Assembly (NCBI GenBank): GCA_025055285.1
Contig: JANWXM010000011.1
Span: 51,131-115,130 of the forward strand
Origin: Saprospiraceae bacterium
Lineage (GTDB): Bacteria > Bacteroidota > Bacteroidia > Chitinophagales > Saprospiraceae
Direction of reading: 5' to 3'
Length of the DNA: 64,000 nucleotides
Below the pieces are notes generated by a model, which saw only the letters and a program-made list of their open reading frames with translations, did not search any database and was not told the DNA's origin. Position 1 is the stretch's first letter, and every line of letters starts with the position of its first letter. Shown in pieces: positions 1-64,000 of the stretch. The position numbers were made by a program, and so were the translations under genes.

Positions 1-843
1 GGTAATGGTCATGTCGTAGGCGGCACCAATGCCAATGCGCGGGTCTATTTGCCAATAGGTCAAAAGGTTAAGCGATTCGCCTAGACCATCACCGCCAGCC
101 CTGTATCCGATGCCCACCGATGCTGTGCGGCGAAACTCTAGACTTAGCGATAGGTCTACGTCAATGGGTGCATTATGGACATAGCGCACGAGGGCTGCTG
201 GCATGAGATTAAAATCGTCGCCTATAGGAATGATGCCCCCCGTTGTGCCATACAGATGCGGCTCTTCGCGTGCTGTGCGCACACCTGGCTCAATGTTGAG
301 GCCAAGGTTGTTGCGCACGATGCGCGGTACTGAAAAGCCAAAGTAAAGCTTTTCTTGAAACGTGCCATAGATGCCTGCGCCGAAGTTGGCCAATGCTTCA
401 TTGACGCGCTTGTTATCGAGTGAAGGGTCATACTGAATGAGGGGATTCGCCTTCGCAAAGTCCATGCTCAACACGCGCAAATTGCCGGATACGCCGATGC
501 GCATGGAAAACTCGTCGCCGTTGATGATATTGTACGAATATGCCGCCGTCAGCTGCATGTCGCGGTGTAGGCCTATTTGGTGGTGCGAGAGCACAGCGCC
601 CACCCCTACGCGTTGCGTAAATACAGGAGCGTGGATGCTTACCTGGGCTGCACGCGGCGCACCTTCCATCTTAAACCACTGGTTGCGATAGATTGCCGTC
701 CCTGTTAGCAAGCCGCGTATGCCTGCGTAAGCAGGGTTATACGACAATTTGTTGTACATGAACTGTGTGTAGCGATGCTCTTGCTGGCCAAACACGACTT
801 GGCCTAGGCACAGGAGGGCGATAAGGAGAAAGTAAGAGCGCAT
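1..843 (-). CDS. PorP/SprF family type IX secretion system membrane protein (C-terminus cut by window edge)
   Basis: Manual reverse-strand translation from ATG at 843: MRSYFLLIALLCLGQVVFGQQEHRYTQFMYNKLSYNPAYAGIRGLLTGTAIYRNQWFKMEGAP..., with the typical 'QFMYNKLSYNPAYAG' N-terminus; open to position 1. Absent from the ORF list because no stop lies inside the window. Confidence 0.9.
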   Translation of the reverse strand, partial: MRSYFLLIALLCLGQVVFGQQEHRYTQFMYNKLSYNPAYAGIRGLLTGTAIYRNQWFKMEGAPRAAQVSIHAPVFTQRVGVGAVLSHHQIGLHRDMQLTAAYSYNIINGDEFSMRIGVSGNLRVLSMDFAKANPLIQYDPSLDNKRVNEALANFGAGIYGTFQEKLYFGFSVPRIVRNNLGLNIEPGVRTAREEPHLYGTTGGIIPIGDDFNLMPAALVRYVHNAPIDVDLSLSLEFRRTASVGIGYRAGGDGLGESLNLLTYWQIDPRIGIGAAYDMTIT

Positions 844-884
844 GGTTTGAGTAATTCGAAGCAGTGGGTTGAAAAATAAGTGGA

Positions 885-924
885 GCATCTTAGCACACCC
901 ATTCTCAGCGGTGTGCTAAGATGC
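885..924 (-). promoter_or_regulatory. Perfect 15-bp inverted repeat (hairpin) between the adhesin and SprF genes
   Basis: GCATCTTAGCACACC (885-899), 10-nt loop, GGTGTGCTAAGATGC (910-924), with no clean T-run afterwards on the minus strand. Confidence 0.8.
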
Positions 925-932
925 AGTGTTTT

Positions 933-3900
933 CTAGCGGAAGATTTCGAGGTAACCTGTTAGCGGCTTGCGGTCAGGTGCCGGCAAGAAATAATAGAAAT
1001 AAGTGCCGTCAGGCAGATGTTGACCTGGGCGACCATTTAACGTGCCGCGCCAAGCCTTAGCTGGGTCGTTGCTGTAGGGTGAAGCTTCATATACTTTATC
1101 TCCCCATTGGTTATAGATAATGAGGCGATTGTTCGGATAAAGTTCTGTGTTTAAACAAGGTATTTCCAAATAGTCATTGATGTTGTCGTCGTTAGGCGTA
1201 ATGATATTTGGAATGTAGGTGCAGAAAGTTTCGCGCACCGTAATAGTTACCACTGCGTCGCTGCACAAATCAGGACAAGCAGCTGAGCAGAGGCGGTAAA
1301 TGAAATTCACTCGCCCGTTGTTTGGGCCAGCCTGGTAAGTGAAAAGACCGTTGCCCAATTCGGTCAGACCAGCCAATGGGCCAACGACAGTTACCGTAAA
1401 GTCATCGGCTTCATAGGTATCGTTAGCCAGCACGTTAAAGCCTTCGAGTTTGCCGATTGTCTCTGCCTCAAAGTCTGGGTCGTCCACTGCTTTAGGTTGC
1501 TTGCCGATGCGCACCAGGGCCGTGTCTTTGGGCGTATAGCAGCCGTTCACGATGGCCTGCACCGTATAGATGCCCGTGAGTTCCGGGGTGAGGTTTTCAA
1601 TGAGCAAATTGTTAGAGTTCGGGTAGGGTGGCTTTGGACCTGTCCAGAGATAAGTTGCTCCTGGGATGACAGGTGTGCTAATGACGATATCGTCGCCAGC
1701 ACAGCCAATTTTATCGCTAATTTGTGGCGCCAAGGGCTGCAGAGGCGACACAACAACAGTGACGGAGCATGCATCGGTGTTGCCTGCAGGATCAGAGGCG
1801 CGGAACGACAAGACATGCGTGCCAATTGGGAAAACTTCTCCGCTTTTGAGACCGCCAGTCTGCTCTACCGTCGGAGCACCGCAGTTATCTGTAGCGCTCG
1901 GTAGACTAAACTTCAGCATAGTGCCGTCGCACGACGCTGTAGCTTGGGCCGAAGTCAAAAATTTGGATGGGTCAGTCTTAATGGCTCCGCTAACGTCTAC
2001 TAAAATAGGTGAAGTTGGACAATTCAGCACCGGCGGGATGCTTTCTGTAACTGTAATGGTAAAAGTAGCTGACGCTGAATATCCTAGCGTATCAATTACT
2101 GTATAAATCACTACGGTAGTACCTACGAAAAAGGTGTCGCCTGGTTTGTGGGTGGCGGTTATCTTGGCTGGGGCACACACACCTGTAGGGGTGGGCGGTA
2201 CCCAAGTAGCAACCGCTGAACAGCCTACAAAGAATTGATTAGCGGGAATATTTTCAAAGCCGAGTGGAGGGCCGATAACTGTGATCTTGAAGGTACATTG
2301 GTCTTTGTTGCCGCTGGGGTCTTCCACCGTTACTTTCACCAACGTGTGGCCCACCGGATAGGTGTCGCCCGGCATCGAAGAGGCCTTGACGGTCGGCGCA
2401 GGCGCGCAGTTGTCGGTAGCCGTCGGCATCTTCCAATTGACCGCGATAGAACAGGCGCCATTGGAATTCACTACCGTGTCTTTCGGGCATCCGCTGAATT
2501 TGGGCGCCACCGTGTCAATGACCGTTACCTTAAAGCTGCAGGCCGCCGTGTTACCCCAAATGTCGGTAGCGGTGTACGTGACTGCGGTTGTTGTCTCCGG
2601 GAATGGCGTGCCAGAAGTATGGCTGCAAGTCAGCGTTACCGGGCTGCAGTTGTCCGAAACCTGCGGCGCCGTCCACGTCGCCACGGCTGTACAGTTGTTG
2701 GTGTACAGGGTGATGTCTTTCGGGCAGGCCACCAGTACGGGGGGGATGCTTTCCTTCACAGTGATGACGAAACTGCACGTCATCTTGTTGCCGGTGGTGT
2801 CCTGAGCAGTATAGGTAATCGTCGTTTGGCCAGTAGGTAGTATACTCCCTGCAGGGATGTTGGGCTTTGGTACGATAGGATAAGTATCGCAAGCATCTAC
2901 TACTTTAGGGTCATCCCAAAAAACTTTTGTTTCACATGTACCGGCAGGTGTAGTTACTGTAAAATCCTTTGGACAGTTGACGAGTTTGGGCGCTGTGGTG
3001 TCGGCTACCGTGATGCGGAACGTGCACGTGGCACTGTTGCCGCTGTCGTCTTTAGCCAAGAAGGACGCAACAATGGTTCCTACGGGAAGCGCTGTGCCAC
3101 TAATTATTGTACCTGCTACGCTGGGTTTAGCGTCGCAATTATCTAACACTTTCGGCGGGTCGAACGTTACGACCTGCGAGCACGTAGCCCCGTTGGCCGG
3201 TACATTCACATTGGGCGGGCAGGTGATGCTAGGCGGCGCCGTGTCTTTAACGGAAATGTTTTGCGTGATTTTCACCGTATTACCGCAATTGTCGGCAGCC
3301 GTCCACTGGCGGCGCAGCAAATAGGTGCCGCTGGATGGAGCACTGACGACGGTTTGGCCTTCGTAGGTGATTTGGACATCAGCATCGCAGTTGTCCGTGG
3401 CTGTCGGTTGTGCGGGTGCGGGCACGGCATCGCAGCTCACCGTGACATCGGCGGGTTTATTGGTGAAAGCTGGCGGTGTCAGGTCGCGCACGAAGATGAG
3501 CTGCTGAGCGGTCTTGGTGTTGCCGCACTCGTCAGTGGCCTGCCAGCGGCGAATGAGCGTATAGGTGTCTGGGCAGTTGCCGTCCACGCGCGTTTCACCT
3601 AAATAATTGAGTGTGGGCGCAAATGTGCAATTGTCGGAGGCTATGGGCGTGGCTACAGCAGGTACGGCACTGCATTCCACCGTGGCATTCGCCGGCACAA
3701 ACGTGAACGTTGGCGGTGTTTTGTCTTGCACCACGACGATCTGCTGAGCCGTCGCGGTGTTGCCGCAATTGTCCGTGGCCAACCAGCGGCGCGTCAGCGT
3801 GTACGTATTCGGGCAAGGGCCATTGCCGCGGTCTTCGCCTAGGAGGGCGATGTTCACGTTGGTGTCGCAGTTGTCCGTAGCCGTAGGGCTGACGACCGGC

Positions 3901-6900
3901 GGTACGCTTTCGCAGCTGACCGTTACGTTGGCCGGCACGGCGGTGAACACTGGCGGAACGAGGTCGCGCACGACAATTTTTTGCAAGGTAGCGGTCGTAT
4001 TGCCGCAGTTGTCGGTGGCCGTCCAGCGGCGCGTCAGTAAGTAAGCGTCTGGGCAGGCGCCGTCGGCGCGTGTTTCGCCATTATAAATGATAGTTACGTT
4101 GGCATCGCAATTGTCTGTAGCAAGAGGTGTGCCTATGGCCGGTACAGCGTCGCAAGAGACAGTTACATCAGCAGGTGCAAAGGTGAACGACGGTGGTTCT
4201 ACATCGCGCACAGTAATAATCTGCTGAGCCGATTGTGTGTTGCCACAGACATCTCTGGCCGTCCAGCGGCGCGTCAGGGTGTAAGTGTCTGGGCAAGGGC
4301 CATTGGCGCGCGTTTCACCGTCGTAAGTTATGCTCACGTTAGCGGCACAGTTGTCGGTTGCCGTAGGCGTACCTACCGCAGGCACGGCAGCACAGCTGAC
4401 CGTCGTGTTGGCTGGGATGAAGGTGAAAACAGGCTTGGTAGTATCTTGGACAGTCAGGCGCTGCTCGGCGATCGCGCTATTGCCACAGTTATCCACCGCT
4501 GTCCAGCGGCGAATGATGACGCCGCCACTGGCGCAGTCCGTGCCGATTTGCAGGTCGGTGGTCAGGCTTATGCTCACGTTGGCGTCGCAGTTGTCCGTAG
4601 CGATAGGATTGGCGATGTTCGGAATGGCGTCGCAGTTAACGGTAGCATCGGGCGGCACAAAGGTGAACACCGGCGGCGCTACGTCGCGCACTGCGATGGT
4701 CTGCAAGGCCGTTGTCGTGTTGCCACAGGCATCGGCAGCCGTCCAGCGGCGCTCGAGCGTGTAGGTATCCGGGCAAGAGCCGTTGAGGCGTGTTTCGCCG
4801 TTGAAAGTGATGGTTACGCTGGCCGTGCAATTATCCGTGGCCGTCGGCGCGCCTACAGCCGGCACGGCTTCGCAGCTGACTGTCAGGTTGACAGGTACGA
4901 AGGTGAAAGCCGGCGCTGTCAAATCTTGCACGGCAATAATCTGCTGGGTTGCAACCGAGTTGCCGCAGTTGTCGGTCGCCGTCCAGCGGCGCGTCAGGGT
5001 GTACGTATTCGGGCAAGGGCCGTCGGCGCGCGTTTCGCCCAAATAGGCAATGCTGACGCTGGGGTCGCAGTTGTCCGTGGCCGTAGGTGTCGCTACTGCC
5101 GGCACGTTTTCGCACGAAACAGTAACATTTGCTGTCACAAAAGTGAAGACGGGCGCTGTCAGGTCGCGCACAGTGATGACTTGCTGTGTTTCTGTGGAAT
5201 TACCGCAGTTATCTGTGGCTGTCCAGCGGCGCGTCAGGGTGTAGGTATCTGGGCAAGGGCCGTCGGTGCGCGTTTCGCCCAAAAAGGCAATAGCTACATT
5301 GGCGTCGCAATTATCTGTTGCAGTAGGGGTATTTAAAGCTGGCACATTTTCACATGACACCGTGACGCTGGCGGGCACAAAAGTGAATACCGGTGCGACA
5401 ATATCGCGTACGGTTAAGACTTGCTGAGTGACCGCGAAATTGCCGCAGTTGTCAGTGGCTCTCCAGCGGCGCGTCAGGGTATAGGTGTCCGGGCAGGGTC
5501 CGTCGGTGCGCGTTTCGCCCAGGTAGGCGATGCTCACGTCGGCGTCGCAGTTGTCAGTGGCCGTAGGTGTTCCCACGGCGGGCACGTTTTCACAGCTGAC
5601 GGTCACATTCGCCGGCACGGCGGTGAATGCCGGCGGCGTCAGGTCGCGCACGGTGATGATTTGCTCGACCGAGCGCGTATTGCCGCACTGGTCGGCGGCC
5701 GTCCAGCGGCGCGTCAGCGTATAGGTGTCCGGGCAGGCGCCGTCGGCGCGCGTTTCGCCCTCGTAGAAAATGTTTACGGTAGCATCGCAGTTGTCCTGGG
5801 CAACGGGCGTTGCCACGGGCGGCACGTTTTCGCAACTAACGGTTACGTGCGGCGGCGAGAAGGTGAACACCGGACGTTTGACATCCTGGACGGTCAGGCG
5901 CTGCTCGGCCGTTTGCGCGTTGCCGCAAGCGTCAGTAGCTGTCCAGCGGCGCACCAGCTCATAGGTGTTGGCGCAGGGGCCATTGAGGCGCGTTTCGCCA
6001 TTATAAGTAATCGTTACCGAACTGGTGCAATTGTCGGAAGCGATAGGCGTGCCCACGGCGGGCACGCTATCGCAGTGCACCGTAGCATTTGCCGGCACGA
6101 AGGTAAATACCGGCGGCTTCAGGTCTTGCACGGTAATGGTTTGCACAGCGGAGGCGGTGTTTGAGCATTTGTCCACCGCCGTCCACTGGCGCTTGAGTGT
6201 GTAAGTATGCGGGCATGGGCCATTCAGGCGCGTCTCGCCGTTGTAGGAGACTAGCACGTCCACGGCACAGTTATCGGTGGCAGTGGGCGTTGCTGGCGTT
6301 GGTATGCTTTCGCAACTAACCGTAATGTCGTTGGGGAAAGAGGTAAAGACGGGCTTCGTCTGGTCGCGCACGGTGATGCGCTGCGATGCTGAAGCGGTAT
6401 TGCCGCAGTTGTCGGTCGCCGTCCAGCGGCGCACCAAGACATACTCGTCGGGACAAGGGCCATTGGTGCGGGTTTCGCCCAAGTAAGCAATGTTAACGCT
6501 GGCGTCACAGTTGTCAGAAGCGCTAGGTTGGCCAGGTGCAGGCACGGCATCGCACGAGACAGTGGCGTCTGGCGGCACGAAAGTAAAAGCCGGCGGCGTT
6601 AGGTCGCGCACGGTAATGACCTGTTCGGCAGTGCGCGTATTGCCACACAGGTCTGTAGCCGTCCAGCGGCGGCGCAGCGTATAGGTGTCATCGCAGGGGC
6701 CGTTGGTGCGCGTTTCGCCGTTGTAGTTGATTTCCACGTCATTGGCGCAGTTATCAGTGGCTTGCGGAAGGCCGGGCGCTGGGATGTTTTCGCAGCTGAC
6801 AGTCGTGTTCGCTGGCACAAAGACAAATACTGGACGTGTGGTATCCTGAACCACCAGCACTTGTTCGGCAATAGCCGTGTTGCCACAGTTATCAGTGGCT

Positions 6901-9900
6901 ATCCAGCGACGCGTTACCGTGCCGCCACTGGCGCAGCTGCCGCTGGTTTGCGTAACGCCGGCAAAGGTGATGGTTACGCTGTTGTCGCAATTGTCGGTGG
7001 CTGCCGGAGAGCCAAGGCTTGGGATGGCCTCGCAGTTCACAGTGGCGTTCGGGGGCACGAACGTAAAGGCCGGTGGATTTATATCCTGTACAGTAATGAT
7101 TTGCTGAGCGCTGGTCGTGTTGCCGCAATTGTCTATGGCTATCCAGCGGCGTACAAGCGTATAGTTGTCGGGGCAAGCGCCATCGAGTCGCGTCTGCCCG
7201 TCGTAGGTTACCGTTACGCTGGCGTCGCAGTTGTCGGTAGCTGCTGCTGTGCCCACGGGCGGTATGGCGCTGCAGCTGACCGTAATGTTTGCCGGCGTTT
7301 GTGTAAAGGTTGGCGGCGTCTGGTCGCGCACTGTAATGACTTGCTCGGCTGTGCGCGTGTTGCCGCACTGGTCGGCGGCTGTCCAGCGGCGCGTCAGAAA
7401 GTACGTATCGGGGCAAGGGCCATTGGTGCGCGTCTGGCCGTCGTAGTTGATGGCAGCCGCGGGCGAGCAGTTGTCGGTAGCCACCGGATTGCCTACGGGC
7501 GGAAGGGCTTCACAGCTGGTGGTCGTGTTGGCCGGCACGAAGGTAAACACCGGCGCTTCCGTATCGCGCACCGTGATGGTTTGGGTCGAAACGGTTGTAT
7601 TGCCACAGGCGTCGGTGGCCTGCCAGCGGCGCAGCAACGCGTAGTTGTTTGGGCAAATGCCGTCGTTGCGCGACTCGCCTAAATACGTTACTGTTACCGA
7701 GGCGGCGCAGTTGTCAGCAGCAGCAGGCGTCGCCTCGGGCGGTATAGCATCGCAGCTCACGGTAGCGTTTGCCGGGAAGTTGGTAAAGGTCGGCGGCGTC
7801 AGGTCGCGGACAGTCAGCACTTGCGTTGCAGAGGCGGTGTTGCCACAGTTGTCCGTAGCCGTCCATCGGCGCGTCAGCGTATAAAAGTTGTGACAGGCGC
7901 CGTCGTTGCGCGTTTCGCCGTCATAGGTAATGCTGACGACGTTGTCACAGTTATCGGTGGCTACGGGGTTGCCCACAATGGGTATGGCATCGCAACTCAC
8001 CGTGGCGTCGGCCGGCACAGAAGTGAAGGCTGGAGGCGTAAAGTCCTGCACGACAATAACTTGCTCGGCAGAGGCTGTGTTTCCGCAGTTGTCGGTAGCG
8101 GTCCAGCGGCGGCGCAAAGTGTAGCTATCGGGGCAGGCGCCATTGGTGCGCGTTTCGCCGTTGTAAACGATGCTGACGCTGACGTCGCAGTTATCAGAAG
8201 CCACAGGAGTACCTACGCCCGGGATAGCACTACAGCTGACTGTTACCGCCGGCGGCACGAAAGTGAACGAAGGGGGCGTACTGTCCTGCACGGTAATGAT
8301 TTGCTCCGCAGTGGCCGTGTTGCCACAGCCATCGGTGGCTATCCAGCGGCGGCGCAAAGTGTAGCTGTCAGGGCAGGCGCCGTCAGTGCGCGTTTCGCCG
8401 TTATAAATGATAGTGATACTGCTGCTGCAATTGTCGGTGGCTGTGGGAATGCCTACGGCAGGTATGGCGTTGCAGCTCACAGCGACATTAGCCGGCACGA
8501 ACGTAAAAGTGGGGGGTAGATTATCTACGACCCGTACGTGCTGCGTAGCCGTGGCGCTGTTGCCCGCGGCGTCAAAGGCTCGATATGTACGCAGCATTTG
8601 AAGCGTGTCGCCGGGGCAGCCACTACCCGCAAGAACAACATCGCTGACATGGACAATGGAGGTAACTCCGCAATTGTCGGAGGCCGACACAGCAGTAAGC
8701 TCAGGCGCTGGGACTGCCGAGAGGCAGGTAATACCTGTCAACGCGGGCAAGTTGTCAGCCGTGGGCGGCTGGGTGTCGTCCACGCGTATAGTAAACGTGC
8801 AGGTCACAGCATTCGCGCCGTCGTCTACTTGATAGGTAACGGTTGTAATGCCGCTGGAAAAGGGCACCTTGTTCGATAGTTGCCCTTCTCCACTGCCAAT
8901 AGTGGCGCCCGTGAGTGTATAGGTGACGCCCACTGTAGGACAGTTGTCGCTGAATGTGGCGTCAATATTGGCTATCAATGTAGTACATGTGCCCGGATTG
9001 GCTACACCTACTGCATTTGGCGGACAAGTTAGCGTTGGCGGTGTATTATCTTGTACTGGAACTTTAAACGTATGCACCCCTGTGCACCCTTTGCTATCGG
9101 TAATGGTTACCGTGTAGGTTCCACCCGGAACGTTTGTCAAATTCCTGGTTTTGGCGCCATTCGACCAGCGATAGGTATAAGGTGCTACACCACCCGAGGG
9201 TGTAAGATTTAAGGCGCCTGTAGGTACATCTAAACACGGAACTGGCGTGGCGGTAGCAGTGGCGGTTATGGGCGTGTTCAACGTGACCACAGCCGACCCT
9301 CCACAGGTTAATAAGTAAGACGGCGTACCATCGTAGGGCGTAAAAATCGCCGACATCTCCACGCGGTAACTGCTTGTCTTTGTCGGTGTAACAACATGAG
9401 GGCCTTTGCCCTGTCCAATATTAGGTGACCACAGAATACTGTAGTTGAGATCTCCGCTAGTAATTACACTAAGGCGCACCGTATCACCTGGCTGGCAAAT
9501 GGTGCCATCGTTGGGAACGCCCGAATTTTCAGCGGTAACAACGTAAGCGTTACAACATATTCCTGCGCGAGTAACGCAACCTGCATTATTGACATCCGAA
9601 AAGGCATGTGGCGCAGTAAGGCCGTTGCAGTCTACCACCTTTATTGTATCGAAATAAAGCGCTCGAAAAGAGTTACAATCTGGTGCATTGCTCGATTTTG
9701 GACGAAACTTTCCCCCGTTGATCAGCACTACTTTAGCACGGTCGCCCAATTTCAAATAGGCATTAGCTGTCCATTGAATGGTGCCGCCATCTACTAGCAA
9801 AAGCCCTTCAAAAGGCACAAAGCCAATGAGTGGCTCGTAGTTGACATTTACTAAAAAAGAGTCTCGAATAATGATAGTGTCTGTCCCTGGCGGACAACTT

Positions 9901-10157
9901 GCAAAGGGATTGTCCGACGCGCGGATGAAGCTGTTGAAGACGCAGGTTTGCCCTGAGGCGAGCTGTCCGGCGAAAAGAAGATGCAGTGCGAGAAAAGAGG
10001 TTGAAAGCCAGGTAAATCTCCTTTGAGATTCAGTGCTAAAGGCCTTACTAGCCGAGGCGCATAAGTTATATGGATGCCACATAGGAAAAGTTGCGACTGT
10101 TTTCGGTGGAGCGTAGTGAGCAAGAGTAGGTGAACTAGCAACACTCACAGCACCCAT
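933..10157 (-). CDS. Giant secreted repeat protein (HYR/Ig-like repeats, gliding-motility-associated type B T9SS C-terminal domain), SprB-like adhesin candidate
   Basis: 3074-aa ORF; hydrophobic signal-like segment (LSTSFLALHLLFAGQLASGQ), SprB-type 'YTYRWSNGAKTRNLTNVPGGTYTVTITDSKGC' module, 22 x 80-aa repeats, several HYR repeats, and terminal 'CTYIPNIITPNDDNINDYLEIPC...IYNQWGDKVYEA...LPDGTYFYYF' type B CTD. True start is probably an internal Met near the signal peptide. Confidence 0.93.
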   Translation of the reverse strand: MGAVSVASSPTLAHYAPPKTVATFPMWHPYNLCASASKAFSTESQRRFTWLSTSFLALHLLFAGQLASGQTCVFNSFIRASDNPFASCPPGTDTIIIRDSFLVNVNYEPLIGFVPFEGLLLVDGGTIQWTANAYLKLGDRAKVVLINGGKFRPKSSNAPDCNSFRALYFDTIKVVDCNGLTAPHAFSDVNNAGCVTRAGICCNAYVVTAENSGVPNDGTICQPGDTVRLSVITSGDLNYSILWSPNIGQGKGPHVVTPTKTSSYRVEMSAIFTPYDGTPSYLLTCGGSAVVTLNTPITATATATPVPCLDVPTGALNLTPSGGVAPYTYRWSNGAKTRNLTNVPGGTYTVTITDSKGCTGVHTFKVPVQDNTPPTLTCPPNAVGVANPGTCTTLIANIDATFSDNCPTVGVTYTLTGATIGSGEGQLSNKVPFSSGITTVTYQVDDGANAVTCTFTIRVDDTQPPTADNLPALTGITCLSAVPAPELTAVSASDNCGVTSIVHVSDVVLAGSGCPGDTLQMLRTYRAFDAAGNSATATQHVRVVDNLPPTFTFVPANVAVSCNAIPAVGIPTATDNCSSSITIIYNGETRTDGACPDSYTLRRRWIATDGCGNTATAEQIITVQDSTPPSFTFVPPAVTVSCSAIPGVGTPVASDNCDVSVSIVYNGETRTNGACPDSYTLRRRWTATDNCGNTASAEQVIVVQDFTPPAFTSVPADATVSCDAIPIVGNPVATDNCDNVVSITYDGETRNDGACHNFYTLTRRWTATDNCGNTASATQVLTVRDLTPPTFTNFPANATVSCDAIPPEATPAAADNCAASVTVTYLGESRNDGICPNNYALLRRWQATDACGNTTVSTQTITVRDTEAPVFTFVPANTTTSCEALPPVGNPVATDNCSPAAAINYDGQTRTNGPCPDTYFLTRRWTAADQCGNTRTAEQVITVRDQTPPTFTQTPANITVSCSAIPPVGTAAATDNCDASVTVTYDGQTRLDGACPDNYTLVRRWIAIDNCGNTTSAQQIITVQDINPPAFTFVPPNATVNCEAIPSLGSPAATDNCDNSVTITFAGVTQTSGSCASGGTVTRRWIATDNCGNTAIAEQVLVVQDTTRPVFVFVPANTTVSCENIPAPGLPQATDNCANDVEINYNGETRTNGPCDDTYTLRRRWTATDLCGNTRTAEQVITVRDLTPPAFTFVPPDATVSCDAVPAPGQPSASDNCDASVNIAYLGETRTNGPCPDEYVLVRRWTATDNCGNTASASQRITVRDQTKPVFTSFPNDITVSCESIPTPATPTATDNCAVDVLVSYNGETRLNGPCPHTYTLKRQWTAVDKCSNTASAVQTITVQDLKPPVFTFVPANATVHCDSVPAVGTPIASDNCTSSVTITYNGETRLNGPCANTYELVRRWTATDACGNAQTAEQRLTVQDVKRPVFTFSPPHVTVSCENVPPVATPVAQDNCDATVNIFYEGETRADGACPDTYTLTRRWTAADQCGNTRSVEQIITVRDLTPPAFTAVPANVTVSCENVPAVGTPTATDNCDADVSIAYLGETRTDGPCPDTYTLTRRWRATDNCGNFAVTQQVLTVRDIVAPVFTFVPASVTVSCENVPALNTPTATDNCDANVAIAFLGETRTDGPCPDTYTLTRRWTATDNCGNSTETQQVITVRDLTAPVFTFVTANVTVSCENVPAVATPTATDNCDPSVSIAYLGETRADGPCPNTYTLTRRWTATDNCGNSVATQQIIAVQDLTAPAFTFVPVNLTVSCEAVPAVGAPTATDNCTASVTITFNGETRLNGSCPDTYTLERRWTAADACGNTTTALQTIAVRDVAPPVFTFVPPDATVNCDAIPNIANPIATDNCDANVSISLTTDLQIGTDCASGGVIIRRWTAVDNCGNSAIAEQRLTVQDTTKPVFTFIPANTTVSCAAVPAVGTPTATDNCAANVSITYDGETRANGPCPDTYTLTRRWTARDVCGNTQSAQQIITVRDVEPPSFTFAPADVTVSCDAVPAIGTPLATDNCDANVTIIYNGETRADGACPDAYLLTRRWTATDNCGNTTATLQKIVVRDLVPPVFTAVPANVTVSCESVPPVVSPTATDNCDTNVNIALLGEDRGNGPCPNTYTLTRRWLATDNCGNTATAQQIVVVQDKTPPTFTFVPANATVECSAVPAVATPIASDNCTFAPTLNYLGETRVDGNCPDTYTLIRRWQATDECGNTKTAQQLIFVRDLTPPAFTNKPADVTVSCDAVPAPAQPTATDNCDADVQITYEGQTVVSAPSSGTYLLRRQWTAADNCGNTVKITQNISVKDTAPPSITCPPNVNVPANGATCSQVVTFDPPKVLDNCDAKPSVAGTIISGTALPVGTIVASFLAKDDSGNSATCTFRITVADTTAPKLVNCPKDFTVTTPAGTCETKVFWDDPKVVDACDTYPIVPKPNIPAGSILPTGQTTITYTAQDTTGNKMTCSFVITVKESIPPVLVACPKDITLYTNNCTAVATWTAPQVSDNCSPVTLTCSHTSGTPFPETTTAVTYTATDIWGNTAACSFKVTVIDTVAPKFSGCPKDTVVNSNGACSIAVNWKMPTATDNCAPAPTVKASSMPGDTYPVGHTLVKVTVEDPSGNKDQCTFKITVIGPPLGFENIPANQFFVGCSAVATWVPPTPTGVCAPAKITATHKPGDTFFVGTTVVIYTVIDTLGYSASATFTITVTESIPPVLNCPTSPILVDVSGAIKTDPSKFLTSAQATASCDGTMLKFSLPSATDNCGAPTVEQTGGLKSGEVFPIGTHVLSFRASDPAGNTDACSVTVVVSPLQPLAPQISDKIGCAGDDIVISTPVIPGATYLWTGPKPPYPNSNNLLIENLTPELTGIYTVQAIVNGCYTPKDTALVRIGKQPKAVDDPDFEAETIGKLEGFNVLANDTYEADDFTVTVVGPLAGLTELGNGLFTYQAGPNNGRVNFIYRLCSAACPDLCSDAVVTITVRETFCTYIPNIITPNDDNINDYLEIPCLNTELYPNNRLIIYNQWGDKVYEASPYSNDPAKAWRGTLNGRPGQHLPDGTYFYYFLPAPDRKPLTGYLEIFR
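3231..8510 (-). repeat. Array of 22 tandem 240-bp (80-aa) in-frame repeats
   Basis: Consensus xFTFVPANxTVSCxxVPxxxTPxATDNCxxxVxIxYxGETRxxGxCPxTYTLxRRWTATDNCGNTxxAxQxITVRDxTPP; boundaries at PP codons give exactly 5280 bp = 22 x 240. Confidence 0.95.
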
Positions 10158-10646
10158 TTTATATTAGGGTGAAATGTGCAGCGTCTTTCCACGAGACTGT
10201 CGGTAAGCCTGGGCAGGGGAATCTTGTCGGATTGGAGAAGATTGTTTTCGCGCTTGGTCGAAAATACAAACCTTAGGAGAGCCACTCTTAACGAAAATAC
10301 TCCGCCCTTCAGAGGAATACATAAGGGAACGGTAGGATTTTTCTAGGAAACGGCGGCAAATATAAAACTTTCGATGATTCACAGGCCGCTAATAGCATGC
10401 CAAAAACCAAACATTAGGGTTACTTTTGAAACTCATTTGCAAAAATTAGGTTTGTTAGGACTAAAAAGAGGATCAAGCGCTTTTTTGCAGAAAATGGGCC
10501 TGCTCCTTGTAGTGAAAAAGAGCCCTTTTTGAGCTTTAGACGGCAAAAAATTCTCTTAGCTACAGCGCGGTTGAAGAACTTAAAAATCTACTCTACTGGC
10601 GCCTTCTGCTGTCGCGAACATAGCACGACCTCATATCTTTGCCCGC

Positions 10647-11423
10647 ATGTATACACGCTTTCAAACGCATGCGCTAATGCTTTTGACTGCGCTTTGCCTT
10701 TACTGGAAAGCAGCAGAGGCTCAGCAATTTCCTGAGCATCCTGAAGAAGAAGCGCGCAATACGGGGCGTGCCATCTTGCTAAATGTGAAAGGAGGTGCTC
10801 ATCTGCCCGGGGGTGATCTAAGTAAGCGGTTTGGCGCCTTTGGAAGTGTTGGCGGCAGTGCCGAATGGCTAGGAGCAAATAATTTTCTGTTTGGTCTCGA
10901 AGCACATTATTATTTTGCTGCACCCTCGAAAGAGGATCCGTTGGCAATTTTACGCACGCCTGAAGGCGACCTAATTGGGCGCGATCAATTTTTAGCCGAT
11001 GTGGATCTCCGCGGTCGCGGGCATTATTTGGGCGGAGCAATAGGCTATTTGTTCGCCAAAGCTGGAACGCGTTCGGGCCTGCGGCTAGTTTTAGGAGCAG
11101 GAGTAGTGCGCCATAAAATTCGCATTCAAGACGACGATCGCACGCTCGTGCAAGTGCAGGGCGAATATGCTAAAGGTTATGACCGGCTTACAGGCGGCCT
11201 GGCGTTTAATCAGTTTATCGGCTGGCAGCACCTCGCTCCTAACCGCCGAGCAAACTGGTTCGCAGGGTTAGAATTTACTCAAGCATTTACCCACACGCTG
11301 CGAGAATGGGATTTCACGAGCATGCGAAAACTCGAGGGCCGTCGCACCGATCTATGGTTTGGCCTCCGGCTCGGCTGGACGTTGCCACTGTATCAAACAC
11401 CGGCAGAAAAAATTTATTATTAA
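10647..11423 (+). CDS. Hypothetical outer-membrane/exported protein (beta-barrel-like)
   Basis: 258-aa ORF with N-terminal hydrophobic segment ending AEAQ and alternating G/aromatic strand-like pattern to a C-terminal 'FGLRLGWTLPLY'. Start may be Met11 (10677). Confidence 0.6.
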   Translation: MYTRFQTHALMLLTALCLYWKAAEAQQFPEHPEEEARNTGRAILLNVKGGAHLPGGDLSKRFGAFGSVGGSAEWLGANNFLFGLEAHYYFAAPSKEDPLAILRTPEGDLIGRDQFLADVDLRGRGHYLGGAIGYLFAKAGTRSGLRLVLGAGVVRHKIRIQDDDRTLVQVQGEYAKGYDRLTGGLAFNQFIGWQHLAPNRRANWFAGLEFTQAFTHTLREWDFTSMRKLEGRRTDLWFGLRLGWTLPLYQTPAEKIYY

Positions 11424-11455
11424 ACGCCCACTTCGGTTGCCGCTGACAAAGAAAG

Positions 11456-12721
11456 TTGAATTCTTCTGCTAGGAGAATCATTCATACGACGGAAAACGCA
11501 CCTCTTGTGTACGAACTTGCTATTCGCTTATTAACGGCAGGCCTATGGACGGCACAGCTGTTCTCCTCAAAAGCCCGTTTATGGGCCAAAGGCCGTAAAA
11601 ATTGGCGCAACCGGCTGACTTCCACTCCTCTTGGGCGCCAGCCCGTGTTGTGGATGCATGTCGCTTCCCTAGGTGAATTCGAACAGGGGCGCCCTATTCT
11701 CGAGGGCTTCCGCAAACAATACCCTTCGAGTTGGGTTGTCTTGTCTTTTTTTTCGCCTTCGGGCTATGAGGTGCGCAAAAACTACTCTGAAGCCGACGTC
11801 GTCTGCTATTTGCCCGCCGATACCCGGCAAAATGCGCGCGACTTTGTAGATCGCGTGCGGCCCGACGTAGTGATCTTCGTGAAATACGATTTATGGGCCA
11901 ACTACTTGTTTGAACTACGCCAACGCGGTATTCTTACACTACTCATAGCAGCACTATTCCGGCCCACTCAACCCTTTTTTCGGCCCTGGGGCAAGCTATG
12001 GCGGCAAATGCTCGGTTGTTTTTCGCACATTTTTACCCAAGATGTAGCTTCGGCTGAGCTGGTGCGCTGTATCGGCCTGAAAGCCGTAACCGCAGCGGGC
12101 GATACGCGGATAGACCGCGTCCTACAACTTGCTCAAGACCATATCCTTCTGGAGCGCCCGCCTCTTAGGGCCGACGTCATTGCAGGTAGTACATGGCCCG
12201 CCGACGAAGACCTTCTACTCCCCGTTATTCATGCTCCCGAACTCGCCCATTTGCACTGGATTCTTGCGCCCCACGAACCCTCAGCGCGTGCTATCCGGCG
12301 ACTGACGAAGCTCCTGCAGCGGTCGTGGGCACTTTACTCTCAATGGGATGGTCAGCAGATAGTCGAGGTACTGATCATAGACAGCGTGGGCCTGCTTGGG
12401 CGGCTTTACCGGTATGCGCGCTTTGCCTACGTTGGCGGTGGTTTTGGGCGTGGTATTCACAATACGCTAGAGCCAGCGGCTTACGGTTTGCCGGTGCTGT
12501 TTGGTCCTAAATACAAACATTTTGAGGAAGCTCGCCAATTCGTTCAACGCGGAGGTGCCTTTCCGGTGCGAAGCTCGGCAGAACTCTTGCAGGCAATTCA
12601 ACGCCTGGAGCAACCTGACGAATATGAGCGCGCTTCAATCGCCGTACGGCAGTTCCTGTATGAAAATCGAGGAGCTTCAGTACAGATCCTACAATTCCTG
12701 ACAAAAAACCTTCTTTTTTAA
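11456..12721 (+). CDS. waaA: 3-deoxy-D-manno-octulosonic acid transferase (Kdo transferase)
   Basis: 421 aa; 'LWMHVASLGEFEQGRPILEGFRKQYPSSWVVLSFFSPSGYEVRKNY', 'VIFVKYDLWANYLFELRQRGI', 'YVGGGFGRGIHNTLEPAAYGLPVLFGPKY'. Confidence 0.92.
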   Translation: MNSSARRIIHTTENAPLVYELAIRLLTAGLWTAQLFSSKARLWAKGRKNWRNRLTSTPLGRQPVLWMHVASLGEFEQGRPILEGFRKQYPSSWVVLSFFSPSGYEVRKNYSEADVVCYLPADTRQNARDFVDRVRPDVVIFVKYDLWANYLFELRQRGILTLLIAALFRPTQPFFRPWGKLWRQMLGCFSHIFTQDVASAELVRCIGLKAVTAAGDTRIDRVLQLAQDHILLERPPLRADVIAGSTWPADEDLLLPVIHAPELAHLHWILAPHEPSARAIRRLTKLLQRSWALYSQWDGQQIVEVLIIDSVGLLGRLYRYARFAYVGGGFGRGIHNTLEPAAYGLPVLFGPKYKHFEEARQFVQRGGAFPVRSSAELLQAIQRLEQPDEYERASIAVRQFLYENRGASVQILQFLTKNLLF

Positions 12722-13213
12722 AAAAGAGTCATCCACGTGCAAAAGGGCATCCTGTACTGCTGTTGACTTATTTATAGGGCTTTTCTAAGCAAAAATCGGG
12801 AGAATCTCTTCTCATGACAGACCTAATGCAGGCGATACAGTATGCCGTTTCTCTTCGGGGAGTATCGTTCAATTGAGGCGGGCACCTTGTTGTCCCGTAA
12901 CTGCCTGACTTACCGAGTAGAACAAAGACTCCTCTACCTCATCCGCCGTCTCGACAAACGTTATCTCTCATTGAGGAGTGCCGATGCCGGCCGGAGGCAC
13001 TGTTAGCAGAAGAAAGAGCCTGGAGGGAAGGACTATAGCCAAGTGGATTGGACGCCAATTGGCGCTCTACGCCAACAGCGAACAACGACAATAATTTGTA
13101 AAGATTTTCATCCTGGTCTTCCTGTAGTATGCGCAAGAATATGGGCCTTCGCCTAACAAGGATTCTTTTCGAGCGTTTCATGGCCTGAGAACTGCAACAT
13201 TTGTTTTACTGCT

Positions 13214-14653
13214 TTGCTTACGAGACACCACAATACGGAGCGTACGGAAGTAGCCATAACTCGAAAGCGCACTTGGTATCGCTTGTTGAGACAAGCACTT
13301 AGTGGCGCAGAATTGAATTACACGCGCGGCAGTATAGACCGAGCTATTATTCTTTTGGCCATTCCGATGATTTTGGAAATGGTCATGGAGTCGCTTTTCG
13401 TTGTAATAGATGCTTACTTTGTTGCGCAGCTCAGCAAAGAAGCAATTACGACGTTAGGTTTGACGGAGTCAGTGCTTACAATAGTGTACGCAGTAAGCAT
13501 TGGATTGAGTGCTGCAGCAACAGCAATGGTGTCTCGGCGGGTAGGAGAGGGGCGGAGGCGGGCAGCAGCGGTGGTAGGTGCACAGGCTCTGCTGGTGGCA
13601 GTGTTGTTGTCAGCCTTGCTGGCTATACCAGGCTATTGGTTTGCTGAGGATATTTTGCGCCTGATGTCGAGGGATTTAGCAGTGGCAACAACAGGCACAC
13701 CTTTTACAAGGCTGCTGCTGACGTTCAATCTGCCTATTCTGCTTTTATGGATGCTGAATGGCGTATTTCGCGGCGCAGGAGATGCTGCTACTGCCATGCG
13801 AGCCCTTTGGTTGGCAAATGGTGTCAACTTGGTGCTCGACCCTGTGCTTATCTTTGGATTTGGGCCCTTCCCAGAGCTAGGTTTGTTGGGTGCGGGTGTA
13901 GCTACTGTGGTTGGGCGTTCAGCAGGCGTGTTGTATCAGTTGTGGCATTTGTTCGCCGTAGGGCGGGTCGTACATCTACATATCCGCTTTATGCTTCGGC
14001 CCTACTGGAACCTCGTGCGTCGTTTGTTAATCTTAGCCTCTGGCAGCACAGGTCAATACCTCATCGCTTCCTCGAGTTGGATCTTCCTCATCGGTATTCT
14101 GGGCCAGATTGATACGGCGCTTACTGCAGGATATACGCTTGCTATTCGAATCATGTTGTTTACGTTATTACCTTCGTGGGGCCTCGCAAATGCTGCAGCT
14201 ACGCTTGTAGGGCAGAACCTGGGCGCTAATCAACCCGAACGCGCCGAGCGCTCCGTTTGGCGAGCAGGCTTTTTTAACATGGTTTTCCTCGCCGTTGTTG
14301 GTCTCTTCTATATCCTCGCCGCGCCTCTACTCATCGGCCTGTTCACCCGCGATTCACAGACGGTATCGTCAGGTGCCCTAGCGCTGCGTATCATTTCGAC
14401 AGGTTATGTCTTTTACGGGTACAGTATGATTCTGTCGCAAGCCATCAACGGCGCAGGAGATACAAGAACACCCACCCTTCTCAATTTTGTTTGTTTTTGG
14501 CTCATCGAGGCACCGTTAGCTTGGTGGCTGGCGATGGAATTAAACTGGCAAGAAGAGGGCGTTTACTACAGTATCGTTTTTGCAGAATCTCTACTGGCCT
14601 TAATACTGGCAGCCGTCTTCCGAACGGGCTATTGGAAACGGACGATCGTGTAG
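13214..14653 (+). CDS. MATE family efflux transporter
   Basis: 479 aa; 'SIDRAIILLAIPMILEMVMESLFVVIDAYFVAQLSKEAITTLGLTESV...' polytopic MATE pattern. Confidence 0.9.
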   Translation: MLTRHHNTERTEVAITRKRTWYRLLRQALSGAELNYTRGSIDRAIILLAIPMILEMVMESLFVVIDAYFVAQLSKEAITTLGLTESVLTIVYAVSIGLSAAATAMVSRRVGEGRRRAAAVVGAQALLVAVLLSALLAIPGYWFAEDILRLMSRDLAVATTGTPFTRLLLTFNLPILLLWMLNGVFRGAGDAATAMRALWLANGVNLVLDPVLIFGFGPFPELGLLGAGVATVVGRSAGVLYQLWHLFAVGRVVHLHIRFMLRPYWNLVRRLLILASGSTGQYLIASSSWIFLIGILGQIDTALTAGYTLAIRIMLFTLLPSWGLANAAATLVGQNLGANQPERAERSVWRAGFFNMVFLAVVGLFYILAAPLLIGLFTRDSQTVSSGALALRIISTGYVFYGYSMILSQAINGAGDTRTPTLLNFVCFWLIEAPLAWWLAMELNWQEEGVYYSIVFAESLLALILAAVFRTGYWKRTIV

Positions 14654-14736
14654 AGCGAACGGCCCGCGCCGCTGGTCAGCATGTGCGCTTCTTTTTTGCC
14701 CGTACCAATTTTTCGAGATTACCTGAAAGTTAGACA

Positions 14737-15231
14737 CTATACGACGCGTCGATGCCAGCTAGTGGCGAAAGGAATTAGCCAGCACTTGTTCAAATCGCGC
14801 TTGGTTTGCACTAACGTATTCACTACGAGGGTATTAGGCCCTATTCGCCCTTGGCGAACATATTCGGCAAATTCGTCGCGATGAGCCACGTGAAGGCAGT
14901 TGTCTTCTACCCATCCGAAGCGTAAGCGGTCCAACAGATCCACGCCCAATTGGTGACTCATCGCCTCTAAGAAATGTACAGACTTATCTACTGAGCAGCC
15001 GCTAATGCCAGCTTGGCTTTCGTCTACCATAAGGAGCACAAATTGCCGAGCGAAGACTTCCCCGACGGCCTTGAGCGCCTTATTGTGGGCTGTCCAACGC
15101 TGAACGAAATCATCGAGTGCTTCCTGGAGCGTTTCGGCTTCGCGCTCCGTAAGCAGGCGTGCACATACGTATACCCACACGCGCGAGGCATCGTCGAAGT
15201 CGGCAAGATGAGCAAGGCGAGGCGTGAACAT
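14737..15231 (-). CDS. Conserved Bacteroidetes protein, often annotated 'ABC transporter ATPase'
   Basis: 164-aa ORF 'RVWVYVCARLLTEREAETLQEALDDFVQRWTAHNKALKAVGEVFARQFVLLMVDESQAGISGCSVDKSVHFL'; no Walker motifs, so the common annotation is not a function. Confidence 0.65.
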   Translation of the reverse strand: MFTPRLAHLADFDDASRVWVYVCARLLTEREAETLQEALDDFVQRWTAHNKALKAVGEVFARQFVLLMVDESQAGISGCSVDKSVHFLEAMSHQLGVDLLDRLRFGWVEDNCLHVAHRDEFAEYVRQGRIGPNTLVVNTLVQTKRDLNKCWLIPFATSWHRRVV

Positions 15232-15243
15232 AGGCGCACGGAT

Positions 15244-16026
15244 TTATAACGACTGAAGGATCATCTCTGACAGGTCGTAAACCAATACATCTTCGCTTTT
15301 ATCCTTAGCTTTCAAACCATCTTGAAGCATGGTAATGCAGAATGGACAATTCGCCGCTATTATTTGAGGCTGATTCTCCAAGGCTTCTTCGACGCGCTCC
15401 ACGTTAATGCGTTTGTCGCCTGGCTCGTCTTCTTTCCACATTTGTGCGCCACCTGCGCCGCAACAGAAGCCATTCTTACGCGAGCGTTTCATCTCAACTA
15501 ATTCGACTTCAAGGGCTTCAAGTAAAGCTCGAGGTGCTTCGTAAACGCCATTTGCTCGCCCTAGGTAACAAGAGTCGTGGTAGGTCACGCGTGTGTTTTT
15601 TAAGCCTCCCTCTTCTTTGATTCTTAGCTTGCCACTTGAGAGGAGCTCCTGGAGCAACTGGGTGTGGTGTATGACTTCATAATGGCCTCCTAGCGCTGGG
15701 TATTCGTTTTTGAGCGTGTTAAAGCAGTGAGGACAAGTAGTAACGATTTTCCGAACGCCATAGAGATTAAGCGTTTCAATGTTCATTGTAGCCAGCATCT
15801 GAAAAAGTAATTCGTTGCCAGCTCGTCGAGCAGGGTCTCCTGTGCAGCGTTCTTCTTGTCCTAAAATAGCAAAGGAGACGCCTGCATGGTGAAGGATTTC
15901 GCATAAGGCGCGAGTTACCTTCTGAGCGCGGGCGTCAAAAGAACCAGCGCATCCTACCCAGAAGAGAATTTCGGGTGCTTGGCCTTCGGCTTGCATTTCA
16001 GCTATCGTTTTAGCGAGCATAGGCAT
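15244..16026 (-). CDS. (Fe-S)-binding CCG-domain protein, heterodisulfide reductase D-like
   Basis: 'FWVGCAGSFDARAQKV' and 'CYLGRANGVYEAPR...NGFCCGAGGAQMW' CCG-domain motifs. Confidence 0.88.
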   Translation of the reverse strand: MPMLAKTIAEMQAEGQAPEILFWVGCAGSFDARAQKVTRALCEILHHAGVSFAILGQEERCTGDPARRAGNELLFQMLATMNIETLNLYGVRKIVTTCPHCFNTLKNEYPALGGHYEVIHHTQLLQELLSSGKLRIKEEGGLKNTRVTYHDSCYLGRANGVYEAPRALLEALEVELVEMKRSRKNGFCCGAGGAQMWKEDEPGDKRINVERVEEALENQPQIIAANCPFCITMLQDGLKAKDKSEDVLVYDLSEMILQSL

Positions 16027-16062
16027 AGATATGGCAATATGTCCTACTCAGTGAGGTATAAT

Positions 16063-17427
16063 TTAATTTTTTCTCCAGGCGTCTCGAGGTTCACTCATAG
16101 CCCAAGCAGCGCCGTTGTTCTCAAGAGCGTTAAATAGCGGAAGCCAATCGCTTGGCCCTGCTCCTTGAGTGAGAATTTCATAGCGACGCATTTGAAGAAT
16201 GATCTCCATTGGGTTGATGAGCACAGGGCATGCTTCTACACAGGCATTGCAGGTCGTGCAAGCATGCAGCTCTTCCGGGCTAATGTAGTCGAAAAGGCTT
16301 TTACCGTCGTTGTAATTTTGTAAGTGCTGCTTTCCGGAAGCTAGATTCATCCCTACCTCCTCGGCGCGGTCGCGCACGGCCATAACGATTTTGCGCGGAC
16401 TTAATTTCTTGCCGGTGATATTGGCCGGGCATACCGCGGTGCATCGTCCACACTCTGTGCAGGCGTATGCCTGTAAGATATGCCCTCGACTAAGGCTAAA
16501 TACATCATTAGCGCCGAAAACAGGGAGCTCTGTAGGTGCATTCGCCTCAGGTTGCTCCAGGCCCATCAGGATGCGCACTTCCCTCTGCACCTCGGGCATA
16601 TGGGTCATTTGCCCTTTCGGTCTCAAGGGTGCGTACCAAGTACTGGGAAAAGCTAAAAGAATGTGTAGATGCTTAGAATAGGGAAGGTAACACAAAAAGC
16701 TAAATACGGTGAGGATATGAAGCCACCAGCCGAAGCGCTCTATGCCGATAAGCAAGGGCGTATCTAATGTACTGAGGAAAGTAGTACCTAGCCACTGGCT
16801 AATGGCTAGCGGGCCTGTAGGTACGTAGGGATCGACGCCGCGTGTTTGTAAAACACCATCAGCGCTATTCATGGTGAAAATCCCAAAAATCAGAACAATT
16901 TCTCCAATTAGGATGTAGTTTGCATCGCGAAAAGGCCACCCTCGCATCTCGGGTTTCCAGAAGCGAGGCACTTTGAGCAAATTTCGCCGGGCCAAAAAAA
17001 CAACAGTAGCCACGAGCGCTAATACAGAGAGTATCTCGATAAAATTTATGACGAAAGTATAAAATCCACCCAAATAGGGCGCAAAAAAGCGGTGTTTGCC
17101 AGTGATGCCATCTATTAGAATTTCTATCAGCTCGACTTGCGTAATCAAGAAAGCTACGTAAATGAATAAATGAAATAAGGCGGGTAGCCAGTTCTTAAAC
17201 ATTTTTTGTTGCCCGAAGGCGACGAGTAGCGTATTTCGCCAGCGTTCCAAGCGATTTCCCTCAAAGGGCTCTGGCTTCCCTAGGTGAATATTCTGCCAAA
17301 CTCGCCTGTATCCTCGATAGGCAATGCCGAGAGTTAGTCCAAGTACGCTTAAGAAAAGCAATTGTTGAAGCATAGATAACTTCTTTAACAGCGAAAAGTA
17401 CGACGATGCCAACAGATTTTTGTGCAA
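16063..17427 (-). CDS. Membrane (Fe-S)-binding protein with two 4Fe-4S motifs
   Basis: 454 aa; N-terminal TM helices then 'CTECGRCTAVCP' and 'CTTCNACVEACP'. Confidence 0.88.
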   Translation of the reverse strand: MHKNLLASSYFSLLKKLSMLQQLLFLSVLGLTLGIAYRGYRRVWQNIHLGKPEPFEGNRLERWRNTLLVAFGQQKMFKNWLPALFHLFIYVAFLITQVELIEILIDGITGKHRFFAPYLGGFYTFVINFIEILSVLALVATVVFLARRNLLKVPRFWKPEMRGWPFRDANYILIGEIVLIFGIFTMNSADGVLQTRGVDPYVPTGPLAISQWLGTTFLSTLDTPLLIGIERFGWWLHILTVFSFLCYLPYSKHLHILLAFPSTWYAPLRPKGQMTHMPEVQREVRILMGLEQPEANAPTELPVFGANDVFSLSRGHILQAYACTECGRCTAVCPANITGKKLSPRKIVMAVRDRAEEVGMNLASGKQHLQNYNDGKSLFDYISPEELHACTTCNACVEACPVLINPMEIILQMRRYEILTQGAGPSDWLPLFNALENNGAAWAMSEPRDAWRKN

Positions 17428-17522
17428 GCGAGTAAGAGGTTTTTACCGGAGCGACTTGGAAAAAGTCTTCCTCTTAACAAGATGAGGTCACTAGTTTTTC
17501 TTTTTCCTAATTTATTCGCCTC

Positions 17523-18026
17523 ATGAAGATTTTAAATCAGCATCAGATTCAGCAAAAAATCAAGCGTTTAGCTATTCAAATTCTAGAGCGCCACTACGGC
17601 GAAACTGAGCTAATCCTCGCCGGACTAAACAATAAAGGCTTGGCCTTTGCTCAACTCTTACTGGCAGAGTTGCGCGCTGCAGCGCTGAAAGACATGACAT
17701 TTATACTTACACGTATCCGGCTAAATCCTGCTGCACCTCTAGAGTACGAACCTGTTCTCGAGCTTCCCGCAGAGCAACTGCAAGGAAAGACCGTCATTGT
17801 TGTTGATGACGTAGCCAATACAGGGCGCACTCTATTTTTTGCAATGAGGCCTCTCCTAAACACCGTGCCTCGTCGAGTGGAAGTAGCCGTCTTAGTGGAC
17901 AGAAAGCATAAGTCTTTTCCCATTCAGCCCGACTATGTTGGGTTGTCTTTGTACACTACCATGCGTGATGACATTGATGTCCAGCTAGAAGGTGGCGAGG
18001 AGGGCATGGCTGTTTACTTGCGCTAG
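17523..18026 (+). CDS. Phosphoribosyltransferase (PyrR-like)
   Basis: PRPP-binding 'VIVVDDVANTGRTL'; 167 aa. Confidence 0.85.
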   Translation: MKILNQHQIQQKIKRLAIQILERHYGETELILAGLNNKGLAFAQLLLAELRAAALKDMTFILTRIRLNPAAPLEYEPVLELPAEQLQGKTVIVVDDVANTGRTLFFAMRPLLNTVPRRVEVAVLVDRKHKSFPIQPDYVGLSLYTTMRDDIDVQLEGGEEGMAVYLR

Positions 18027-18033
18027 CGCCTTT

Positions 18034-18513
18034 TCATTTATTGCTCTCTTGGGCTCGACCAACAGCGCCGCCCGTGCGCGCTTGGTCGCTGAACCAAGCT
18101 GCCAATGAGCGCCGCTGCTCAGCAGTGAGTCGAGCCTCGGCATGTATCCACGTATAACTGCGCAAGGGCATTTCCCCGTCTAAGACTACTTCCGAACACG
18201 CTTCAAGCGCTTCCGTTTGTTCATGAGGCGGCATACTGCCAAATACACTAAAGTTTATGTGTTCTCGCGCTTCCTTGACGTGGTGATCCAACCACCACGA
18301 AATAGGAGCCACTTGCCCATACCAGGGGTAGTGAGTTTGGTATGAGTGACAATCATAGCAGGCAGCCCTGAGCAAGGTCCTTACTTCAGAAGGCGCTCTC
18401 AGCGTTGTGCAAAGGTCTTGGGCTGCATCTACAACAGGGACAGACCGGTTGGAGCGAATAAATTGAATGGCGATAAAGGCCAGAGCAAGTACAGCTAATA
18501 TTCGGTATTTCAT
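18034..18513 (-). CDS. Haem-binding-domain (CxxCH) exported protein
   Basis: N-terminal hydrophobic segment and 'CYDCHSYQTHYPWYGQVAPISWWLDHHVKEAREHINFS'. Confidence 0.8.
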   Translation of the reverse strand: MKYRILAVLALAFIAIQFIRSNRSVPVVDAAQDLCTTLRAPSEVRTLLRAACYDCHSYQTHYPWYGQVAPISWWLDHHVKEAREHINFSVFGSMPPHEQTEALEACSEVVLDGEMPLRSYTWIHAEARLTAEQRRSLAAWFSDQARTGGAVGRAQESNK

Positions 18514-18912
18514 GTCTTCAGGTTCTCTATCTGCGAATTTATGTTTAGCAAAACCGCATCTCTGCGTATTGAAAGCAAAAGTATCAGCTCTTCTCCGGTA
18601 GTTTATGAATTTATGAAGACCAATAAAAAGTAATCATAACTTCATGTTTTTTTAACAATTGTTTGATTGTTAGCCCTCTATATTTGTACAGCTCTATATA
18701 CTTTTTTAGAAATTTGGAAAAATCTAGAATTTACATGTAAAAAATCCCGCGCTGCACCTATCGTCTCTTCCATTATGTCTTACCTTCCTTTTTGGTCGCT
18801 CGCACTGGATGCTGTGGCGCTAGCCAGAACTTCGCTCCAGATACTTTTCGGATGGCGTGCTAGCGCGGGTCTTTGAACAAACAACTAATACATATCCGAT
18901 AACCGCCTAATA

Positions 18913-19773
18913 ATGAAACGGTTTATTGATATTGTCGTAATCTCGGATGTTCATTTAGGTACTTACGGTTGCCACGCGCGCGAGTTATTGAATTATTTGA
19001 AAAGCATCCGTCCTCGTGTACTGGTGCTCAATGGCGACATTTTTGACATTTGGTATTTTAAGAAAAGTTACTTTCCCAAGGAGCACTTAGAGGTTGTGCG
19101 GCGTCTCCTGAAAATGGCTGCAGAAGGGACAAAAATCTACTACCTAACGGGCAATCACGATGACCTGCTGCGCAAATTTGATGAAATTTCGTTTGGGATG
19201 ATTCACTTGAGAAATAAATTGGTTTTTCAAGTAAATGGAAAAACTTACTGGATATTTCACGGAGATGTGTTCGATGCGAGTATCCAGCGGGCGCGGTGGT
19301 TAGCGCGTTTAGGGGGTGAAGGGTATGATTTGCTAATTCGAATAAATCGCCTAGTCAATCGCACACGAGAGCTGTTAGGGCTACCGCCAGTGTCGTTTGC
19401 GGCAAGGGTGAAAAAGTCAGTTAAAGGCGCCGTCAAATATATTAGCGACTTCGAAGATATAGCCATTCAAGTGGCTGCCGAGAAGGGCTACGACTACGTA
19501 ATTTGTGGCCACATTCATCGGCCGCAGATTCGTAAGGTAAGGGCTAAGAACGGTCGAGAGGTGACCTACATGAATAGTGGCGATTGGGTAGAGCACCTTA
19601 CTGCGCTGGAACTTATACATGGAGAATGGAGCATCTATCAATACGATGCTTCCCTGTTCGAGGCCAGCAACTCGCGCTTCCAGATGGCTGAGCAAGATCC
19701 GAAAATTACTCTCCTCTACCACGAAGAGGTTCTGCCGAGCAATAACGGTACACTTACGTTCGACCTTCTGTAG
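18913..19773 (+). CDS. UDP-2,3-diacylglucosamine diphosphatase-like metallophosphoesterase
   Basis: 'VVISDVHLGT', 'NGDIFDIWYF', 'YLTGNHDD', 'FHGDVFD', 'ICGHIHRPQ', 'YMNSGDWVEH'. Confidence 0.85.
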   Translation: MKRFIDIVVISDVHLGTYGCHARELLNYLKSIRPRVLVLNGDIFDIWYFKKSYFPKEHLEVVRRLLKMAAEGTKIYYLTGNHDDLLRKFDEISFGMIHLRNKLVFQVNGKTYWIFHGDVFDASIQRARWLARLGGEGYDLLIRINRLVNRTRELLGLPPVSFAARVKKSVKGAVKYISDFEDIAIQVAAEKGYDYVICGHIHRPQIRKVRAKNGREVTYMNSGDWVEHLTALELIHGEWSIYQYDASLFEASNSRFQMAEQDPKITLLYHEEVLPSNNGTLTFDLL

Positions 19774-19913
19774 GGGCAAACTGCTTAAGGAAAGGGAATT
19801 TTTGTGCGCCGGGGTGGACAGGATAAAACATGTAACGGAGCGCTCCGGCGCCATTGTTTTTCCTACACCTTATTTGCGCATTTGCACCGCTCTGGCTTGA
19901 GGAAAGGTGTTCC

Positions 19914-21191
19914 TTAGGCGGCCTTCAAGTTGTCGAGGCCGGAGCGATTTATTTTTTGAACCGCATAATGGCGATTCACCACTAGCCTTTTGCTTTCAGT
20001 ATCTATTTCTTTTTCAGGGTCAAACATAGCATCCATGAGTATGGCTTCACAAAGCGCACGCAATCCTCGGGCGCCCAACTTGTATTCGATTGCCTTCTCC
20101 GCAATGTATTCGATGGCATCAGGCGTTACCTCGAGAGCAATGCCCTCCAAGGCAAACAGATGTTTGTACTGGCGCAGCAGGGCATTGCGCGGTTCTGTAA
20201 GAATTTTTTGCAGCGCCAAGGCGTCAAGGGGGTGAAGGTGAACCAGAACTGGTAAGCGACCGACTAGCTCAGGAATGAGTCCATATTGTTTGACATCTTG
20301 CGGAGCAAGGTATCGGAGCAGGTTATCGCGCTCTATTTGAGAAGTATGCGTTTTGTTGTAGCCAATGACTTGAGCGTTAACTCGACGAGCAATGATTTTT
20401 TCGATGCCATCGAAAGCACCTCCGCAAATGAAGAGGATGTTCTCTGTATTGATTTTGATCATCCGCTGCTCTGGGTGTTTACGTCCGCCTTGAGGCGGCA
20501 CGAGAATGTCGGCGCCCTCAAGCATTTTAAGAAGCGCTTGCTGAACACCCTCGCCTGATACATCGCGCGTGATGGAGGGATTGTCCTGTTTGCGGGCAAT
20601 TTTATCGATCTCATCAATGTAAACAATGCCGCGTTCGGCGGCCGCCACGTCATAGTCGCACACTTGAAGGAGTCGAGACAAAATGCTCTCAACATCCTCG
20701 CCTACATAGCCTGCCTCCGTAAATACCGTGGCGTCTACGATGGTAAAGGGCACATTTAGTAAGCGAGCGATGGTTTTGGCTAGTAAAGTTTTGCCCGTTC
20801 CCGTGTGTCCAACGAGTAAAATATTGGACTTTTCGATTTCTACAGCATGGGCATCTGTGGTTTTGCCTTTTCCTTTCTCTATCTGCTGAATCCGCTTATA
20901 GTGGTTGTAGACAGCTACAGCCAACACCTTCTTAGCTTCGTCTTGGCCTATAACGTATTCATCAAGAAAGGCTTTAATCTCTCGAGGTGGCATCAGACGC
21001 AGTGGTTGTCCGTAGCGCGTGTTTTTTGGCATTTTGCCGGCCAATTCCATCTCCACTATCTCGCGAGCTCTCTCGATGCACCTATCGCATATCTGGGCTT
21101 CTATGCCCGACACGAGCAGAGCTACTTCTTCGGCAGCTCGCCCACAAAAATGGCAATGTCCCGGCGTAGGCTTTTTTCCTCTACCTGGCAT
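19914..21191 (-). CDS. clpX: ATP-dependent Clp protease ATP-binding subunit ClpX (start shifted to the internal Met)
   Basis: Zinc finger '[26 protein letters not shown]', Walker A '[15 protein letters not shown]', '[14 protein letters not shown]'-type motifs. The ORF start at 21281 would overlap clpP; the Met at 21191 sits 5 bp past the clpP stop. Confidence 0.96.
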
Positions 21192-21196
21192 AGCTG

Positions 21197-21910
21197 TTAC
21201 TTTGGGTTTTTGCGCGGGTTTTGGCGTTCGAGCACTTCGTCGACTAACCCGTAGGCCTTTGCTTCCTCGGCGCTCATCCAATTATCGCGGTCGCAATCTT
21301 CCATGATTTTCTCAAAAGTCTGACCTGTGTGGGCGGCCAGCACTTCGTATAGGCTTTTCTGCATTTTTTTGATAAGCCGGTAGGTGATTTCAATGTCCGA
21401 AACCTGCCCTTGCGCTCCTCCCATAGGCTGATGAATCATCACGTGGCTGTGGTATAGGCAGCTGCGTTTCCCTTTAGCTCCAGCTGCCAACAAAACGGCA
21501 GCCATCGAAGCGGCAAGCCCTGTGCAGATTGTGGCTACATCGGGTGCAACATACTGCATCGTATCGTAGATGCCCAGACCGTCAATCACCGAACCTCCAG
21601 GGCTATTGATGAACAGTTGGATATCGCGCTTTGGGTCTGTAGATTCCAAAAAGAGCAATTGCGCCTGAATGACGTTCGCTACATAATCGTTGACGGGCAC
21701 ACCCATGAAGATGATGCGATCCATCATCAATCGGCTAAAGACGTCCATAGCCACCACATTCATTTGCCGCTCTTCGATAACAGCGGGGGTGAAGGCGCGA
21801 ATATGAGGAAGAGCTTTTTGCACATTAGATTCGATGTACTTCTCTAAGTGCATGCTGGTCATGCCCAAATGCTTTGTAGCGTAGCGCTGAAATTCTCTCT
21901 TGTCAAACAT
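21197..21910 (-). CDS. clpP: ATP-dependent Clp protease proteolytic subunit
   Basis: '[18 protein letters not shown]', '[19 protein letters not shown]', '[12 protein letters not shown]', '[20 protein letters not shown]'. Confidence 0.96.
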
Positions 21911-21977
21911 AATTTCTTTTTTTGGAACAATACCAACAAATACGGTCCACGAAGGTTTTTTCTCGACAATCGAGTGC

Positions 21978-23405
21978 CTAGGCCACCTCCACGCCTGTTG
22001 GCGATGTTTTTGATTCCGACGTTTGCAAGTCGTCTAACTCTTTTTTCCTTTCTCGGAGCAGTTCTTTTACCTTCTCCAGTGCCACGGGGCGCTCCTTTAC
22101 GGTTATCAGCGAAGGAAGAGCAGACGCTATTGCTCGATGTGTTAAATCGAACTCAATTTTTTCTACATATTCTCTGTCCTTCAAGGTCTCCCTCCAAAAC
22201 TTTTCCATCAGATGCAATCTTCCATTTTCAGCCAAGTAGTTATGGATGCGCCGCCCAGCCTCCACCACAACATCTTCTTTGCTCGGGTAAGCCTTTGTTT
22301 TTTCTCTCAAGTACTTAAATAAAAAATTCCACTTCCGCTTCTTAAGAAAGTTTTGGTATTCCTGTTCGTCTACGTCTTCTAAATTTGAGTCGGTCAAAAT
22401 AGAGAAAAGTTTTTTGGTATAGCGGTGGGGCCAGGAAATTTCATTGAGTTGGTTTAGGCGGTTCAATACGTCTACTAAAAATATTCCATCGAGTTGATGA
22501 GCATACATGCCCTTTATGCTTTCTTTTAAAGCGCGAAGAGCTTCCTCCTCGGTAGAGACATCTTTGCCGAAGTAGGCATTGAAGAACTCTTTCGTGAGCG
22601 GAGCAGGTTCGCGTCGGTAGACTTTGCGAATAGTTACTTCAAACCAATCGCCTATCTCACTCCCTTCTTCCTCGGGAATTTCTAGCCATCTCCGATAAAA
22701 GTCCTCAGAAATCAGTTCTCGCAAGATACCTAGGCGTACTCGGAGGACGTCATTTACAGCATGCCCTACGAAGGATTCCGCAAGGCTTTGAATCTTCTCT
22801 TTGGAGAGCAGCAGGCGAAGCGTCCGGTGCAAGCCTCCCTCTTTAGGAGAATCGCCGGCCAATTCCACTGCCTCCATTTGGATGACATCTCCGTAGGTAA
22901 TACCCTCTTCAATCTCCCGATCTGTTCCTGAGAGCAAAGACAACGAACGAATCTCCTGCTGCACTAATTCGTCAGAGAGGTCTAACACAATTTTTTCGTA
23001 TTCATTTTCAGGATCTAAACCCTTCACTTCTTTCGGAAACAGACCAACTTCAAAAATAGCAACATTTTCTTCAGCAATCTTTTTGACAGACGACGGAAAA
23101 GTTGAAAACGAAGTGGATACCATGAGGGGTGGTCCTATGAAATAGAGGGCATCTTCATCTTGGCCTATCTTTTCTATCGACTCTTCTATGATATTCTGGT
23201 AGGTCTCTCGCACGAGATGCCCCTCATACCTCGAACGAATCAGAGTCGACGGGACGTGCCCTGGTCGGAAACCCTTCATCGTTCCCGTTTTGACTAGATT
23301 TCTAATCTGTTCTTCCACTCGAGAGGCAATTTCCTCTTTGAAAAAGGTAAGGTGGAACTGCAAAATGTGCTCTTCTTCGAGCAAGCGTTTTTCTATATGA
23401 GGCAT
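21978..23405 (-). CDS. tig: Trigger factor
   Basis: 475 aa; '[33 protein letters not shown]'; position upstream of clpP-clpX. Confidence 0.88.
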
Positions 23406-23439
23406 GGAAAAAGGGAAGAAGTCTCCTTGATGAACTTTG

Positions 23440-23521
23440 TGCGGGCGGAGGGATTCGAACCCTCAAGCCTTTCGGCGCCAGATCCTAAGTCTGGTACGTC
23501 TACCAATTCCGCCACACCCGC
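23440..23521 (-). tRNA. tRNA-Leu (anticodon UAG)
   Basis: GCGGGTGTGGCGGAATTGGTAGACGTACCAGACTTAGGATCTGGCGCCGAAAGGCTTGAGGGTTCGAATCCCTCCGCCCGCA; acceptor, anticodon (CTTAGGA) and T arms all form, long variable arm. Confidence 0.97.
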
Positions 23522-23660
23522 CACGCAAATCAAAAACCCAATCGGGCCGCAAAGTTAGGAAAAATTTGCCTGACAAAGCTGGCCTATTAGCCAATCGTTA
23601 ACGATGTTAAAACAGGATTAGGTGCGAACTATTGAGGTTTCTTAATTTTGAGCTGCAAAA

Positions 23661-25916
23661 ATGACGCTTATGTCCGGAATGCCTCCTCGTACATCTAACG
23701 AGGAATATGCCCGCATTGTAAGGCAAGGATATCGCAATTTGCTTCGCAGCTTACCAAAACCCTTGAGCGACGAAGACCGGCGCATGATTCGCGATGCTCT
23801 CGATCTAGCTGCTGAGGCTCATCGGCATCAGGTGCGGATGACGGGCGAACCGTACATCACTCATCCGATCGCTGTAGCGCAAATCTGTGCCGAAGAGATA
23901 GGGCTGGGCCCGACCGCTGTAGCATGTGCTCTTCTGCATGATGTAGTGGAGGACACCTCTGTAAGTCTAGAAATGATTCGCGAGCGCTTTGGCGAACGAG
24001 TAGCGCTTATTGTCGAAGGTCTTACAAAGTTAGACGAAGAAAAGGATGACAAATATGCTGGCGAGCGACAAGCCATCAACCTGACTCATGTCATGCGCGC
24101 CATGCTTGTAGACGTGCGGGTCATCCTTATTAAAATGGCGGACCGCTTGCACAATCTCCGAACTATAAAGGGCATGCCGCCTGAGAAACAGCAGCGGATT
24201 GTCATCGAAACAGACTCCATTTACACCCCTCTGGCACATCGCCTGGGCTTATACAATATTAAGACGGAATTTCAGGACATTTATCTTAAAATCATTCATC
24301 CGGAAAAATATCGAGAAATCGCTGACAAGCTTGCTCAAACTAAGCGCTCGCGAGAACAATACATTCGTGATTTTATCCGACCCATTGAAGAGGCCTTACA
24401 TAAACAACTAAAAGGTATCAAATTCCGTATCTTAGGTCGGCCCAAGAGTATTTATTCGATATGGAATAAAATGTGTCAAAAAGAGGTCGCTTTCGAAGAT
24501 ATTTATGACCTCTTCGCTATTCGCATCATTTTAGACGTTCCTTTCGAAGAAGAGCGTATGGCTTGCTGGATGGTATACGCCATCGTTACCAGCATATATC
24601 AGAATATTCCAGCTCGCCAGAAAGATTGGATAACTACACCCAAGGCGAATGGATATGAATCGCTTCATACGTCCGTTATTGGTCCGGGCGGAAAGTACGT
24701 AGAAGTACAGATCCGCACCGAGCGGATGAATGACATCGCCGAACGCGGTTATGCAGCGCACTGGAAGTACAAAGGCCTCAAATTGCTCAATCGCAACGAA
24801 AACACGTTCGAGAAATGGTTCGACCGTATTCGAGAGGTTCTAGAGAATAATACGGCGAGCGCAAAGGAGATTATGGTCGCCTTTGAGGATGAAATCCTCG
24901 AAGAAGAAGTTCACGTGCTTACTCCCAAGGGGGAAAGCCGCTTCCTCAAGGAAGGTGCTACTGCGCTCGACTTCGCTTTCGATATCCATTCCGACATCGG
25001 CTGTACATGTCGCATCATTCGAGTCAACGGTGCTGTTGTACCGTTCAATTATGTCCTCAAGAACGGCGACCAGGTCTCGGTAGAAACTGACAAGAATGCC
25101 CGCCCTACGCCAGACTGGCTCAAGTACGTCACCACCTCAAAAGCAAAAAACCGCATCCGGGCTGCTTTAAAAAAAGAGCGCTTTAAAATGGCTGCTGACG
25201 GGCTTGAAATCTTAGAGCGCAAAGTGCAACGCCTCTTTAACTGCTCTGCCGAACCTTACGTCGAAGCATTAGCTAAATGGTATGGCTTCGACCAACGGCT
25301 AGAGTTCTTGGTGGCTATAGCCCTTCAACAGGTGGATTTGCTTCGCCTTAAAGAAATTCGCCTTGAGAACGGAAAGATAGAGCCCATTGTACAGCTCAAC
25401 GCTTCACCCGATGCCCAAAAGCCACAAGAACCGACAACGACCGTTAAGCCAAATGCTGCGCCAACAGATATAATCATTAACGATGAGCCTGGCCACTTAT
25501 ACAGTTATGTTTTGGCTAGTTGCTGTACTCCTCTGCCGGGCGATGCTATCTTCGCCTACATTACCTCCCGAGAAAACGTAGCTAAAATCCATCGAGAATC
25601 ATGCCCTAATGCAACTTACCTCAAGCGAAACTACTCCTATCGCATTTTTCCGGCGCGCTGGGGCAACGTCGCTCAATTCCATTTCGTGGCTGCCATAGCA
25701 GTAAAGGGCATTGACCAAGGCCCAGGAACCATCCAACGTCTTTCTGACCACATCTCGAGCATGGGCATCAACATTCGCTCCTTCTCCATTGCAGGAGACA
25801 GAGGCTATTTTTCAGGTCGAATAGAGCTCATCGTAGCAAGCAATGCGCAACTCCAGCAAGTGACCAAAGAGATCAGAAAACTAAAATTTGTTACTTCCGT
25901 CGAACGCATAGAGTAG
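23661..25916 (+). CDS. RelA/SpoT family (p)ppGpp synthetase/hydrolase
   Basis: HD 'ACALLHDVVEDTSV', synthetase 'YRIFP'/'GYESLHTSVIGPGGKYVEVQIRTERMNDIAERGYAAHWKYK', TGS and ACT regions. Confidence 0.95.
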   Translation: MTLMSGMPPRTSNEEYARIVRQGYRNLLRSLPKPLSDEDRRMIRDALDLAAEAHRHQVRMTGEPYITHPIAVAQICAEEIGLGPTAVACALLHDVVEDTSVSLEMIRERFGERVALIVEGLTKLDEEKDDKYAGERQAINLTHVMRAMLVDVRVILIKMADRLHNLRTIKGMPPEKQQRIVIETDSIYTPLAHRLGLYNIKTEFQDIYLKIIHPEKYREIADKLAQTKRSREQYIRDFIRPIEEALHKQLKGIKFRILGRPKSIYSIWNKMCQKEVAFEDIYDLFAIRIILDVPFEEERMACWMVYAIVTSIYQNIPARQKDWITTPKANGYESLHTSVIGPGGKYVEVQIRTERMNDIAERGYAAHWKYKGLKLLNRNENTFEKWFDRIREVLENNTASAKEIMVAFEDEILEEEVHVLTPKGESRFLKEGATALDFAFDIHSDIGCTCRIIRVNGAVVPFNYVLKNGDQVSVETDKNARPTPDWLKYVTTSKAKNRIRAALKKERFKMAADGLEILERKVQRLFNCSAEPYVEALAKWYGFDQRLEFLVAIALQQVDLLRLKEIRLENGKIEPIVQLNASPDAQKPQEPTTTVKPNAAPTDIIINDEPGHLYSYVLASCCTPLPGDAIFAYITSRENVAKIHRESCPNATYLKRNYSYRIFPARWGNVAQFHFVAAIAVKGIDQGPGTIQRLSDHISSMGINIRSFSIAGDRGYFSGRIELIVASNAQLQQVTKEIRKLKFVTSVERIE

Positions 25917-25964
25917 GCTAACGATCGACAAGCCTGAAATAAGGTGTTTTATAAGCCGTTGATT

Positions 25965-25992
25965 TCCAGTTGAAATCCAGTTGAAATTCAAC
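25965..25992. promoter_or_regulatory. Candidate operator: tandem 11-bp repeat plus 13-bp palindrome upstream of the S24-type repressor
   Basis: TCCAGTTGAAA TCCAGTTGAAA (25965-25986) running into palindrome GTTGAAATTCAAC (25980-25992). Confidence 0.5.
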
Positions 25993-26027
25993 GGGGATAT
26001 TTTTTTGAAAAAAAATCTTTAAAAATT

Positions 26028-26059
26028 TTTGTTTTAAAAAGCAAAAAGTTTTAAATTTG
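26028..26059 (+). promoter_or_regulatory. Bacteroidetes-type promoter (TTTG-N20-TAAATTTG)
   Basis: TTTG at 26028-26031 and TAAATTTG (TAnnTTTG) at 26052-26059, 62 bp before the ATG at 26122. Confidence 0.55.
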
Positions 26060-26121
26060 CATCGAAAATGCAGTTGAAAAATGCCAGCCTAATTCATTAA
26101 AAATGTCTAAACTTATATCCT

Positions 26122-26859
26122 ATGATTAGAGACGACCGAATTGAGTTAAATAGGCGCTTTGTGCAAGCCTTTCGACTCTTAGAGGAGCGGGGGGTCATTG
26201 TAAAAAATGACCGCCACGGCAGAGGTATGGGCGATGTAGCAGAAAAAGTATTGGGAAACCGCGCCTATGGCCATATCATTCGGGCATTTCTCTCGCAAAA
26301 GCGCGTAATAGATTACGGTCAAGCGAAAGCTTTCTGCCGTGCCTACGACATTAATGAGAACTGGATGCTACATGGCATTGGGCAACCTTTTGGTTTCTCT
26401 AATCAACTCCAAACAGCCTACCTCGACGATTCTTCCCTCTCCAGCAGGATGGGCAACATTTGGTTTACGACGGTTGAGGCGTTTGGCGGTGCTACAGTGG
26501 GTACAGAGTGGCCTGAAACGGGTACCTATTTCTCTATTCCTGGAATAAGCAGCGCGGGCGGGCGGCTAGTGGCCTTTAGTGTCGTAGGCAACTCGATGGA
26601 TCCCGTCATTCAGGAAGGCGATATTATTGTCTGTCGCGAGGTAGAGCGGGTCGAAGATATTCGAGACAACGAGATCTATACGGTGCGTAGCGAGGGCAAA
26701 TTGTGGGTAAAGTACGTGCAGAAAAAGTACAACAGTGCAGGGCAGGTCGTCAGCCTCAAACTCATCTCGGCCAATTATTTCGACCACGACCCGTTTGAGA
26801 TCGAAGTTAATGAAACAACCCGCCTTTACAAGGTCATCCGCAAGATTTCTGCGCTGTAA
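26122..26859 (+). CDS. S24/LexA-like peptidase-domain repressor
   Basis: C-terminal 'VVGNSMDPVIQEGDIIVCREVERVEDIRDNEIYTVRSEGKLWVKYVQ' S24 domain; N-terminal HTH-like region. Confidence 0.88.
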   Translation: MIRDDRIELNRRFVQAFRLLEERGVIVKNDRHGRGMGDVAEKVLGNRAYGHIIRAFLSQKRVIDYGQAKAFCRAYDINENWMLHGIGQPFGFSNQLQTAYLDDSSLSSRMGNIWFTTVEAFGGATVGTEWPETGTYFSIPGISSAGGRLVAFSVVGNSMDPVIQEGDIIVCREVERVEDIRDNEIYTVRSEGKLWVKYVQKKYNSAGQVVSLKLISANYFDHDPFEIEVNETTRLYKVIRKISAL

Positions 26860-26892
26860 TTAAGAGAAACTTTCCTGCTGCTTATTGTTTTT

Positions 26893-26927
26893 AGCCTCCC
26901 GGTGTTAGTCATCGGAGAGGCCTTTTT
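26893..26927 (+). terminator. Rho-independent terminator for the repressor gene
   Basis: GCCTCcCGGTGttagtCATCGgAGAGGC followed by CTTTTT; overlaps the 3' end of lspA on the other strand. Confidence 0.65.
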
Positions 26928-27648
26928 GTAACTGTTCGTCTCCAGGGGGTGGAGCTTGGCCTGATTCTGTTGCCTTTTGGTCAGTTTCTGAGGAAGTCTC
27001 CTGAGGTGATGAATCTTCCTGCTTATCTAAGACCTCTTCGCGGAAAAAACGCCGCTGGAAGAGCAAAATGGCGAACACGCCGATTGTAATAGATGCGTCT
27101 GCCACATTGAAAATAGGGCTAAAGAACAACCACTCTTCGCCACCGATAAAGGGCAACCATTTCGGCATGCGAAGCCATACGATAGGAAAATAAAACATGT
27201 CTACCACCTTGCCGTGCAGAAATGCTCCATATCCTTGCCCAGGTGGCACAAGCCGAGCAGGCACGCAGTCGTGATATGGCGATTCTGTGAAAATAAGGCC
27301 GTAAAAGGCGCTGTCGATGATATTGCCAAGGGCACCAGCGGTGATCAAGCCAACGCTGTATAAAAAGCCTGATGGAACTCGGGCTGCAATCAGCATTCGC
27401 AGGTACCAAATAAGCGCCACTACCATCCCAATGCGAAATATGCTGAGCAACAGCTTGCCATATTTCCATTCAAACGTTATCCCAAAAGCCATGCCCTCGT
27501 TTTCAACAAAGTGTAGCCTGGCCCAACTCAAGCCCAAAATGGGCACATCTTGGTTGTAGCAAAAGGTCGTTTTCACGTAGACCTTCAGCGCTTGGTCGAG
27601 AGCAAGGACAAACAGGATTAGCAGCAGAACTCGGTAGGAGCGTCTCAA
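26905..27648 (-). CDS. lspA: Lipoprotein signal peptidase (signal peptidase II)
   Basis: 'LDQALKVYVKT', 'FVENEGMAFG', 'ITAGALGNIIDSAFYG', 'VVDMFYFPI', 'FNVADASITIGV'; conserved Asp residues present. Confidence 0.93.
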   Translation of the reverse strand: MRRSYRVLLLILFVLALDQALKVYVKTTFCYNQDVPILGLSWARLHFVENEGMAFGITFEWKYGKLLLSIFRIGMVVALIWYLRMLIAARVPSGFLYSVGLITAGALGNIIDSAFYGLIFTESPYHDCVPARLVPPGQGYGAFLHGKVVDMFYFPIVWLRMPKWLPFIGGEEWLFFSPIFNVADASITIGVFAILLFQRRFFREEVLDKQEDSSPQETSSETDQKATESGQAPPPGDEQLQKGLSDD

Positions 27649-28334
27649 GGGCGTTTGCTTTATCTTTTAAAAACGGCGCAAAGATGCGATGCTCAGCGGC
27701 TTTTGTATAGGGGCAGGTTAGAAATATTGAACCTCCCAATTCCCAATAAAAGTTTAGTTTGCGGCATATAAGCCAAAGATTCTCAATCTGAGGCAATTGG
27801 CTAATCGCTAAAAAGTCCTTACAATACGAAATCTCAAAGAAGTGCTCTTGAGGTAAGGTCATTGCCTCTGCGCTCGAATAGTGAACCTGGCCTAAATAGG
27901 TGATACCCGCTTTACCTTCAAAGTTTCTACCAACATCCTCTTATGTTGCCACTCAGGATTTCCAACAGTAGTATGAAGCCTTCTTCCATGAATATTTAGC
28001 TGCTGCGCGGCGGAAAATGTACTCCATCCTATCTTCGTTCGATCTCCATAGAAGTATGGCTCTTGTTGCAAAGAGAGAGAGTCAAACCATTGCCCACGCA
28101 TTCGAGCAATGAAACGCGACTTGAATTTTACAGCAAGTTAACCCATGCGGAAAGATCATTCTCCGATGCCTGTTTTTTCCAGGTCGATTGAACTTTGTCT
28201 TTGGAGAGCGTTTATTTTTCCCAGTGCAAAAACCTGGATAGCCCTTTACTTCAAGAGGTATTTAAGGATTATTTTTCAAAGTGCGCGCTTTTCATTTTTT
28301 CTTTTGCGATCAGCTAGAAAGCGGTCGGCAGTGT

Positions 28335-29876
28335 TCACCAATGATACAGTAATCCAACATTTACGCCAAATGACGCAGGATTTGGCAATGACCGCCCTTG
28401 GATGTCCTGGCGTGCAAGTTGTCTTGTGAGCGTAGGTTCTGCCGAGATGCTCATTCGGCGACTCCATCGATAGGTAGCGCCCGCCGAGAGCCAGTAGCCC
28501 ACTGACAAAGTGCGTGCAGGTGTCCACTGGAGCCCGGGCTTGAAACCGGGAACCAAGCGCACGCGAGCATTTTCCGAAATAATAGAGCTTATTTCAAGAT
28601 CGTTTCTTAGAGAAAATTCTGCCACAAGACCCACTCGGGCGGTGCCAAACAGGCGCCCTGATCCAATGGCATATGAAGCTAAAACTGGAATCCGTAAAAA
28701 AGCGACGTATTCGCTCACCTGGGCTTTCAGCTGAATCATCTCTCCCGGTTGCACGACGTCAGTATGATTACTTGGCTCCATGCGCAGTTCTACGGCTCCA
28801 GAACCACCCGGCGTGCTCAAATAATGGTCGTATCCTCTTCGCGAATGGGGATGACCACCATCCATTATATGGCGACCGTCGCCAAAGCGAAAACGGCTTG
28901 AAAAGGCCGTTGTGCGCACGTGTTCGCTGTATGAAATACCGCCCTCGAGACCCCAATGTATCCCGAGGCGCTTCTGAATGCGAACACCTCCCTCCCACGC
29001 CGCCTGAGGTGGCTGCGATTGAACAACGAAGGGCAGGCGCTTTGGCCCAATCCCTCCTCTCGGCAACTGGGTAGTGGCAGGAGTGAACACACTTGCCGCA
29101 TAAAGCCCCACGCTCCACCCCTTGGGCAAACGCCCAGGGCGGACATACGGCAAGGGTAAACGCGGGTCAGCAGCAATCTTAGAGCGAGGCAGGGTCGAGG
29201 GCTTAACGGGAATAAAGGAGAGCAACGACCTTTGAATTTCTTCGTCGACTACTTCGGCAGATGCGGACTCTTCGCTCACATGCTTTACATAGCCCGCGGT
29301 ATCCTCCTCTTCGTTAGAAAGTTGTACCGGAATACTTTGTTCGGCAGCAGGAGCATCTAGCTGTCTTTTTGAGGTCGGAGACAAAGCGTTCTTACGGGGG
29401 GTGGAATGAAGGAAAGTTGCCTTTTTCTTCTCGCGCGCTGTGTCGTCAGGCGATGAAGGCCAGTGCCTACTCGTTGCGACTCTATCTTTTACAGACGGGA
29501 TAAAGAGCGGCGCAGGGCTAGAGGAGGTTGAAAGAAGAGAATCCGCAAGTACCTGTTTTGGGGTAGAGGAGCGTTTCCAAGCGTCAGATGAAAGCCCTTC
29601 TTCATTAAGAGCAGAGCTATCTTGAGGCGAAACAGCACCCCAATAATGTAGCAAACTATCTGGTAGGAGAAAAGCTAAGACGAAAAATCCTGTCACAGCC
29701 CCTAAGAGCAGCCAGAAACGATAAGGAGCCCACCAGGGTTGGGCAGGTAAGGTTGAAGGCGACGGCAACCCACTTTCTATGCGATTCCACAAGTCCTGTG
29801 GTGGTGTCGCCTCGTGCTGGTCAAGCGTTTTTCGGAAGTATTCTTCTAAAGGATCGCGCGAGTATTTTTCTTTCAT
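28335..29876 (-). CDS. Membrane-anchored protein with N-terminal cytoplasmic segment, TM helix, long linker and C-terminal outer-membrane beta-barrel-like domain (possible anti-sigma/OM protein)
   Basis: 'PPQDLWNRIESGLP...PYRFWLLLGAVTGFFVLAFLL' N-terminus; barrel-like C-terminus ending 'SFGVNVGLLYHW'; directly downstream of an ECF sigma gene. Confidence 0.7.
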   Translation of the reverse strand: MKEKYSRDPLEEYFRKTLDQHEATPPQDLWNRIESGLPSPSTLPAQPWWAPYRFWLLLGAVTGFFVLAFLLPDSLLHYWGAVSPQDSSALNEEGLSSDAWKRSSTPKQVLADSLLSTSSSPAPLFIPSVKDRVATSRHWPSSPDDTAREKKKATFLHSTPRKNALSPTSKRQLDAPAAEQSIPVQLSNEEEDTAGYVKHVSEESASAEVVDEEIQRSLLSFIPVKPSTLPRSKIAADPRLPLPYVRPGRLPKGWSVGLYAASVFTPATTQLPRGGIGPKRLPFVVQSQPPQAAWEGGVRIQKRLGIHWGLEGGISYSEHVRTTAFSSRFRFGDGRHIMDGGHPHSRRGYDHYLSTPGGSGAVELRMEPSNHTDVVQPGEMIQLKAQVSEYVAFLRIPVLASYAIGSGRLFGTARVGLVAEFSLRNDLEISSIISENARVRLVPGFKPGLQWTPARTLSVGYWLSAGATYRWSRRMSISAEPTLTRQLARQDIQGRSLPNPASFGVNVGLLYHW

Positions 29877-29882
29877 AGTGCT

Positions 29883-30416
29883 TCATTCAACAAGGCTTTT
29901 CTCGAGCAAGCGACGCAAATGCGCTTTAGCCCGAAGAAGTTGTGATTTTGATGTCCCAACAGAAATGCCCAGGATTTCAGCAATTTCTGCATGGGTATAG
30001 CCCTCTAACACGTATAAATTGAAAACGGTGCGAAAACCAGGAGGCAATTGTTGGAGCAACGCAATGAGTCGGTCTGCTGGGGGAGTCTCCTCAAGCAGCG
30101 GCATTTCCGTTTCTTCAGCTACGTCTACGCCGTCGAGCCCTTCTGTCTGAATACGTCGACGCTGTTTCTCTAGGTGTTGCAAAGCAGTGTTGACGAATAC
30201 CTTGCGCATCCATGCCTCTAGTGGGCCTCTGCCGTCGTACTGGCTCAAGTCGCGGAATACGCGGATAAAACCCTCTTGGCAGATGTCCTCCGCTTCAGCA
30301 TATGAGCTAGCATACCGCAGGCAAACGGCAAACATCTTGCCCTTGTAGCGTTCGTATAGTGCACGTTGTACACGGCGATCCCCCTGTAAACAGGCCTCTA
30401 TTTCGGAGGAAGGCAT
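29883..30416 (-). CDS. ECF-type RNA polymerase sigma factor
   Basis: 'EAEDICQEGFIRVFRDLSQYDGRGPLEAWMRKVFVNTALQHLEKQRRR' (region 2) and 'FRTVFNLYVLEGYTHAEIAEILGISVGTSKSQLLRAKAHLRRLL' (region 4). Confidence 0.94.
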   Translation of the reverse strand: MPSSEIEACLQGDRRVQRALYERYKGKMFAVCLRYASSYAEAEDICQEGFIRVFRDLSQYDGRGPLEAWMRKVFVNTALQHLEKQRRRIQTEGLDGVDVAEETEMPLLEETPPADRLIALLQQLPPGFRTVFNLYVLEGYTHAEIAEILGISVGTSKSQLLRAKAHLRRLLEKSLVE

Positions 30417-30506
30417 AGCGTTTGCTCTCGTCTCATTTTTGTAGTACGTGGTCGTTAACGCCTGTAAAAGGTTGCATTGAATGGTGTTTTTTTTTTTATG
30501 TTGAGC

Positions 30507-31295
30507 TTATTCATTCTCCATCAACCATATCAATTCTTTGGTGGCGAACACAACTTTGCCTTGTGCAGACTGGACGACGAGCCGACCGTCGGACAAGACC
30601 TCTTCAGGCGTTCCTTCAAAAAAGCGTCCGTCAGGATAGGCAAAGCGGCGCTGTTGGCCCAAGCCTAGCAGATGGTCTCGATAAGCTCGGCGGATGGGCT
30701 CGCGATGGCCATGGCGTAGCTGAACGTAGCGCTGCTCGATGCGTCGAAGCAAGTGTTCCAGTATGGCATTACGGTCAAATGCGCGTCCACAAGCAAGAGC
30801 TAATGAGGTGCCATTGGGTACCTCAGGCGGGAATTGAGTTTGATTGACATTCAGACCAACGCCGACAATAGCGTGTTGGATTTGCGCGCCGCTTAATCCG
30901 CACTGGATAAGAAGCCCAGCGGTTTTGCGCTCGCCTAAATACACGTCGTTGGGCCACTTGATATGGGCAGAGCATTGAGCAACCTCTTCAACAGTCTCTC
31001 GGACAGCTACGACCATAGCTTCGCTCAAAAGCCATTGCTCACTTGCGGGTAGCCAAGTAGGGTAGAGAAGAATGCTCAGCAGTAAATTCTCTCCTGCAGC
31101 ACTGTACCAACGGCTGCCATATTGACCGCGACCATCTGTCTGATTGTCAGCATATGCTATTGTACCCTCAGGTGGCTTGCTTTTTGTCAGAAGAAGTTGT
31201 GTTAAGAAATCGTTTGTGGAAGGGAGGGTATCAAAAACATATCGAACTTTTCCAATAAAAAGATTGTTTTCCATGTTCGTTAATCGAATTGCCAT
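30507..31295 (-). CDS. birA: Biotin--[acetyl-CoA-carboxylase] ligase
   Basis: 'DTLPSTNDFL', 'DGRGQYGSRWYSAAGENLLLSILLYP', 'IKWPNDVYLGERKTAGLLIQC'. Confidence 0.93.
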   Translation of the reverse strand: MAIRLTNMENNLFIGKVRYVFDTLPSTNDFLTQLLLTKSKPPEGTIAYADNQTDGRGQYGSRWYSAAGENLLLSILLYPTWLPASEQWLLSEAMVVAVRETVEEVAQCSAHIKWPNDVYLGERKTAGLLIQCGLSGAQIQHAIVGVGLNVNQTQFPPEVPNGTSLALACGRAFDRNAILEHLLRRIEQRYVQLRHGHREPIRRAYRDHLLGLGQQRRFAYPDGRFFEGTPEEVLSDGRLVVQSAQGKVVFATKELIWLMENE

Positions 31296-31401
31296 TGGCT
31301 AGAAAGTTGTGCTTATTTTTCTTGGGCAACAAGAGACAGCTGTCTTAATTTTAGGCCGCTTTTGAACGTTTTCCTCTCATCTTTTACGTACGTATATCAA
31401 A

Positions 31402-31812
31402 TTGCGTTGGAATTTGAGTAGTTCAACTGCCATTCGTCACCCGTATACTGCGCGCGAAGCTTACGTTGAGCAACTGAACGAGCTCATCATTGAAGGAATG
31501 CGCGATAAGAAAGGCAAAAATATCGTCCGTTTAGATTTGCGAAAATTGAGCGATGCTCCTGCAGACTTCTTTATCATCTGCGAGGGCGATTCGAGTACCC
31601 ACGTAAATGCGATCTCGGATAGCATTTTCAAGAAAGTAAAAGATGCTCTGAATACGATGCCCGCGCATACGGAAGGCAAAATCAGCGCGAGATGGGTGCT
31701 AATGGACTACTTTGACACTATTGTACATGTTTTTTACCCGGAAACGCGTCGCTTCTACGACTTAGAACAGCTTTGGGGCGATGCGGAAGTAACGGAATTT
31801 GCCGACGTGTAA
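31402..31812 (+). CDS. rsfS: Ribosome silencing factor
   Basis: 'DLRKLSDAPADFFIICEGDSSTHVNAISDSI...WVLMDYFDTIVHVFYPETRRFYDLEQLWGDA'. Confidence 0.93.
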   Translation: MRWNLSSSTAIRHPYTAREAYVEQLNELIIEGMRDKKGKNIVRLDLRKLSDAPADFFIICEGDSSTHVNAISDSIFKKVKDALNTMPAHTEGKISARWVLMDYFDTIVHVFYPETRRFYDLEQLWGDAEVTEFADV

Positions 31813-31845
31813 GACGTCTGCATATTTAACAAATGAAAAAAGACT

Positions 31846-33897
31846 ATGAGTACCGATAAGCGTATGCGCGATGACGACGCGAAAAACGAGTTGTCTCCTC
31901 GACGAAATAACACTCCTACTGAAGAAGGGCCGCGTTTTAGCCTTACGTGGATTTACGTTTTAATCGGGCTGGCCATTTTGGGTTTACAGCTGTCGCGAAT
32001 GTTTGTCTCTCCACCGAGCATTACATGGGAAGAGTTTGACGCGATGGCTGTTCAGGGAGATATTCAAAAAATTGTGCATGCAGAGAAATCCGCAAAGATT
32101 TTCATCAAGATTGACAGTTTATGCAAATACTTTGAGCGTTTAAACATTGAGGACCGAGATGCGAATTGTCAGCCAGATAAAACGGTTTGGAATTTTAATC
32201 CGCGCCATGCGTATGTAATAGTCCGTTTTGAAGATTCGAAAATTCTCCACGAACGCGTAAAGGCGATAAATGATGTCTTAAAAAAGGAAAAACGCTCTCT
32301 TATTCCAGCGCCTGTATACGAGCCGGAAAACGACATCATGGGCGCTATTCTTCCTTACTTAATCCCTCTTTTGCTCTTTATTGGCTTGTGGGTGTTTATT
32401 TTGCGACGGGTAGGTGGTGCTGCTGGCGGGCCAGGTGCTCAAATTTTTAACATTGGCAAATCGAAGGCAACGCTTTTTGACAATAATTCGCGGGTAGATG
32501 TAACTTTTGCTGACGTAGCTGGGCTCGATGAGGCCAAGGAAGAGGTAATGGAAATTGTGGATTTCCTAAAAAATCCAAAGAAATACACAGCCTTAGGCGG
32601 TAAGATACCCAAAGGAGTGTTACTGGTTGGTCCTCCGGGTACGGGAAAGACTCTTTTGGCCAAGGCAGTAGCAGGCGAGGCTGGCGTGCCCTTTTTCTCT
32701 ATTTCCGGCTCTGATTTTGTAGAGATGTTTGTGGGCGTAGGGGCTTCGCGCGTGCGCGATCTCTTTCGACAAGCGCGCGAAAAAGCGCCGTGCATTATTT
32801 TCATCGATGAAATAGATGCCATTGGCCGAGCCCGTGGGCGTGGTCCTATTCAAGGAGGCAACGACGAGCGCGAAAACACACTCAACCAATTATTGGTTGA
32901 GATGGATGGTTTTCCTACCGATAAGGGCGTCATACTGATGGCTGCAACTAACCGCCCTGATATCCTTGACCAAGCGCTCTTGCGTCCAGGGCGTTTTGAC
33001 CGCCAAATAGGTATCGGAAGGCCCGACCTCAAAGGGCGGGAACAAATCTTCCGCGTTCATTTAAAGAACATTCGCATAGCTCCTGAGGTGACAGCCGAAT
33101 CGCTAGCAGAAATGACCCCCGGCTTTGTAGGCGCTGATATTGCTAATGTGTGCAACGAGGCCGCGCTTATTGCTGCTCGTCGTGGTAAGAGCGCCGTAGA
33201 TATGGATGATTTCCACTACGCTCTGGATAAGGTTATTGGAGGTCTAGAGAAGAAAAACAAGATCATTAGCCCAGAAGAAAAACAAATTATTGCTTACCAC
33301 GAGGCCGGTCATGCCATCTGCGGTTGGTATTTAGAACACGCTCATCCTCTAGTGAAGGTAACTATCGTTCCGCGCGGTGTGGCAGCTTTGGGCTATGCTC
33401 AGTACTTACCTAAAGAGCAGTATATCACCCAAAAAGAAAAACTGCTTGACGAGATGTGCATGACACTCGGCGGACGTGCAGCCGAAGCCGTAGTATTCGG
33501 CAAGATCAGCACTGGTGCTCAGAGCGATTTAGACTATGTTACGCGGTTGGCCTACGAAATGATTATCAACTACGGCATGAATGAGCGGGTCGGAAATGTC
33601 TCGTATTATTCCATGCTAAATGACTCTTTCCTCCGGCCGTTCTCCGACCAGACGGCTTACCTAATAGACCAAGAGGTAAAGCGCACTATCGACGAACAAT
33701 ATGAGCGAGCCAAGAGTCTTTTGCGCGAAAAGCGACGCGAGTTAGACATAGTAGCAAAAGCCCTTTTGGAAAGGGAAGTGCTTCATCGAGCCGACCTAGA
33801 AAGCCTAATCGGCAAGCGCCCTTTCGGAGATCCTGCGCCAGGTGAGAGTGCTGCCGTACCAGAAATATCTCCTGCTAGCCAAGACGAGGATGAATAA
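31846..33897 (+). CDS. ftsH: ATP-dependent zinc metalloprotease FtsH
   Basis: Walker A '[18 protein letters not shown]', SRH '[21 protein letters not shown]', 'HEAGH'. Confidence 0.97.
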
Positions 33898-36553
33898 CAA
33901 CGCTCCTTATCGTGTGCCAGAGCCACAGCGCCTCATTGCTTTCAAGGCTGCTCTCCAGCAGAAGCGCATGCCTATCTATCGCAAAATCGTGCGATGGATG
34001 TGGATACTTACTCTGGGCAGCATTGCTGCAGCTATTCTTACGATCATTATCATTAGCCTCGTAGCAATTCCTTCCTTTCGGGAATTGGAAAATCCGCGCT
34101 CGGCATTGGCCAGCGAAGTTCTAGCGGATAATGGCGAAGTATTGGGGCGGTATTTTGTAGAAAATCGCGTGCCCGTCACTTACGACGAACTTAGCCCTTA
34201 TCTCGTTCAAGCGCTCATTGCCACTGAAGATGCGCGCTTTCACAACCACAGTGGAATTGATGCCCGTGCTATTGCTCGTGTAATTGTGCGCACTGTCCTG
34301 TTGGGTGATCTGAGTGCTGGAGGAGGGTCTACCATCACTCAGCAACTGGCCAAGAACCTCTATTCCGACCGCAACTTCGCAGGCATGAACAAATTCCAGC
34401 GCATAGTTGCTCTCATTTATCGCAAGTTACGGGAGTGGATAACTGCGGTTAAGCTGGAAAAGCGCTATACTAAAGAGGAAATTATTGCTATGTACCTCAA
34501 CCAGGTAGACTTTGTAAATAACGCCTATGGCATCCACGCCGCTGCAGAGGTCTACTTTGGTACCACCCCTAAAAACCTCAAAATAGAAGAAGCGGCCACA
34601 TTGATTGGTATGCTTAAAAATCCATCTCGGTACAATCCGAATACTTACCCTGACCGGTGTATTCGCCGCCGAATGGTTGTGCTTTTTCAGATGTGGCAAA
34701 ACGGCTACATTACAGAACGCCAATACGATAGCCTGAAGGTCTTGCCATTAGACATGAGCCGGTTTAGGCGCGTTTCCTTCTCTGACGACCTCGCTCCCTA
34801 TTTGTGCGCCGAATTGAAGAAGGACGTACAGGCAATCTTAGATTCCCTAAATGCTCGAAAACCCGATGGTAGCCCCTACAACATCTATCGGGATGGGTTG
34901 CGCATACACACCACCATTAATCCCGTCTATCAACGCCATGCTGAGGCTGCTGTGGCCCAGCACATGGCCCAAGTGCAGCAGCGTTTCTTCCAAGTGTGGA
35001 AAGGGCGAGACCCCTGGACGTACAAGACTCGCGAAACCACGCCGGCCGAAATTGAACTGCGCAAAGAAGAGTTGCGCAAGCTTATTCGGTCTAGTGAGCG
35101 ATATCAACTCCTTTGGCCCAAATACATGGGTGAAATCAGTGAACGCATTCAAAAGCAGTACGGCCTCGAGCTCCAGGACGCAGATATCCTCCGAATGTTG
35201 AACGAGGAAAAAGACGGTAAAACCTTTACCAGTCAAATGGCCAAAGGGTGGTTGTCGCCTCAGAAGGTTGCTCAGTATCGCCAAATCATGAGTGGCCAGG
35301 AGTGGCTCGAATTAAAAGACCAATGGTACGCACTGCAGCGGGCGGTCGCTCAGCAATACAACAAAAAGGTGCCCATGAAGGTCTTCGATTGGAGGAGTCC
35401 GCGTTATGAGAAAGACACACTCATGTCGCCATTGGATAGTCTGCGTTATCATCGCATGTTCCTCCAGGTAGGTATGCTGGCGCTCGAGCCTACGACGGGT
35501 GCAGTCAAGGCATGGGTTGGCGGTATCAACTTTAAATATTTCAAATATGACCATATTCGCACGATGCGCCAAGTGGGCTCTACGTTTAAGCCCTTCGTTT
35601 ATGCCACTGCTATCGCCCAGCAAGGCATCAGCCCTTGTTTTCAGGTATATGATCAGCCCGTTACTATTCCTGCTTATTATCAAGGCTTTAGTAATGTAGT
35701 AGACTGGACACCTAAAAATGCTACGGGCGTTTATTCGGGTAATTTACTTACATTGAAAGAAGCGCTCAAGGGCTCGGTTAATACCGTAAGTACATACTTA
35801 ATGAAACAGCTGGGTAGCCCAGAGCCAGTCCGCGGTTTACTCCACCATATGGGCATAGACTCTTCGGCGCGCCGCCCCGACGGCGAGTATCGCCTTCCGA
35901 AGCAACCTTCCATTTGTTTAGGAGCAGCAGACTTGACAGTGTGGGAAATGACGGCTGCTTATGCTACTTTTGCTAATAACGGTATGTTTGCTCGGCCCTA
36001 TGTAATCAAAAAAATCGAAGACCAAAATGGCCGCGTAATCTATCGCGCACAACTAGAAGAAAATATGGCATTGCCCGCCAATGTCAATTACGTCGTACTC
36101 GACATGCTGAAGTACAACGTTAGCGGTGCGCCGGGTATACGAGAACTAAAAAGTGAAGTAGGCGGCAAAACAGGTACCACCAATGAATATAGCGATGCTT
36201 GGTTTATGGGACTCACCCCTACTCTTGTCGTGGGCACCTGGGTCGGTGGCGAAGACCGGTGGATACGCTTCCTGTCCTTAAACGACGGCCAGGGTGCTCG
36301 CTTGGCTCGGCCCATCTTCGCCTCCTTCATCAAACGATTGGAACAAGATCCTAAATCGGGCTATAACTACCTAGAACGCTTCAAACGCCCTGCGGGCGAT
36401 TTGGAAATTGAGATCGACTGCTCTAAGTATTTAGAAAATCGTCCGCCCAGCGACGAAGAAGATTTTGAAGCCAACCTGTATCAAGATCAAATTGAGTCTA
36501 ACCAGACCAATCGCCCTCGGCCCGCTAACCGGATAGATGAAGGCTTTCAGTAA
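33890..36553 (+). CDS. Class A penicillin-binding protein (PBP1A-like)
   Basis: Glycosyltransferase 'ATEDARFHNHSGID...GGSTITQQLAKNLY', transpeptidase 'GSTFKPFVYATA', 'SVN', 'KTGTT'. The 33842 start overlaps ftsH; ATG at 33890 (ATGAATAA) is preferred. Confidence 0.93.
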   Translation: MNNNAPYRVPEPQRLIAFKAALQQKRMPIYRKIVRWMWILTLGSIAAAILTIIIISLVAIPSFRELENPRSALASEVLADNGEVLGRYFVENRVPVTYDELSPYLVQALIATEDARFHNHSGIDARAIARVIVRTVLLGDLSAGGGSTITQQLAKNLYSDRNFAGMNKFQRIVALIYRKLREWITAVKLEKRYTKEEIIAMYLNQVDFVNNAYGIHAAAEVYFGTTPKNLKIEEAATLIGMLKNPSRYNPNTYPDRCIRRRMVVLFQMWQNGYITERQYDSLKVLPLDMSRFRRVSFSDDLAPYLCAELKKDVQAILDSLNARKPDGSPYNIYRDGLRIHTTINPVYQRHAEAAVAQHMAQVQQRFFQVWKGRDPWTYKTRETTPAEIELRKEELRKLIRSSERYQLLWPKYMGEISERIQKQYGLELQDADILRMLNEEKDGKTFTSQMAKGWLSPQKVAQYRQIMSGQEWLELKDQWYALQRAVAQQYNKKVPMKVFDWRSPRYEKDTLMSPLDSLRYHRMFLQVGMLALEPTTGAVKAWVGGINFKYFKYDHIRTMRQVGSTFKPFVYATAIAQQGISPCFQVYDQPVTIPAYYQGFSNVVDWTPKNATGVYSGNLLTLKEALKGSVNTVSTYLMKQLGSPEPVRGLLHHMGIDSSARRPDGEYRLPKQPSICLGAADLTVWEMTAAYATFANNGMFARPYVIKKIEDQNGRVIYRAQLEENMALPANVNYVVLDMLKYNVSGAPGIRELKSEVGGKTGTTNEYSDAWFMGLTPTLVVGTWVGGEDRWIRFLSLNDGQGARLARPIFASFIKRLEQDPKSGYNYLERFKRPAGDLEIEIDCSKYLENRPPSDEEDFEANLYQDQIESNQTNRPRPANRIDEGFQ

Positions 36554-36580
36554 AAATTTCTCTCTCCATAAACGCGCTTT

Positions 36581-37147
36581 ATGAATATCTCTGAGATTAT
36601 TCGACGACGGCGAGCTATTTTTCCAAAATTTTATCTTCCCGACCGGCCTATAGAACGCTCTATTTTGCAACAACTTTTGGAGAACGCAAACTGGGCGCCC
36701 ACGCATAAGTTAACCGAACCGTGGCGCTTTCACGTCTTTCATTCACCCGAAAGTCGTCAGCAACTGGCTGAATATTTAGCCGAGCACTATCGCCGTAATA
36801 CGCCGCCTGAAGCCTTCTCAGAGGAAAAAATGCGCAAAATGGCGGAAAATCCTCTTCGCTCAGGCGCTGTAATCGCCATCGTTTTGCATCGCGACCCTCA
36901 GGAAAGCGTTCCTGAGTTTGAGGAAATTGCTGCCGTAGCTATGGCAGTGCAAAATATGTGGCTTACTTGCACAGAACTAGGGCTCGGATGCTACTGGAGC
37001 ACGCCAAAGGCTGCTTTGGAGGCCAACGCCTTTTTAAACCTCCAGCCTAACGAGCGTTGCCTGGGATTTTTCTATGTTGGCTGGCATAATGCGCCTGATT
37101 TGGTCGGCAAGCGGCGGCCAGTTGAGGAGAAAGTCTACTGGCACTAG
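36581..37147 (+). CDS. Nitroreductase family protein
   Basis: 'IIRRRRAIFPKFYLPDRPIERSILQQLLENANWAPTHKLTEPWRFHV'. Confidence 0.9.
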   Translation: MNISEIIRRRRAIFPKFYLPDRPIERSILQQLLENANWAPTHKLTEPWRFHVFHSPESRQQLAEYLAEHYRRNTPPEAFSEEKMRKMAENPLRSGAVIAIVLHRDPQESVPEFEEIAAVAMAVQNMWLTCTELGLGCYWSTPKAALEANAFLNLQPNERCLGFFYVGWHNAPDLVGKRRPVEEKVYWH

Positions 37148-37313
37148 TTGGAAAAAGTCTGCGCTGTCGGCGAAAAGGTGGGCCTTAGGTTCATCATCAG
37201 GTGGCCTCACCCATCGATCCGGCTGCAAACCTCCCGGTGCTGCGTACCAGGAGGCTTTCAACGAGGATGATTTTCTTCGAGAAAAAATAAGACTAAGTTG
37301 GGCTGTGGCCTCA

Positions 37314-37345
37314 GAAAAAAAGGCGGCATGCCGTTGCACACCGCC
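37314..37345 (-). terminator. Rho-independent terminator after the Crp/Fnr gene
   Basis: Minus strand GGCGGTGTGCAACGGCATGCCGCC followed by TTTTTTT. Confidence 0.65.
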
Positions 37346-37403
37346 TAAACAAAACCCATTCTATCGTATGAAGCAAAACTGTTCACATTTGTAGGTACGC
37401 TAT

Positions 37404-38093
37404 TCAGTTTGCGTACAAGGAGAGAGCATCCAAGTCCCGGAAGAGAATTTTTTTTCGGTTAAAGTATACTAAGTTAGACCGCTTCAACTGGTTGAGTATT
37501 GCCGTAACCATTTGGCGGCTTGTACCTGTCAAATCAGCTATGTCTTGATGAGTAAGGTTATGCTTTACCAATATTTCTACACCTACTTGCCGGCCGTGTT
37601 CTACGCCCATTTGATGTAAAAATTCTAAAATTCGGCTGCGCGAATCCTTAAGCACTACATTCTCTAGGTGCATCTCCGTCTGCCGCAGACGTTCGCCCAG
37701 CAAATGCAGTAGGGACTGGGCAAAACTAAAGTTATGTCGCATCAAATACAGTAGAGCATTTACCTCTAACTCAAGGATTTCCGTGTCATTCATCATGGCA
37801 TAAGCGCAATCGCGCCGATACCGGTCGCCCATCAAACAGGATTCCCCGAAAAGATTACCCGCCTGCACAACATATTTAACGACCTCTTTTTTATCGTTTT
37901 GTGCAGCTATTTTTACTGCGCCCTTTAGGACGTAAAACACCTTGAGTGCTCGCTGACCTGTCTGATAGATCTCCGCATTCCGCTTGTATCGAAGCGTACG
38001 GGCAGCCTTCTTCAAAAAATTCAACTCATCTGATTTCAAGACGGCAAACAGCGGCATTTTATCTAATTGAAAAACATTATCGCGTGCAATCAT
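37404..38093 (-). CDS. Crp/Fnr family transcriptional regulator
   Basis: cNMP-binding fold 'YKRNAEIYQTGQRALKVFYVLKGAVKI...NLFGESCLMGD' and HTH 'NLTHQDIADLTGTSRQMVTAILNQLKRSNLV'. Confidence 0.92.
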   Translation of the reverse strand: MIARDNVFQLDKMPLFAVLKSDELNFLKKAARTLRYKRNAEIYQTGQRALKVFYVLKGAVKIAAQNDKKEVVKYVVQAGNLFGESCLMGDRYRRDCAYAMMNDTEILELEVNALLYLMRHNFSFAQSLLHLLGERLRQTEMHLENVVLKDSRSRILEFLHQMGVEHGRQVGVEILVKHNLTHQDIADLTGTSRQMVTAILNQLKRSNLVYFNRKKILFRDLDALSLYAN

Positions 38094-38447
38094 AATCGTT
38101 GTGAAAATGTAGTGGGGATTTACAGAGTGTTTTGTCTTAAAGACAATGGAGTTGTGCTGTTCCCCTACTCATCAGCAAGAGAAAATGTAAATTCAACAGT
38201 TTGCAAACAAGGAGGGATAGAAAGATACCCTGTCCTCTCAGAAGTTGAAGGGAGACGGTAGGCTCGACGAGCAACCTAAAGTTCAAAAGACGGGGCTTCG
38301 AACCATGACCTTGATACCAAGGGCAACAGCCAAGTGCTCCGTTGCCAAACAGTTCCAACTGTTTCCCTTTTCCGAAGGCGCATACTGTAAATGGCCAAAC
38401 GATCAACTACAACCGATGCCTAGGGGCGAATGCTCCTCTCGTACAGC

Positions 38448-39893
38448 TTAATACCCCAATTTGAGGCCCCATACCATGGGTAGCAGAAAATAGGCGAATG
38501 CAAGCAGGAGAAGTACGGCAATAAAGTCGAGCCACAGGCCAGCGCGAACCATATCGCGGGTGTTTAAGTAACCGGAGCTAAAGACAATCGTATTGGGCGC
38601 TGTGGCCACAGGCAGAGCAAAACCGAAGGAGGCAGCCACGGCAGCACCAAGCAATAGACCGAACGGATCCAATCCGATAGCATGCGATAGGGCGGCTAGT
38701 ACGGGCATCATGATGGAAGCTGTGGCGACGTTAGAGGCTATTTCGCTAACGAGTGCAACAACCGTAAAAACGATCAGGGCAATGAGTAATGGGTGACATC
38801 CTTCAAGGCCCTGCATTCGACTGCTGAGCCAGCCTGCTAGACCGCTGCTCTCGAAACCACGTGCTAACGCTAGGCCTCCACCAAAGAAAAAAAGCACCCC
38901 CCACGGTATTCGAGAGGCGGTAGTCCAATCCAATAACGCTTCGTGAAAATTAGCCTTCCCAGCCGGGACAATAAAGAGGAGCAAGGCGCCAAATATCGCA
39001 ACAGTGACATCGTTGCTATTGGGCACCCACCGATACCACAAGAGCGATCCCGAGAGCCAGCACAAGACTACAAACCCGAAGATAAGGCTGAGACGGCGTT
39101 CTGCGAGGCTAAACGGCCCCAAACGGTCTAAATGTTCCTTCAGCATTGAGCGATAGGCAAGCGTATCTTGATTCGGTTGTTCAGGAGGGTAGATGCGGAT
39201 CAGCAAAAGCCAGCACAACACGAGCAGCAGCACAGCAAAGGGAAAGGCAAAGGCAAACCACTGCCAGAAATTGACTTCTACATCCATCTCACGCTTTACA
39301 TAGCTTAAAAAAACGGCGTTGGTCGGTGTGCCAATTAGGGTAGCTACTCCGCCAATAGAACAGGCGTAGGCAAGGCCCAACATGAGGGCCTTCTGAAAAT
39401 TAGGATTACTTGTAGGACGCTCTTCTACTTGACTGCCTGCTACAGCCATGGCTACAGGAGTCATCATGACAGCAGTGGCAGTGTTCGAAATCCACATAGA
39501 GAGAAAGCCCGTAGCAATCATGAAGCCGAGCACAATACGCGCTGGTCGATTGCCCATCTTCCATATTAAATGGAGTGCGATGCGGGTGTGAAGATTCCAA
39601 CGTTCAATAGCTTGGCCAAAGAGCAAACCAGACAAGAATAGGAAAATGATTTCATTGCCAAACTCGGCCGACACTTTCTTGATGGGCATGATACCGCAGA
39701 GAGGAAACAGTACCAAAGGTAGCAAGGCGGTGACAGTAACGTGAACGACTTCGCTTATCCACCAGATAGCCATCCAGACGGTAATGCCTAAGGTCAGGCG
39801 AGCCATTGGGGTCATGTCCGGAAAAAGCGGTATGGCTCCAATAAAGGCGAAGGCTAGGGGACCGGCAATGAGAATAAGAGCAGAACGCCTCAT
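38448..39893 (-). CDS. SLC13/DASS family transporter
   Basis: 481-aa polytopic; 'MWISNTATAVMMTPVAMAV', 'GGVATLIGTPTNAVF', 'SEIASNVATASIMMPVLAAL'. Confidence 0.92.
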   Translation of the reverse strand: MRRSALILIAGPLAFAFIGAIPLFPDMTPMARLTLGITVWMAIWWISEVVHVTVTALLPLVLFPLCGIMPIKKVSAEFGNEIIFLFLSGLLFGQAIERWNLHTRIALHLIWKMGNRPARIVLGFMIATGFLSMWISNTATAVMMTPVAMAVAGSQVEERPTSNPNFQKALMLGLAYACSIGGVATLIGTPTNAVFLSYVKREMDVEVNFWQWFAFAFPFAVLLLVLCWLLLIRIYPPEQPNQDTLAYRSMLKEHLDRLGPFSLAERRLSLIFGFVVLCWLSGSLLWYRWVPNSNDVTVAIFGALLLFIVPAGKANFHEALLDWTTASRIPWGVLFFFGGGLALARGFESSGLAGWLSSRMQGLEGCHPLLIALIVFTVVALVSEIASNVATASIMMPVLAALSHAIGLDPFGLLLGAAVAASFGFALPVATAPNTIVFSSGYLNTRDMVRAGLWLDFIAVLLLLAFAYFLLPMVWGLKLGY

Positions 39894-40043
39894 GGTTAGC
39901 TTTTTGAGCTACCAAAGTAAGGCAGTAGAGGGAATCGGCTGCATACAGCCATTTTTAGAGAGGTAGCAAAAAGGAAAACGACATTCCTTGAAGGCAAGGA
40001 ATACTTTCTCATTTTTGAGCGCACATGCAAGGACGAATTCATC

Positions 40044-41151
40044 CTACTCCTCGGTCTCCACAGGCTTTGGATTGTTCTTCCACATTAGGTAAGCCTTTAA
40101 AAAGCCGTCTAAATCGCCGTCCAGCACAGCATCAGGATTGTGTACCTTATGTCCACTGCGCAGGTCTTTGACCCAGCGGTCGTCAAGGACGTAAGACCGT
40201 ATTTGGTTACCCCATTCGATTTTAGCTTTACTAGCCTCGATTTTTTCCTTCTCTTCCTGGCGTTTGCGCAGTTCGAGCTCGTAGAGGCGACTTTTAAGCA
40301 TTTGCAGAGCGCGTTCTCGGTTTTGATGTTGACTGCGCTCTGCTTGGCATTCCACCACAATGCCCGTGGGGATGTGCTTTAGGCGTACTGCCGACTCTGT
40401 TCGGTTGACGTGCTGTCCCCCTGCTCCAGAAGCCCTAAAAACGTCCATCTCGATATCGTCGGGTCGGATTACAATTTCAATATTGTCGTCTTCTACTAGC
40501 GGGTATACAAACACGGAAGCAAACGAAGTCTGCCGCTTTCCCTGAGCATTGAACGGGCTTACCCGAACAAGGCGGTGGACGCCGTTCTCGCCCTTTAGCC
40601 AACCGTAGGCGTATGGGCCGCGGATTTCTATGCTCGCTGACTTTATGCCCGCCGTTTCACCGGGTTGCTCGAAGATTTCCTCTACACTAAAACCCGCTTT
40701 CTCTGCCCACATTCGATACATGCGCAGCAGCATAGCCGCCCAGTCACATGCTTCCGTACCGCCGGCCCCAGCATTTATGGTCAGCACTGCGTTCATTGGA
40801 TCTTCCTTCTGATTGAGTGTGCTGCGAAACTCAGCATCGGATAACAGCGCCTCTGCCTTCTTGTACTGGGCATCAAGCTCCTCTTCAGAGGCCAAGCCCT
40901 CTTTGTGAAACTCGTACAATACCTCGAGGTCGTCTACTTCGCGCGCTATTTTGTTGTATTCCTCTACCCAGTTTTTATGCATTCCCAACATGCGCTGAAT
41001 TCGCTCAGCGCGTTTGGGGTCGCTCCAAAAGTTTGGATCGAGCGTTTGGCTATTTAAATCTTCTATTTCTTGGAGGCGGTTTTCAATGTCAAAGATACCT
41101 CCTCAGGACCGCCAATCGGTCCTTCAAATCTTTCAGTTGTTCTGCTGTCAT
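40044..41151 (-). CDS. prfB: Peptide chain release factor 2, with programmed +1 frameshift (complement(join(40044..41090,41092..41151)))
   Basis: Frame 1 from ATG at 41151: [20 protein letters not shown] then TGA at 41089-41091 in AGG AGG TAT CTT TGA C; +1 frame continues [48 protein letters not shown]... into the listed ORF, with '[16 protein letters not shown]' motif. Confidence 0.96.
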
Positions 41152-41181
41152 GGCGTTATGACTCACTCGTGGGAAGATGAA

Positions 41182-42027
41182 CTAGAAAGCTTCTACGTAA
41201 AAAACTAAGTCAGAGTTGGGTGGAATAGGGCCGGCTTGCTGAGCTCCATAGCCTAACTTGGATGGAATGAAAAATATTGCTTTGCCCCCTCGATTAAGGT
41301 GCATGACGCCTTCGTCGAATCCAGGGATCATTTGTCCGACGTTGGCAGGATAGATATAGGCTTCACCGCGTTGATATGAATTGTCGAACATTGTTCCATC
41401 CATCAAGCAGCCGTAGTAGTGCACTTTTACTTGTTCTCCTGTATTGATGGGAGAGCCATTGCCTTTTTCCTCGATATAGAGTTTCAGCCCTGAAGCTGTG
41501 GTGATTAGGTTCGCTAACGTTCCAGCCTTAAACTTTGCAAGAGCCTCCCGAGTTTTGTTTTGCACCGTGTGGAAACGCGCTTCTAGTTCGGCGCGCTGTT
41601 TGTCCTTTTCAGCTTTTGTGATAACGTCAAGCAAGACAATCTCGTGGCGCACCTCCTTGGCATCTTTCAGAGATGGTGGAACGAACCTCTGGATAAAGGT
41701 ATCAATTTCCTCGTATACAGTGCCGCTATCGCCTTCACTCATAAGCAGGAGCGCGTCATAAATAGGCGGCACGCGGACGGGTAGGTTATCTTTGGTGTAC
41801 ATCTGATATTCGCGTGGGCCGCCAAAGTTGCGCGCCGTACTGGACATGAGTGAGTCGCCTACCCATACATAGTGTTGAATTAGTACGTAGTCTGCAGGTT
41901 GTGGCTTAATGCCGGTTTTGTTTGTATGGTTAATAAAGCGGTAACCATGTTCCGTTTTGATGCCTTTGTTCTGGCATGCAGCCAATGAGGTAACTAGGAC
42001 GATCCATAACCCAAGTAGAAAACGCAT
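41182..42027 (-). CDS. FKBP-type peptidyl-prolyl cis-trans isomerase lipoprotein
   Basis: Lipobox 'LVTSLAAC' if started at the internal Met (42027); C-terminal FKBP 'VKVHYYGCLMDGTMFDNSYQRGEAYIYPANVGQMIPGFDEGVMHLNRGGKAIFFIPSKLGYG'. Confidence 0.9.
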   Translation of the reverse strand: MRFLLGLWIVLVTSLAACQNKGIKTEHGYRFINHTNKTGIKPQPADYVLIQHYVWVGDSLMSSTARNFGGPREYQMYTKDNLPVRVPPIYDALLLMSEGDSGTVYEEIDTFIQRFVPPSLKDAKEVRHEIVLLDVITKAEKDKQRAELEARFHTVQNKTREALAKFKAGTLANLITTASGLKLYIEEKGNGSPINTGEQVKVHYYGCLMDGTMFDNSYQRGEAYIYPANVGQMIPGFDEGVMHLNRGGKAIFFIPSKLGYGAQQAGPIPPNSDLVFYVEAF

Positions 42028-42082
42028 AGTGTTGAATTTTTTATGGAAATTTACGAAGCACGTTGTTTGCATAAACCGCTGC

Positions 42083-43087
42083 TCAACGGGTTAAGACATC
42101 TCGGTAGAGAGGTAAGATGGAGAGAAACTTATCAATTGTTGCCTTCAAGCTAGCGTTTGAATAGGCTCCTGCCGCATTTTTATGCCCACCACCATTAAAG
42201 TGCGTGCGACAAATTTCTTGTACGTCAATGTCTCCCTTTGATCGCAAACTAAGTTTGACGATATTTGGCTGATTGTGAATGAACGCGGCTAGTCGTACGT
42301 CGCGAATCGTGAGCAGGTAATTGACAATTCCTTCTGTATCGCCTCTTTGGATGTCGAAGGTTTCGTAGTCTTTACGCGTCAGCCAAATGTAGGCAGTGCG
42401 GTATTCAGGCAGATACACCATTCGGTGGGTGAAGCAATGTCCTAGTAGACGCAAGTATTTGATTTTATTTGAGTTAAAAATTTTATCTTGGACGTCGGTG
42501 TCATCCATACCGCGGTCAATCAGATCAGCAGCAATGCGGAAGATGCCGCTGTTTGTGCTGTACTTAAATGAGCCAGTGTCAGTAATAATGCCGGTGTAGA
42601 TACACTTGCCCACAATGGGCGTAATCTTTTGCTTGTCGTTCATGGCCTCGATGAAGCGATATACTAGTTCGCACGTACTACTGGCCTCTGGCTCTGAGAA
42701 GACAAAATCGGCAATTGGGTCAGGGTAGAGGTGATGGTCAATCAAGATGCGAGTGCCGGGTAAGTCTTTAATATACTCACCCATCTTATCGATACGATTT
42801 AATGCGTTGAAGTCTAGAAAGATAAAAACGTTTTTTCGGCTTAATACCCTTCTACACTCTTCTGTGTGGATGTCCCAAATAAGAATATCCTCTGAGGCGG
42901 GCAAAAAAGTAAACTCTTCTGGATACTCCGATGGGAAGAGGACGTGCACCGTATGGCCGTATTGTTCTAGGTAATGCTGCATAGCCAACGAGCTACCAAT
43001 AGCATCGCCATCCGGGTTGCGGTGCGATAGCACAGCTACGTTTTGCGGATAATGGAGAAGTTTCTTTAAAGCAGCTGGAACGACCAT
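42083..43087 (-). CDS. DHH family phosphoesterase (NrnA-like)
   Basis: 'VLSHRNPDGDAIGSSLAM', 'LIDHHLYPD', 'THFNGGGHKNAAGA'. Confidence 0.93.
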   Translation of the reverse strand: MVVPAALKKLLHYPQNVAVLSHRNPDGDAIGSSLAMQHYLEQYGHTVHVLFPSEYPEEFTFLPASEDILIWDIHTEECRRVLSRKNVFIFLDFNALNRIDKMGEYIKDLPGTRILIDHHLYPDPIADFVFSEPEASSTCELVYRFIEAMNDKQKITPIVGKCIYTGIITDTGSFKYSTNSGIFRIAADLIDRGMDDTDVQDKIFNSNKIKYLRLLGHCFTHRMVYLPEYRTAYIWLTRKDYETFDIQRGDTEGIVNYLLTIRDVRLAAFIHNQPNIVKLSLRSKGDIDVQEICRTHFNGGGHKNAAGAYSNASLKATIDKFLSILPLYRDVLTR

Positions 43088-43268
43088 AGGTGATTTTCAA
43101 AAACGAGTACTAGAGCGCTACATTTTACTTCAAGGGTTCTCTCCTTAAGTCTTCATGCCTTAACAGAATACTGAACGGCTTCCCAAAATGGCTGGCAAAG
43201 ATATGACATCTTCTAGCCTTTGTAGAGGTTCCAAGATTTTATTTTTTAAACCCTTTTAGATGGAACTT

Positions 43269-43298
43269 CTTGTAAAATAAAATCTTGTTCTAACTTTG
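43269..43298 (+). promoter_or_regulatory. Bacteroidetes-type promoter before ndk (CTTG-N18-TAACTTTG)
   Basis: TAACTTTG matches TAnnTTTG; TTG about 18 bp upstream. Confidence 0.45.
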
Positions 43299-43385
43299 CG
43301 CGCCACTTAACCCTTCGACAGAAGTATTCTTGGCCTACTTGCGCATTCAGGCAAATCCGACAGGTGAGTTCAATTTTTGCAACAT

Positions 43386-43805
43386 ATGGGCAATAGAACC
43401 TTTACCATGATCAAACCCGATGCCGTACGGGCAGGTCATATTGGCAACATTTTGCAGATGATTACGGCTGCTGGGTTCCGCATTGTAGCGATGAAACTAA
43501 CGCAAATGACCAAAGAGCGCGCTGGCCAATTTTATGCTGTCCACCGCGAACGTCCTTTCTATGATGAGCTCTGCACATTTATGAGCAGTGGGCCAATTGT
43601 GGCAGCCATCTTGGAAAAGGAAAATGCCGTAGAGGAGTTTCGCAAACTTATCGGTGCCACTGACCCTGCTAAAGCAGAACCTGGAACTATACGCAGTTTG
43701 TACGGCACTAGCGTAGGCGAAAATGCTGTCCATGGCTCCGACAGCGATGAAAATGCAGCGATCGAGAGCGCTTTTCATTTTAGCGGCATGGAGATCTATT
43801 GTTGA
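43386..43805 (+). CDS. ndk: Nucleoside-diphosphate kinase
   Basis: '[23 protein letters not shown]', '[26 protein letters not shown]'. Confidence 0.96.
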
Positions 43806-44322
43806 TATAATTAGAGATCGGCTCCACCTTCCCGCCGACAATCTGAGGAAGCCAAAACACGCAAAGAAGTGCTGTTTCGCAGCATTTTAAGATTAATTTT
43901 GAGAAATGTAACGAACAATCCTCTAACTCTCGCATGGCTAACTTTAGCGGTTAAATGACCTTGGCGAAGCCCTCCTTCTTTTGGAAGGACCATCGCAAGG
44001 GCGAAAGTACCTCTTACTGCGTTTCCTGTGCTGCCAAAACCTCAAGAGAGAAGTTTGCCTGGTTAAGTTATCTTTTTACGACGGGTGTGCAACTTGTGCC
44101 GCTTGGTGCGCGAGCAATGGTTCATAGCGTTCGTATACGTCGTTTTGGCTACTCTCCAAGAGGAGAGGGCTCTTCCCTTATTGCCGGCAGTGGCCGAGTA
44201 CCAGGCTCTCTATGACGAAAATCATCGCCTCCAGCAGCTGAGGACTTCTTATTTTTGCTGACATTATTTAGCCTGGCTAGAAACGAATGGTTTTCCTTTT
44301 CAACTGAAAAAGAAAAAAATAT

Positions 44323-45465
44323 TTGCATATGAACACACTTGCCAACCCTGTACCGCATAAAGTAGCGGAAGATACGGACGATTTTTTCCCTATAAAGGGC
44401 ACAGACCATATTGAGTTTTATGTCGGAAATGCGAAGCAGAGTGCGCTGTATTATCAGGCGGCATTTGGTTTCGAATGGATTGGCTACATGGGTCCGGAAA
44501 CGGGCGTGCGCGATCGCGTCAGCTATGCGCTTCAGCAGGGCAAAGTCCGCATTGTACTTACGGCTGCTCTAACGCCCGAGCACGAAATCGCTCGCCACGT
44601 GGCTTTGCACGGCGATGGCGTAAAGGTGCTTGCTTTGGAGGTAGATGATGCTGAAAAACTCTATTACACAGCATTAGAGCGCGGTGCCGAAAGTGCTTTT
44701 GAACCCAAAGTACTGCGAGACGAGTATGGGGAGGTCGTCCTCGCTGCCATTAAAACATACGGCGAAACGATTCACACTCTTGTAGAACGAAACCGCTATC
44801 ATGGCCCATTTCTGCCTGGCTATCAACCGCGTAAAAGCATTTACCCTGTCAAGCCGGTAGGCTTCAAGTACGTAGACCATTGCGTAGGCAACGTAGAACT
44901 AGGTGCCATGAATAAATGGGTCAAGTTCTACCAAGACGTTATGGGCTTCAAGCTCCTCATTACGTTCGACGACAAAGACATTAGCACTGAGTATAGCGCT
45001 CTGATGTCCAAAGTAGTAGCCAACGGAAACGGCTACATCAAGTTTCCTATCAATGAGCCTGCCAAAGGCTTAAAAAAGAGTCAGATAGAAGAGTATCTTG
45101 ATTTCTATCGTTCGCCGGGTGTGCAGCACATCGCCTTAGCTACGGACGACATCATTTCTACAGTTTCGCAATTGCGCGCAAATGGCGTAGACTTCCTCTA
45201 CGTCCCTGAGACGTACTACGACGACGTCCCTGAGCGCGTAGGTAAAATCGAAGAAAACTTACAGGACCTTAAGCGCCTCAATATCTTGGTAGATCGAGAC
45301 GAAGACGGCTATCTTTTACAGTTGTTTACCAAGCCAGTTCAGGATCGGCCTACGGTATTTTATGAAATCATCCAGCGCCGTGGGGCAAAGTCGTTTGGCA
45401 AAGGGAATTTCAAAGCGCTCTTTGAAGCCATTGAACGCGAACAAGCCCTGCGTGGAACGCTCTAG
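44323..45465 (+). CDS. hppD: 4-hydroxyphenylpyruvate dioxygenase
   Basis: 380 aa; 'VDHCVGNVELGAMNKWVKFYQDVMGF', 'GVQHIALATDDI', 'LLQLFTKPVQDRPTVFYEIIQRRGAKSFGKGNFKALFEAIEREQ'. Confidence 0.95.
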   Translation: MHMNTLANPVPHKVAEDTDDFFPIKGTDHIEFYVGNAKQSALYYQAAFGFEWIGYMGPETGVRDRVSYALQQGKVRIVLTAALTPEHEIARHVALHGDGVKVLALEVDDAEKLYYTALERGAESAFEPKVLRDEYGEVVLAAIKTYGETIHTLVERNRYHGPFLPGYQPRKSIYPVKPVGFKYVDHCVGNVELGAMNKWVKFYQDVMGFKLLITFDDKDISTEYSALMSKVVANGNGYIKFPINEPAKGLKKSQIEEYLDFYRSPGVQHIALATDDIISTVSQLRANGVDFLYVPETYYDDVPERVGKIEENLQDLKRLNILVDRDEDGYLLQLFTKPVQDRPTVFYEIIQRRGAKSFGKGNFKALFEAIEREQALRGTL

Positions 45466-45544
45466 CCGCCGCTTTTGGCGTGGAGGAGGGGGAAGTAAAT
45501 GAGTGCCAAATGACTCTTTCTCCCCTCTGTAGGTGGGAAGGCTT

Positions 45545-46900
45545 CTAAATGCTTCGATTCGCGTCGAATTGCTCAAGGTAGTCAGCTACTCGACGCAAGA
45601 AGGAACCACCCAACATACCATCTATAATTCGGTGGTCGTAGGAAAGTGAAAGAAACATCATATGCCGAATGGCAATGACGTCTCCGTATTCTGTCTCGAT
45701 GACGGCAGGCTTTTTGCGAATTGCTCCCGTCGCCAAAATAGCTACCTGAGGTTGATGAATGATCGGAGTACCCATGACGTTGCCAAAAGTACCAACATTG
45801 GTCAAGGTGAACGTGCCTCCTTGGATTTCGTCGGGCTTTAGCTGATTCTGGCGCGCGCGATGAGCGAGGTCATTCACTACTTTTGTCAGCCCAATTAGAT
45901 TGAGGTGGTCGGCGTTTCGAATAACGGGTACGATGAGATTGCCATTAGGCAACGCCGTAGCCATGCCTATGTGAATGTCCTTCTTGACGATGATGCGCGT
46001 GCCGTCTACAGAGGAGTTTATGAGCGGGAAATCGCGAATGGCTCGCACGATAGCCTCAATGAAAAGAGGCGTGTAGGTGATGTTTTCGCCGTATTTGCTG
46101 CGAAACTCGTCTTTTACGCGGTTGCGCCACATTACGATAGAGGTCACATCAGCCTCGACAAAAGAAGTAACATGAGGGCTCGTTTGCTTACTCATCACCA
46201 TGTGCTCAGCGATGAGCCGGCGCATGCGGTCCATTTCGATGATCTCCACATTGCCTGACTCTGCAAGGGCAGCGGGCGAAGGTGTAGCTGCTGGTGCACC
46301 TGCTGTCGGCGCTGAAGGTGCTGTAGTTGCTGGCGAAGCAGAGGCGGCAACAGAGGTCGCTTTTCGTTGCTGAACGTAAGCAAGGATATCTTTTTTAGTC
46401 ACGCGCCCTTCTAAACCTGTGCCAGGGATTCGATCGAGTTCGGCTTGGGAGATACCCTCTTGGCGAGCGATCGTTCGCACTAACGGCGAATAAAACCGCC
46501 CGCTTTGGCTCGTTGGACGGAGCGTAGATTCAGCAAAAGCTGCTGACGCCAGCGACTCCGTCGGAACAGACATCGTCTCAGCAACGGCAGGTTTCTGACC
46601 ATCGCTCGGCACGGCAGATTCACTCACTGCTGGCGAAGCGACAGGTACAGCCGTCGCCGCCTCCGTTTCGATAATGGCAATGACAGTGTTAATAGGCACT
46701 ACATCGTTCTCTTTGTAAAAGACCTCTGCAAGAATACCCTCAACCGGAGAGGGCACTTCGCTGTCTACCTTGTCGGTAGCAATATCGAGTACCGGCTCAT
46801 CCAATTCTACTCGGTCGCCAGGCTTTTTTCGCCACTTTAAAATGGTGGCCTCCATAATGCTCTCGCCCATCTTGGGCATGATGAGTTCTACACGCGCCAT
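45545..46900 (-). CDS. Dihydrolipoamide acyltransferase (2-oxo acid dehydrogenase E2)
   Basis: Lipoyl domain 'VLDIATDKVDSEV', subunit-binding 'SPLVRTIARQEGISQAELDRIPGTGLEGRVTKKDI', catalytic 'LSYDHRIIDG'. Start set to MARVELIMPKMGES at 46900. Confidence 0.94.
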   Translation of the reverse strand: MARVELIMPKMGESIMEATILKWRKKPGDRVELDEPVLDIATDKVDSEVPSPVEGILAEVFYKENDVVPINTVIAIIETEAATAVPVASPAVSESAVPSDGQKPAVAETMSVPTESLASAAFAESTLRPTSQSGRFYSPLVRTIARQEGISQAELDRIPGTGLEGRVTKKDILAYVQQRKATSVAASASPATTAPSAPTAGAPAATPSPAALAESGNVEIIEMDRMRRLIAEHMVMSKQTSPHVTSFVEADVTSIVMWRNRVKDEFRSKYGENITYTPLFIEAIVRAIRDFPLINSSVDGTRIIVKKDIHIGMATALPNGNLIVPVIRNADHLNLIGLTKVVNDLAHRARQNQLKPDEIQGGTFTLTNVGTFGNVMGTPIIHQPQVAILATGAIRKKPAVIETEYGDVIAIRHMMFLSLSYDHRIIDGMLGGSFLRRVADYLEQFDANRSI

Positions 46901-47327
46901 TGTGTTGCAAACTATTTGTAGTAAAGCACCGCAAAGGTAGGGTATTGCAAACGGTTGCGCGTAAAAGCCCTCTGCTGCATTGTAAGTCGCGAGCTTTGCT
47001 GCAAGAGCGACTTTCTGCTCATCAAAAGCAACGCCCTTTGATTCTAAATCCCTCCAACTACACGTTGCTAGAATGCGCAACTGGGAATACCTACAGATAA
47101 AATTTTGCCCTTTGTGGTGCGTTCAACCCTTCGTTAGCTAGGTGCGATACTCAACCTGTTTTGCGTTTCAAGCGTTGATGACGACTGAAGTTATGCCCGT
47201 ACTTTTGGCGCTAAGCGGGACGCGCAGCAGTGGGCTGCTATAAAAAATAAATTTCTTTAAACTTTTTTTTATTGCCTTTTTTACCATATTTTATCGTAAT
47301 TCCCAATAAAAATTTAACTTTCAATTT

Positions 47328-50300
47328 ATGCGATACCTTTCTTTCCTCTTGCTAATAGGCAGTCTGTTGTATAGCACGGCATTAGAGGCCCAATATTTTG
47401 GTCGCAACAAACCGCGGTACCAAAAACACGATTTTCAAGTGCACGAAACAGAGCACTTTCGCATTTACGATTATTTAAAAAACCCAGAAAAGTTGCGCGA
47501 GTTAGCAGCAGCAGCTGAGTTGTGGTATCACATGCATCAAGCGGTGCTGAAAGACAGTTTTGTTGAGAAAAACCCGATCATCATTTACAGCGATCACGCC
47601 GGTTTTCAGCAGACGAACACCATTATGGGCGACATTAGCGTAGGCACAGGCGGTGTGACTGAGGGCCTGCGCAATCGCGTTGTATTCCCTGTAGCCTTGA
47701 CGAACCAACAAACCCACCACGTGCTGGGTCATGAATTGGTGCATGCTTTCCAGTACAAGCTCATTCTAGATGGAGATTCGACCACGATGCGCGATTTGGG
47801 GAATCTGCCGCTGTGGATGGTGGAAGGGCTAGCCGAATATTTATCTGTTGGGCGGATCGACCCCCACACTGCTATGTGGATGCGCGATGCAGTAAAGCAC
47901 GGTACTCTTCCAAAGAACTTCCGCGACCTAGAGGTGGGTAACTTTTTCCCTTACCGCTGGGGGCAGGCTTTTTGGGCCTTCGTCACAGGGCTCTATGGAG
48001 ATGAGGCCATTCATCCCTTGTTTGTCTATACCGCCCGTTTGGGCCTAGAAGGTGCCGTTCCTCTCGTGTTGGGCACCACAGCAGATTCCTTGGCTGCTGC
48101 CTGGATACGCTTACTGCGCAGCTACTACGGCCAATGGACAAGCAAAGGAAAGAAGGAGCGCTTTCCAGGCAAGCGCCTACTTTCGGATGAGAACTTTGGC
48201 TCGATGAATATTTCGCCTTCTATCAGCCCTAATGGTAAGTATTTCACGTTTCTCTCGGAGCGCAACCTCTTTTCTGTCGAACTTTATTTGGCTGATGCGC
48301 GCAATGGAAAGGTGCTGCGCAAAGTCGCTAGCACTGCCCAAGATGGGCACATCGACCAGTTTGACTTTATCGAAAGCGCTGGCACGTGGGCTCCAGATGG
48401 CGAGCGGTTTGCCTTCGATGTTTACGAACAGGGGCGAAGTGTACTTTTAGTGAAAGATGTCTTCTCGGGAAAAACACTTGACCGAATCACCATACCTGGC
48501 GTACCCGAATTTAGCCATGCAGCCTGGAGCCCTGACGGGCGCACCATCGTAGTGTCTGGATTGGTAAACGGTCAAACCGACTTGTATGCTTACGATCTGA
48601 GAACCAAGCGAGTACGCCGTCTGACGAACGATCGCTATTCGGAAATACACCCGGTTTGGAGTCGCGACGGTTCGCTACTTGCCTTTGCTACCGATCAACT
48701 CAGCATGGAACGCGGCCGAACCAACGGCGCTTGGCGGATGAACTTAGCCCTTATGGATGTTGCCAACGGCTACACCGAAATGCTCGATATCTTTCCAGCA
48801 GCTGATAACCTCAATCCTCAGTTCGATGCTCAGGGCAACCTGTACTTTCTGAGCAATCGCGACGGCATGCGCAACCTCTATTATTACGACCGGACGACAA
48901 AAAAAGTCTTCCAAGTCACAGAACTCGAAACAGGGATTAGCGGCATTACGCCATATGCTCCTGCTATTGCAATAGGGGGTGACCGCTTACTCTATACCCT
49001 TTATAACGAGGGTAAGTACGAAATCTATCAAGTTCGCACGGACGATCTAGAGAAAAAAGTTGTTTCAGCAGACGCCGTAGATCTAAGTCCGGCGGCTTTG
49101 CCGCCCTTCTTTCCGACTAAACGAGATGTAGTAAATACGAATTTGCGCCTGATGGATGCTCGTCTACGAGAGATGCTCGATACTTTCACTCTGCGCAAAA
49201 TGCCGTATAGAGCGCAGTTTTCTCTCTCTTATATCGGCGGGGGTGGCGGTATTGGCGTAACAACAGGTAATACTTCCTTTGGCGCAGCAACAGGTCTGGC
49301 TGGCGGGGTAGACATGCTCTTTGACGATATCCTGGGCAACAACCAATTATATGTAGGTTTGGCCGTCAATGGTGAAATTCAGGATGCTGCAGGAATCTTT
49401 TCATACATCAACAACAAAAGTCGTTGGTCATGGGGCGGAGCTTTCTCCCACATTCCTTTCCAATCCATTGCGTACTACGGTTTGCGCCAAACACAGATAG
49501 AGACCCGCCCCGGAGTAACAATCAATGCTCTAGAGGAAGTTTTAGGAGTGCAGCGCCTGTTTCAAGAGCGCTTGAGCGCTTTCCTGATGTATCCCTTTTC
49601 TGTTACGCGTCGCATAGAGTTTGGTGGGGCTTTCGAATTTTACAGCACGCGTTTAACGGAGTATTCCACTTTTTACGACCTTGCTACCTATCTCGCTATC
49701 GGTTCTCGACGACAGCGTATTCCTGGTTCTTCACAATTGTCGCTGTTCAATGCAAACGCCGCACTGGTGGGTGACAATTCATTCTTCGGTTTTACTGCTC
49801 CCTTACAAGGATGGCGCTATCGAGTGGGTTTGGAACAATTTTTTGGCGACTTCAACTTTACAACGGTGCTCATAGATGGGCGGCGGTATTTTCGCCTTCG
49901 GCCGTTCACCTTGGCTGTGAGAAGCTTGTCTTATGGGCGTTTCGGCGGCAATTCCGACCGCGTGTTTCCATTCTTTTTGGGCAATCCTTGGTTTGTACGC
50001 GGCTATGGATCGGACGAACTTTACACTGCTGACCCACGGCTGGCTGAGCGTATGATCGGTAACAAGGTGTCTGTTGCCAACATCGAGCTGCGCCTGCCCT
50101 TTTTAGGGCGAAAACCCTTGAGCCTAGTGAATTTCTTCTTGCCCATAGATTTGGGCCTTTTTGCAGATGGTGGCGTGGCTATGTTCAACTTTAGTGATTT
50201 AGAGAGGCCCTCCAGTCGTACGGGTCAAGTACATCAACCCATTTACAGCGTGGGCACCTCTATTCGGGTCAATCTATTTGGGGCGTTGATTCTGGAGCCT

Positions 50301-50378
50301 TACTATGCTTTGCCTTTGTCGGTTAAGTCCGAGGTACGCCAGTGGCGCTGGGGATTCAATCTGTTGCCGGGTTGGTAG
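47328..50378 (+). CDS. Large exported protein: HELVH metallopeptidase-like domain, TolB-like beta-propeller, C-terminal outer-membrane-barrel-like region
   Basis: 1016 aa; signal peptide; 'LGHELVHAFQYKL'; propeller strands 'AAWSPDGRTIVVSG...HPVWSRDGSLLAFATD...LYFLSNRDG'; C-terminal barrel-like 'NPWFVRGYGSDELY...'. Confidence 0.85.
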   Translation: MRYLSFLLLIGSLLYSTALEAQYFGRNKPRYQKHDFQVHETEHFRIYDYLKNPEKLRELAAAAELWYHMHQAVLKDSFVEKNPIIIYSDHAGFQQTNTIMGDISVGTGGVTEGLRNRVVFPVALTNQQTHHVLGHELVHAFQYKLILDGDSTTMRDLGNLPLWMVEGLAEYLSVGRIDPHTAMWMRDAVKHGTLPKNFRDLEVGNFFPYRWGQAFWAFVTGLYGDEAIHPLFVYTARLGLEGAVPLVLGTTADSLAAAWIRLLRSYYGQWTSKGKKERFPGKRLLSDENFGSMNISPSISPNGKYFTFLSERNLFSVELYLADARNGKVLRKVASTAQDGHIDQFDFIESAGTWAPDGERFAFDVYEQGRSVLLVKDVFSGKTLDRITIPGVPEFSHAAWSPDGRTIVVSGLVNGQTDLYAYDLRTKRVRRLTNDRYSEIHPVWSRDGSLLAFATDQLSMERGRTNGAWRMNLALMDVANGYTEMLDIFPAADNLNPQFDAQGNLYFLSNRDGMRNLYYYDRTTKKVFQVTELETGISGITPYAPAIAIGGDRLLYTLYNEGKYEIYQVRTDDLEKKVVSADAVDLSPAALPPFFPTKRDVVNTNLRLMDARLREMLDTFTLRKMPYRAQFSLSYIGGGGGIGVTTGNTSFGAATGLAGGVDMLFDDILGNNQLYVGLAVNGEIQDAAGIFSYINNKSRWSWGGAFSHIPFQSIAYYGLRQTQIETRPGVTINALEEVLGVQRLFQERLSAFLMYPFSVTRRIEFGGAFEFYSTRLTEYSTFYDLATYLAIGSRRQRIPGSSQLSLFNANAALVGDNSFFGFTAPLQGWRYRVGLEQFFGDFNFTTVLIDGRRYFRLRPFTLAVRSLSYGRFGGNSDRVFPFFLGNPWFVRGYGSDELYTADPRLAERMIGNKVSVANIELRLPFLGRKPLSLVNFFLPIDLGLFADGGVAMFNFSDLERPSSRTGQVHQPIYSVGTSIRVNLFGALILEPYYALPLSVKSEVRQWRWGFNLLPGW

Positions 50379-50435
50379 GCCAATCAGCGAATTATCTTCG
50401 GCATACAAGACTATTGTTCGCTCTACGCAAGCTTC

Positions 50436-52133
50436 ATGACAAGAATAAAGCATACTGACCTGCTTGCTCTATTGTATTTGCTATGGGTAGGGGCGTGTGC
50501 ACGCCCTGTAGCACCAGAAGGAGGACCCAAAGACGAGACACCGCCCAAAATAGTACCTAAGAAAAGCACGCCGAACGGAGCGCTTAATTTCAAAGAGCGC
50601 ACCATATACCTAACCTTTGACGAATGGGTGACGCTTCAAGATGTAGGTACGCAGGTGTTTGTGTCACCGCCCTTAGCCAAAAAGCCGGAAGTAGTGCTTA
50701 AAGGTCGTACCCTGATTTTTCGCTTCAACGAGAACGAGATACTCCGACCCAACACGACGTACACCATTTCTTTTGGTACGGCCATTCGCGACCTTCACGA
50801 GGGCAACATAGCCCAAGATTTGCGCTTCGTATTCTCTACGGGCAATCACTTGGATAGTCTTACAATAACGGGTATTGCCGTAGACGCTTTTAGCGCACAG
50901 CCCGTTGAAAACCTTTCTATTTTGCTCTATGATGACCTGAGCGATAGCGCAGTAGTGCGGCAAAGGCCATCTTATTTAGCGCGCACAGACAAAAGCGGTC
51001 AGTTTCGCCTAATGAACGTCCGGCCTGGCACATATCGCTGTATCGCCCTAGAGGATGCTGACCAAAACATGCGTTGGCAACCCGAGCGCGAACGCATCGG
51101 TTTTTTAGACTCTCTCGTACTGGCTCGCCCTACAGACACAGTAGTAACGCTGCCCGTCTTGCGCGTAAGTGCCTCTGCTCCAGCAGGACGTCTGCTAATG
51201 CGAAGAGTCAACCAATATGGTGTTGTGCGCTTAGGTTATGGGCGGCTCCTAGAGCTCCCGGCGTTGCGTGCAGACCCTCCTAGTATTCGTTGGCTGCCTA
51301 CTCGAGAGCAAGACACCTTACTTGTCTGGTACGACAACCCAGACTCGATAGCTTGGGTGCTCATTGCGGACACTGATACCATACCCATCCGCGCCCTTTC
51401 AAAAGCCGCTTTCCTAAGGCAACATCGCCTGTTCTTCGGAGACGAACGCCTGACGCCACCCCCTGGAGGGCGTCGGCCTGCGCAGTCGGCCGCATCAACA
51501 GCATTGCCTCCGCCGCGCAACGTGAGCGTGCGCCTAAGCCAGCCTGTGCTCGTGCCACTTAATGCACCTCTGCAAGCCATCGATACGAGCCGCGTTATCT
51601 TATTGGCCGACAGTACCCCCACAAGAGACTTTTCCCTGTTACCCGATCCGGCCAATCCGCTTGCCCTGCGCCTTACTACAAAATGGGAACGCGGAAGACG
51701 CTACACCCTATCCATCTTACCCTACGCCTTGACGGACTTCTGGAAAGGAACTAATACCGACACGTTAACGCGATTCTTTACCGTACCTACTGAAAAACAG
51801 GTGGGTACTTTGGCCTTAATAATAGAGGGTCTAAAACCCAAAACGGCCTATATCTTGCAACTTCTGAATGGAAATACCCTCGAGGAGGAGCGCCGGTTTG
51901 TCGCCGAAACACCCGTGCGCCGCGAAGTATTTGCTGACTTAGTGCCTGTCAGTTTCACCGCCCAGCTTATCGAGGATGCTAATCAAAATGGCCGATGGGA
52001 CGGTGGCGACTACTTTGCTCGCCGACAACCAGAGCGGGTCTTCTCCAAAAAATTAGAGGCCTTGCGCCCCGGATGGGAATCTGAATTTGCCTTCCCCGTA
52101 CCTGCTGAGGCACCGCGCCAACGTCAGAAGTAA
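50436..52133 (+). CDS. Ig-like-domain (Big_5-type) lipoprotein
   Basis: 'LLWVGACARPVAPEGGPKDETPPKIVPKKSTPNGAL...TIYLTFDEWVTLQDVGTQVFVSPPL...LRPNTTYTISFGTAIRDLHEGN'. Confidence 0.85.
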   Translation: MTRIKHTDLLALLYLLWVGACARPVAPEGGPKDETPPKIVPKKSTPNGALNFKERTIYLTFDEWVTLQDVGTQVFVSPPLAKKPEVVLKGRTLIFRFNENEILRPNTTYTISFGTAIRDLHEGNIAQDLRFVFSTGNHLDSLTITGIAVDAFSAQPVENLSILLYDDLSDSAVVRQRPSYLARTDKSGQFRLMNVRPGTYRCIALEDADQNMRWQPERERIGFLDSLVLARPTDTVVTLPVLRVSASAPAGRLLMRRVNQYGVVRLGYGRLLELPALRADPPSIRWLPTREQDTLLVWYDNPDSIAWVLIADTDTIPIRALSKAAFLRQHRLFFGDERLTPPPGGRRPAQSAASTALPPPRNVSVRLSQPVLVPLNAPLQAIDTSRVILLADSTPTRDFSLLPDPANPLALRLTTKWERGRRYTLSILPYALTDFWKGTNTDTLTRFFTVPTEKQVGTLALIIEGLKPKTAYILQLLNGNTLEEERRFVAETPVRREVFADLVPVSFTAQLIEDANQNGRWDGGDYFARRQPERVFSKKLEALRPGWESEFAFPVPAEAPRQRQK

Positions 52134-52136
52134 AGT

Positions 52137-53189
52137 CTAGCGCCGCTGCCCTTGCTGCTTCTTAAGCGGCCAACCAAATCGGTTGCTTCGATTTTTGTCG
52201 CCCAACACCGGATAAGGCCGTGGCACCTCGTCCTGTTTGTCTCGAAACACCATTTCAACGAACACCCATCGACCTTTCTCGTAGCGAAAGCCGTCGTAAC
52301 TGCCATCAGGTACGTAGGTAATGCCGCCTGTATACGGCGAAGGGAAAGGAATGAGGTGGTCGTAAATGATCATCTCATAAAAGTCATCCCAATTCAATCG
52401 AATTTTGGCTTCAGCAGAGTATTGCAGGATGATCCTGTGCTCGCCTGTTTTGCCATGGCGTTCGAAAACAGGAGCGCCCAAGACAGGCTCGCCTACGCCG
52501 TTGAACGACAGGACATCTATCACCTTTCGCTTCTCGAAGAACGTATATCCGTCAAAGCCAAACAGCAAGTACATGCGCCCATAGCGGGTTTCAAAGGGTT
52601 TTATGTTGTAATAAACTGCCCCATACCATTTGCTGGGAGGCAACGCCTGATGGGTTGGCATGTCGGAAAATTCAAAGCGTCGGTCAATTAGAGGGAAAAG
52701 TTTCAGTTCTCGTTGGTTCATTTGAATGGCGCCATAGTGACGATAAGTAGAATCGTTTACGAAAAGTTGCCAAGTGAAGATGCGAAACGAACTATCAGGA
52801 GGCACCAAAATGGAAACACTGCGAAGGCGCTCGAAAGGATAGCGAAACGAGTTCTCCGTCTTCAAAGCGCGGACAAGGCCCTGGATAAGGCTCTTGCAGG
52901 CCAGAAAACGCATCTCCGAGGAAGTATCGTTGGTGATGGCAAAAGCAAACACCGCTAGCGTGTCTTCCAACTGGCGCAGTCGCTCGTATGCTTCTGGCGT
53001 AAGGGCGCCTGCTCGCTCATTCTTTTGGGCGAAAAGCATTCCTCCACTCACAAGAACAAGCCAACACCATGCAAGCAGCCCTCCCCTCACTCTGAGTCGA
53101 GCACTTCCTTTTAGCCAAAAGAAAAGAGCCGCTATTTGCCGCTCGCCTTCAAAAGGCTCTGATTCAAACCTTTGTTTCGAATGAATCAT
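52137..53189 (-). CDS. Conserved hypothetical exported protein
   Basis: 350-aa ORF; hydrophobic N-terminal segment; no function recognised. Confidence 0.65.
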   Translation of the reverse strand: MIHSKQRFESEPFEGERQIAALFFWLKGSARLRVRGGLLAWCWLVLVSGGMLFAQKNERAGALTPEAYERLRQLEDTLAVFAFAITNDTSSEMRFLACKSLIQGLVRALKTENSFRYPFERLRSVSILVPPDSSFRIFTWQLFVNDSTYRHYGAIQMNQRELKLFPLIDRRFEFSDMPTHQALPPSKWYGAVYYNIKPFETRYGRMYLLFGFDGYTFFEKRKVIDVLSFNGVGEPVLGAPVFERHGKTGEHRIILQYSAEAKIRLNWDDFYEMIIYDHLIPFPSPYTGGITYVPDGSYDGFRYEKGRWVFVEMVFRDKQDEVPRPYPVLGDKNRSNRFGWPLKKQQGQRR

Positions 53190-53833
53190 TTCTCTCTTGT
53201 TTATTCTTTAAACGACTGAGCTTTTTTCAAATTGTCATTTTTCGAGAGGTATGCATTTTTAGCCCTAACTCTACTGAAATCCATATGAATTGAAGAGAAA
53301 ATCTCCGGTATTTTTCAATTGACTGCTGGCGGCGCAAAAAACTGCTACGAGAGACCGCTTTGTACTCCTCTTTGCGGTTTTTTTTTTTTTATTATTACTG
53401 ACAGAGTGCACAGAGGGATGCAGAGCAAACAACATTCATCGCTAGTGAAAATACTTCTCAGCCGTGTTCTCCAATAAACTACAGAAGGGGTATGTAAACA
53501 CACGTGGAAGTTCTACTGCCTGACCGATTATAGCTTTAGGCTTAGATCAGCAAGCCAATACCCTTTACCAGAATGAATGATTCTTAACCGTTTTGCAGTG
53601 AGGCAAGTACACAGAGCGTCTCGTAGTCGCCTAATTAGGCAGGTAGAACAGAACAAGCCAACTCTCCCGTCCAATACCTGATAAACATCACCTCATGAAG
53701 ATACGCGATACCGGGAAGAGGATTTATCTCGGCAGAATGGAGTATTCGCAGGGAAGGGCTTTGGCTGCCTAGATTAAGCCCTGACGAGGCACTCCACTCC
53801 GACCGCGTGTAACATCGGTCAATCAATGAGTTA

Positions 53834-54448
53834 TCAAATTATCCAATTTGCTACGAGAAAAATTACTAAATAAATCCACAGCAAGTCCAAGAAGTGCCAA
53901 TAGATAGTCAGCAAGCGCAACTTTAGGCGTTTCTCTGGATCAGAAAAGTATAAAAGGACCGTGACAGGTTCTACCATGCGCTTTCGAGCAGTGAGGTAAA
54001 AAGCGACTAAAAAAGGCAAGCCGGCGACGACGTGAGCAAAGTGAGCAATAGAGAGCACGTAGAGAAATCCAGCCGTTGTCGAACTTTGTAGAGTAATCTG
54101 ATTAATGTAGAATAGCCAGAGCCAGGCTACGCCCTGCATTACTAGAAACAGAACCGACAACCACAAAGTACGTTTCAACTGCAGTTGATAACCGAGGGTG
54201 TCGTCGTTCTGATAAGCTTTTTTAGCCTGGATTAACGTGTAGCTGCTTCCTAGCAGAAGAATAGTATTTGCAATAAAAAGCCATGGCACCTTTACTGGCG
54301 GCACCTGCATCGTTACACGAATGTAGAGGTAGCTCGCCGTTAGCGCCAAAAACAGAAAGGTTAAGCCGAAGAGAAGCAAAAACAACATGACGTTGTAGGG
54401 GTGAAAGGTCAGATCCTCTTCCAGTGCGCGCGGTTCCTTTTCTTCCAT
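53834..54448 (-). CDS. Heme-copper oxidase subunit III
   Basis: 'LFLALTASYLYIRV', 'VLSIAHFAHVVAGLPFLVAFY', 'IYWHFLDLLWIYLVIFL'. Start set to MEEKEPRALEED. Confidence 0.9.
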   Translation of the reverse strand: MEEKEPRALEEDLTFHPYNVMLFLLLFGLTFLFLALTASYLYIRVTMQVPPVKVPWLFIANTILLLGSSYTLIQAKKAYQNDDTLGYQLQLKRTLWLSVLFLVMQGVAWLWLFYINQITLQSSTTAGFLYVLSIAHFAHVVAGLPFLVAFYLTARKRMVEPVTVLLYFSDPEKRLKLRLLTIYWHFLDLLWIYLVIFLVANWII

Positions 54449-55352
54449 GGCATCCAGTAGAAATAAGTCCAATAGAGGCAATTGCCAAAACGATACCCCA
54501 ACGCTGAAGGGTTAACAGGCGCTCCTTAAACAGCCACATAGCGCCAAAAGTTGCTACCAAGATAACGCCAATATTCAGAAGAGGGAAGACAACAGACGCT
54601 TCTAACCCACTATCTAACGCCTGAAAAAGAAACCACATGCTAGCATAATTGGGAATGCCCAATCCGATCCCGCCGAGGACATTCCGCCACGAAAACTGCA
54701 GACGCTGCTGCGTCAGGCCAACGACAGTAAGGAATGCCCCTATCAGACCTGCTGTGCAAAACACCGTCGTAATAAAGGCAGGACTCTTAAAATCTGCCAG
54801 TTGCTCGCGCCGCACTACAATTAACGTGATCTCAATGATACCCGAAAGCAGCCATGTTAACAGGGGTATCCAGAACATTCCCGTCTCCCAGGAGGCAAAA
54901 GTAGGCGCGACCAAGCCCTTCTGACGCCAATTCACAAGAATAATAGCCGACAACGCAAACACAAAGCCCATCCATTTGGCGGGATTTGAGGTTTCACCAT
55001 ATACTCCTATCGCAAAGGGCACCGTAAGCAACAGAGACATCTTCTGCATCACCTGGCTGATGGTGACTCCAAAATATTGCACTGTCAGTGCAGCTGTTTG
55101 GAAGCCCGCGATGAAGACTCCTCCCAGAGCAAGCGCATACGGCAACCATGGTGCTGAGGGCTCTCCGATGGCAAAGGGCAACACGCCAGCATGCAGCCAT
55201 CCGCAAAGCACACACGTAAGGTAATTTATTGCAATAGCCTGAAAAGCGGATATGCGAAACCGTTCAAAAAGTTTGAAGATAAAACCTAATGAAACAGAGC
55301 AAATAATGGCGAGAAACAGGCTGACCACGTTGAAGGCATTTTTTCTTTGCAA
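54222..55352 (-). CDS. EamA/DMT family transporter with out-of-frame C-terminal tail overlapping the oxidase gene
   Basis: Ten-TM-like pattern ending 'QRWGIVLAIASIGLISTG'; the remaining ~76 aa are hydrophilic and read the cytochrome oxidase gene in another frame. Confidence 0.8.
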   Translation of the reverse strand: MQRKNAFNVVSLFLAIICSVSLGFIFKLFERFRISAFQAIAINYLTCVLCGWLHAGVLPFAIGEPSAPWLPYALALGGVFIAGFQTAALTVQYFGVTISQVMQKMSLLLTVPFAIGVYGETSNPAKWMGFVFALSAIILVNWRQKGLVAPTFASWETGMFWIPLLTWLLSGIIEITLIVVRREQLADFKSPAFITTVFCTAGLIGAFLTVVGLTQQRLQFSWRNVLGGIGLGIPNYASMWFLFQALDSGLEASVVFPLLNIGVILVATFGAMWLFKERLLTLQRWGIVLAIASIGLISTGCHGRKGTARTGRGSDLSPLQRHVVFASLRLNLSVFGANGELPLHSCNDAGAASKGAMAFYCKYYSSARKQLHVNPG

Positions 55353-55397
55353 GTGGTGCTCTTTTTTTCAGACAAATCTTTTTCGAAAGAAACGCAA

Positions 55398-58160
55398 TTA
55401 CCCTCTCCCGCTCTCCACGATCATCTGCTGCAGTTCGGCATTAAATGCGTCCGCTTTTTGCAGGGCTTCTAAGGTTAAGTGCATGCGATAGCGCCAGTAA
55501 TGATTAGGGTTAGCCGGTATATTAATGCGCTCATCGTGCGGATTTTGGCGGCGTAGTGCTCCATCAATGCTCAAGAGGTCTTGCAATTGAAAGATGGCCC
55601 ACATAGCAGGCGAGTGCAAGTGCTGATTGAGAATGACGCGGCACACCCACGGTTCGCAAAAGAAGGGAGCTGTACCAGCATAACCCAGTACCTCATTGAA
55701 AAAGCGTTGAGTAAGCTCACGGTTCTCTTCCCACCAACCGCGTAAAGTGCTCATATCATGCGTAGAAGGCGTAACCACTGACAAATAGGGCGCGTCTTTG
55801 AGGTTGAAAAAAACTTGACCAGGAGTCTTTGGCATGCGCTGAACTTCTAGACTGAGAATGCCTAATTCGCGCATTACTTCGGGCACACAATGAGGTACCA
55901 TACCTAAGTCTTCGCCACACACCAACATGCGCGTAGCGCGTTTAAGTGCAGGCAGTTTTTCCATAGCCTCGCGTTGCCAGAGGGCGTCTTGGCGCCGATA
56001 GAAATAATCCACGTATAGTTCCTTCAAAGGGCCTTTAACTGCCTGCGGTAAGACTTGGAAAGAGAGGGTTTTTTCCATTTCGATGCGGAAGGCGTATGCC
56101 TTTTCCTGAGCACCGGGTGGTGTTACGTCGAGTAGAATGACGTTGGCGTGTAGGGCCAACAAACCCTCCCGGATAATGGGAGGCAAGGCTTTAGGGTCAG
56201 GTTTTTTGCGTCCAGCGGGCTTTTTCTTACTTTCAGTTGAAGAGGCCGTTGCTAACGCCCAAAATTCCTCTATTTTCCGCTGAGTGTCGAAAGCAGGTTT
56301 GAAGGCATATTGCCCTCCTCCCGACCAGTGGCCAGCATCTGGGGTGCGCTCTAAGAAAAAATCTCGCACCGCGTCAGCGTATTCACCGAAAAAAGACTGA
56401 AGTACCGTATCGGTAATGTACGGTTTGCATAGCCTTTCGTAATTAAAGCCTATACCTGCTCGATGGAACTCCTCTTCTACTAGAGGAACTGCTGGCACGA
56501 AATGTCCTAGGATGCCCTGCGTAGCATGCCAGGGGATACTCCAAATGCGGAAGAAGCCCAAGATATGGTCGATGCGAAAAGCATCAAAGTAACGACTCAT
56601 TTGTTCGAAGCGCTGCCGCCACCAAGCATAGCGGTTCTCTTTCATGCGCGCCCAGTGATAGGTAGGAAAGCCCCAGTTTTGTCCGTGAAGCGCAAAGTCA
56701 TCGGGTGGCGCTCCGGCCTGCATGTCCATGTTGTATAGCTCGGGTGCTACCCATGCGTCGCAACTGTAGCGGTAGATGCCAATCGGGATGTCGCCCTTGA
56801 GGATTATGCCGCGCGCATGCGCATAATCCGCGGCACTGCGTAGTTGGCGATGAAGATGCCATTGGACAAAGTAATGAATAGCAATAGCGTCGTAGTGTTT
56901 TGAGGTGGGGGCGGTTAGTTTTTCAATAGCAGAGGGGCGATAAGTAGCGTACTCTTGCCACTTACTAAAGTCGCAAGTGCCGTATTTATCGCGCAAAAAA
57001 CAAAATGCTGCGTATGGAACCAACCATTCGCGATTTTCTGAAAAGTAGTGCTTGAAGGCAGGGTTTTGAAGGAAGGCCTCTTTTTGGGCCTCGAACAGCT
57101 GTCGAATGATCGTCCACTTGGTCTGTAAGACTGCCTCGTAGTTTAGGCTTTCCATGCCGTTCAGAGCCTTCCGCTGTTCAGCATAGGGCTCCAACAGGGC
57201 AGCGTATGTTTCTCCGGCGACTTCCTCTAGGCTCAGATAGAGCGGATGGAGGGCAAAAGCAGAAATGGCTGAATAAGGATATGAGTCTGTCCACGTGCCG
57301 GTAGCGGAGGTGTCGTTAACGGGTAGCAGTTGAATAAGGCGCAGGCCAACCTGAGCGGCCCAATCGATAAGGAGCATGAGGTCGGCAAAATCCCCCACGC
57401 CAAAGCTGCGCTCACTGCGCAGACTGAAGACTGGAATCGCTACGCCAGCCCCGCGCCATTGGGCAGGAGGCAGTCGCATGAAGCCATCGTGAAGTATTGT
57501 GTAGCGAGCCGTAGGATGGGGCTGATAAAGAACGCGATTACTTCCCTTTTCGAAGCCGCTAAAAGTTCGAGTTCGCGTATTCCAAAGACCGTACTTGTAG
57601 CCTAAAGGGAAGGCCTCGTCCGACAGGTCAAGCGATATTGACCAGCCCTGGTCGTCTGGTTGAAGAAGAATAGGAGCGGCAGTATCCCAGTTTCGCAGGG
57701 CGCGTCCGTGTCCTAAAAGGCATACTACTTCATCGGGCGGCAGCAAGGGCACTTTTACGCGAAAGCAATGTGTCCAGCCTGTGTTCTTTCGCGCCCGCCC
57801 TGACGGAAGCGATCGGGGTACCAGTACGCGAAATGCCTGCGTATCAAAAACATTCTCCACTGCTCCCATTGGCTCCCAGCAGTCGTATACTTCCACCAAT
57901 TCCTCGACATCTCCTGCAATTAATTCCCGGTCGCACTCCTCTACACGACGATGACCATATCCATTGCGCCACTCATAATGGTAGCGCAAAACTTCGCCCG
58001 GTTGTACGTCGAAGGTCACAAGGTTGTGCCACAATCGGTCATTGAGGTAATTCAGTAGATGCTCTTCTTCGCGGATATTCGCCCCGCTTTGTATTTGAAC
58101 GATAACATACAAATTTTCACCGAATTGTGTGGTGTAATACAAGTAAAAATGAACACTCAT
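55398..58160 (-). CDS. malQ: 4-alpha-glucanotransferase (GH77) with N-terminal starch-binding modules, DPE2-like
   Basis: 920 aa; 'FGVGDFADLMLLIDWAAQVGLRLIQLLPVNDTSATGTWTDSYPYSAISAFALHPLY', 'FDAFRIDHILGFFRIWSIP', 'CGEDLGMVP', 'TPSTHDMSTLRGWW'; CBM20-like '...YHYEWRNGYGHRRVEECDREL' and 'FRVKVPLLPPDEVVCLLGHGRALRNWD'. Confidence 0.93.
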   Translation of the reverse strand: MSVHFYLYYTTQFGENLYVIVQIQSGANIREEEHLLNYLNDRLWHNLVTFDVQPGEVLRYHYEWRNGYGHRRVEECDRELIAGDVEELVEVYDCWEPMGAVENVFDTQAFRVLVPRSLPSGRARKNTGWTHCFRVKVPLLPPDEVVCLLGHGRALRNWDTAAPILLQPDDQGWSISLDLSDEAFPLGYKYGLWNTRTRTFSGFEKGSNRVLYQPHPTARYTILHDGFMRLPPAQWRGAGVAIPVFSLRSERSFGVGDFADLMLLIDWAAQVGLRLIQLLPVNDTSATGTWTDSYPYSAISAFALHPLYLSLEEVAGETYAALLEPYAEQRKALNGMESLNYEAVLQTKWTIIRQLFEAQKEAFLQNPAFKHYFSENREWLVPYAAFCFLRDKYGTCDFSKWQEYATYRPSAIEKLTAPTSKHYDAIAIHYFVQWHLHRQLRSAADYAHARGIILKGDIPIGIYRYSCDAWVAPELYNMDMQAGAPPDDFALHGQNWGFPTYHWARMKENRYAWWRQRFEQMSRYFDAFRIDHILGFFRIWSIPWHATQGILGHFVPAVPLVEEEFHRAGIGFNYERLCKPYITDTVLQSFFGEYADAVRDFFLERTPDAGHWSGGGQYAFKPAFDTQRKIEEFWALATASSTESKKKPAGRKKPDPKALPPIIREGLLALHANVILLDVTPPGAQEKAYAFRIEMEKTLSFQVLPQAVKGPLKELYVDYFYRRQDALWQREAMEKLPALKRATRMLVCGEDLGMVPHCVPEVMRELGILSLEVQRMPKTPGQVFFNLKDAPYLSVVTPSTHDMSTLRGWWEENRELTQRFFNEVLGYAGTAPFFCEPWVCRVILNQHLHSPAMWAIFQLQDLLSIDGALRRQNPHDERINIPANPNHYWRYRMHLTLEALQKADAFNAELQQMIVESGRG

Positions 58161-58284
58161 ACGGAAAGGGTAACTGCCTAATGCCAGTCGGCGGCGAAAA
58201 TAGAGAAAAACCGCTGTTGGCTTTAGAACCTCCCCTTCCTAACCTTCAAACACAGTGTAAAACTTCATTCAACCGCGCGGAAAA

Positions 58285-58320
58285 AAGAACACCCGTCGTC
58301 GCCTAACGACGGGTGTTCTT
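58285..58320 (-). terminator. Strong rho-independent terminator
   Basis: Perfect 15-bp stem AAGAACACCCGTCGT / ACGACGGGTGTTCTT, 6-nt loop, poly-U on minus strand (AAAAAA on plus at 58281-58286). Confidence 0.9.
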
Positions 58321-58350
58321 CCTTTTCACCCTGCCTATTAAGCGGCTTTC

Positions 58351-58719
58351 TTAGTACATCACCAAATGACGGCGCGCAATGCCGTACTCGCTCTCTACTT
58401 GATAGGCATAGATGCCTGGCTCCTTCAGGTCAGAGCGACGAAGCAAGATGTGGTTCTCTCCCTTGTCGAACAGGTTGTTGTATGTATACACTTCTCGGCC
58501 CTCACTATCGAAAACCCGCAGCACAACGCGACCCTTTGCCGGAAGCTTAAACCACAAGAGCGTCATTTCGATAAAGGGATTCGGCCCGTTTTGCAGCAAT
58601 TCTATGCTCCCCGATGTGGTCGTCTGATTCGGATAGGCGGCGATATTGCGACTACTCATGAGACAAATGAGTTGAATGTGATTAATGCGTTTGCCTATCC
58701 TAGCCAAAACTTGTGCCAA
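58351..58719 (-). CDS. Small T9SS type A sorting-domain protein
   Basis: 'IELLQNGPNPFIEMTLLWFKLPAKGRVVLRVFDSEGREVYTYNNLFDKGENHILLRRSDLKEPGIYAYQVESEYGIARRHLVMY'. Confidence 0.8.
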   Translation of the reverse strand: MAQVLARIGKRINHIQLICLMSSRNIAAYPNQTTTSGSIELLQNGPNPFIEMTLLWFKLPAKGRVVLRVFDSEGREVYTYNNLFDKGENHILLRRSDLKEPGIYAYQVESEYGIARRHLVMY

Positions 58720-58818
58720 CTATTGCATAAAATCGTTAAAGGATATCAAATTCAAGATTTTTCCTCAAGGAGGAGTTGGTATAAAAATGAAATCGTTTTT
58801 ATTTTTGCCGCATCGAAT

Positions 58819-58891
<73 letters not shown>

Positions 58892-58946
58892 CAAGGTGTT
58901 GGTCGAGCATCGGGAGGAAACTCTCGATGCTCGATTTCACTAAGCT

Positions 58947-59744
58947 ATGGGTTTGCTCAATTCAGACGGTCTCTGGTGTGGCGCTGTGCTCCTATGTGCG
59001 GCAGGGTTAGTTGCCTGCAAAGATCCTTCTGCCTTGCCGGAACAGCCTCGTACACAGCCCGAAGCGCAACACGCGTATTTCCCGCTTCAGGTTGGGAAGT
59101 ACACAGAGTATCGAGTGGATAGTGTTGTTTTTGACCTTGGTGCGGGCGGCCAGATCTTGCGCGACACAGCAAGGCTTCAAGTTCGTGAGGAGGTGGTAGA
59201 CACCTTTCGCGACGAGACCGGAGTACTTTGGTATCGAATAGAGCGTTACGAGCGTGCCTCCGATACGACGCGGTGGACGCTGCGCCGAGTTTGGGCGGCA
59301 ACACGCACGCTTACGCAGGCCATTCGACAAGAAGAAAATCTTCGCTTTTTGCGCCTCGTATTTCCTTTGATGCCGCGTATGCGTTGGGACGGCAATCGCT
59401 GGATTGACCCCACGACCGAAGTAATAGTTGCCGGCGAACGCCTCAGGCCTTTTTCCAGATGGCAATATCGGGCAGACTCCATCGATGTAGGGAGCCAAGT
59501 GGGGCCCTTTCGCTTCGATTCAGTCGTTGTAGTCACTGAAGTAGATTACACCAATGCCATTGAGCGACGCTTCTCTAGGGCTTGGTACGCTCGCCACGTC
59601 GGGCTCATTCGGCGCGAGCAGTGGATCTTGGACTCTCAATACTGTAATCAGGTGCCTCCACCAGCCGATTGCCTGACTCGCCCTTGGGAACTCAAAGGCC
59701 AAAAAGGCTATATCCTCCGTCAGACCCTCGTGCGCTACAATTGA
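58947..59744 (+). CDS. Hypothetical lipoprotein
   Basis: 265 aa; 'CGAVLLCAAGLVACKDPS' lipobox-like N-terminus. Confidence 0.7.
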   Translation: MGLLNSDGLWCGAVLLCAAGLVACKDPSALPEQPRTQPEAQHAYFPLQVGKYTEYRVDSVVFDLGAGGQILRDTARLQVREEVVDTFRDETGVLWYRIERYERASDTTRWTLRRVWAATRTLTQAIRQEENLRFLRLVFPLMPRMRWDGNRWIDPTTEVIVAGERLRPFSRWQYRADSIDVGSQVGPFRFDSVVVVTEVDYTNAIERRFSRAWYARHVGLIRREQWILDSQYCNQVPPPADCLTRPWELKGQKGYILRQTLVRYN

Positions 59745-59749
59745 TGCCC

Positions 59750-60265
59750 ATGAACTACATCCAAATAGGCTTTACGCGTAAAACGCACGGCATTCGCGGC
59801 GAAGTAAAGGCTTTCATCGAAGAGCCTTTTGAAGACCTTTTCTTTGAGGTCGAGCGAATTTTTCTAGAAATAAAGGGTATTAAGCAGCCTTTTTTTATCA
59901 AGAATATTCGAGGCAGTGGCGAACTCATTGTCAGCTTCGAAGATATCAATACGCGAGAAGAAGCCTTGCGTCTACAATCGCGAGGTATCTTCTTACCTGA
60001 AAATGAAGTACCGGCGGAACTTTTGCAGGCGCTTCAGGTAGTCAATTTTTATGGCCAGTTAGTGGGCTATACGCTTATAGACCAAACGCTTGGCACAGTG
60101 GGGGTTGTGCAAGACATTATCCAAATGCCTCAGCAGGAAATGGCCGTTGTCCCGTATCAAGGGCGAGAAGTGCTTGTCCCTTTGGTCGAAGCCTTTATCT
60201 TATCTATTGATGAGAAGCGCAGGCATCTGCTCATGAATTTGCCGGAGGGCTTGCTGGAACTCTAA
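59750..60265 (+). CDS. rimM: Ribosome maturation factor RimM
   Basis: 'MNYIQIGFTRKTHGIRGEVKAFIEEPFED', 'EVLVPLVEAFILSIDEKRRHLLMNLPEGLLEL'. Confidence 0.93.
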   Translation: MNYIQIGFTRKTHGIRGEVKAFIEEPFEDLFFEVERIFLEIKGIKQPFFIKNIRGSGELIVSFEDINTREEALRLQSRGIFLPENEVPAELLQALQVVNFYGQLVGYTLIDQTLGTVGVVQDIIQMPQQEMAVVPYQGREVLVPLVEAFILSIDEKRRHLLMNLPEGLLEL

Positions 60266-60965
60266 GAGGAAGCCAACAATACACTACGGCCGCTCCAAAC
60301 AACATAAATACTGTTGCCAAATAAGGCTCAGCCCAAGCAACTGAAAATTGTGTTAAAAACCACATGACCACCACTAGCCCTGATATTAGCCCTAAGAGGT
60401 GTTCCGCCATTCCTCCGCGCGACCACAGGAACGGCATCACGCCTGCAAAATAGATAGTTACTGCTGCCCACTTTATCTGCGCGAAAAAGTGCAAGCGGGC
60501 ATAATCGGTGCCGCTAGGTTCAGCCACCTGTGACTCAAGTGATAATAAAACATCTTGAGTGATACTGTTTTCCACCAAATCAGCCAGCCCTGCCACGAGC
60601 CCTGGGATAACCAAATAAAAATAAGAGCGCTGCCGTGAGAATCGAGCCACTTGGATGGCCAAAACGCTCATAAATAGGGCATATATTACGGCGAAGATGT
60701 TGTCTTGATAGGTAGCTTTCAATAGGACCTGAATTCGCTGCGCGCGCTCTGGCTTCGCACCTAGCACAATTTCCATGGTCTTGGCAGAGGGAGCCCATTG
60801 CATTGCCGCTATTGGCTGCCAAAACGGCGACGGTGTCTCGAACGGTACTCTCCGAAGTGCTTCGTCCATGGCTATCGCCACGAAGAGCGCACCCATGCCC
60901 ATCAGCCCAGCCCCCAAGAAAGGCCGGTGCAGAAGAAATTTCCTGAATACATCGCTCAATCGCAC
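60231..60965 (-). CDS. Hypothetical membrane protein
   Basis: 244-aa ORF with several TM-like segments; overlaps the rimM end by 35 bp (convergent). Confidence 0.6.
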   Translation of the reverse strand: MRLSDVFRKFLLHRPFLGAGLMGMGALFVAIAMDEALRRVPFETPSPFWQPIAAMQWAPSAKTMEIVLGAKPERAQRIQVLLKATYQDNIFAVIYALFMSVLAIQVARFSRQRSYFYLVIPGLVAGLADLVENSITQDVLLSLESQVAEPSGTDYARLHFFAQIKWAAVTIYFAGVMPFLWSRGGMAEHLLGLISGLVVVMWFLTQFSVAWAEPYLATVFMLFGAAVVYCWLPLRVPASPPANS

Positions 60966-61046
60966 GCTCCAAAAATTTGAGGGCTCTCCAATCCTTCCAG
61001 GTCACTTGCGTAGAAATTCTCGAAGAGCAAATGGTTTAACGACTTT

Positions 61047-61349
61047 CTACCGCTTGTCCACCACCTGCGTCTTTAGTATGTTGCGCTGCCGGTCTAACAT
61101 CTGAACTAAATACATACCCTTGGGTAAATCACCTACGGGCAAAGTGGCACCTCTCGTATATTCAAATTCTCTGACTTTCTTACCTACTAGATTGAATACC
61201 AGTACAAAACCTACGCTCTCACTTGGGTCATTGATGGCTAGATATTCTACTACCGGGTTGGGATAAACAGACACATCTCCTCTTCCTATATTCTGAGATA
61301 CAGCCGAGGCAGTAAACCAAGTCACAAAAAGGAGCAGTGGTAAGACATG
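61047..61349 (-). CDS. Mini-protein: signal peptide plus T9SS type A sorting domain only
   Basis: Internal start MKHVLPLLLFVTWFTASAVSQ then 'VSVYPNPVVEYLAINDPSESVGFVLVFNLVGKKVREFEYTRGATLPVGDLPKGMYLVQMLDRQRNILKTQVVDKR'. Confidence 0.8.
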   Translation of the reverse strand, partial: HVLPLLLFVTWFTASAVSQNIGRGDVSVYPNPVVEYLAINDPSESVGFVLVFNLVGKKVREFEYTRGATLPVGDLPKGMYLVQMLDRQRNILKTQVVDKR

Positions 61350-62075
61350 CTTCATGGGTAAGGGTGATTTTTGCTTTAAAGGTATGTGGAGAAAACCGTG
61401 CCGTTGCACGGAAGGTTCCTAGTTTTAGAAAAAATTAACGTTTATCCAACAGTAATCTGTCTATAAATGCTCAAACTAGCACATAGGTTACCTCGGTATG
61501 GGCATTTTTTTTAAAATTTTTGACAAGACCCCTAAATTTTTGCACAATAGAGGTGCAATAAAGGTTTTCTGGTCTCTTAGAAACAAGTGCGCAAAAGCAT
61601 ATACCTCTGCTACAAGGGTCAGTCGTCGCTTTTCATCGCTTAAAAGCGCGCTCCAGGACGCGAGCACGAGAATGGATTCCCGCTGAGCAAGTTGCAAGGC
61701 CAGAGGGAATGCCTCCGTTTCCCTTTTGTAACCTTTTGAAGAACTCAGACTAATTCTACGTCCAAATTCAAATGAAAGGTTCTTCCACGTCCAAGCTGTT
61801 CGGCAGAACCTCTACCAGACGTCCTATCCTTCCAAAAAACGCTTACTTCGGTGCTGAGTATTGCTCTTGATTATCAATATGATAAATGTGTCATGGATAA
61901 AGCGCTGCTCGTTTTATCTAATGAGTTAGGCACTTAGGAGAGAAGGCGCTTGTTGAGACGGAGCAAAGAGACTTTTATCGAACGACATTTGGCCTTTTCT
62001 GTATAGAGTCGACTGTTGATTTGCCTATCCTCGCCCAGGCATGATTGAAAACGTCGGTAGCAATCCTTATTGAGC

Positions 62076-63179
62076 TCACGAAAGAAGTGCGATGAATTCG
62101 TCAAAGAGGTAGCGCGCATCGTGGGGACCTGGACTAGCCTCTGGATGATACTGCACGGAAAAGGCCGGATAATTTTTGAGGCGAAGGCCCTCTATGGTTT
62201 GGTCATTTAGGTTAATGTGCGTAGGCTCTACAATAGAGGGCGAGTCGTAAATTGCTTGCTCCAACACACCAAAGCCATGGTTTTGGCTGGTAATTTCGCC
62301 GCGTCCAGTGCGCAAGTTTTTGACGGGGTGGTTGATTCCTCGGTGGCCATGATGCAGTTTGTACGTGGGCAGCCCCACGGCAAGAGCCAAGAGTTGTTGG
62401 CCCAAACAGATGCCGAACAGCGGTTTGCCGTCGTCGAGCATTTGTCGAGTTAACGCCACTGCGTAATCCATTGCGGCGGGGTCGCCCGGGCCGTTAGATA
62501 GGAAATAGCCGTCAGGGTTCCATGCCTTCACCTCTTCGAAAGGAGTGCGGGCGGGAAAAACCTTTAGATAACACCCGCGTTCAGCCAGGCAGCGCAGGAT
62601 GCTGCGCTTGATGCCAAAATCCATCACAGCTACCCGATAGCGTGCTTCTGGGTCACCCCAGAAATAGGGCTCGGCTGTCGTCACTTGGCTGGATAATTCT
62701 AGTCCTGCCATAGGGGGTGTGGCCTCTAAGCGACGCCTTAGTTCAGCTAAGTCATCTATTTCCGAAGAAACTATTGCATTCATGGCTCCACGCGTGCGGA
62801 TATGCTGAACTAATGCGCGCGTGTCTAAATCTTGAATAACCACTAATCCTTCTGCCTCGGCGTAGTCTTGCAAACTTTGCTCAGCCCGCCGTCGGCTGTA
62901 GGTAACACTAAAATTTCGGCACACTAGACCAGCAATCTTGATTCCATCGCTTTCTACCTCGTCTTTGCGCGTGCCGTAGTTGCCAATGTGGACATTCGTC
63001 ATGGCGAGAATCTGACCGTAATAAGAAGGGTCAGTAAAAATTTCTTGGTATCCCGTCATGCCAGTGTTGAAGCAGATTTCACCCGTAACGGTGCCAATCT
63101 TTCCTGCCGCACGGCCTTTGAACAGGGTTCCGTCTTCTAACAAAAGTAGCGCTTGCGCCATTTGTTTTTTAGACGGCAA
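62076..63179 (-). CDS. carA: Carbamoyl-phosphate synthase small chain
   Basis: '[25 protein letters not shown]', '[15 protein letters not shown]', '[14 protein letters not shown]', '[21 protein letters not shown]'. Confidence 0.96.
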
Positions 63180-63239
63180 AGGTCTATAAAATTGATGATT
63201 CTGCCAAAAAATTTTCTGCCTTGCACAGCATCAATTGCA

Positions 63240-63460
63240 GCACCGACGCGACCTTTTGCCTTCGCTACCCACCTCCTCGAACAAGGCGCCGACCTACGGT
63301 ACATCCAGGAACTCCTCGGACACGCCAGCCCCGAAACCACCCAAATCTACACCCACATCACCCACAACGGATGGAAAAAAAATCCAAAGCCCATTCGACC
63401 GACGCTGCACCAAGAATATGCAAACCACTGAAAATCAAACAAATGTCACAATATCTCCAC
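63240..63460 (+). pseudogene. Tyrosine recombinase (integrase) C-terminal remnant, frameshifted
   Basis: '[42 protein letters not shown]' followed in +1 frame after an A8 run (63375-63382) by 'IQSPFDRR'; catalytic upstream half absent. Confidence 0.8.
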
Positions 63461-64000
63461 CATCTCTCGCGCGTTAGTATCAACCCGGCAAAAAAAAAAA
63501 TTTGAAAAAAAATCGCTGGAAAGCTTGACAACTAAAAAAAAAACGCTTAGCTTCGTGCCAACAAACCACTCGTAAAAGAAAACGTTCACTTCTTTCCAAT
63601 TGAATTATGTACTCATTTTACCTCCCACCGTTCAAATGGCCCTGAGTTTGCCCCCTTGCGTTCCGCGCCATGCGCAAGAGGGGCTAAGCAGTGCGCATAG
63701 TTGCTTATACGCAACCCACGACTAAGTAAAATGGCGCAAAGCATATCCTGTTTAGCCGTTTGTTGCGGTTAAGCAGAGTTGGGCGAAACTGTAAACGTCA
63801 AAAGAGACGTAACGGCGCACCGAGAGGAAAGTATTGCCGGCTTACGGCAAGCACAACGTGCAGACAAATTTTGCCCTCTGATAGGTGTTTCGTGCAGAAC
63901 TGGAGAGGAATACAGCGTAACCCGGCGGGGATTTCACCAGGAACCGACCGCCTTCGAATGTGGGTACTTGGTCCGGGATGCCGAAAACGGGAATGAGAGT

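Follow-up and report, generated by a model that had tools for sequence, protein, structure and literature searches.

One large open reading frame (ORF) lies on the minus strand of the window, i.e., the stretch of 64,000 nucleotides from a Saprospiraceae genome that was analysed, and it carries the tandem array described here. The strand was absent from the preliminary description of this DNA. The true start is probably Met26 at position 10082, in a MWHPY motif common to the orthologues L048 and L049, and a putative signal peptide follows it; both were assigned by eye. No Pfam family was found for the N-terminal region at aa 70-300. The AF2 model of this N-terminal head (pLDDT 49.8) was unreliable and was left unused. 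The parts of the protein and the neighbouring carrier gene are listed in Table 1.

Table 1. Features of the array gene and its neighbour, with positions in the window.
Feature	Position	Strand	Remark
Whole surface protein ORF	10157-933	-	3,074 aa
N-terminal (distal) region, aa 70-300	9258-9950	-	Conserved in close orthologues only
SprB repeat (PF13573), aa 300-335	9153-9260	-	Profile match
HYR domain (PF02494) ahead of the array	8781-9053	-	Without Cys 52 and without Cys 68
Start-cap unit (unit 0), aa 461-543	8529-8777	-	Cys 52 equivalent present, Ala at column 68
22 tandem HYR_4C units, 80 aa each, aa 544-2303	3249-8528	-	PF23237 profile and alignment; genome coordinates G000:C2:54379-59658
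End-cap unit (unit 22)	3249-3488	-	Cys 68 present, Ser at column 52
Six HYR/HYR-like domains past the array	1749-3248	-	Neither Cys 52 nor Cys 68
C-terminal type IX secretion sorting domain, CHU_C (PF13585)	945-1214	-	Profile match
PorP/SprF-family outer-membrane carrier	1-888, gene cut by the window edge	-	Whole gene within G000:C2:51035-52045

The array was cut into domains at the conserved boundary xDxTPPxF...V. In this phase 22 units of 80 aa fill 5,280 bp, so the 22 x 240 bp periodicity reported earlier was exact. The interval reported with it, 3231-8510, covers the same array, but it was cut six codons later, so that its last unit extended by 18 bp into the HYR domain behind the array. 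The recurring cysteines, formerly numbered 13, 28, 46 and 62, correspond to columns 19, 34, 52 and 68 in the domain phase (C19, C34, C52 and C68). C19, C34 and C68 were present in all 22 units and C52 in 21, so that the description of four cysteines per unit held for every unit except the last.

The units are diverged from each other. Their mean identity was 60% in protein (range 43-80%) and 63% in DNA, with no drop in identity with distance along the array. Third codon positions were 45% identical between units and the median dS was 1.5, which indicates that the units are old and that silent sites are near saturation. The L048 orthologue, from another Saprospiraceae MAG, has the same 22 units, and the best L048 match of a unit was the unit at its own position in 21 of 22 cases. 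Thus, the array predates the split and homogenisation is not under way. Recent duplication or homogenisation as the source of the equal length was ruled out by this positional matching together with the high dS. Past aa 1200, an apparent mosaic among the window, L048 and L049 was produced by the alignment, because the L049 contig is truncated.

The constant length had been read as a sign of strict selection on the length of the rod. This reading agrees with the tree of the units, which holds about 556 inferred amino-acid substitutions and zero length changes, and with arrays of like identity elsewhere, which usually differ in unit length. However, the proteins of the window and L048, aligned over 3,027 aa, differed by 437 substitutions and by no indel inside or outside the array, and the length constancy is therefore not special to the array. 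The number of domains also varies among orthologues, i.e., 13 in L055, 17 in L051, L053 and L056, and 23 in the window and L048 with the start cap counted. In addition, L051, L053 and L056 have one unit each of 81, 82 or 83 aa. These more distant orthologues (L051, L053, L055 and L056) were recognised by the common N-terminal region. Unit length ranged from 77 to 98 aa across 32 arrays, and arrays elsewhere with the same cysteine lacing had units of 77-86 aa. L081 (82 aa), L122 and L105 (both 79 aa) were uniform, and many of the 32 arrays were mixed in unit length at the same divergence. The commonest insertions in relatives fell after columns 10, 19-25 and 45, and the commonest deletions at columns 10, 37, 44 and 53-55. 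The array of the window is unusually uniform for its divergence, yet this uniformity is not required by the design. The absence of indels from the array was confirmed, while strict selection on rod length is a doubtful reason for the exact 80 aa.

In profile search, the protein matched Pfam HYR_4C (PF23237) in 23 stretches, with E = 1e-124 and 407 bits against a cut-off of 27, which chance can not explain. The units had been suggested to form a domain family separate from HYR. They are indeed distinct from HYR, but the family already exists as HYR_4C. In the genome scan, all HYR (PF02494) matches in the ORF fell outside the 22 units, and membership of the units in HYR was rejected. The strand A and strand G cysteines of one domain, which are present in the flanking HYR domains, are absent from the 22 units. 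Of 41 near relatives, 33 carried HYR_4C, as did 40 of 297 genomes sampled from the phylum, and a single genome held up to about 100 copies. The closest named relatives were Saprospiraceae MAGs. Phage DNA search and PHROGs gave no match.

A confident AF2 model of units 13-15 (pLDDT 96.8, pTM 0.76) was essentially all-beta, and its best Foldseek matches were cadherin chains and SraP. PDB search by sequence gave nothing significant, i.e., no solved relative. Each 80-aa unit is most likely an Ig-like (cadherin-like) beta-sandwich. The predicted strands 39-49, 56-65 and 71-80 are joined in succession by two hairpins, which would place the C52 hairpin and the C68 hairpin at opposite poles of the domain. 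C52, between strands 39-49 and 56-65, would sit at the C-terminal pole, and C68, between strands 56-65 and 71-80, at the N-terminal pole, so that C52 of one domain would come to face C68 of the following one. This geometry was read only from the predicted secondary structure. A bond between C19 and C34 within the domain is most likely, although C19 and C34 were not lost together and this pairing is assumed only.

Co-occurrence of the cysteines was studied in units that were gathered from fetched loci by a profile built on the 22 units, with the presence of each cysteine scored per unit. In 1,148 adjacent pairs with strict columns, the odds ratio was 99 between C52 of unit i and C68 of unit i+1, and 28 between C52 and C68 of the same unit. 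The reverse register, C68(i)-C52(i+1), was rejected, with an odds ratio of 12 in the same first set and with run ends that point the opposite way. When units with C52 only were coded as n, with C68 only as c and with both as B, the runs of units followed the order n-B-B-...-B-c. The array of the window and that of L048 are each coded as -nB(21)c------. The true N-terminal run ends were n, B and c in 35, 29 and 3 cases and the true C-terminal run ends were c, B and n in 29, 39 and 1 cases (p = 1e-14, a value that overstates independence since the rows are related by descent, an effect that the per-protein vote and the order shuffle given below lessen and do not remove). Several runs finish in a unit with both cysteines, where either one cysteine is unexplained or a further domain went unrecognised.

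A second set of sixty further loci from other genomes gave a weaker signal with strict columns, i.e., odds ratios of 15.7 between units versus 12.0 within the unit, because some families carry the cysteine one residue earlier (DCxGN). The strict single-column coding was too narrow for these families and was replaced by loop coding, in which a cysteine anywhere in columns 48-56 and 65-70 was accepted. The first set then gave counts of 904/15/2/86 for C52(i)/C68(i+1) (1,007 pairs, 98% agreement) and the second gave 444/16/0/72 (532 pairs, 97% agreement), with lower agreement within the unit. The loop definition was widened after second-set sequences had been seen, which makes the second set less than fully blind. 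By eye, 26 of the 33 discordant pairs involved a different HYR-like subtype without C19. Among the others, one fell in masked sequence, one had a loop with a long insert, three came from matches that stopped short of the loop and two from HYR domains with additional cysteines.

The two cysteines could also be bonded in the usual way. In that case the units would be ordinary four-cysteine domains with C19-C34 and C52-C68 both inside one domain, and neighbours would be joined by the peptide linker alone. Most units hold both cysteines and the within-unit odds ratio given above is strong too, as this arrangement would predict. The informative cases are those where the two rules differ, i.e., where the state of the FG loop is not the same in units i and i+1. 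There the between-domain rule was right 56:0 in the first set and 52:3 in the second, which leaves the intradomain rule right in 0/56 and 3/55 cases. With one vote per protein, the between-unit rule won 49:0 (1 tie) and 29:1 (2 ties) among informative proteins. Shuffling the order of units within proteins gave an agreement no higher than 0.873 in the first set (observed 0.983) and 0.918 in the second (observed 0.970), and none of 1,000 trials came up to the observed value. Also, the end units retain exactly one of the two cysteines, and the predicted sandwich carries the two loops at opposite ends, which makes a C52-C68 bond inside the domain unlikely. The intradomain bond is contradicted by the co-occurrence data, and we consider it highly improbable.

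An unbiased mutual-information scan over all 6,400 inter-domain column pairs, with same-column pairs counted too, placed 52(i)-68(i+1) at the top with z = 9. Among pairs of different columns, 54-67 followed. The top intradomain pair was 11-74, i.e., the strand A-G cysteines of HYR, which served as a positive control. The co-occurrence method likewise recovered this pair inside one domain, with counts of 161/1/10/926. The cysteine totals agree with bonds between domains, being mostly odd (3 or 5) in c units and mostly even in B units.

The same pairs could in principle be formed between separate protein molecules, with parallel shafts cross-linked into a bundle, since co-occurrence alone can not separate one chain from two. 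However, the offset of one unit, which took rank 1 in the scan, is what is predicted for neighbours in one chain, whereas a bundle would need a fixed stagger of one domain. Such a bundle is regarded as very unlikely.

Cys 52 of one domain is very probably disulfide-bonded to Cys 68 of the next, which would make the array a laced rod of neighbouring domains. The idea of a disulfide-stabilised rod, which the preliminary description had put forward, is supported more strongly than it was proposed, and half of the disulfides appear to be inter-domain from the co-occurrence data. Units 0 to 22, 23 domains in all, would be laced by 22 bonds, and the caps at both ends would be without the cysteine that they do not need. 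The start cap would bond solely to the following domain and the end cap solely to the preceding one. The lack of C68 in unit 0 and of C52 in unit 22 would be explained in this way, because either cysteine would be partnerless there. A pulling force would travel along a covalent ladder. As C68 and C52 are 16 residues apart in each domain, unfolding to the full 80 residues would be blocked. Under load, the ladder would restrict the opening of domains, with stiff junctions between them, and pulling could not undo the chain one domain at a time. Close to the membrane, the unlaced HYR domains would carry the laced rod, and the rod would present the N-terminal region, most likely for use as an adhesin. 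The bonds and the mechanics of the rod are deduced from sequence. It is probable that HYR_4C arrays in general are covalently laced rods with dedicated start and end caps, serving as stiff surface stalks that resist unfolding, in Bacteroidota at large and perhaps in a few further phyla.

By its sequence, the array protein is a type-IX-secreted surface protein. The CHU_C sorting domain scored 76 bits against a cut-off of 27, and TIGR04131 at the C-terminus was just under its threshold (32.9 versus 35). The PorP/SprF carrier gene is directly downstream (TIGR03519, 193.8 bits versus 90.55), and this neighbour is also conserved in L048. Type B substrates are anchored by PorP/SprF-like carriers (PMC9143113; PMC12635249), and in F. 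johnsoniae SprF is linked through its Cys-X-Cys tail to GldK, a protein of the track (PMC12635249). The type B-like C-terminal domain, the PorP/SprF neighbour and the SprB repeat would all suit an SprB-like gliding adhesin that is driven along the cell by the gliding track, and a GldJ-like gene was present as a match below the family cut-off. However, the carrier tail ends in ...MSNPRFFM, with no cysteine and thus no Cys-X-Cys, and 37 of 38 PorP-family carriers in the fetched loci likewise had no cysteine in the last 14 residues. The role of gliding adhesin is therefore unlikely. A carrier without tail cysteine favours, with moderate confidence, a stalk that is fixed or passively anchored.

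Long bacterial adhesins need shafts able to withstand pulling force. The cap rule, i.e., a first unit without C68 and a last unit without C52, allows the claim of a laced rod to be tested cheaply. It also suggests that the "4 cysteines" in the name of PF23237 are not two bonds within one domain. If the claim is true, bonds from domain to domain can be read from sequence, and the co-occurrence approach would be a simple route to such disulfides in other tandem repeats.

The closest known systems include PF23237 HYR_4C; all units belong to it, and the four conserved cysteines and the tandem arrays in Bacteroidota are common to both. The family is already known; literature search for HYR_4C turned up no paper, and nothing relevant came up on adhesins with disulfides between domains. 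The domain-to-domain bond and the caps appear undescribed, as no description of such a bond in HYR_4C was found in the part of the literature that was covered. PF02494 HYR, including HycP of Clostridium cellulolyticum with its 23 HYR modules (PMC3723904), has in common with the array an Ig-like module of similar length, long tandem arrays and equivalents of C19/C34. HYR differs in its own intradomain pair of strand A and strand G cysteines and has no 52/68 pair. SprB/SprF of F. johnsoniae is also a very large surface protein with a type B-like C-terminal domain and an adjoining PorP/SprF carrier (PMC9143113; PMC12635249). In contrast, the carrier here has no twin-cysteine tail and the stalk is made of HYR_4C units. 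The ectodomain chains of cadherins and SraP, as the best fold matches to three tandem units, share fold similarity only. The junction here has a predicted disulfide where cadherins have calcium. Cadherins stiffen their domain junctions with calcium, and Gram-positive pili use isopeptide bonds. Thrombospondin type 3 repeats resemble the array in that successive repeats are joined by disulfides, but they are calcium-wrapped, are not Ig-like and belong to an animal protein. If the bond proposed here is true, disulfides between successive Ig-like domains would add a further solution to isopeptide bonds and calcium.

The rule that C52 of one unit and C68 of the following unit are present or absent together has exceptions, and the majority of these belonged to an additional HYR-like subtype without C19. 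This subtype was found in loci L057, L054, L050, L060, L206, and L217. Strands A and G and the 48-56 loop each carry Cys in this subtype, which also has Cys at DNC34; these cysteines are probably paired differently from the rule.

Among loci L070, L072, L210, and L211, some arrays showed alternation, either of two unit lengths (79/80 or 79/82) or of units carrying only C68 (c) and only C52 (n), i.e., cncncn. The alternating arrays suggest growth by two-domain blocks, and the cncncn order suggests that the predicted bond is formed only inside each block.

Runs of HYR_4C units capped by n, c, or both were also found in L064, L071, and L097, from MAGs labelled Planctomycetota, Gammaproteobacteria, and Bipolaricaulota. 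These occurrences may be due to transfer or binning error.

The G+C content was 60% in the array versus 50% in the window. Several long ORFs run antisense to the array, on the + strand, and are probably a by-product of codon use.

Array and second HYR-rich cluster of the same genome
Feature	Location	HYR-rich ORFs
HYR_4C array	window 3249-8528 (-)	
Second HYR-rich cluster (L131)	G000:C22:2835-17400	two (2,895 and 1,609 aa)

The PorP/SprF carrier of the second cluster is 47% identical to the array-adjoining carrier and likewise ends in MSNPRFFM. A twin-Cys tail like that of SprF was found in one of the 38 PorP-family carriers of the loci covered, i.e., that of Zhouia amylolytica (L125, NCKCPRYF), whose contig also bears an HYR_4C array. 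Several other PorP-family carriers of the own genome (L133-L141) have a C-P-x-F end or a single Cys near the C-terminus, in which they differ from the array-adjoining carrier. In this genome, these Cys-bearing tails might correspond to the twin-Cys tail of SprF.
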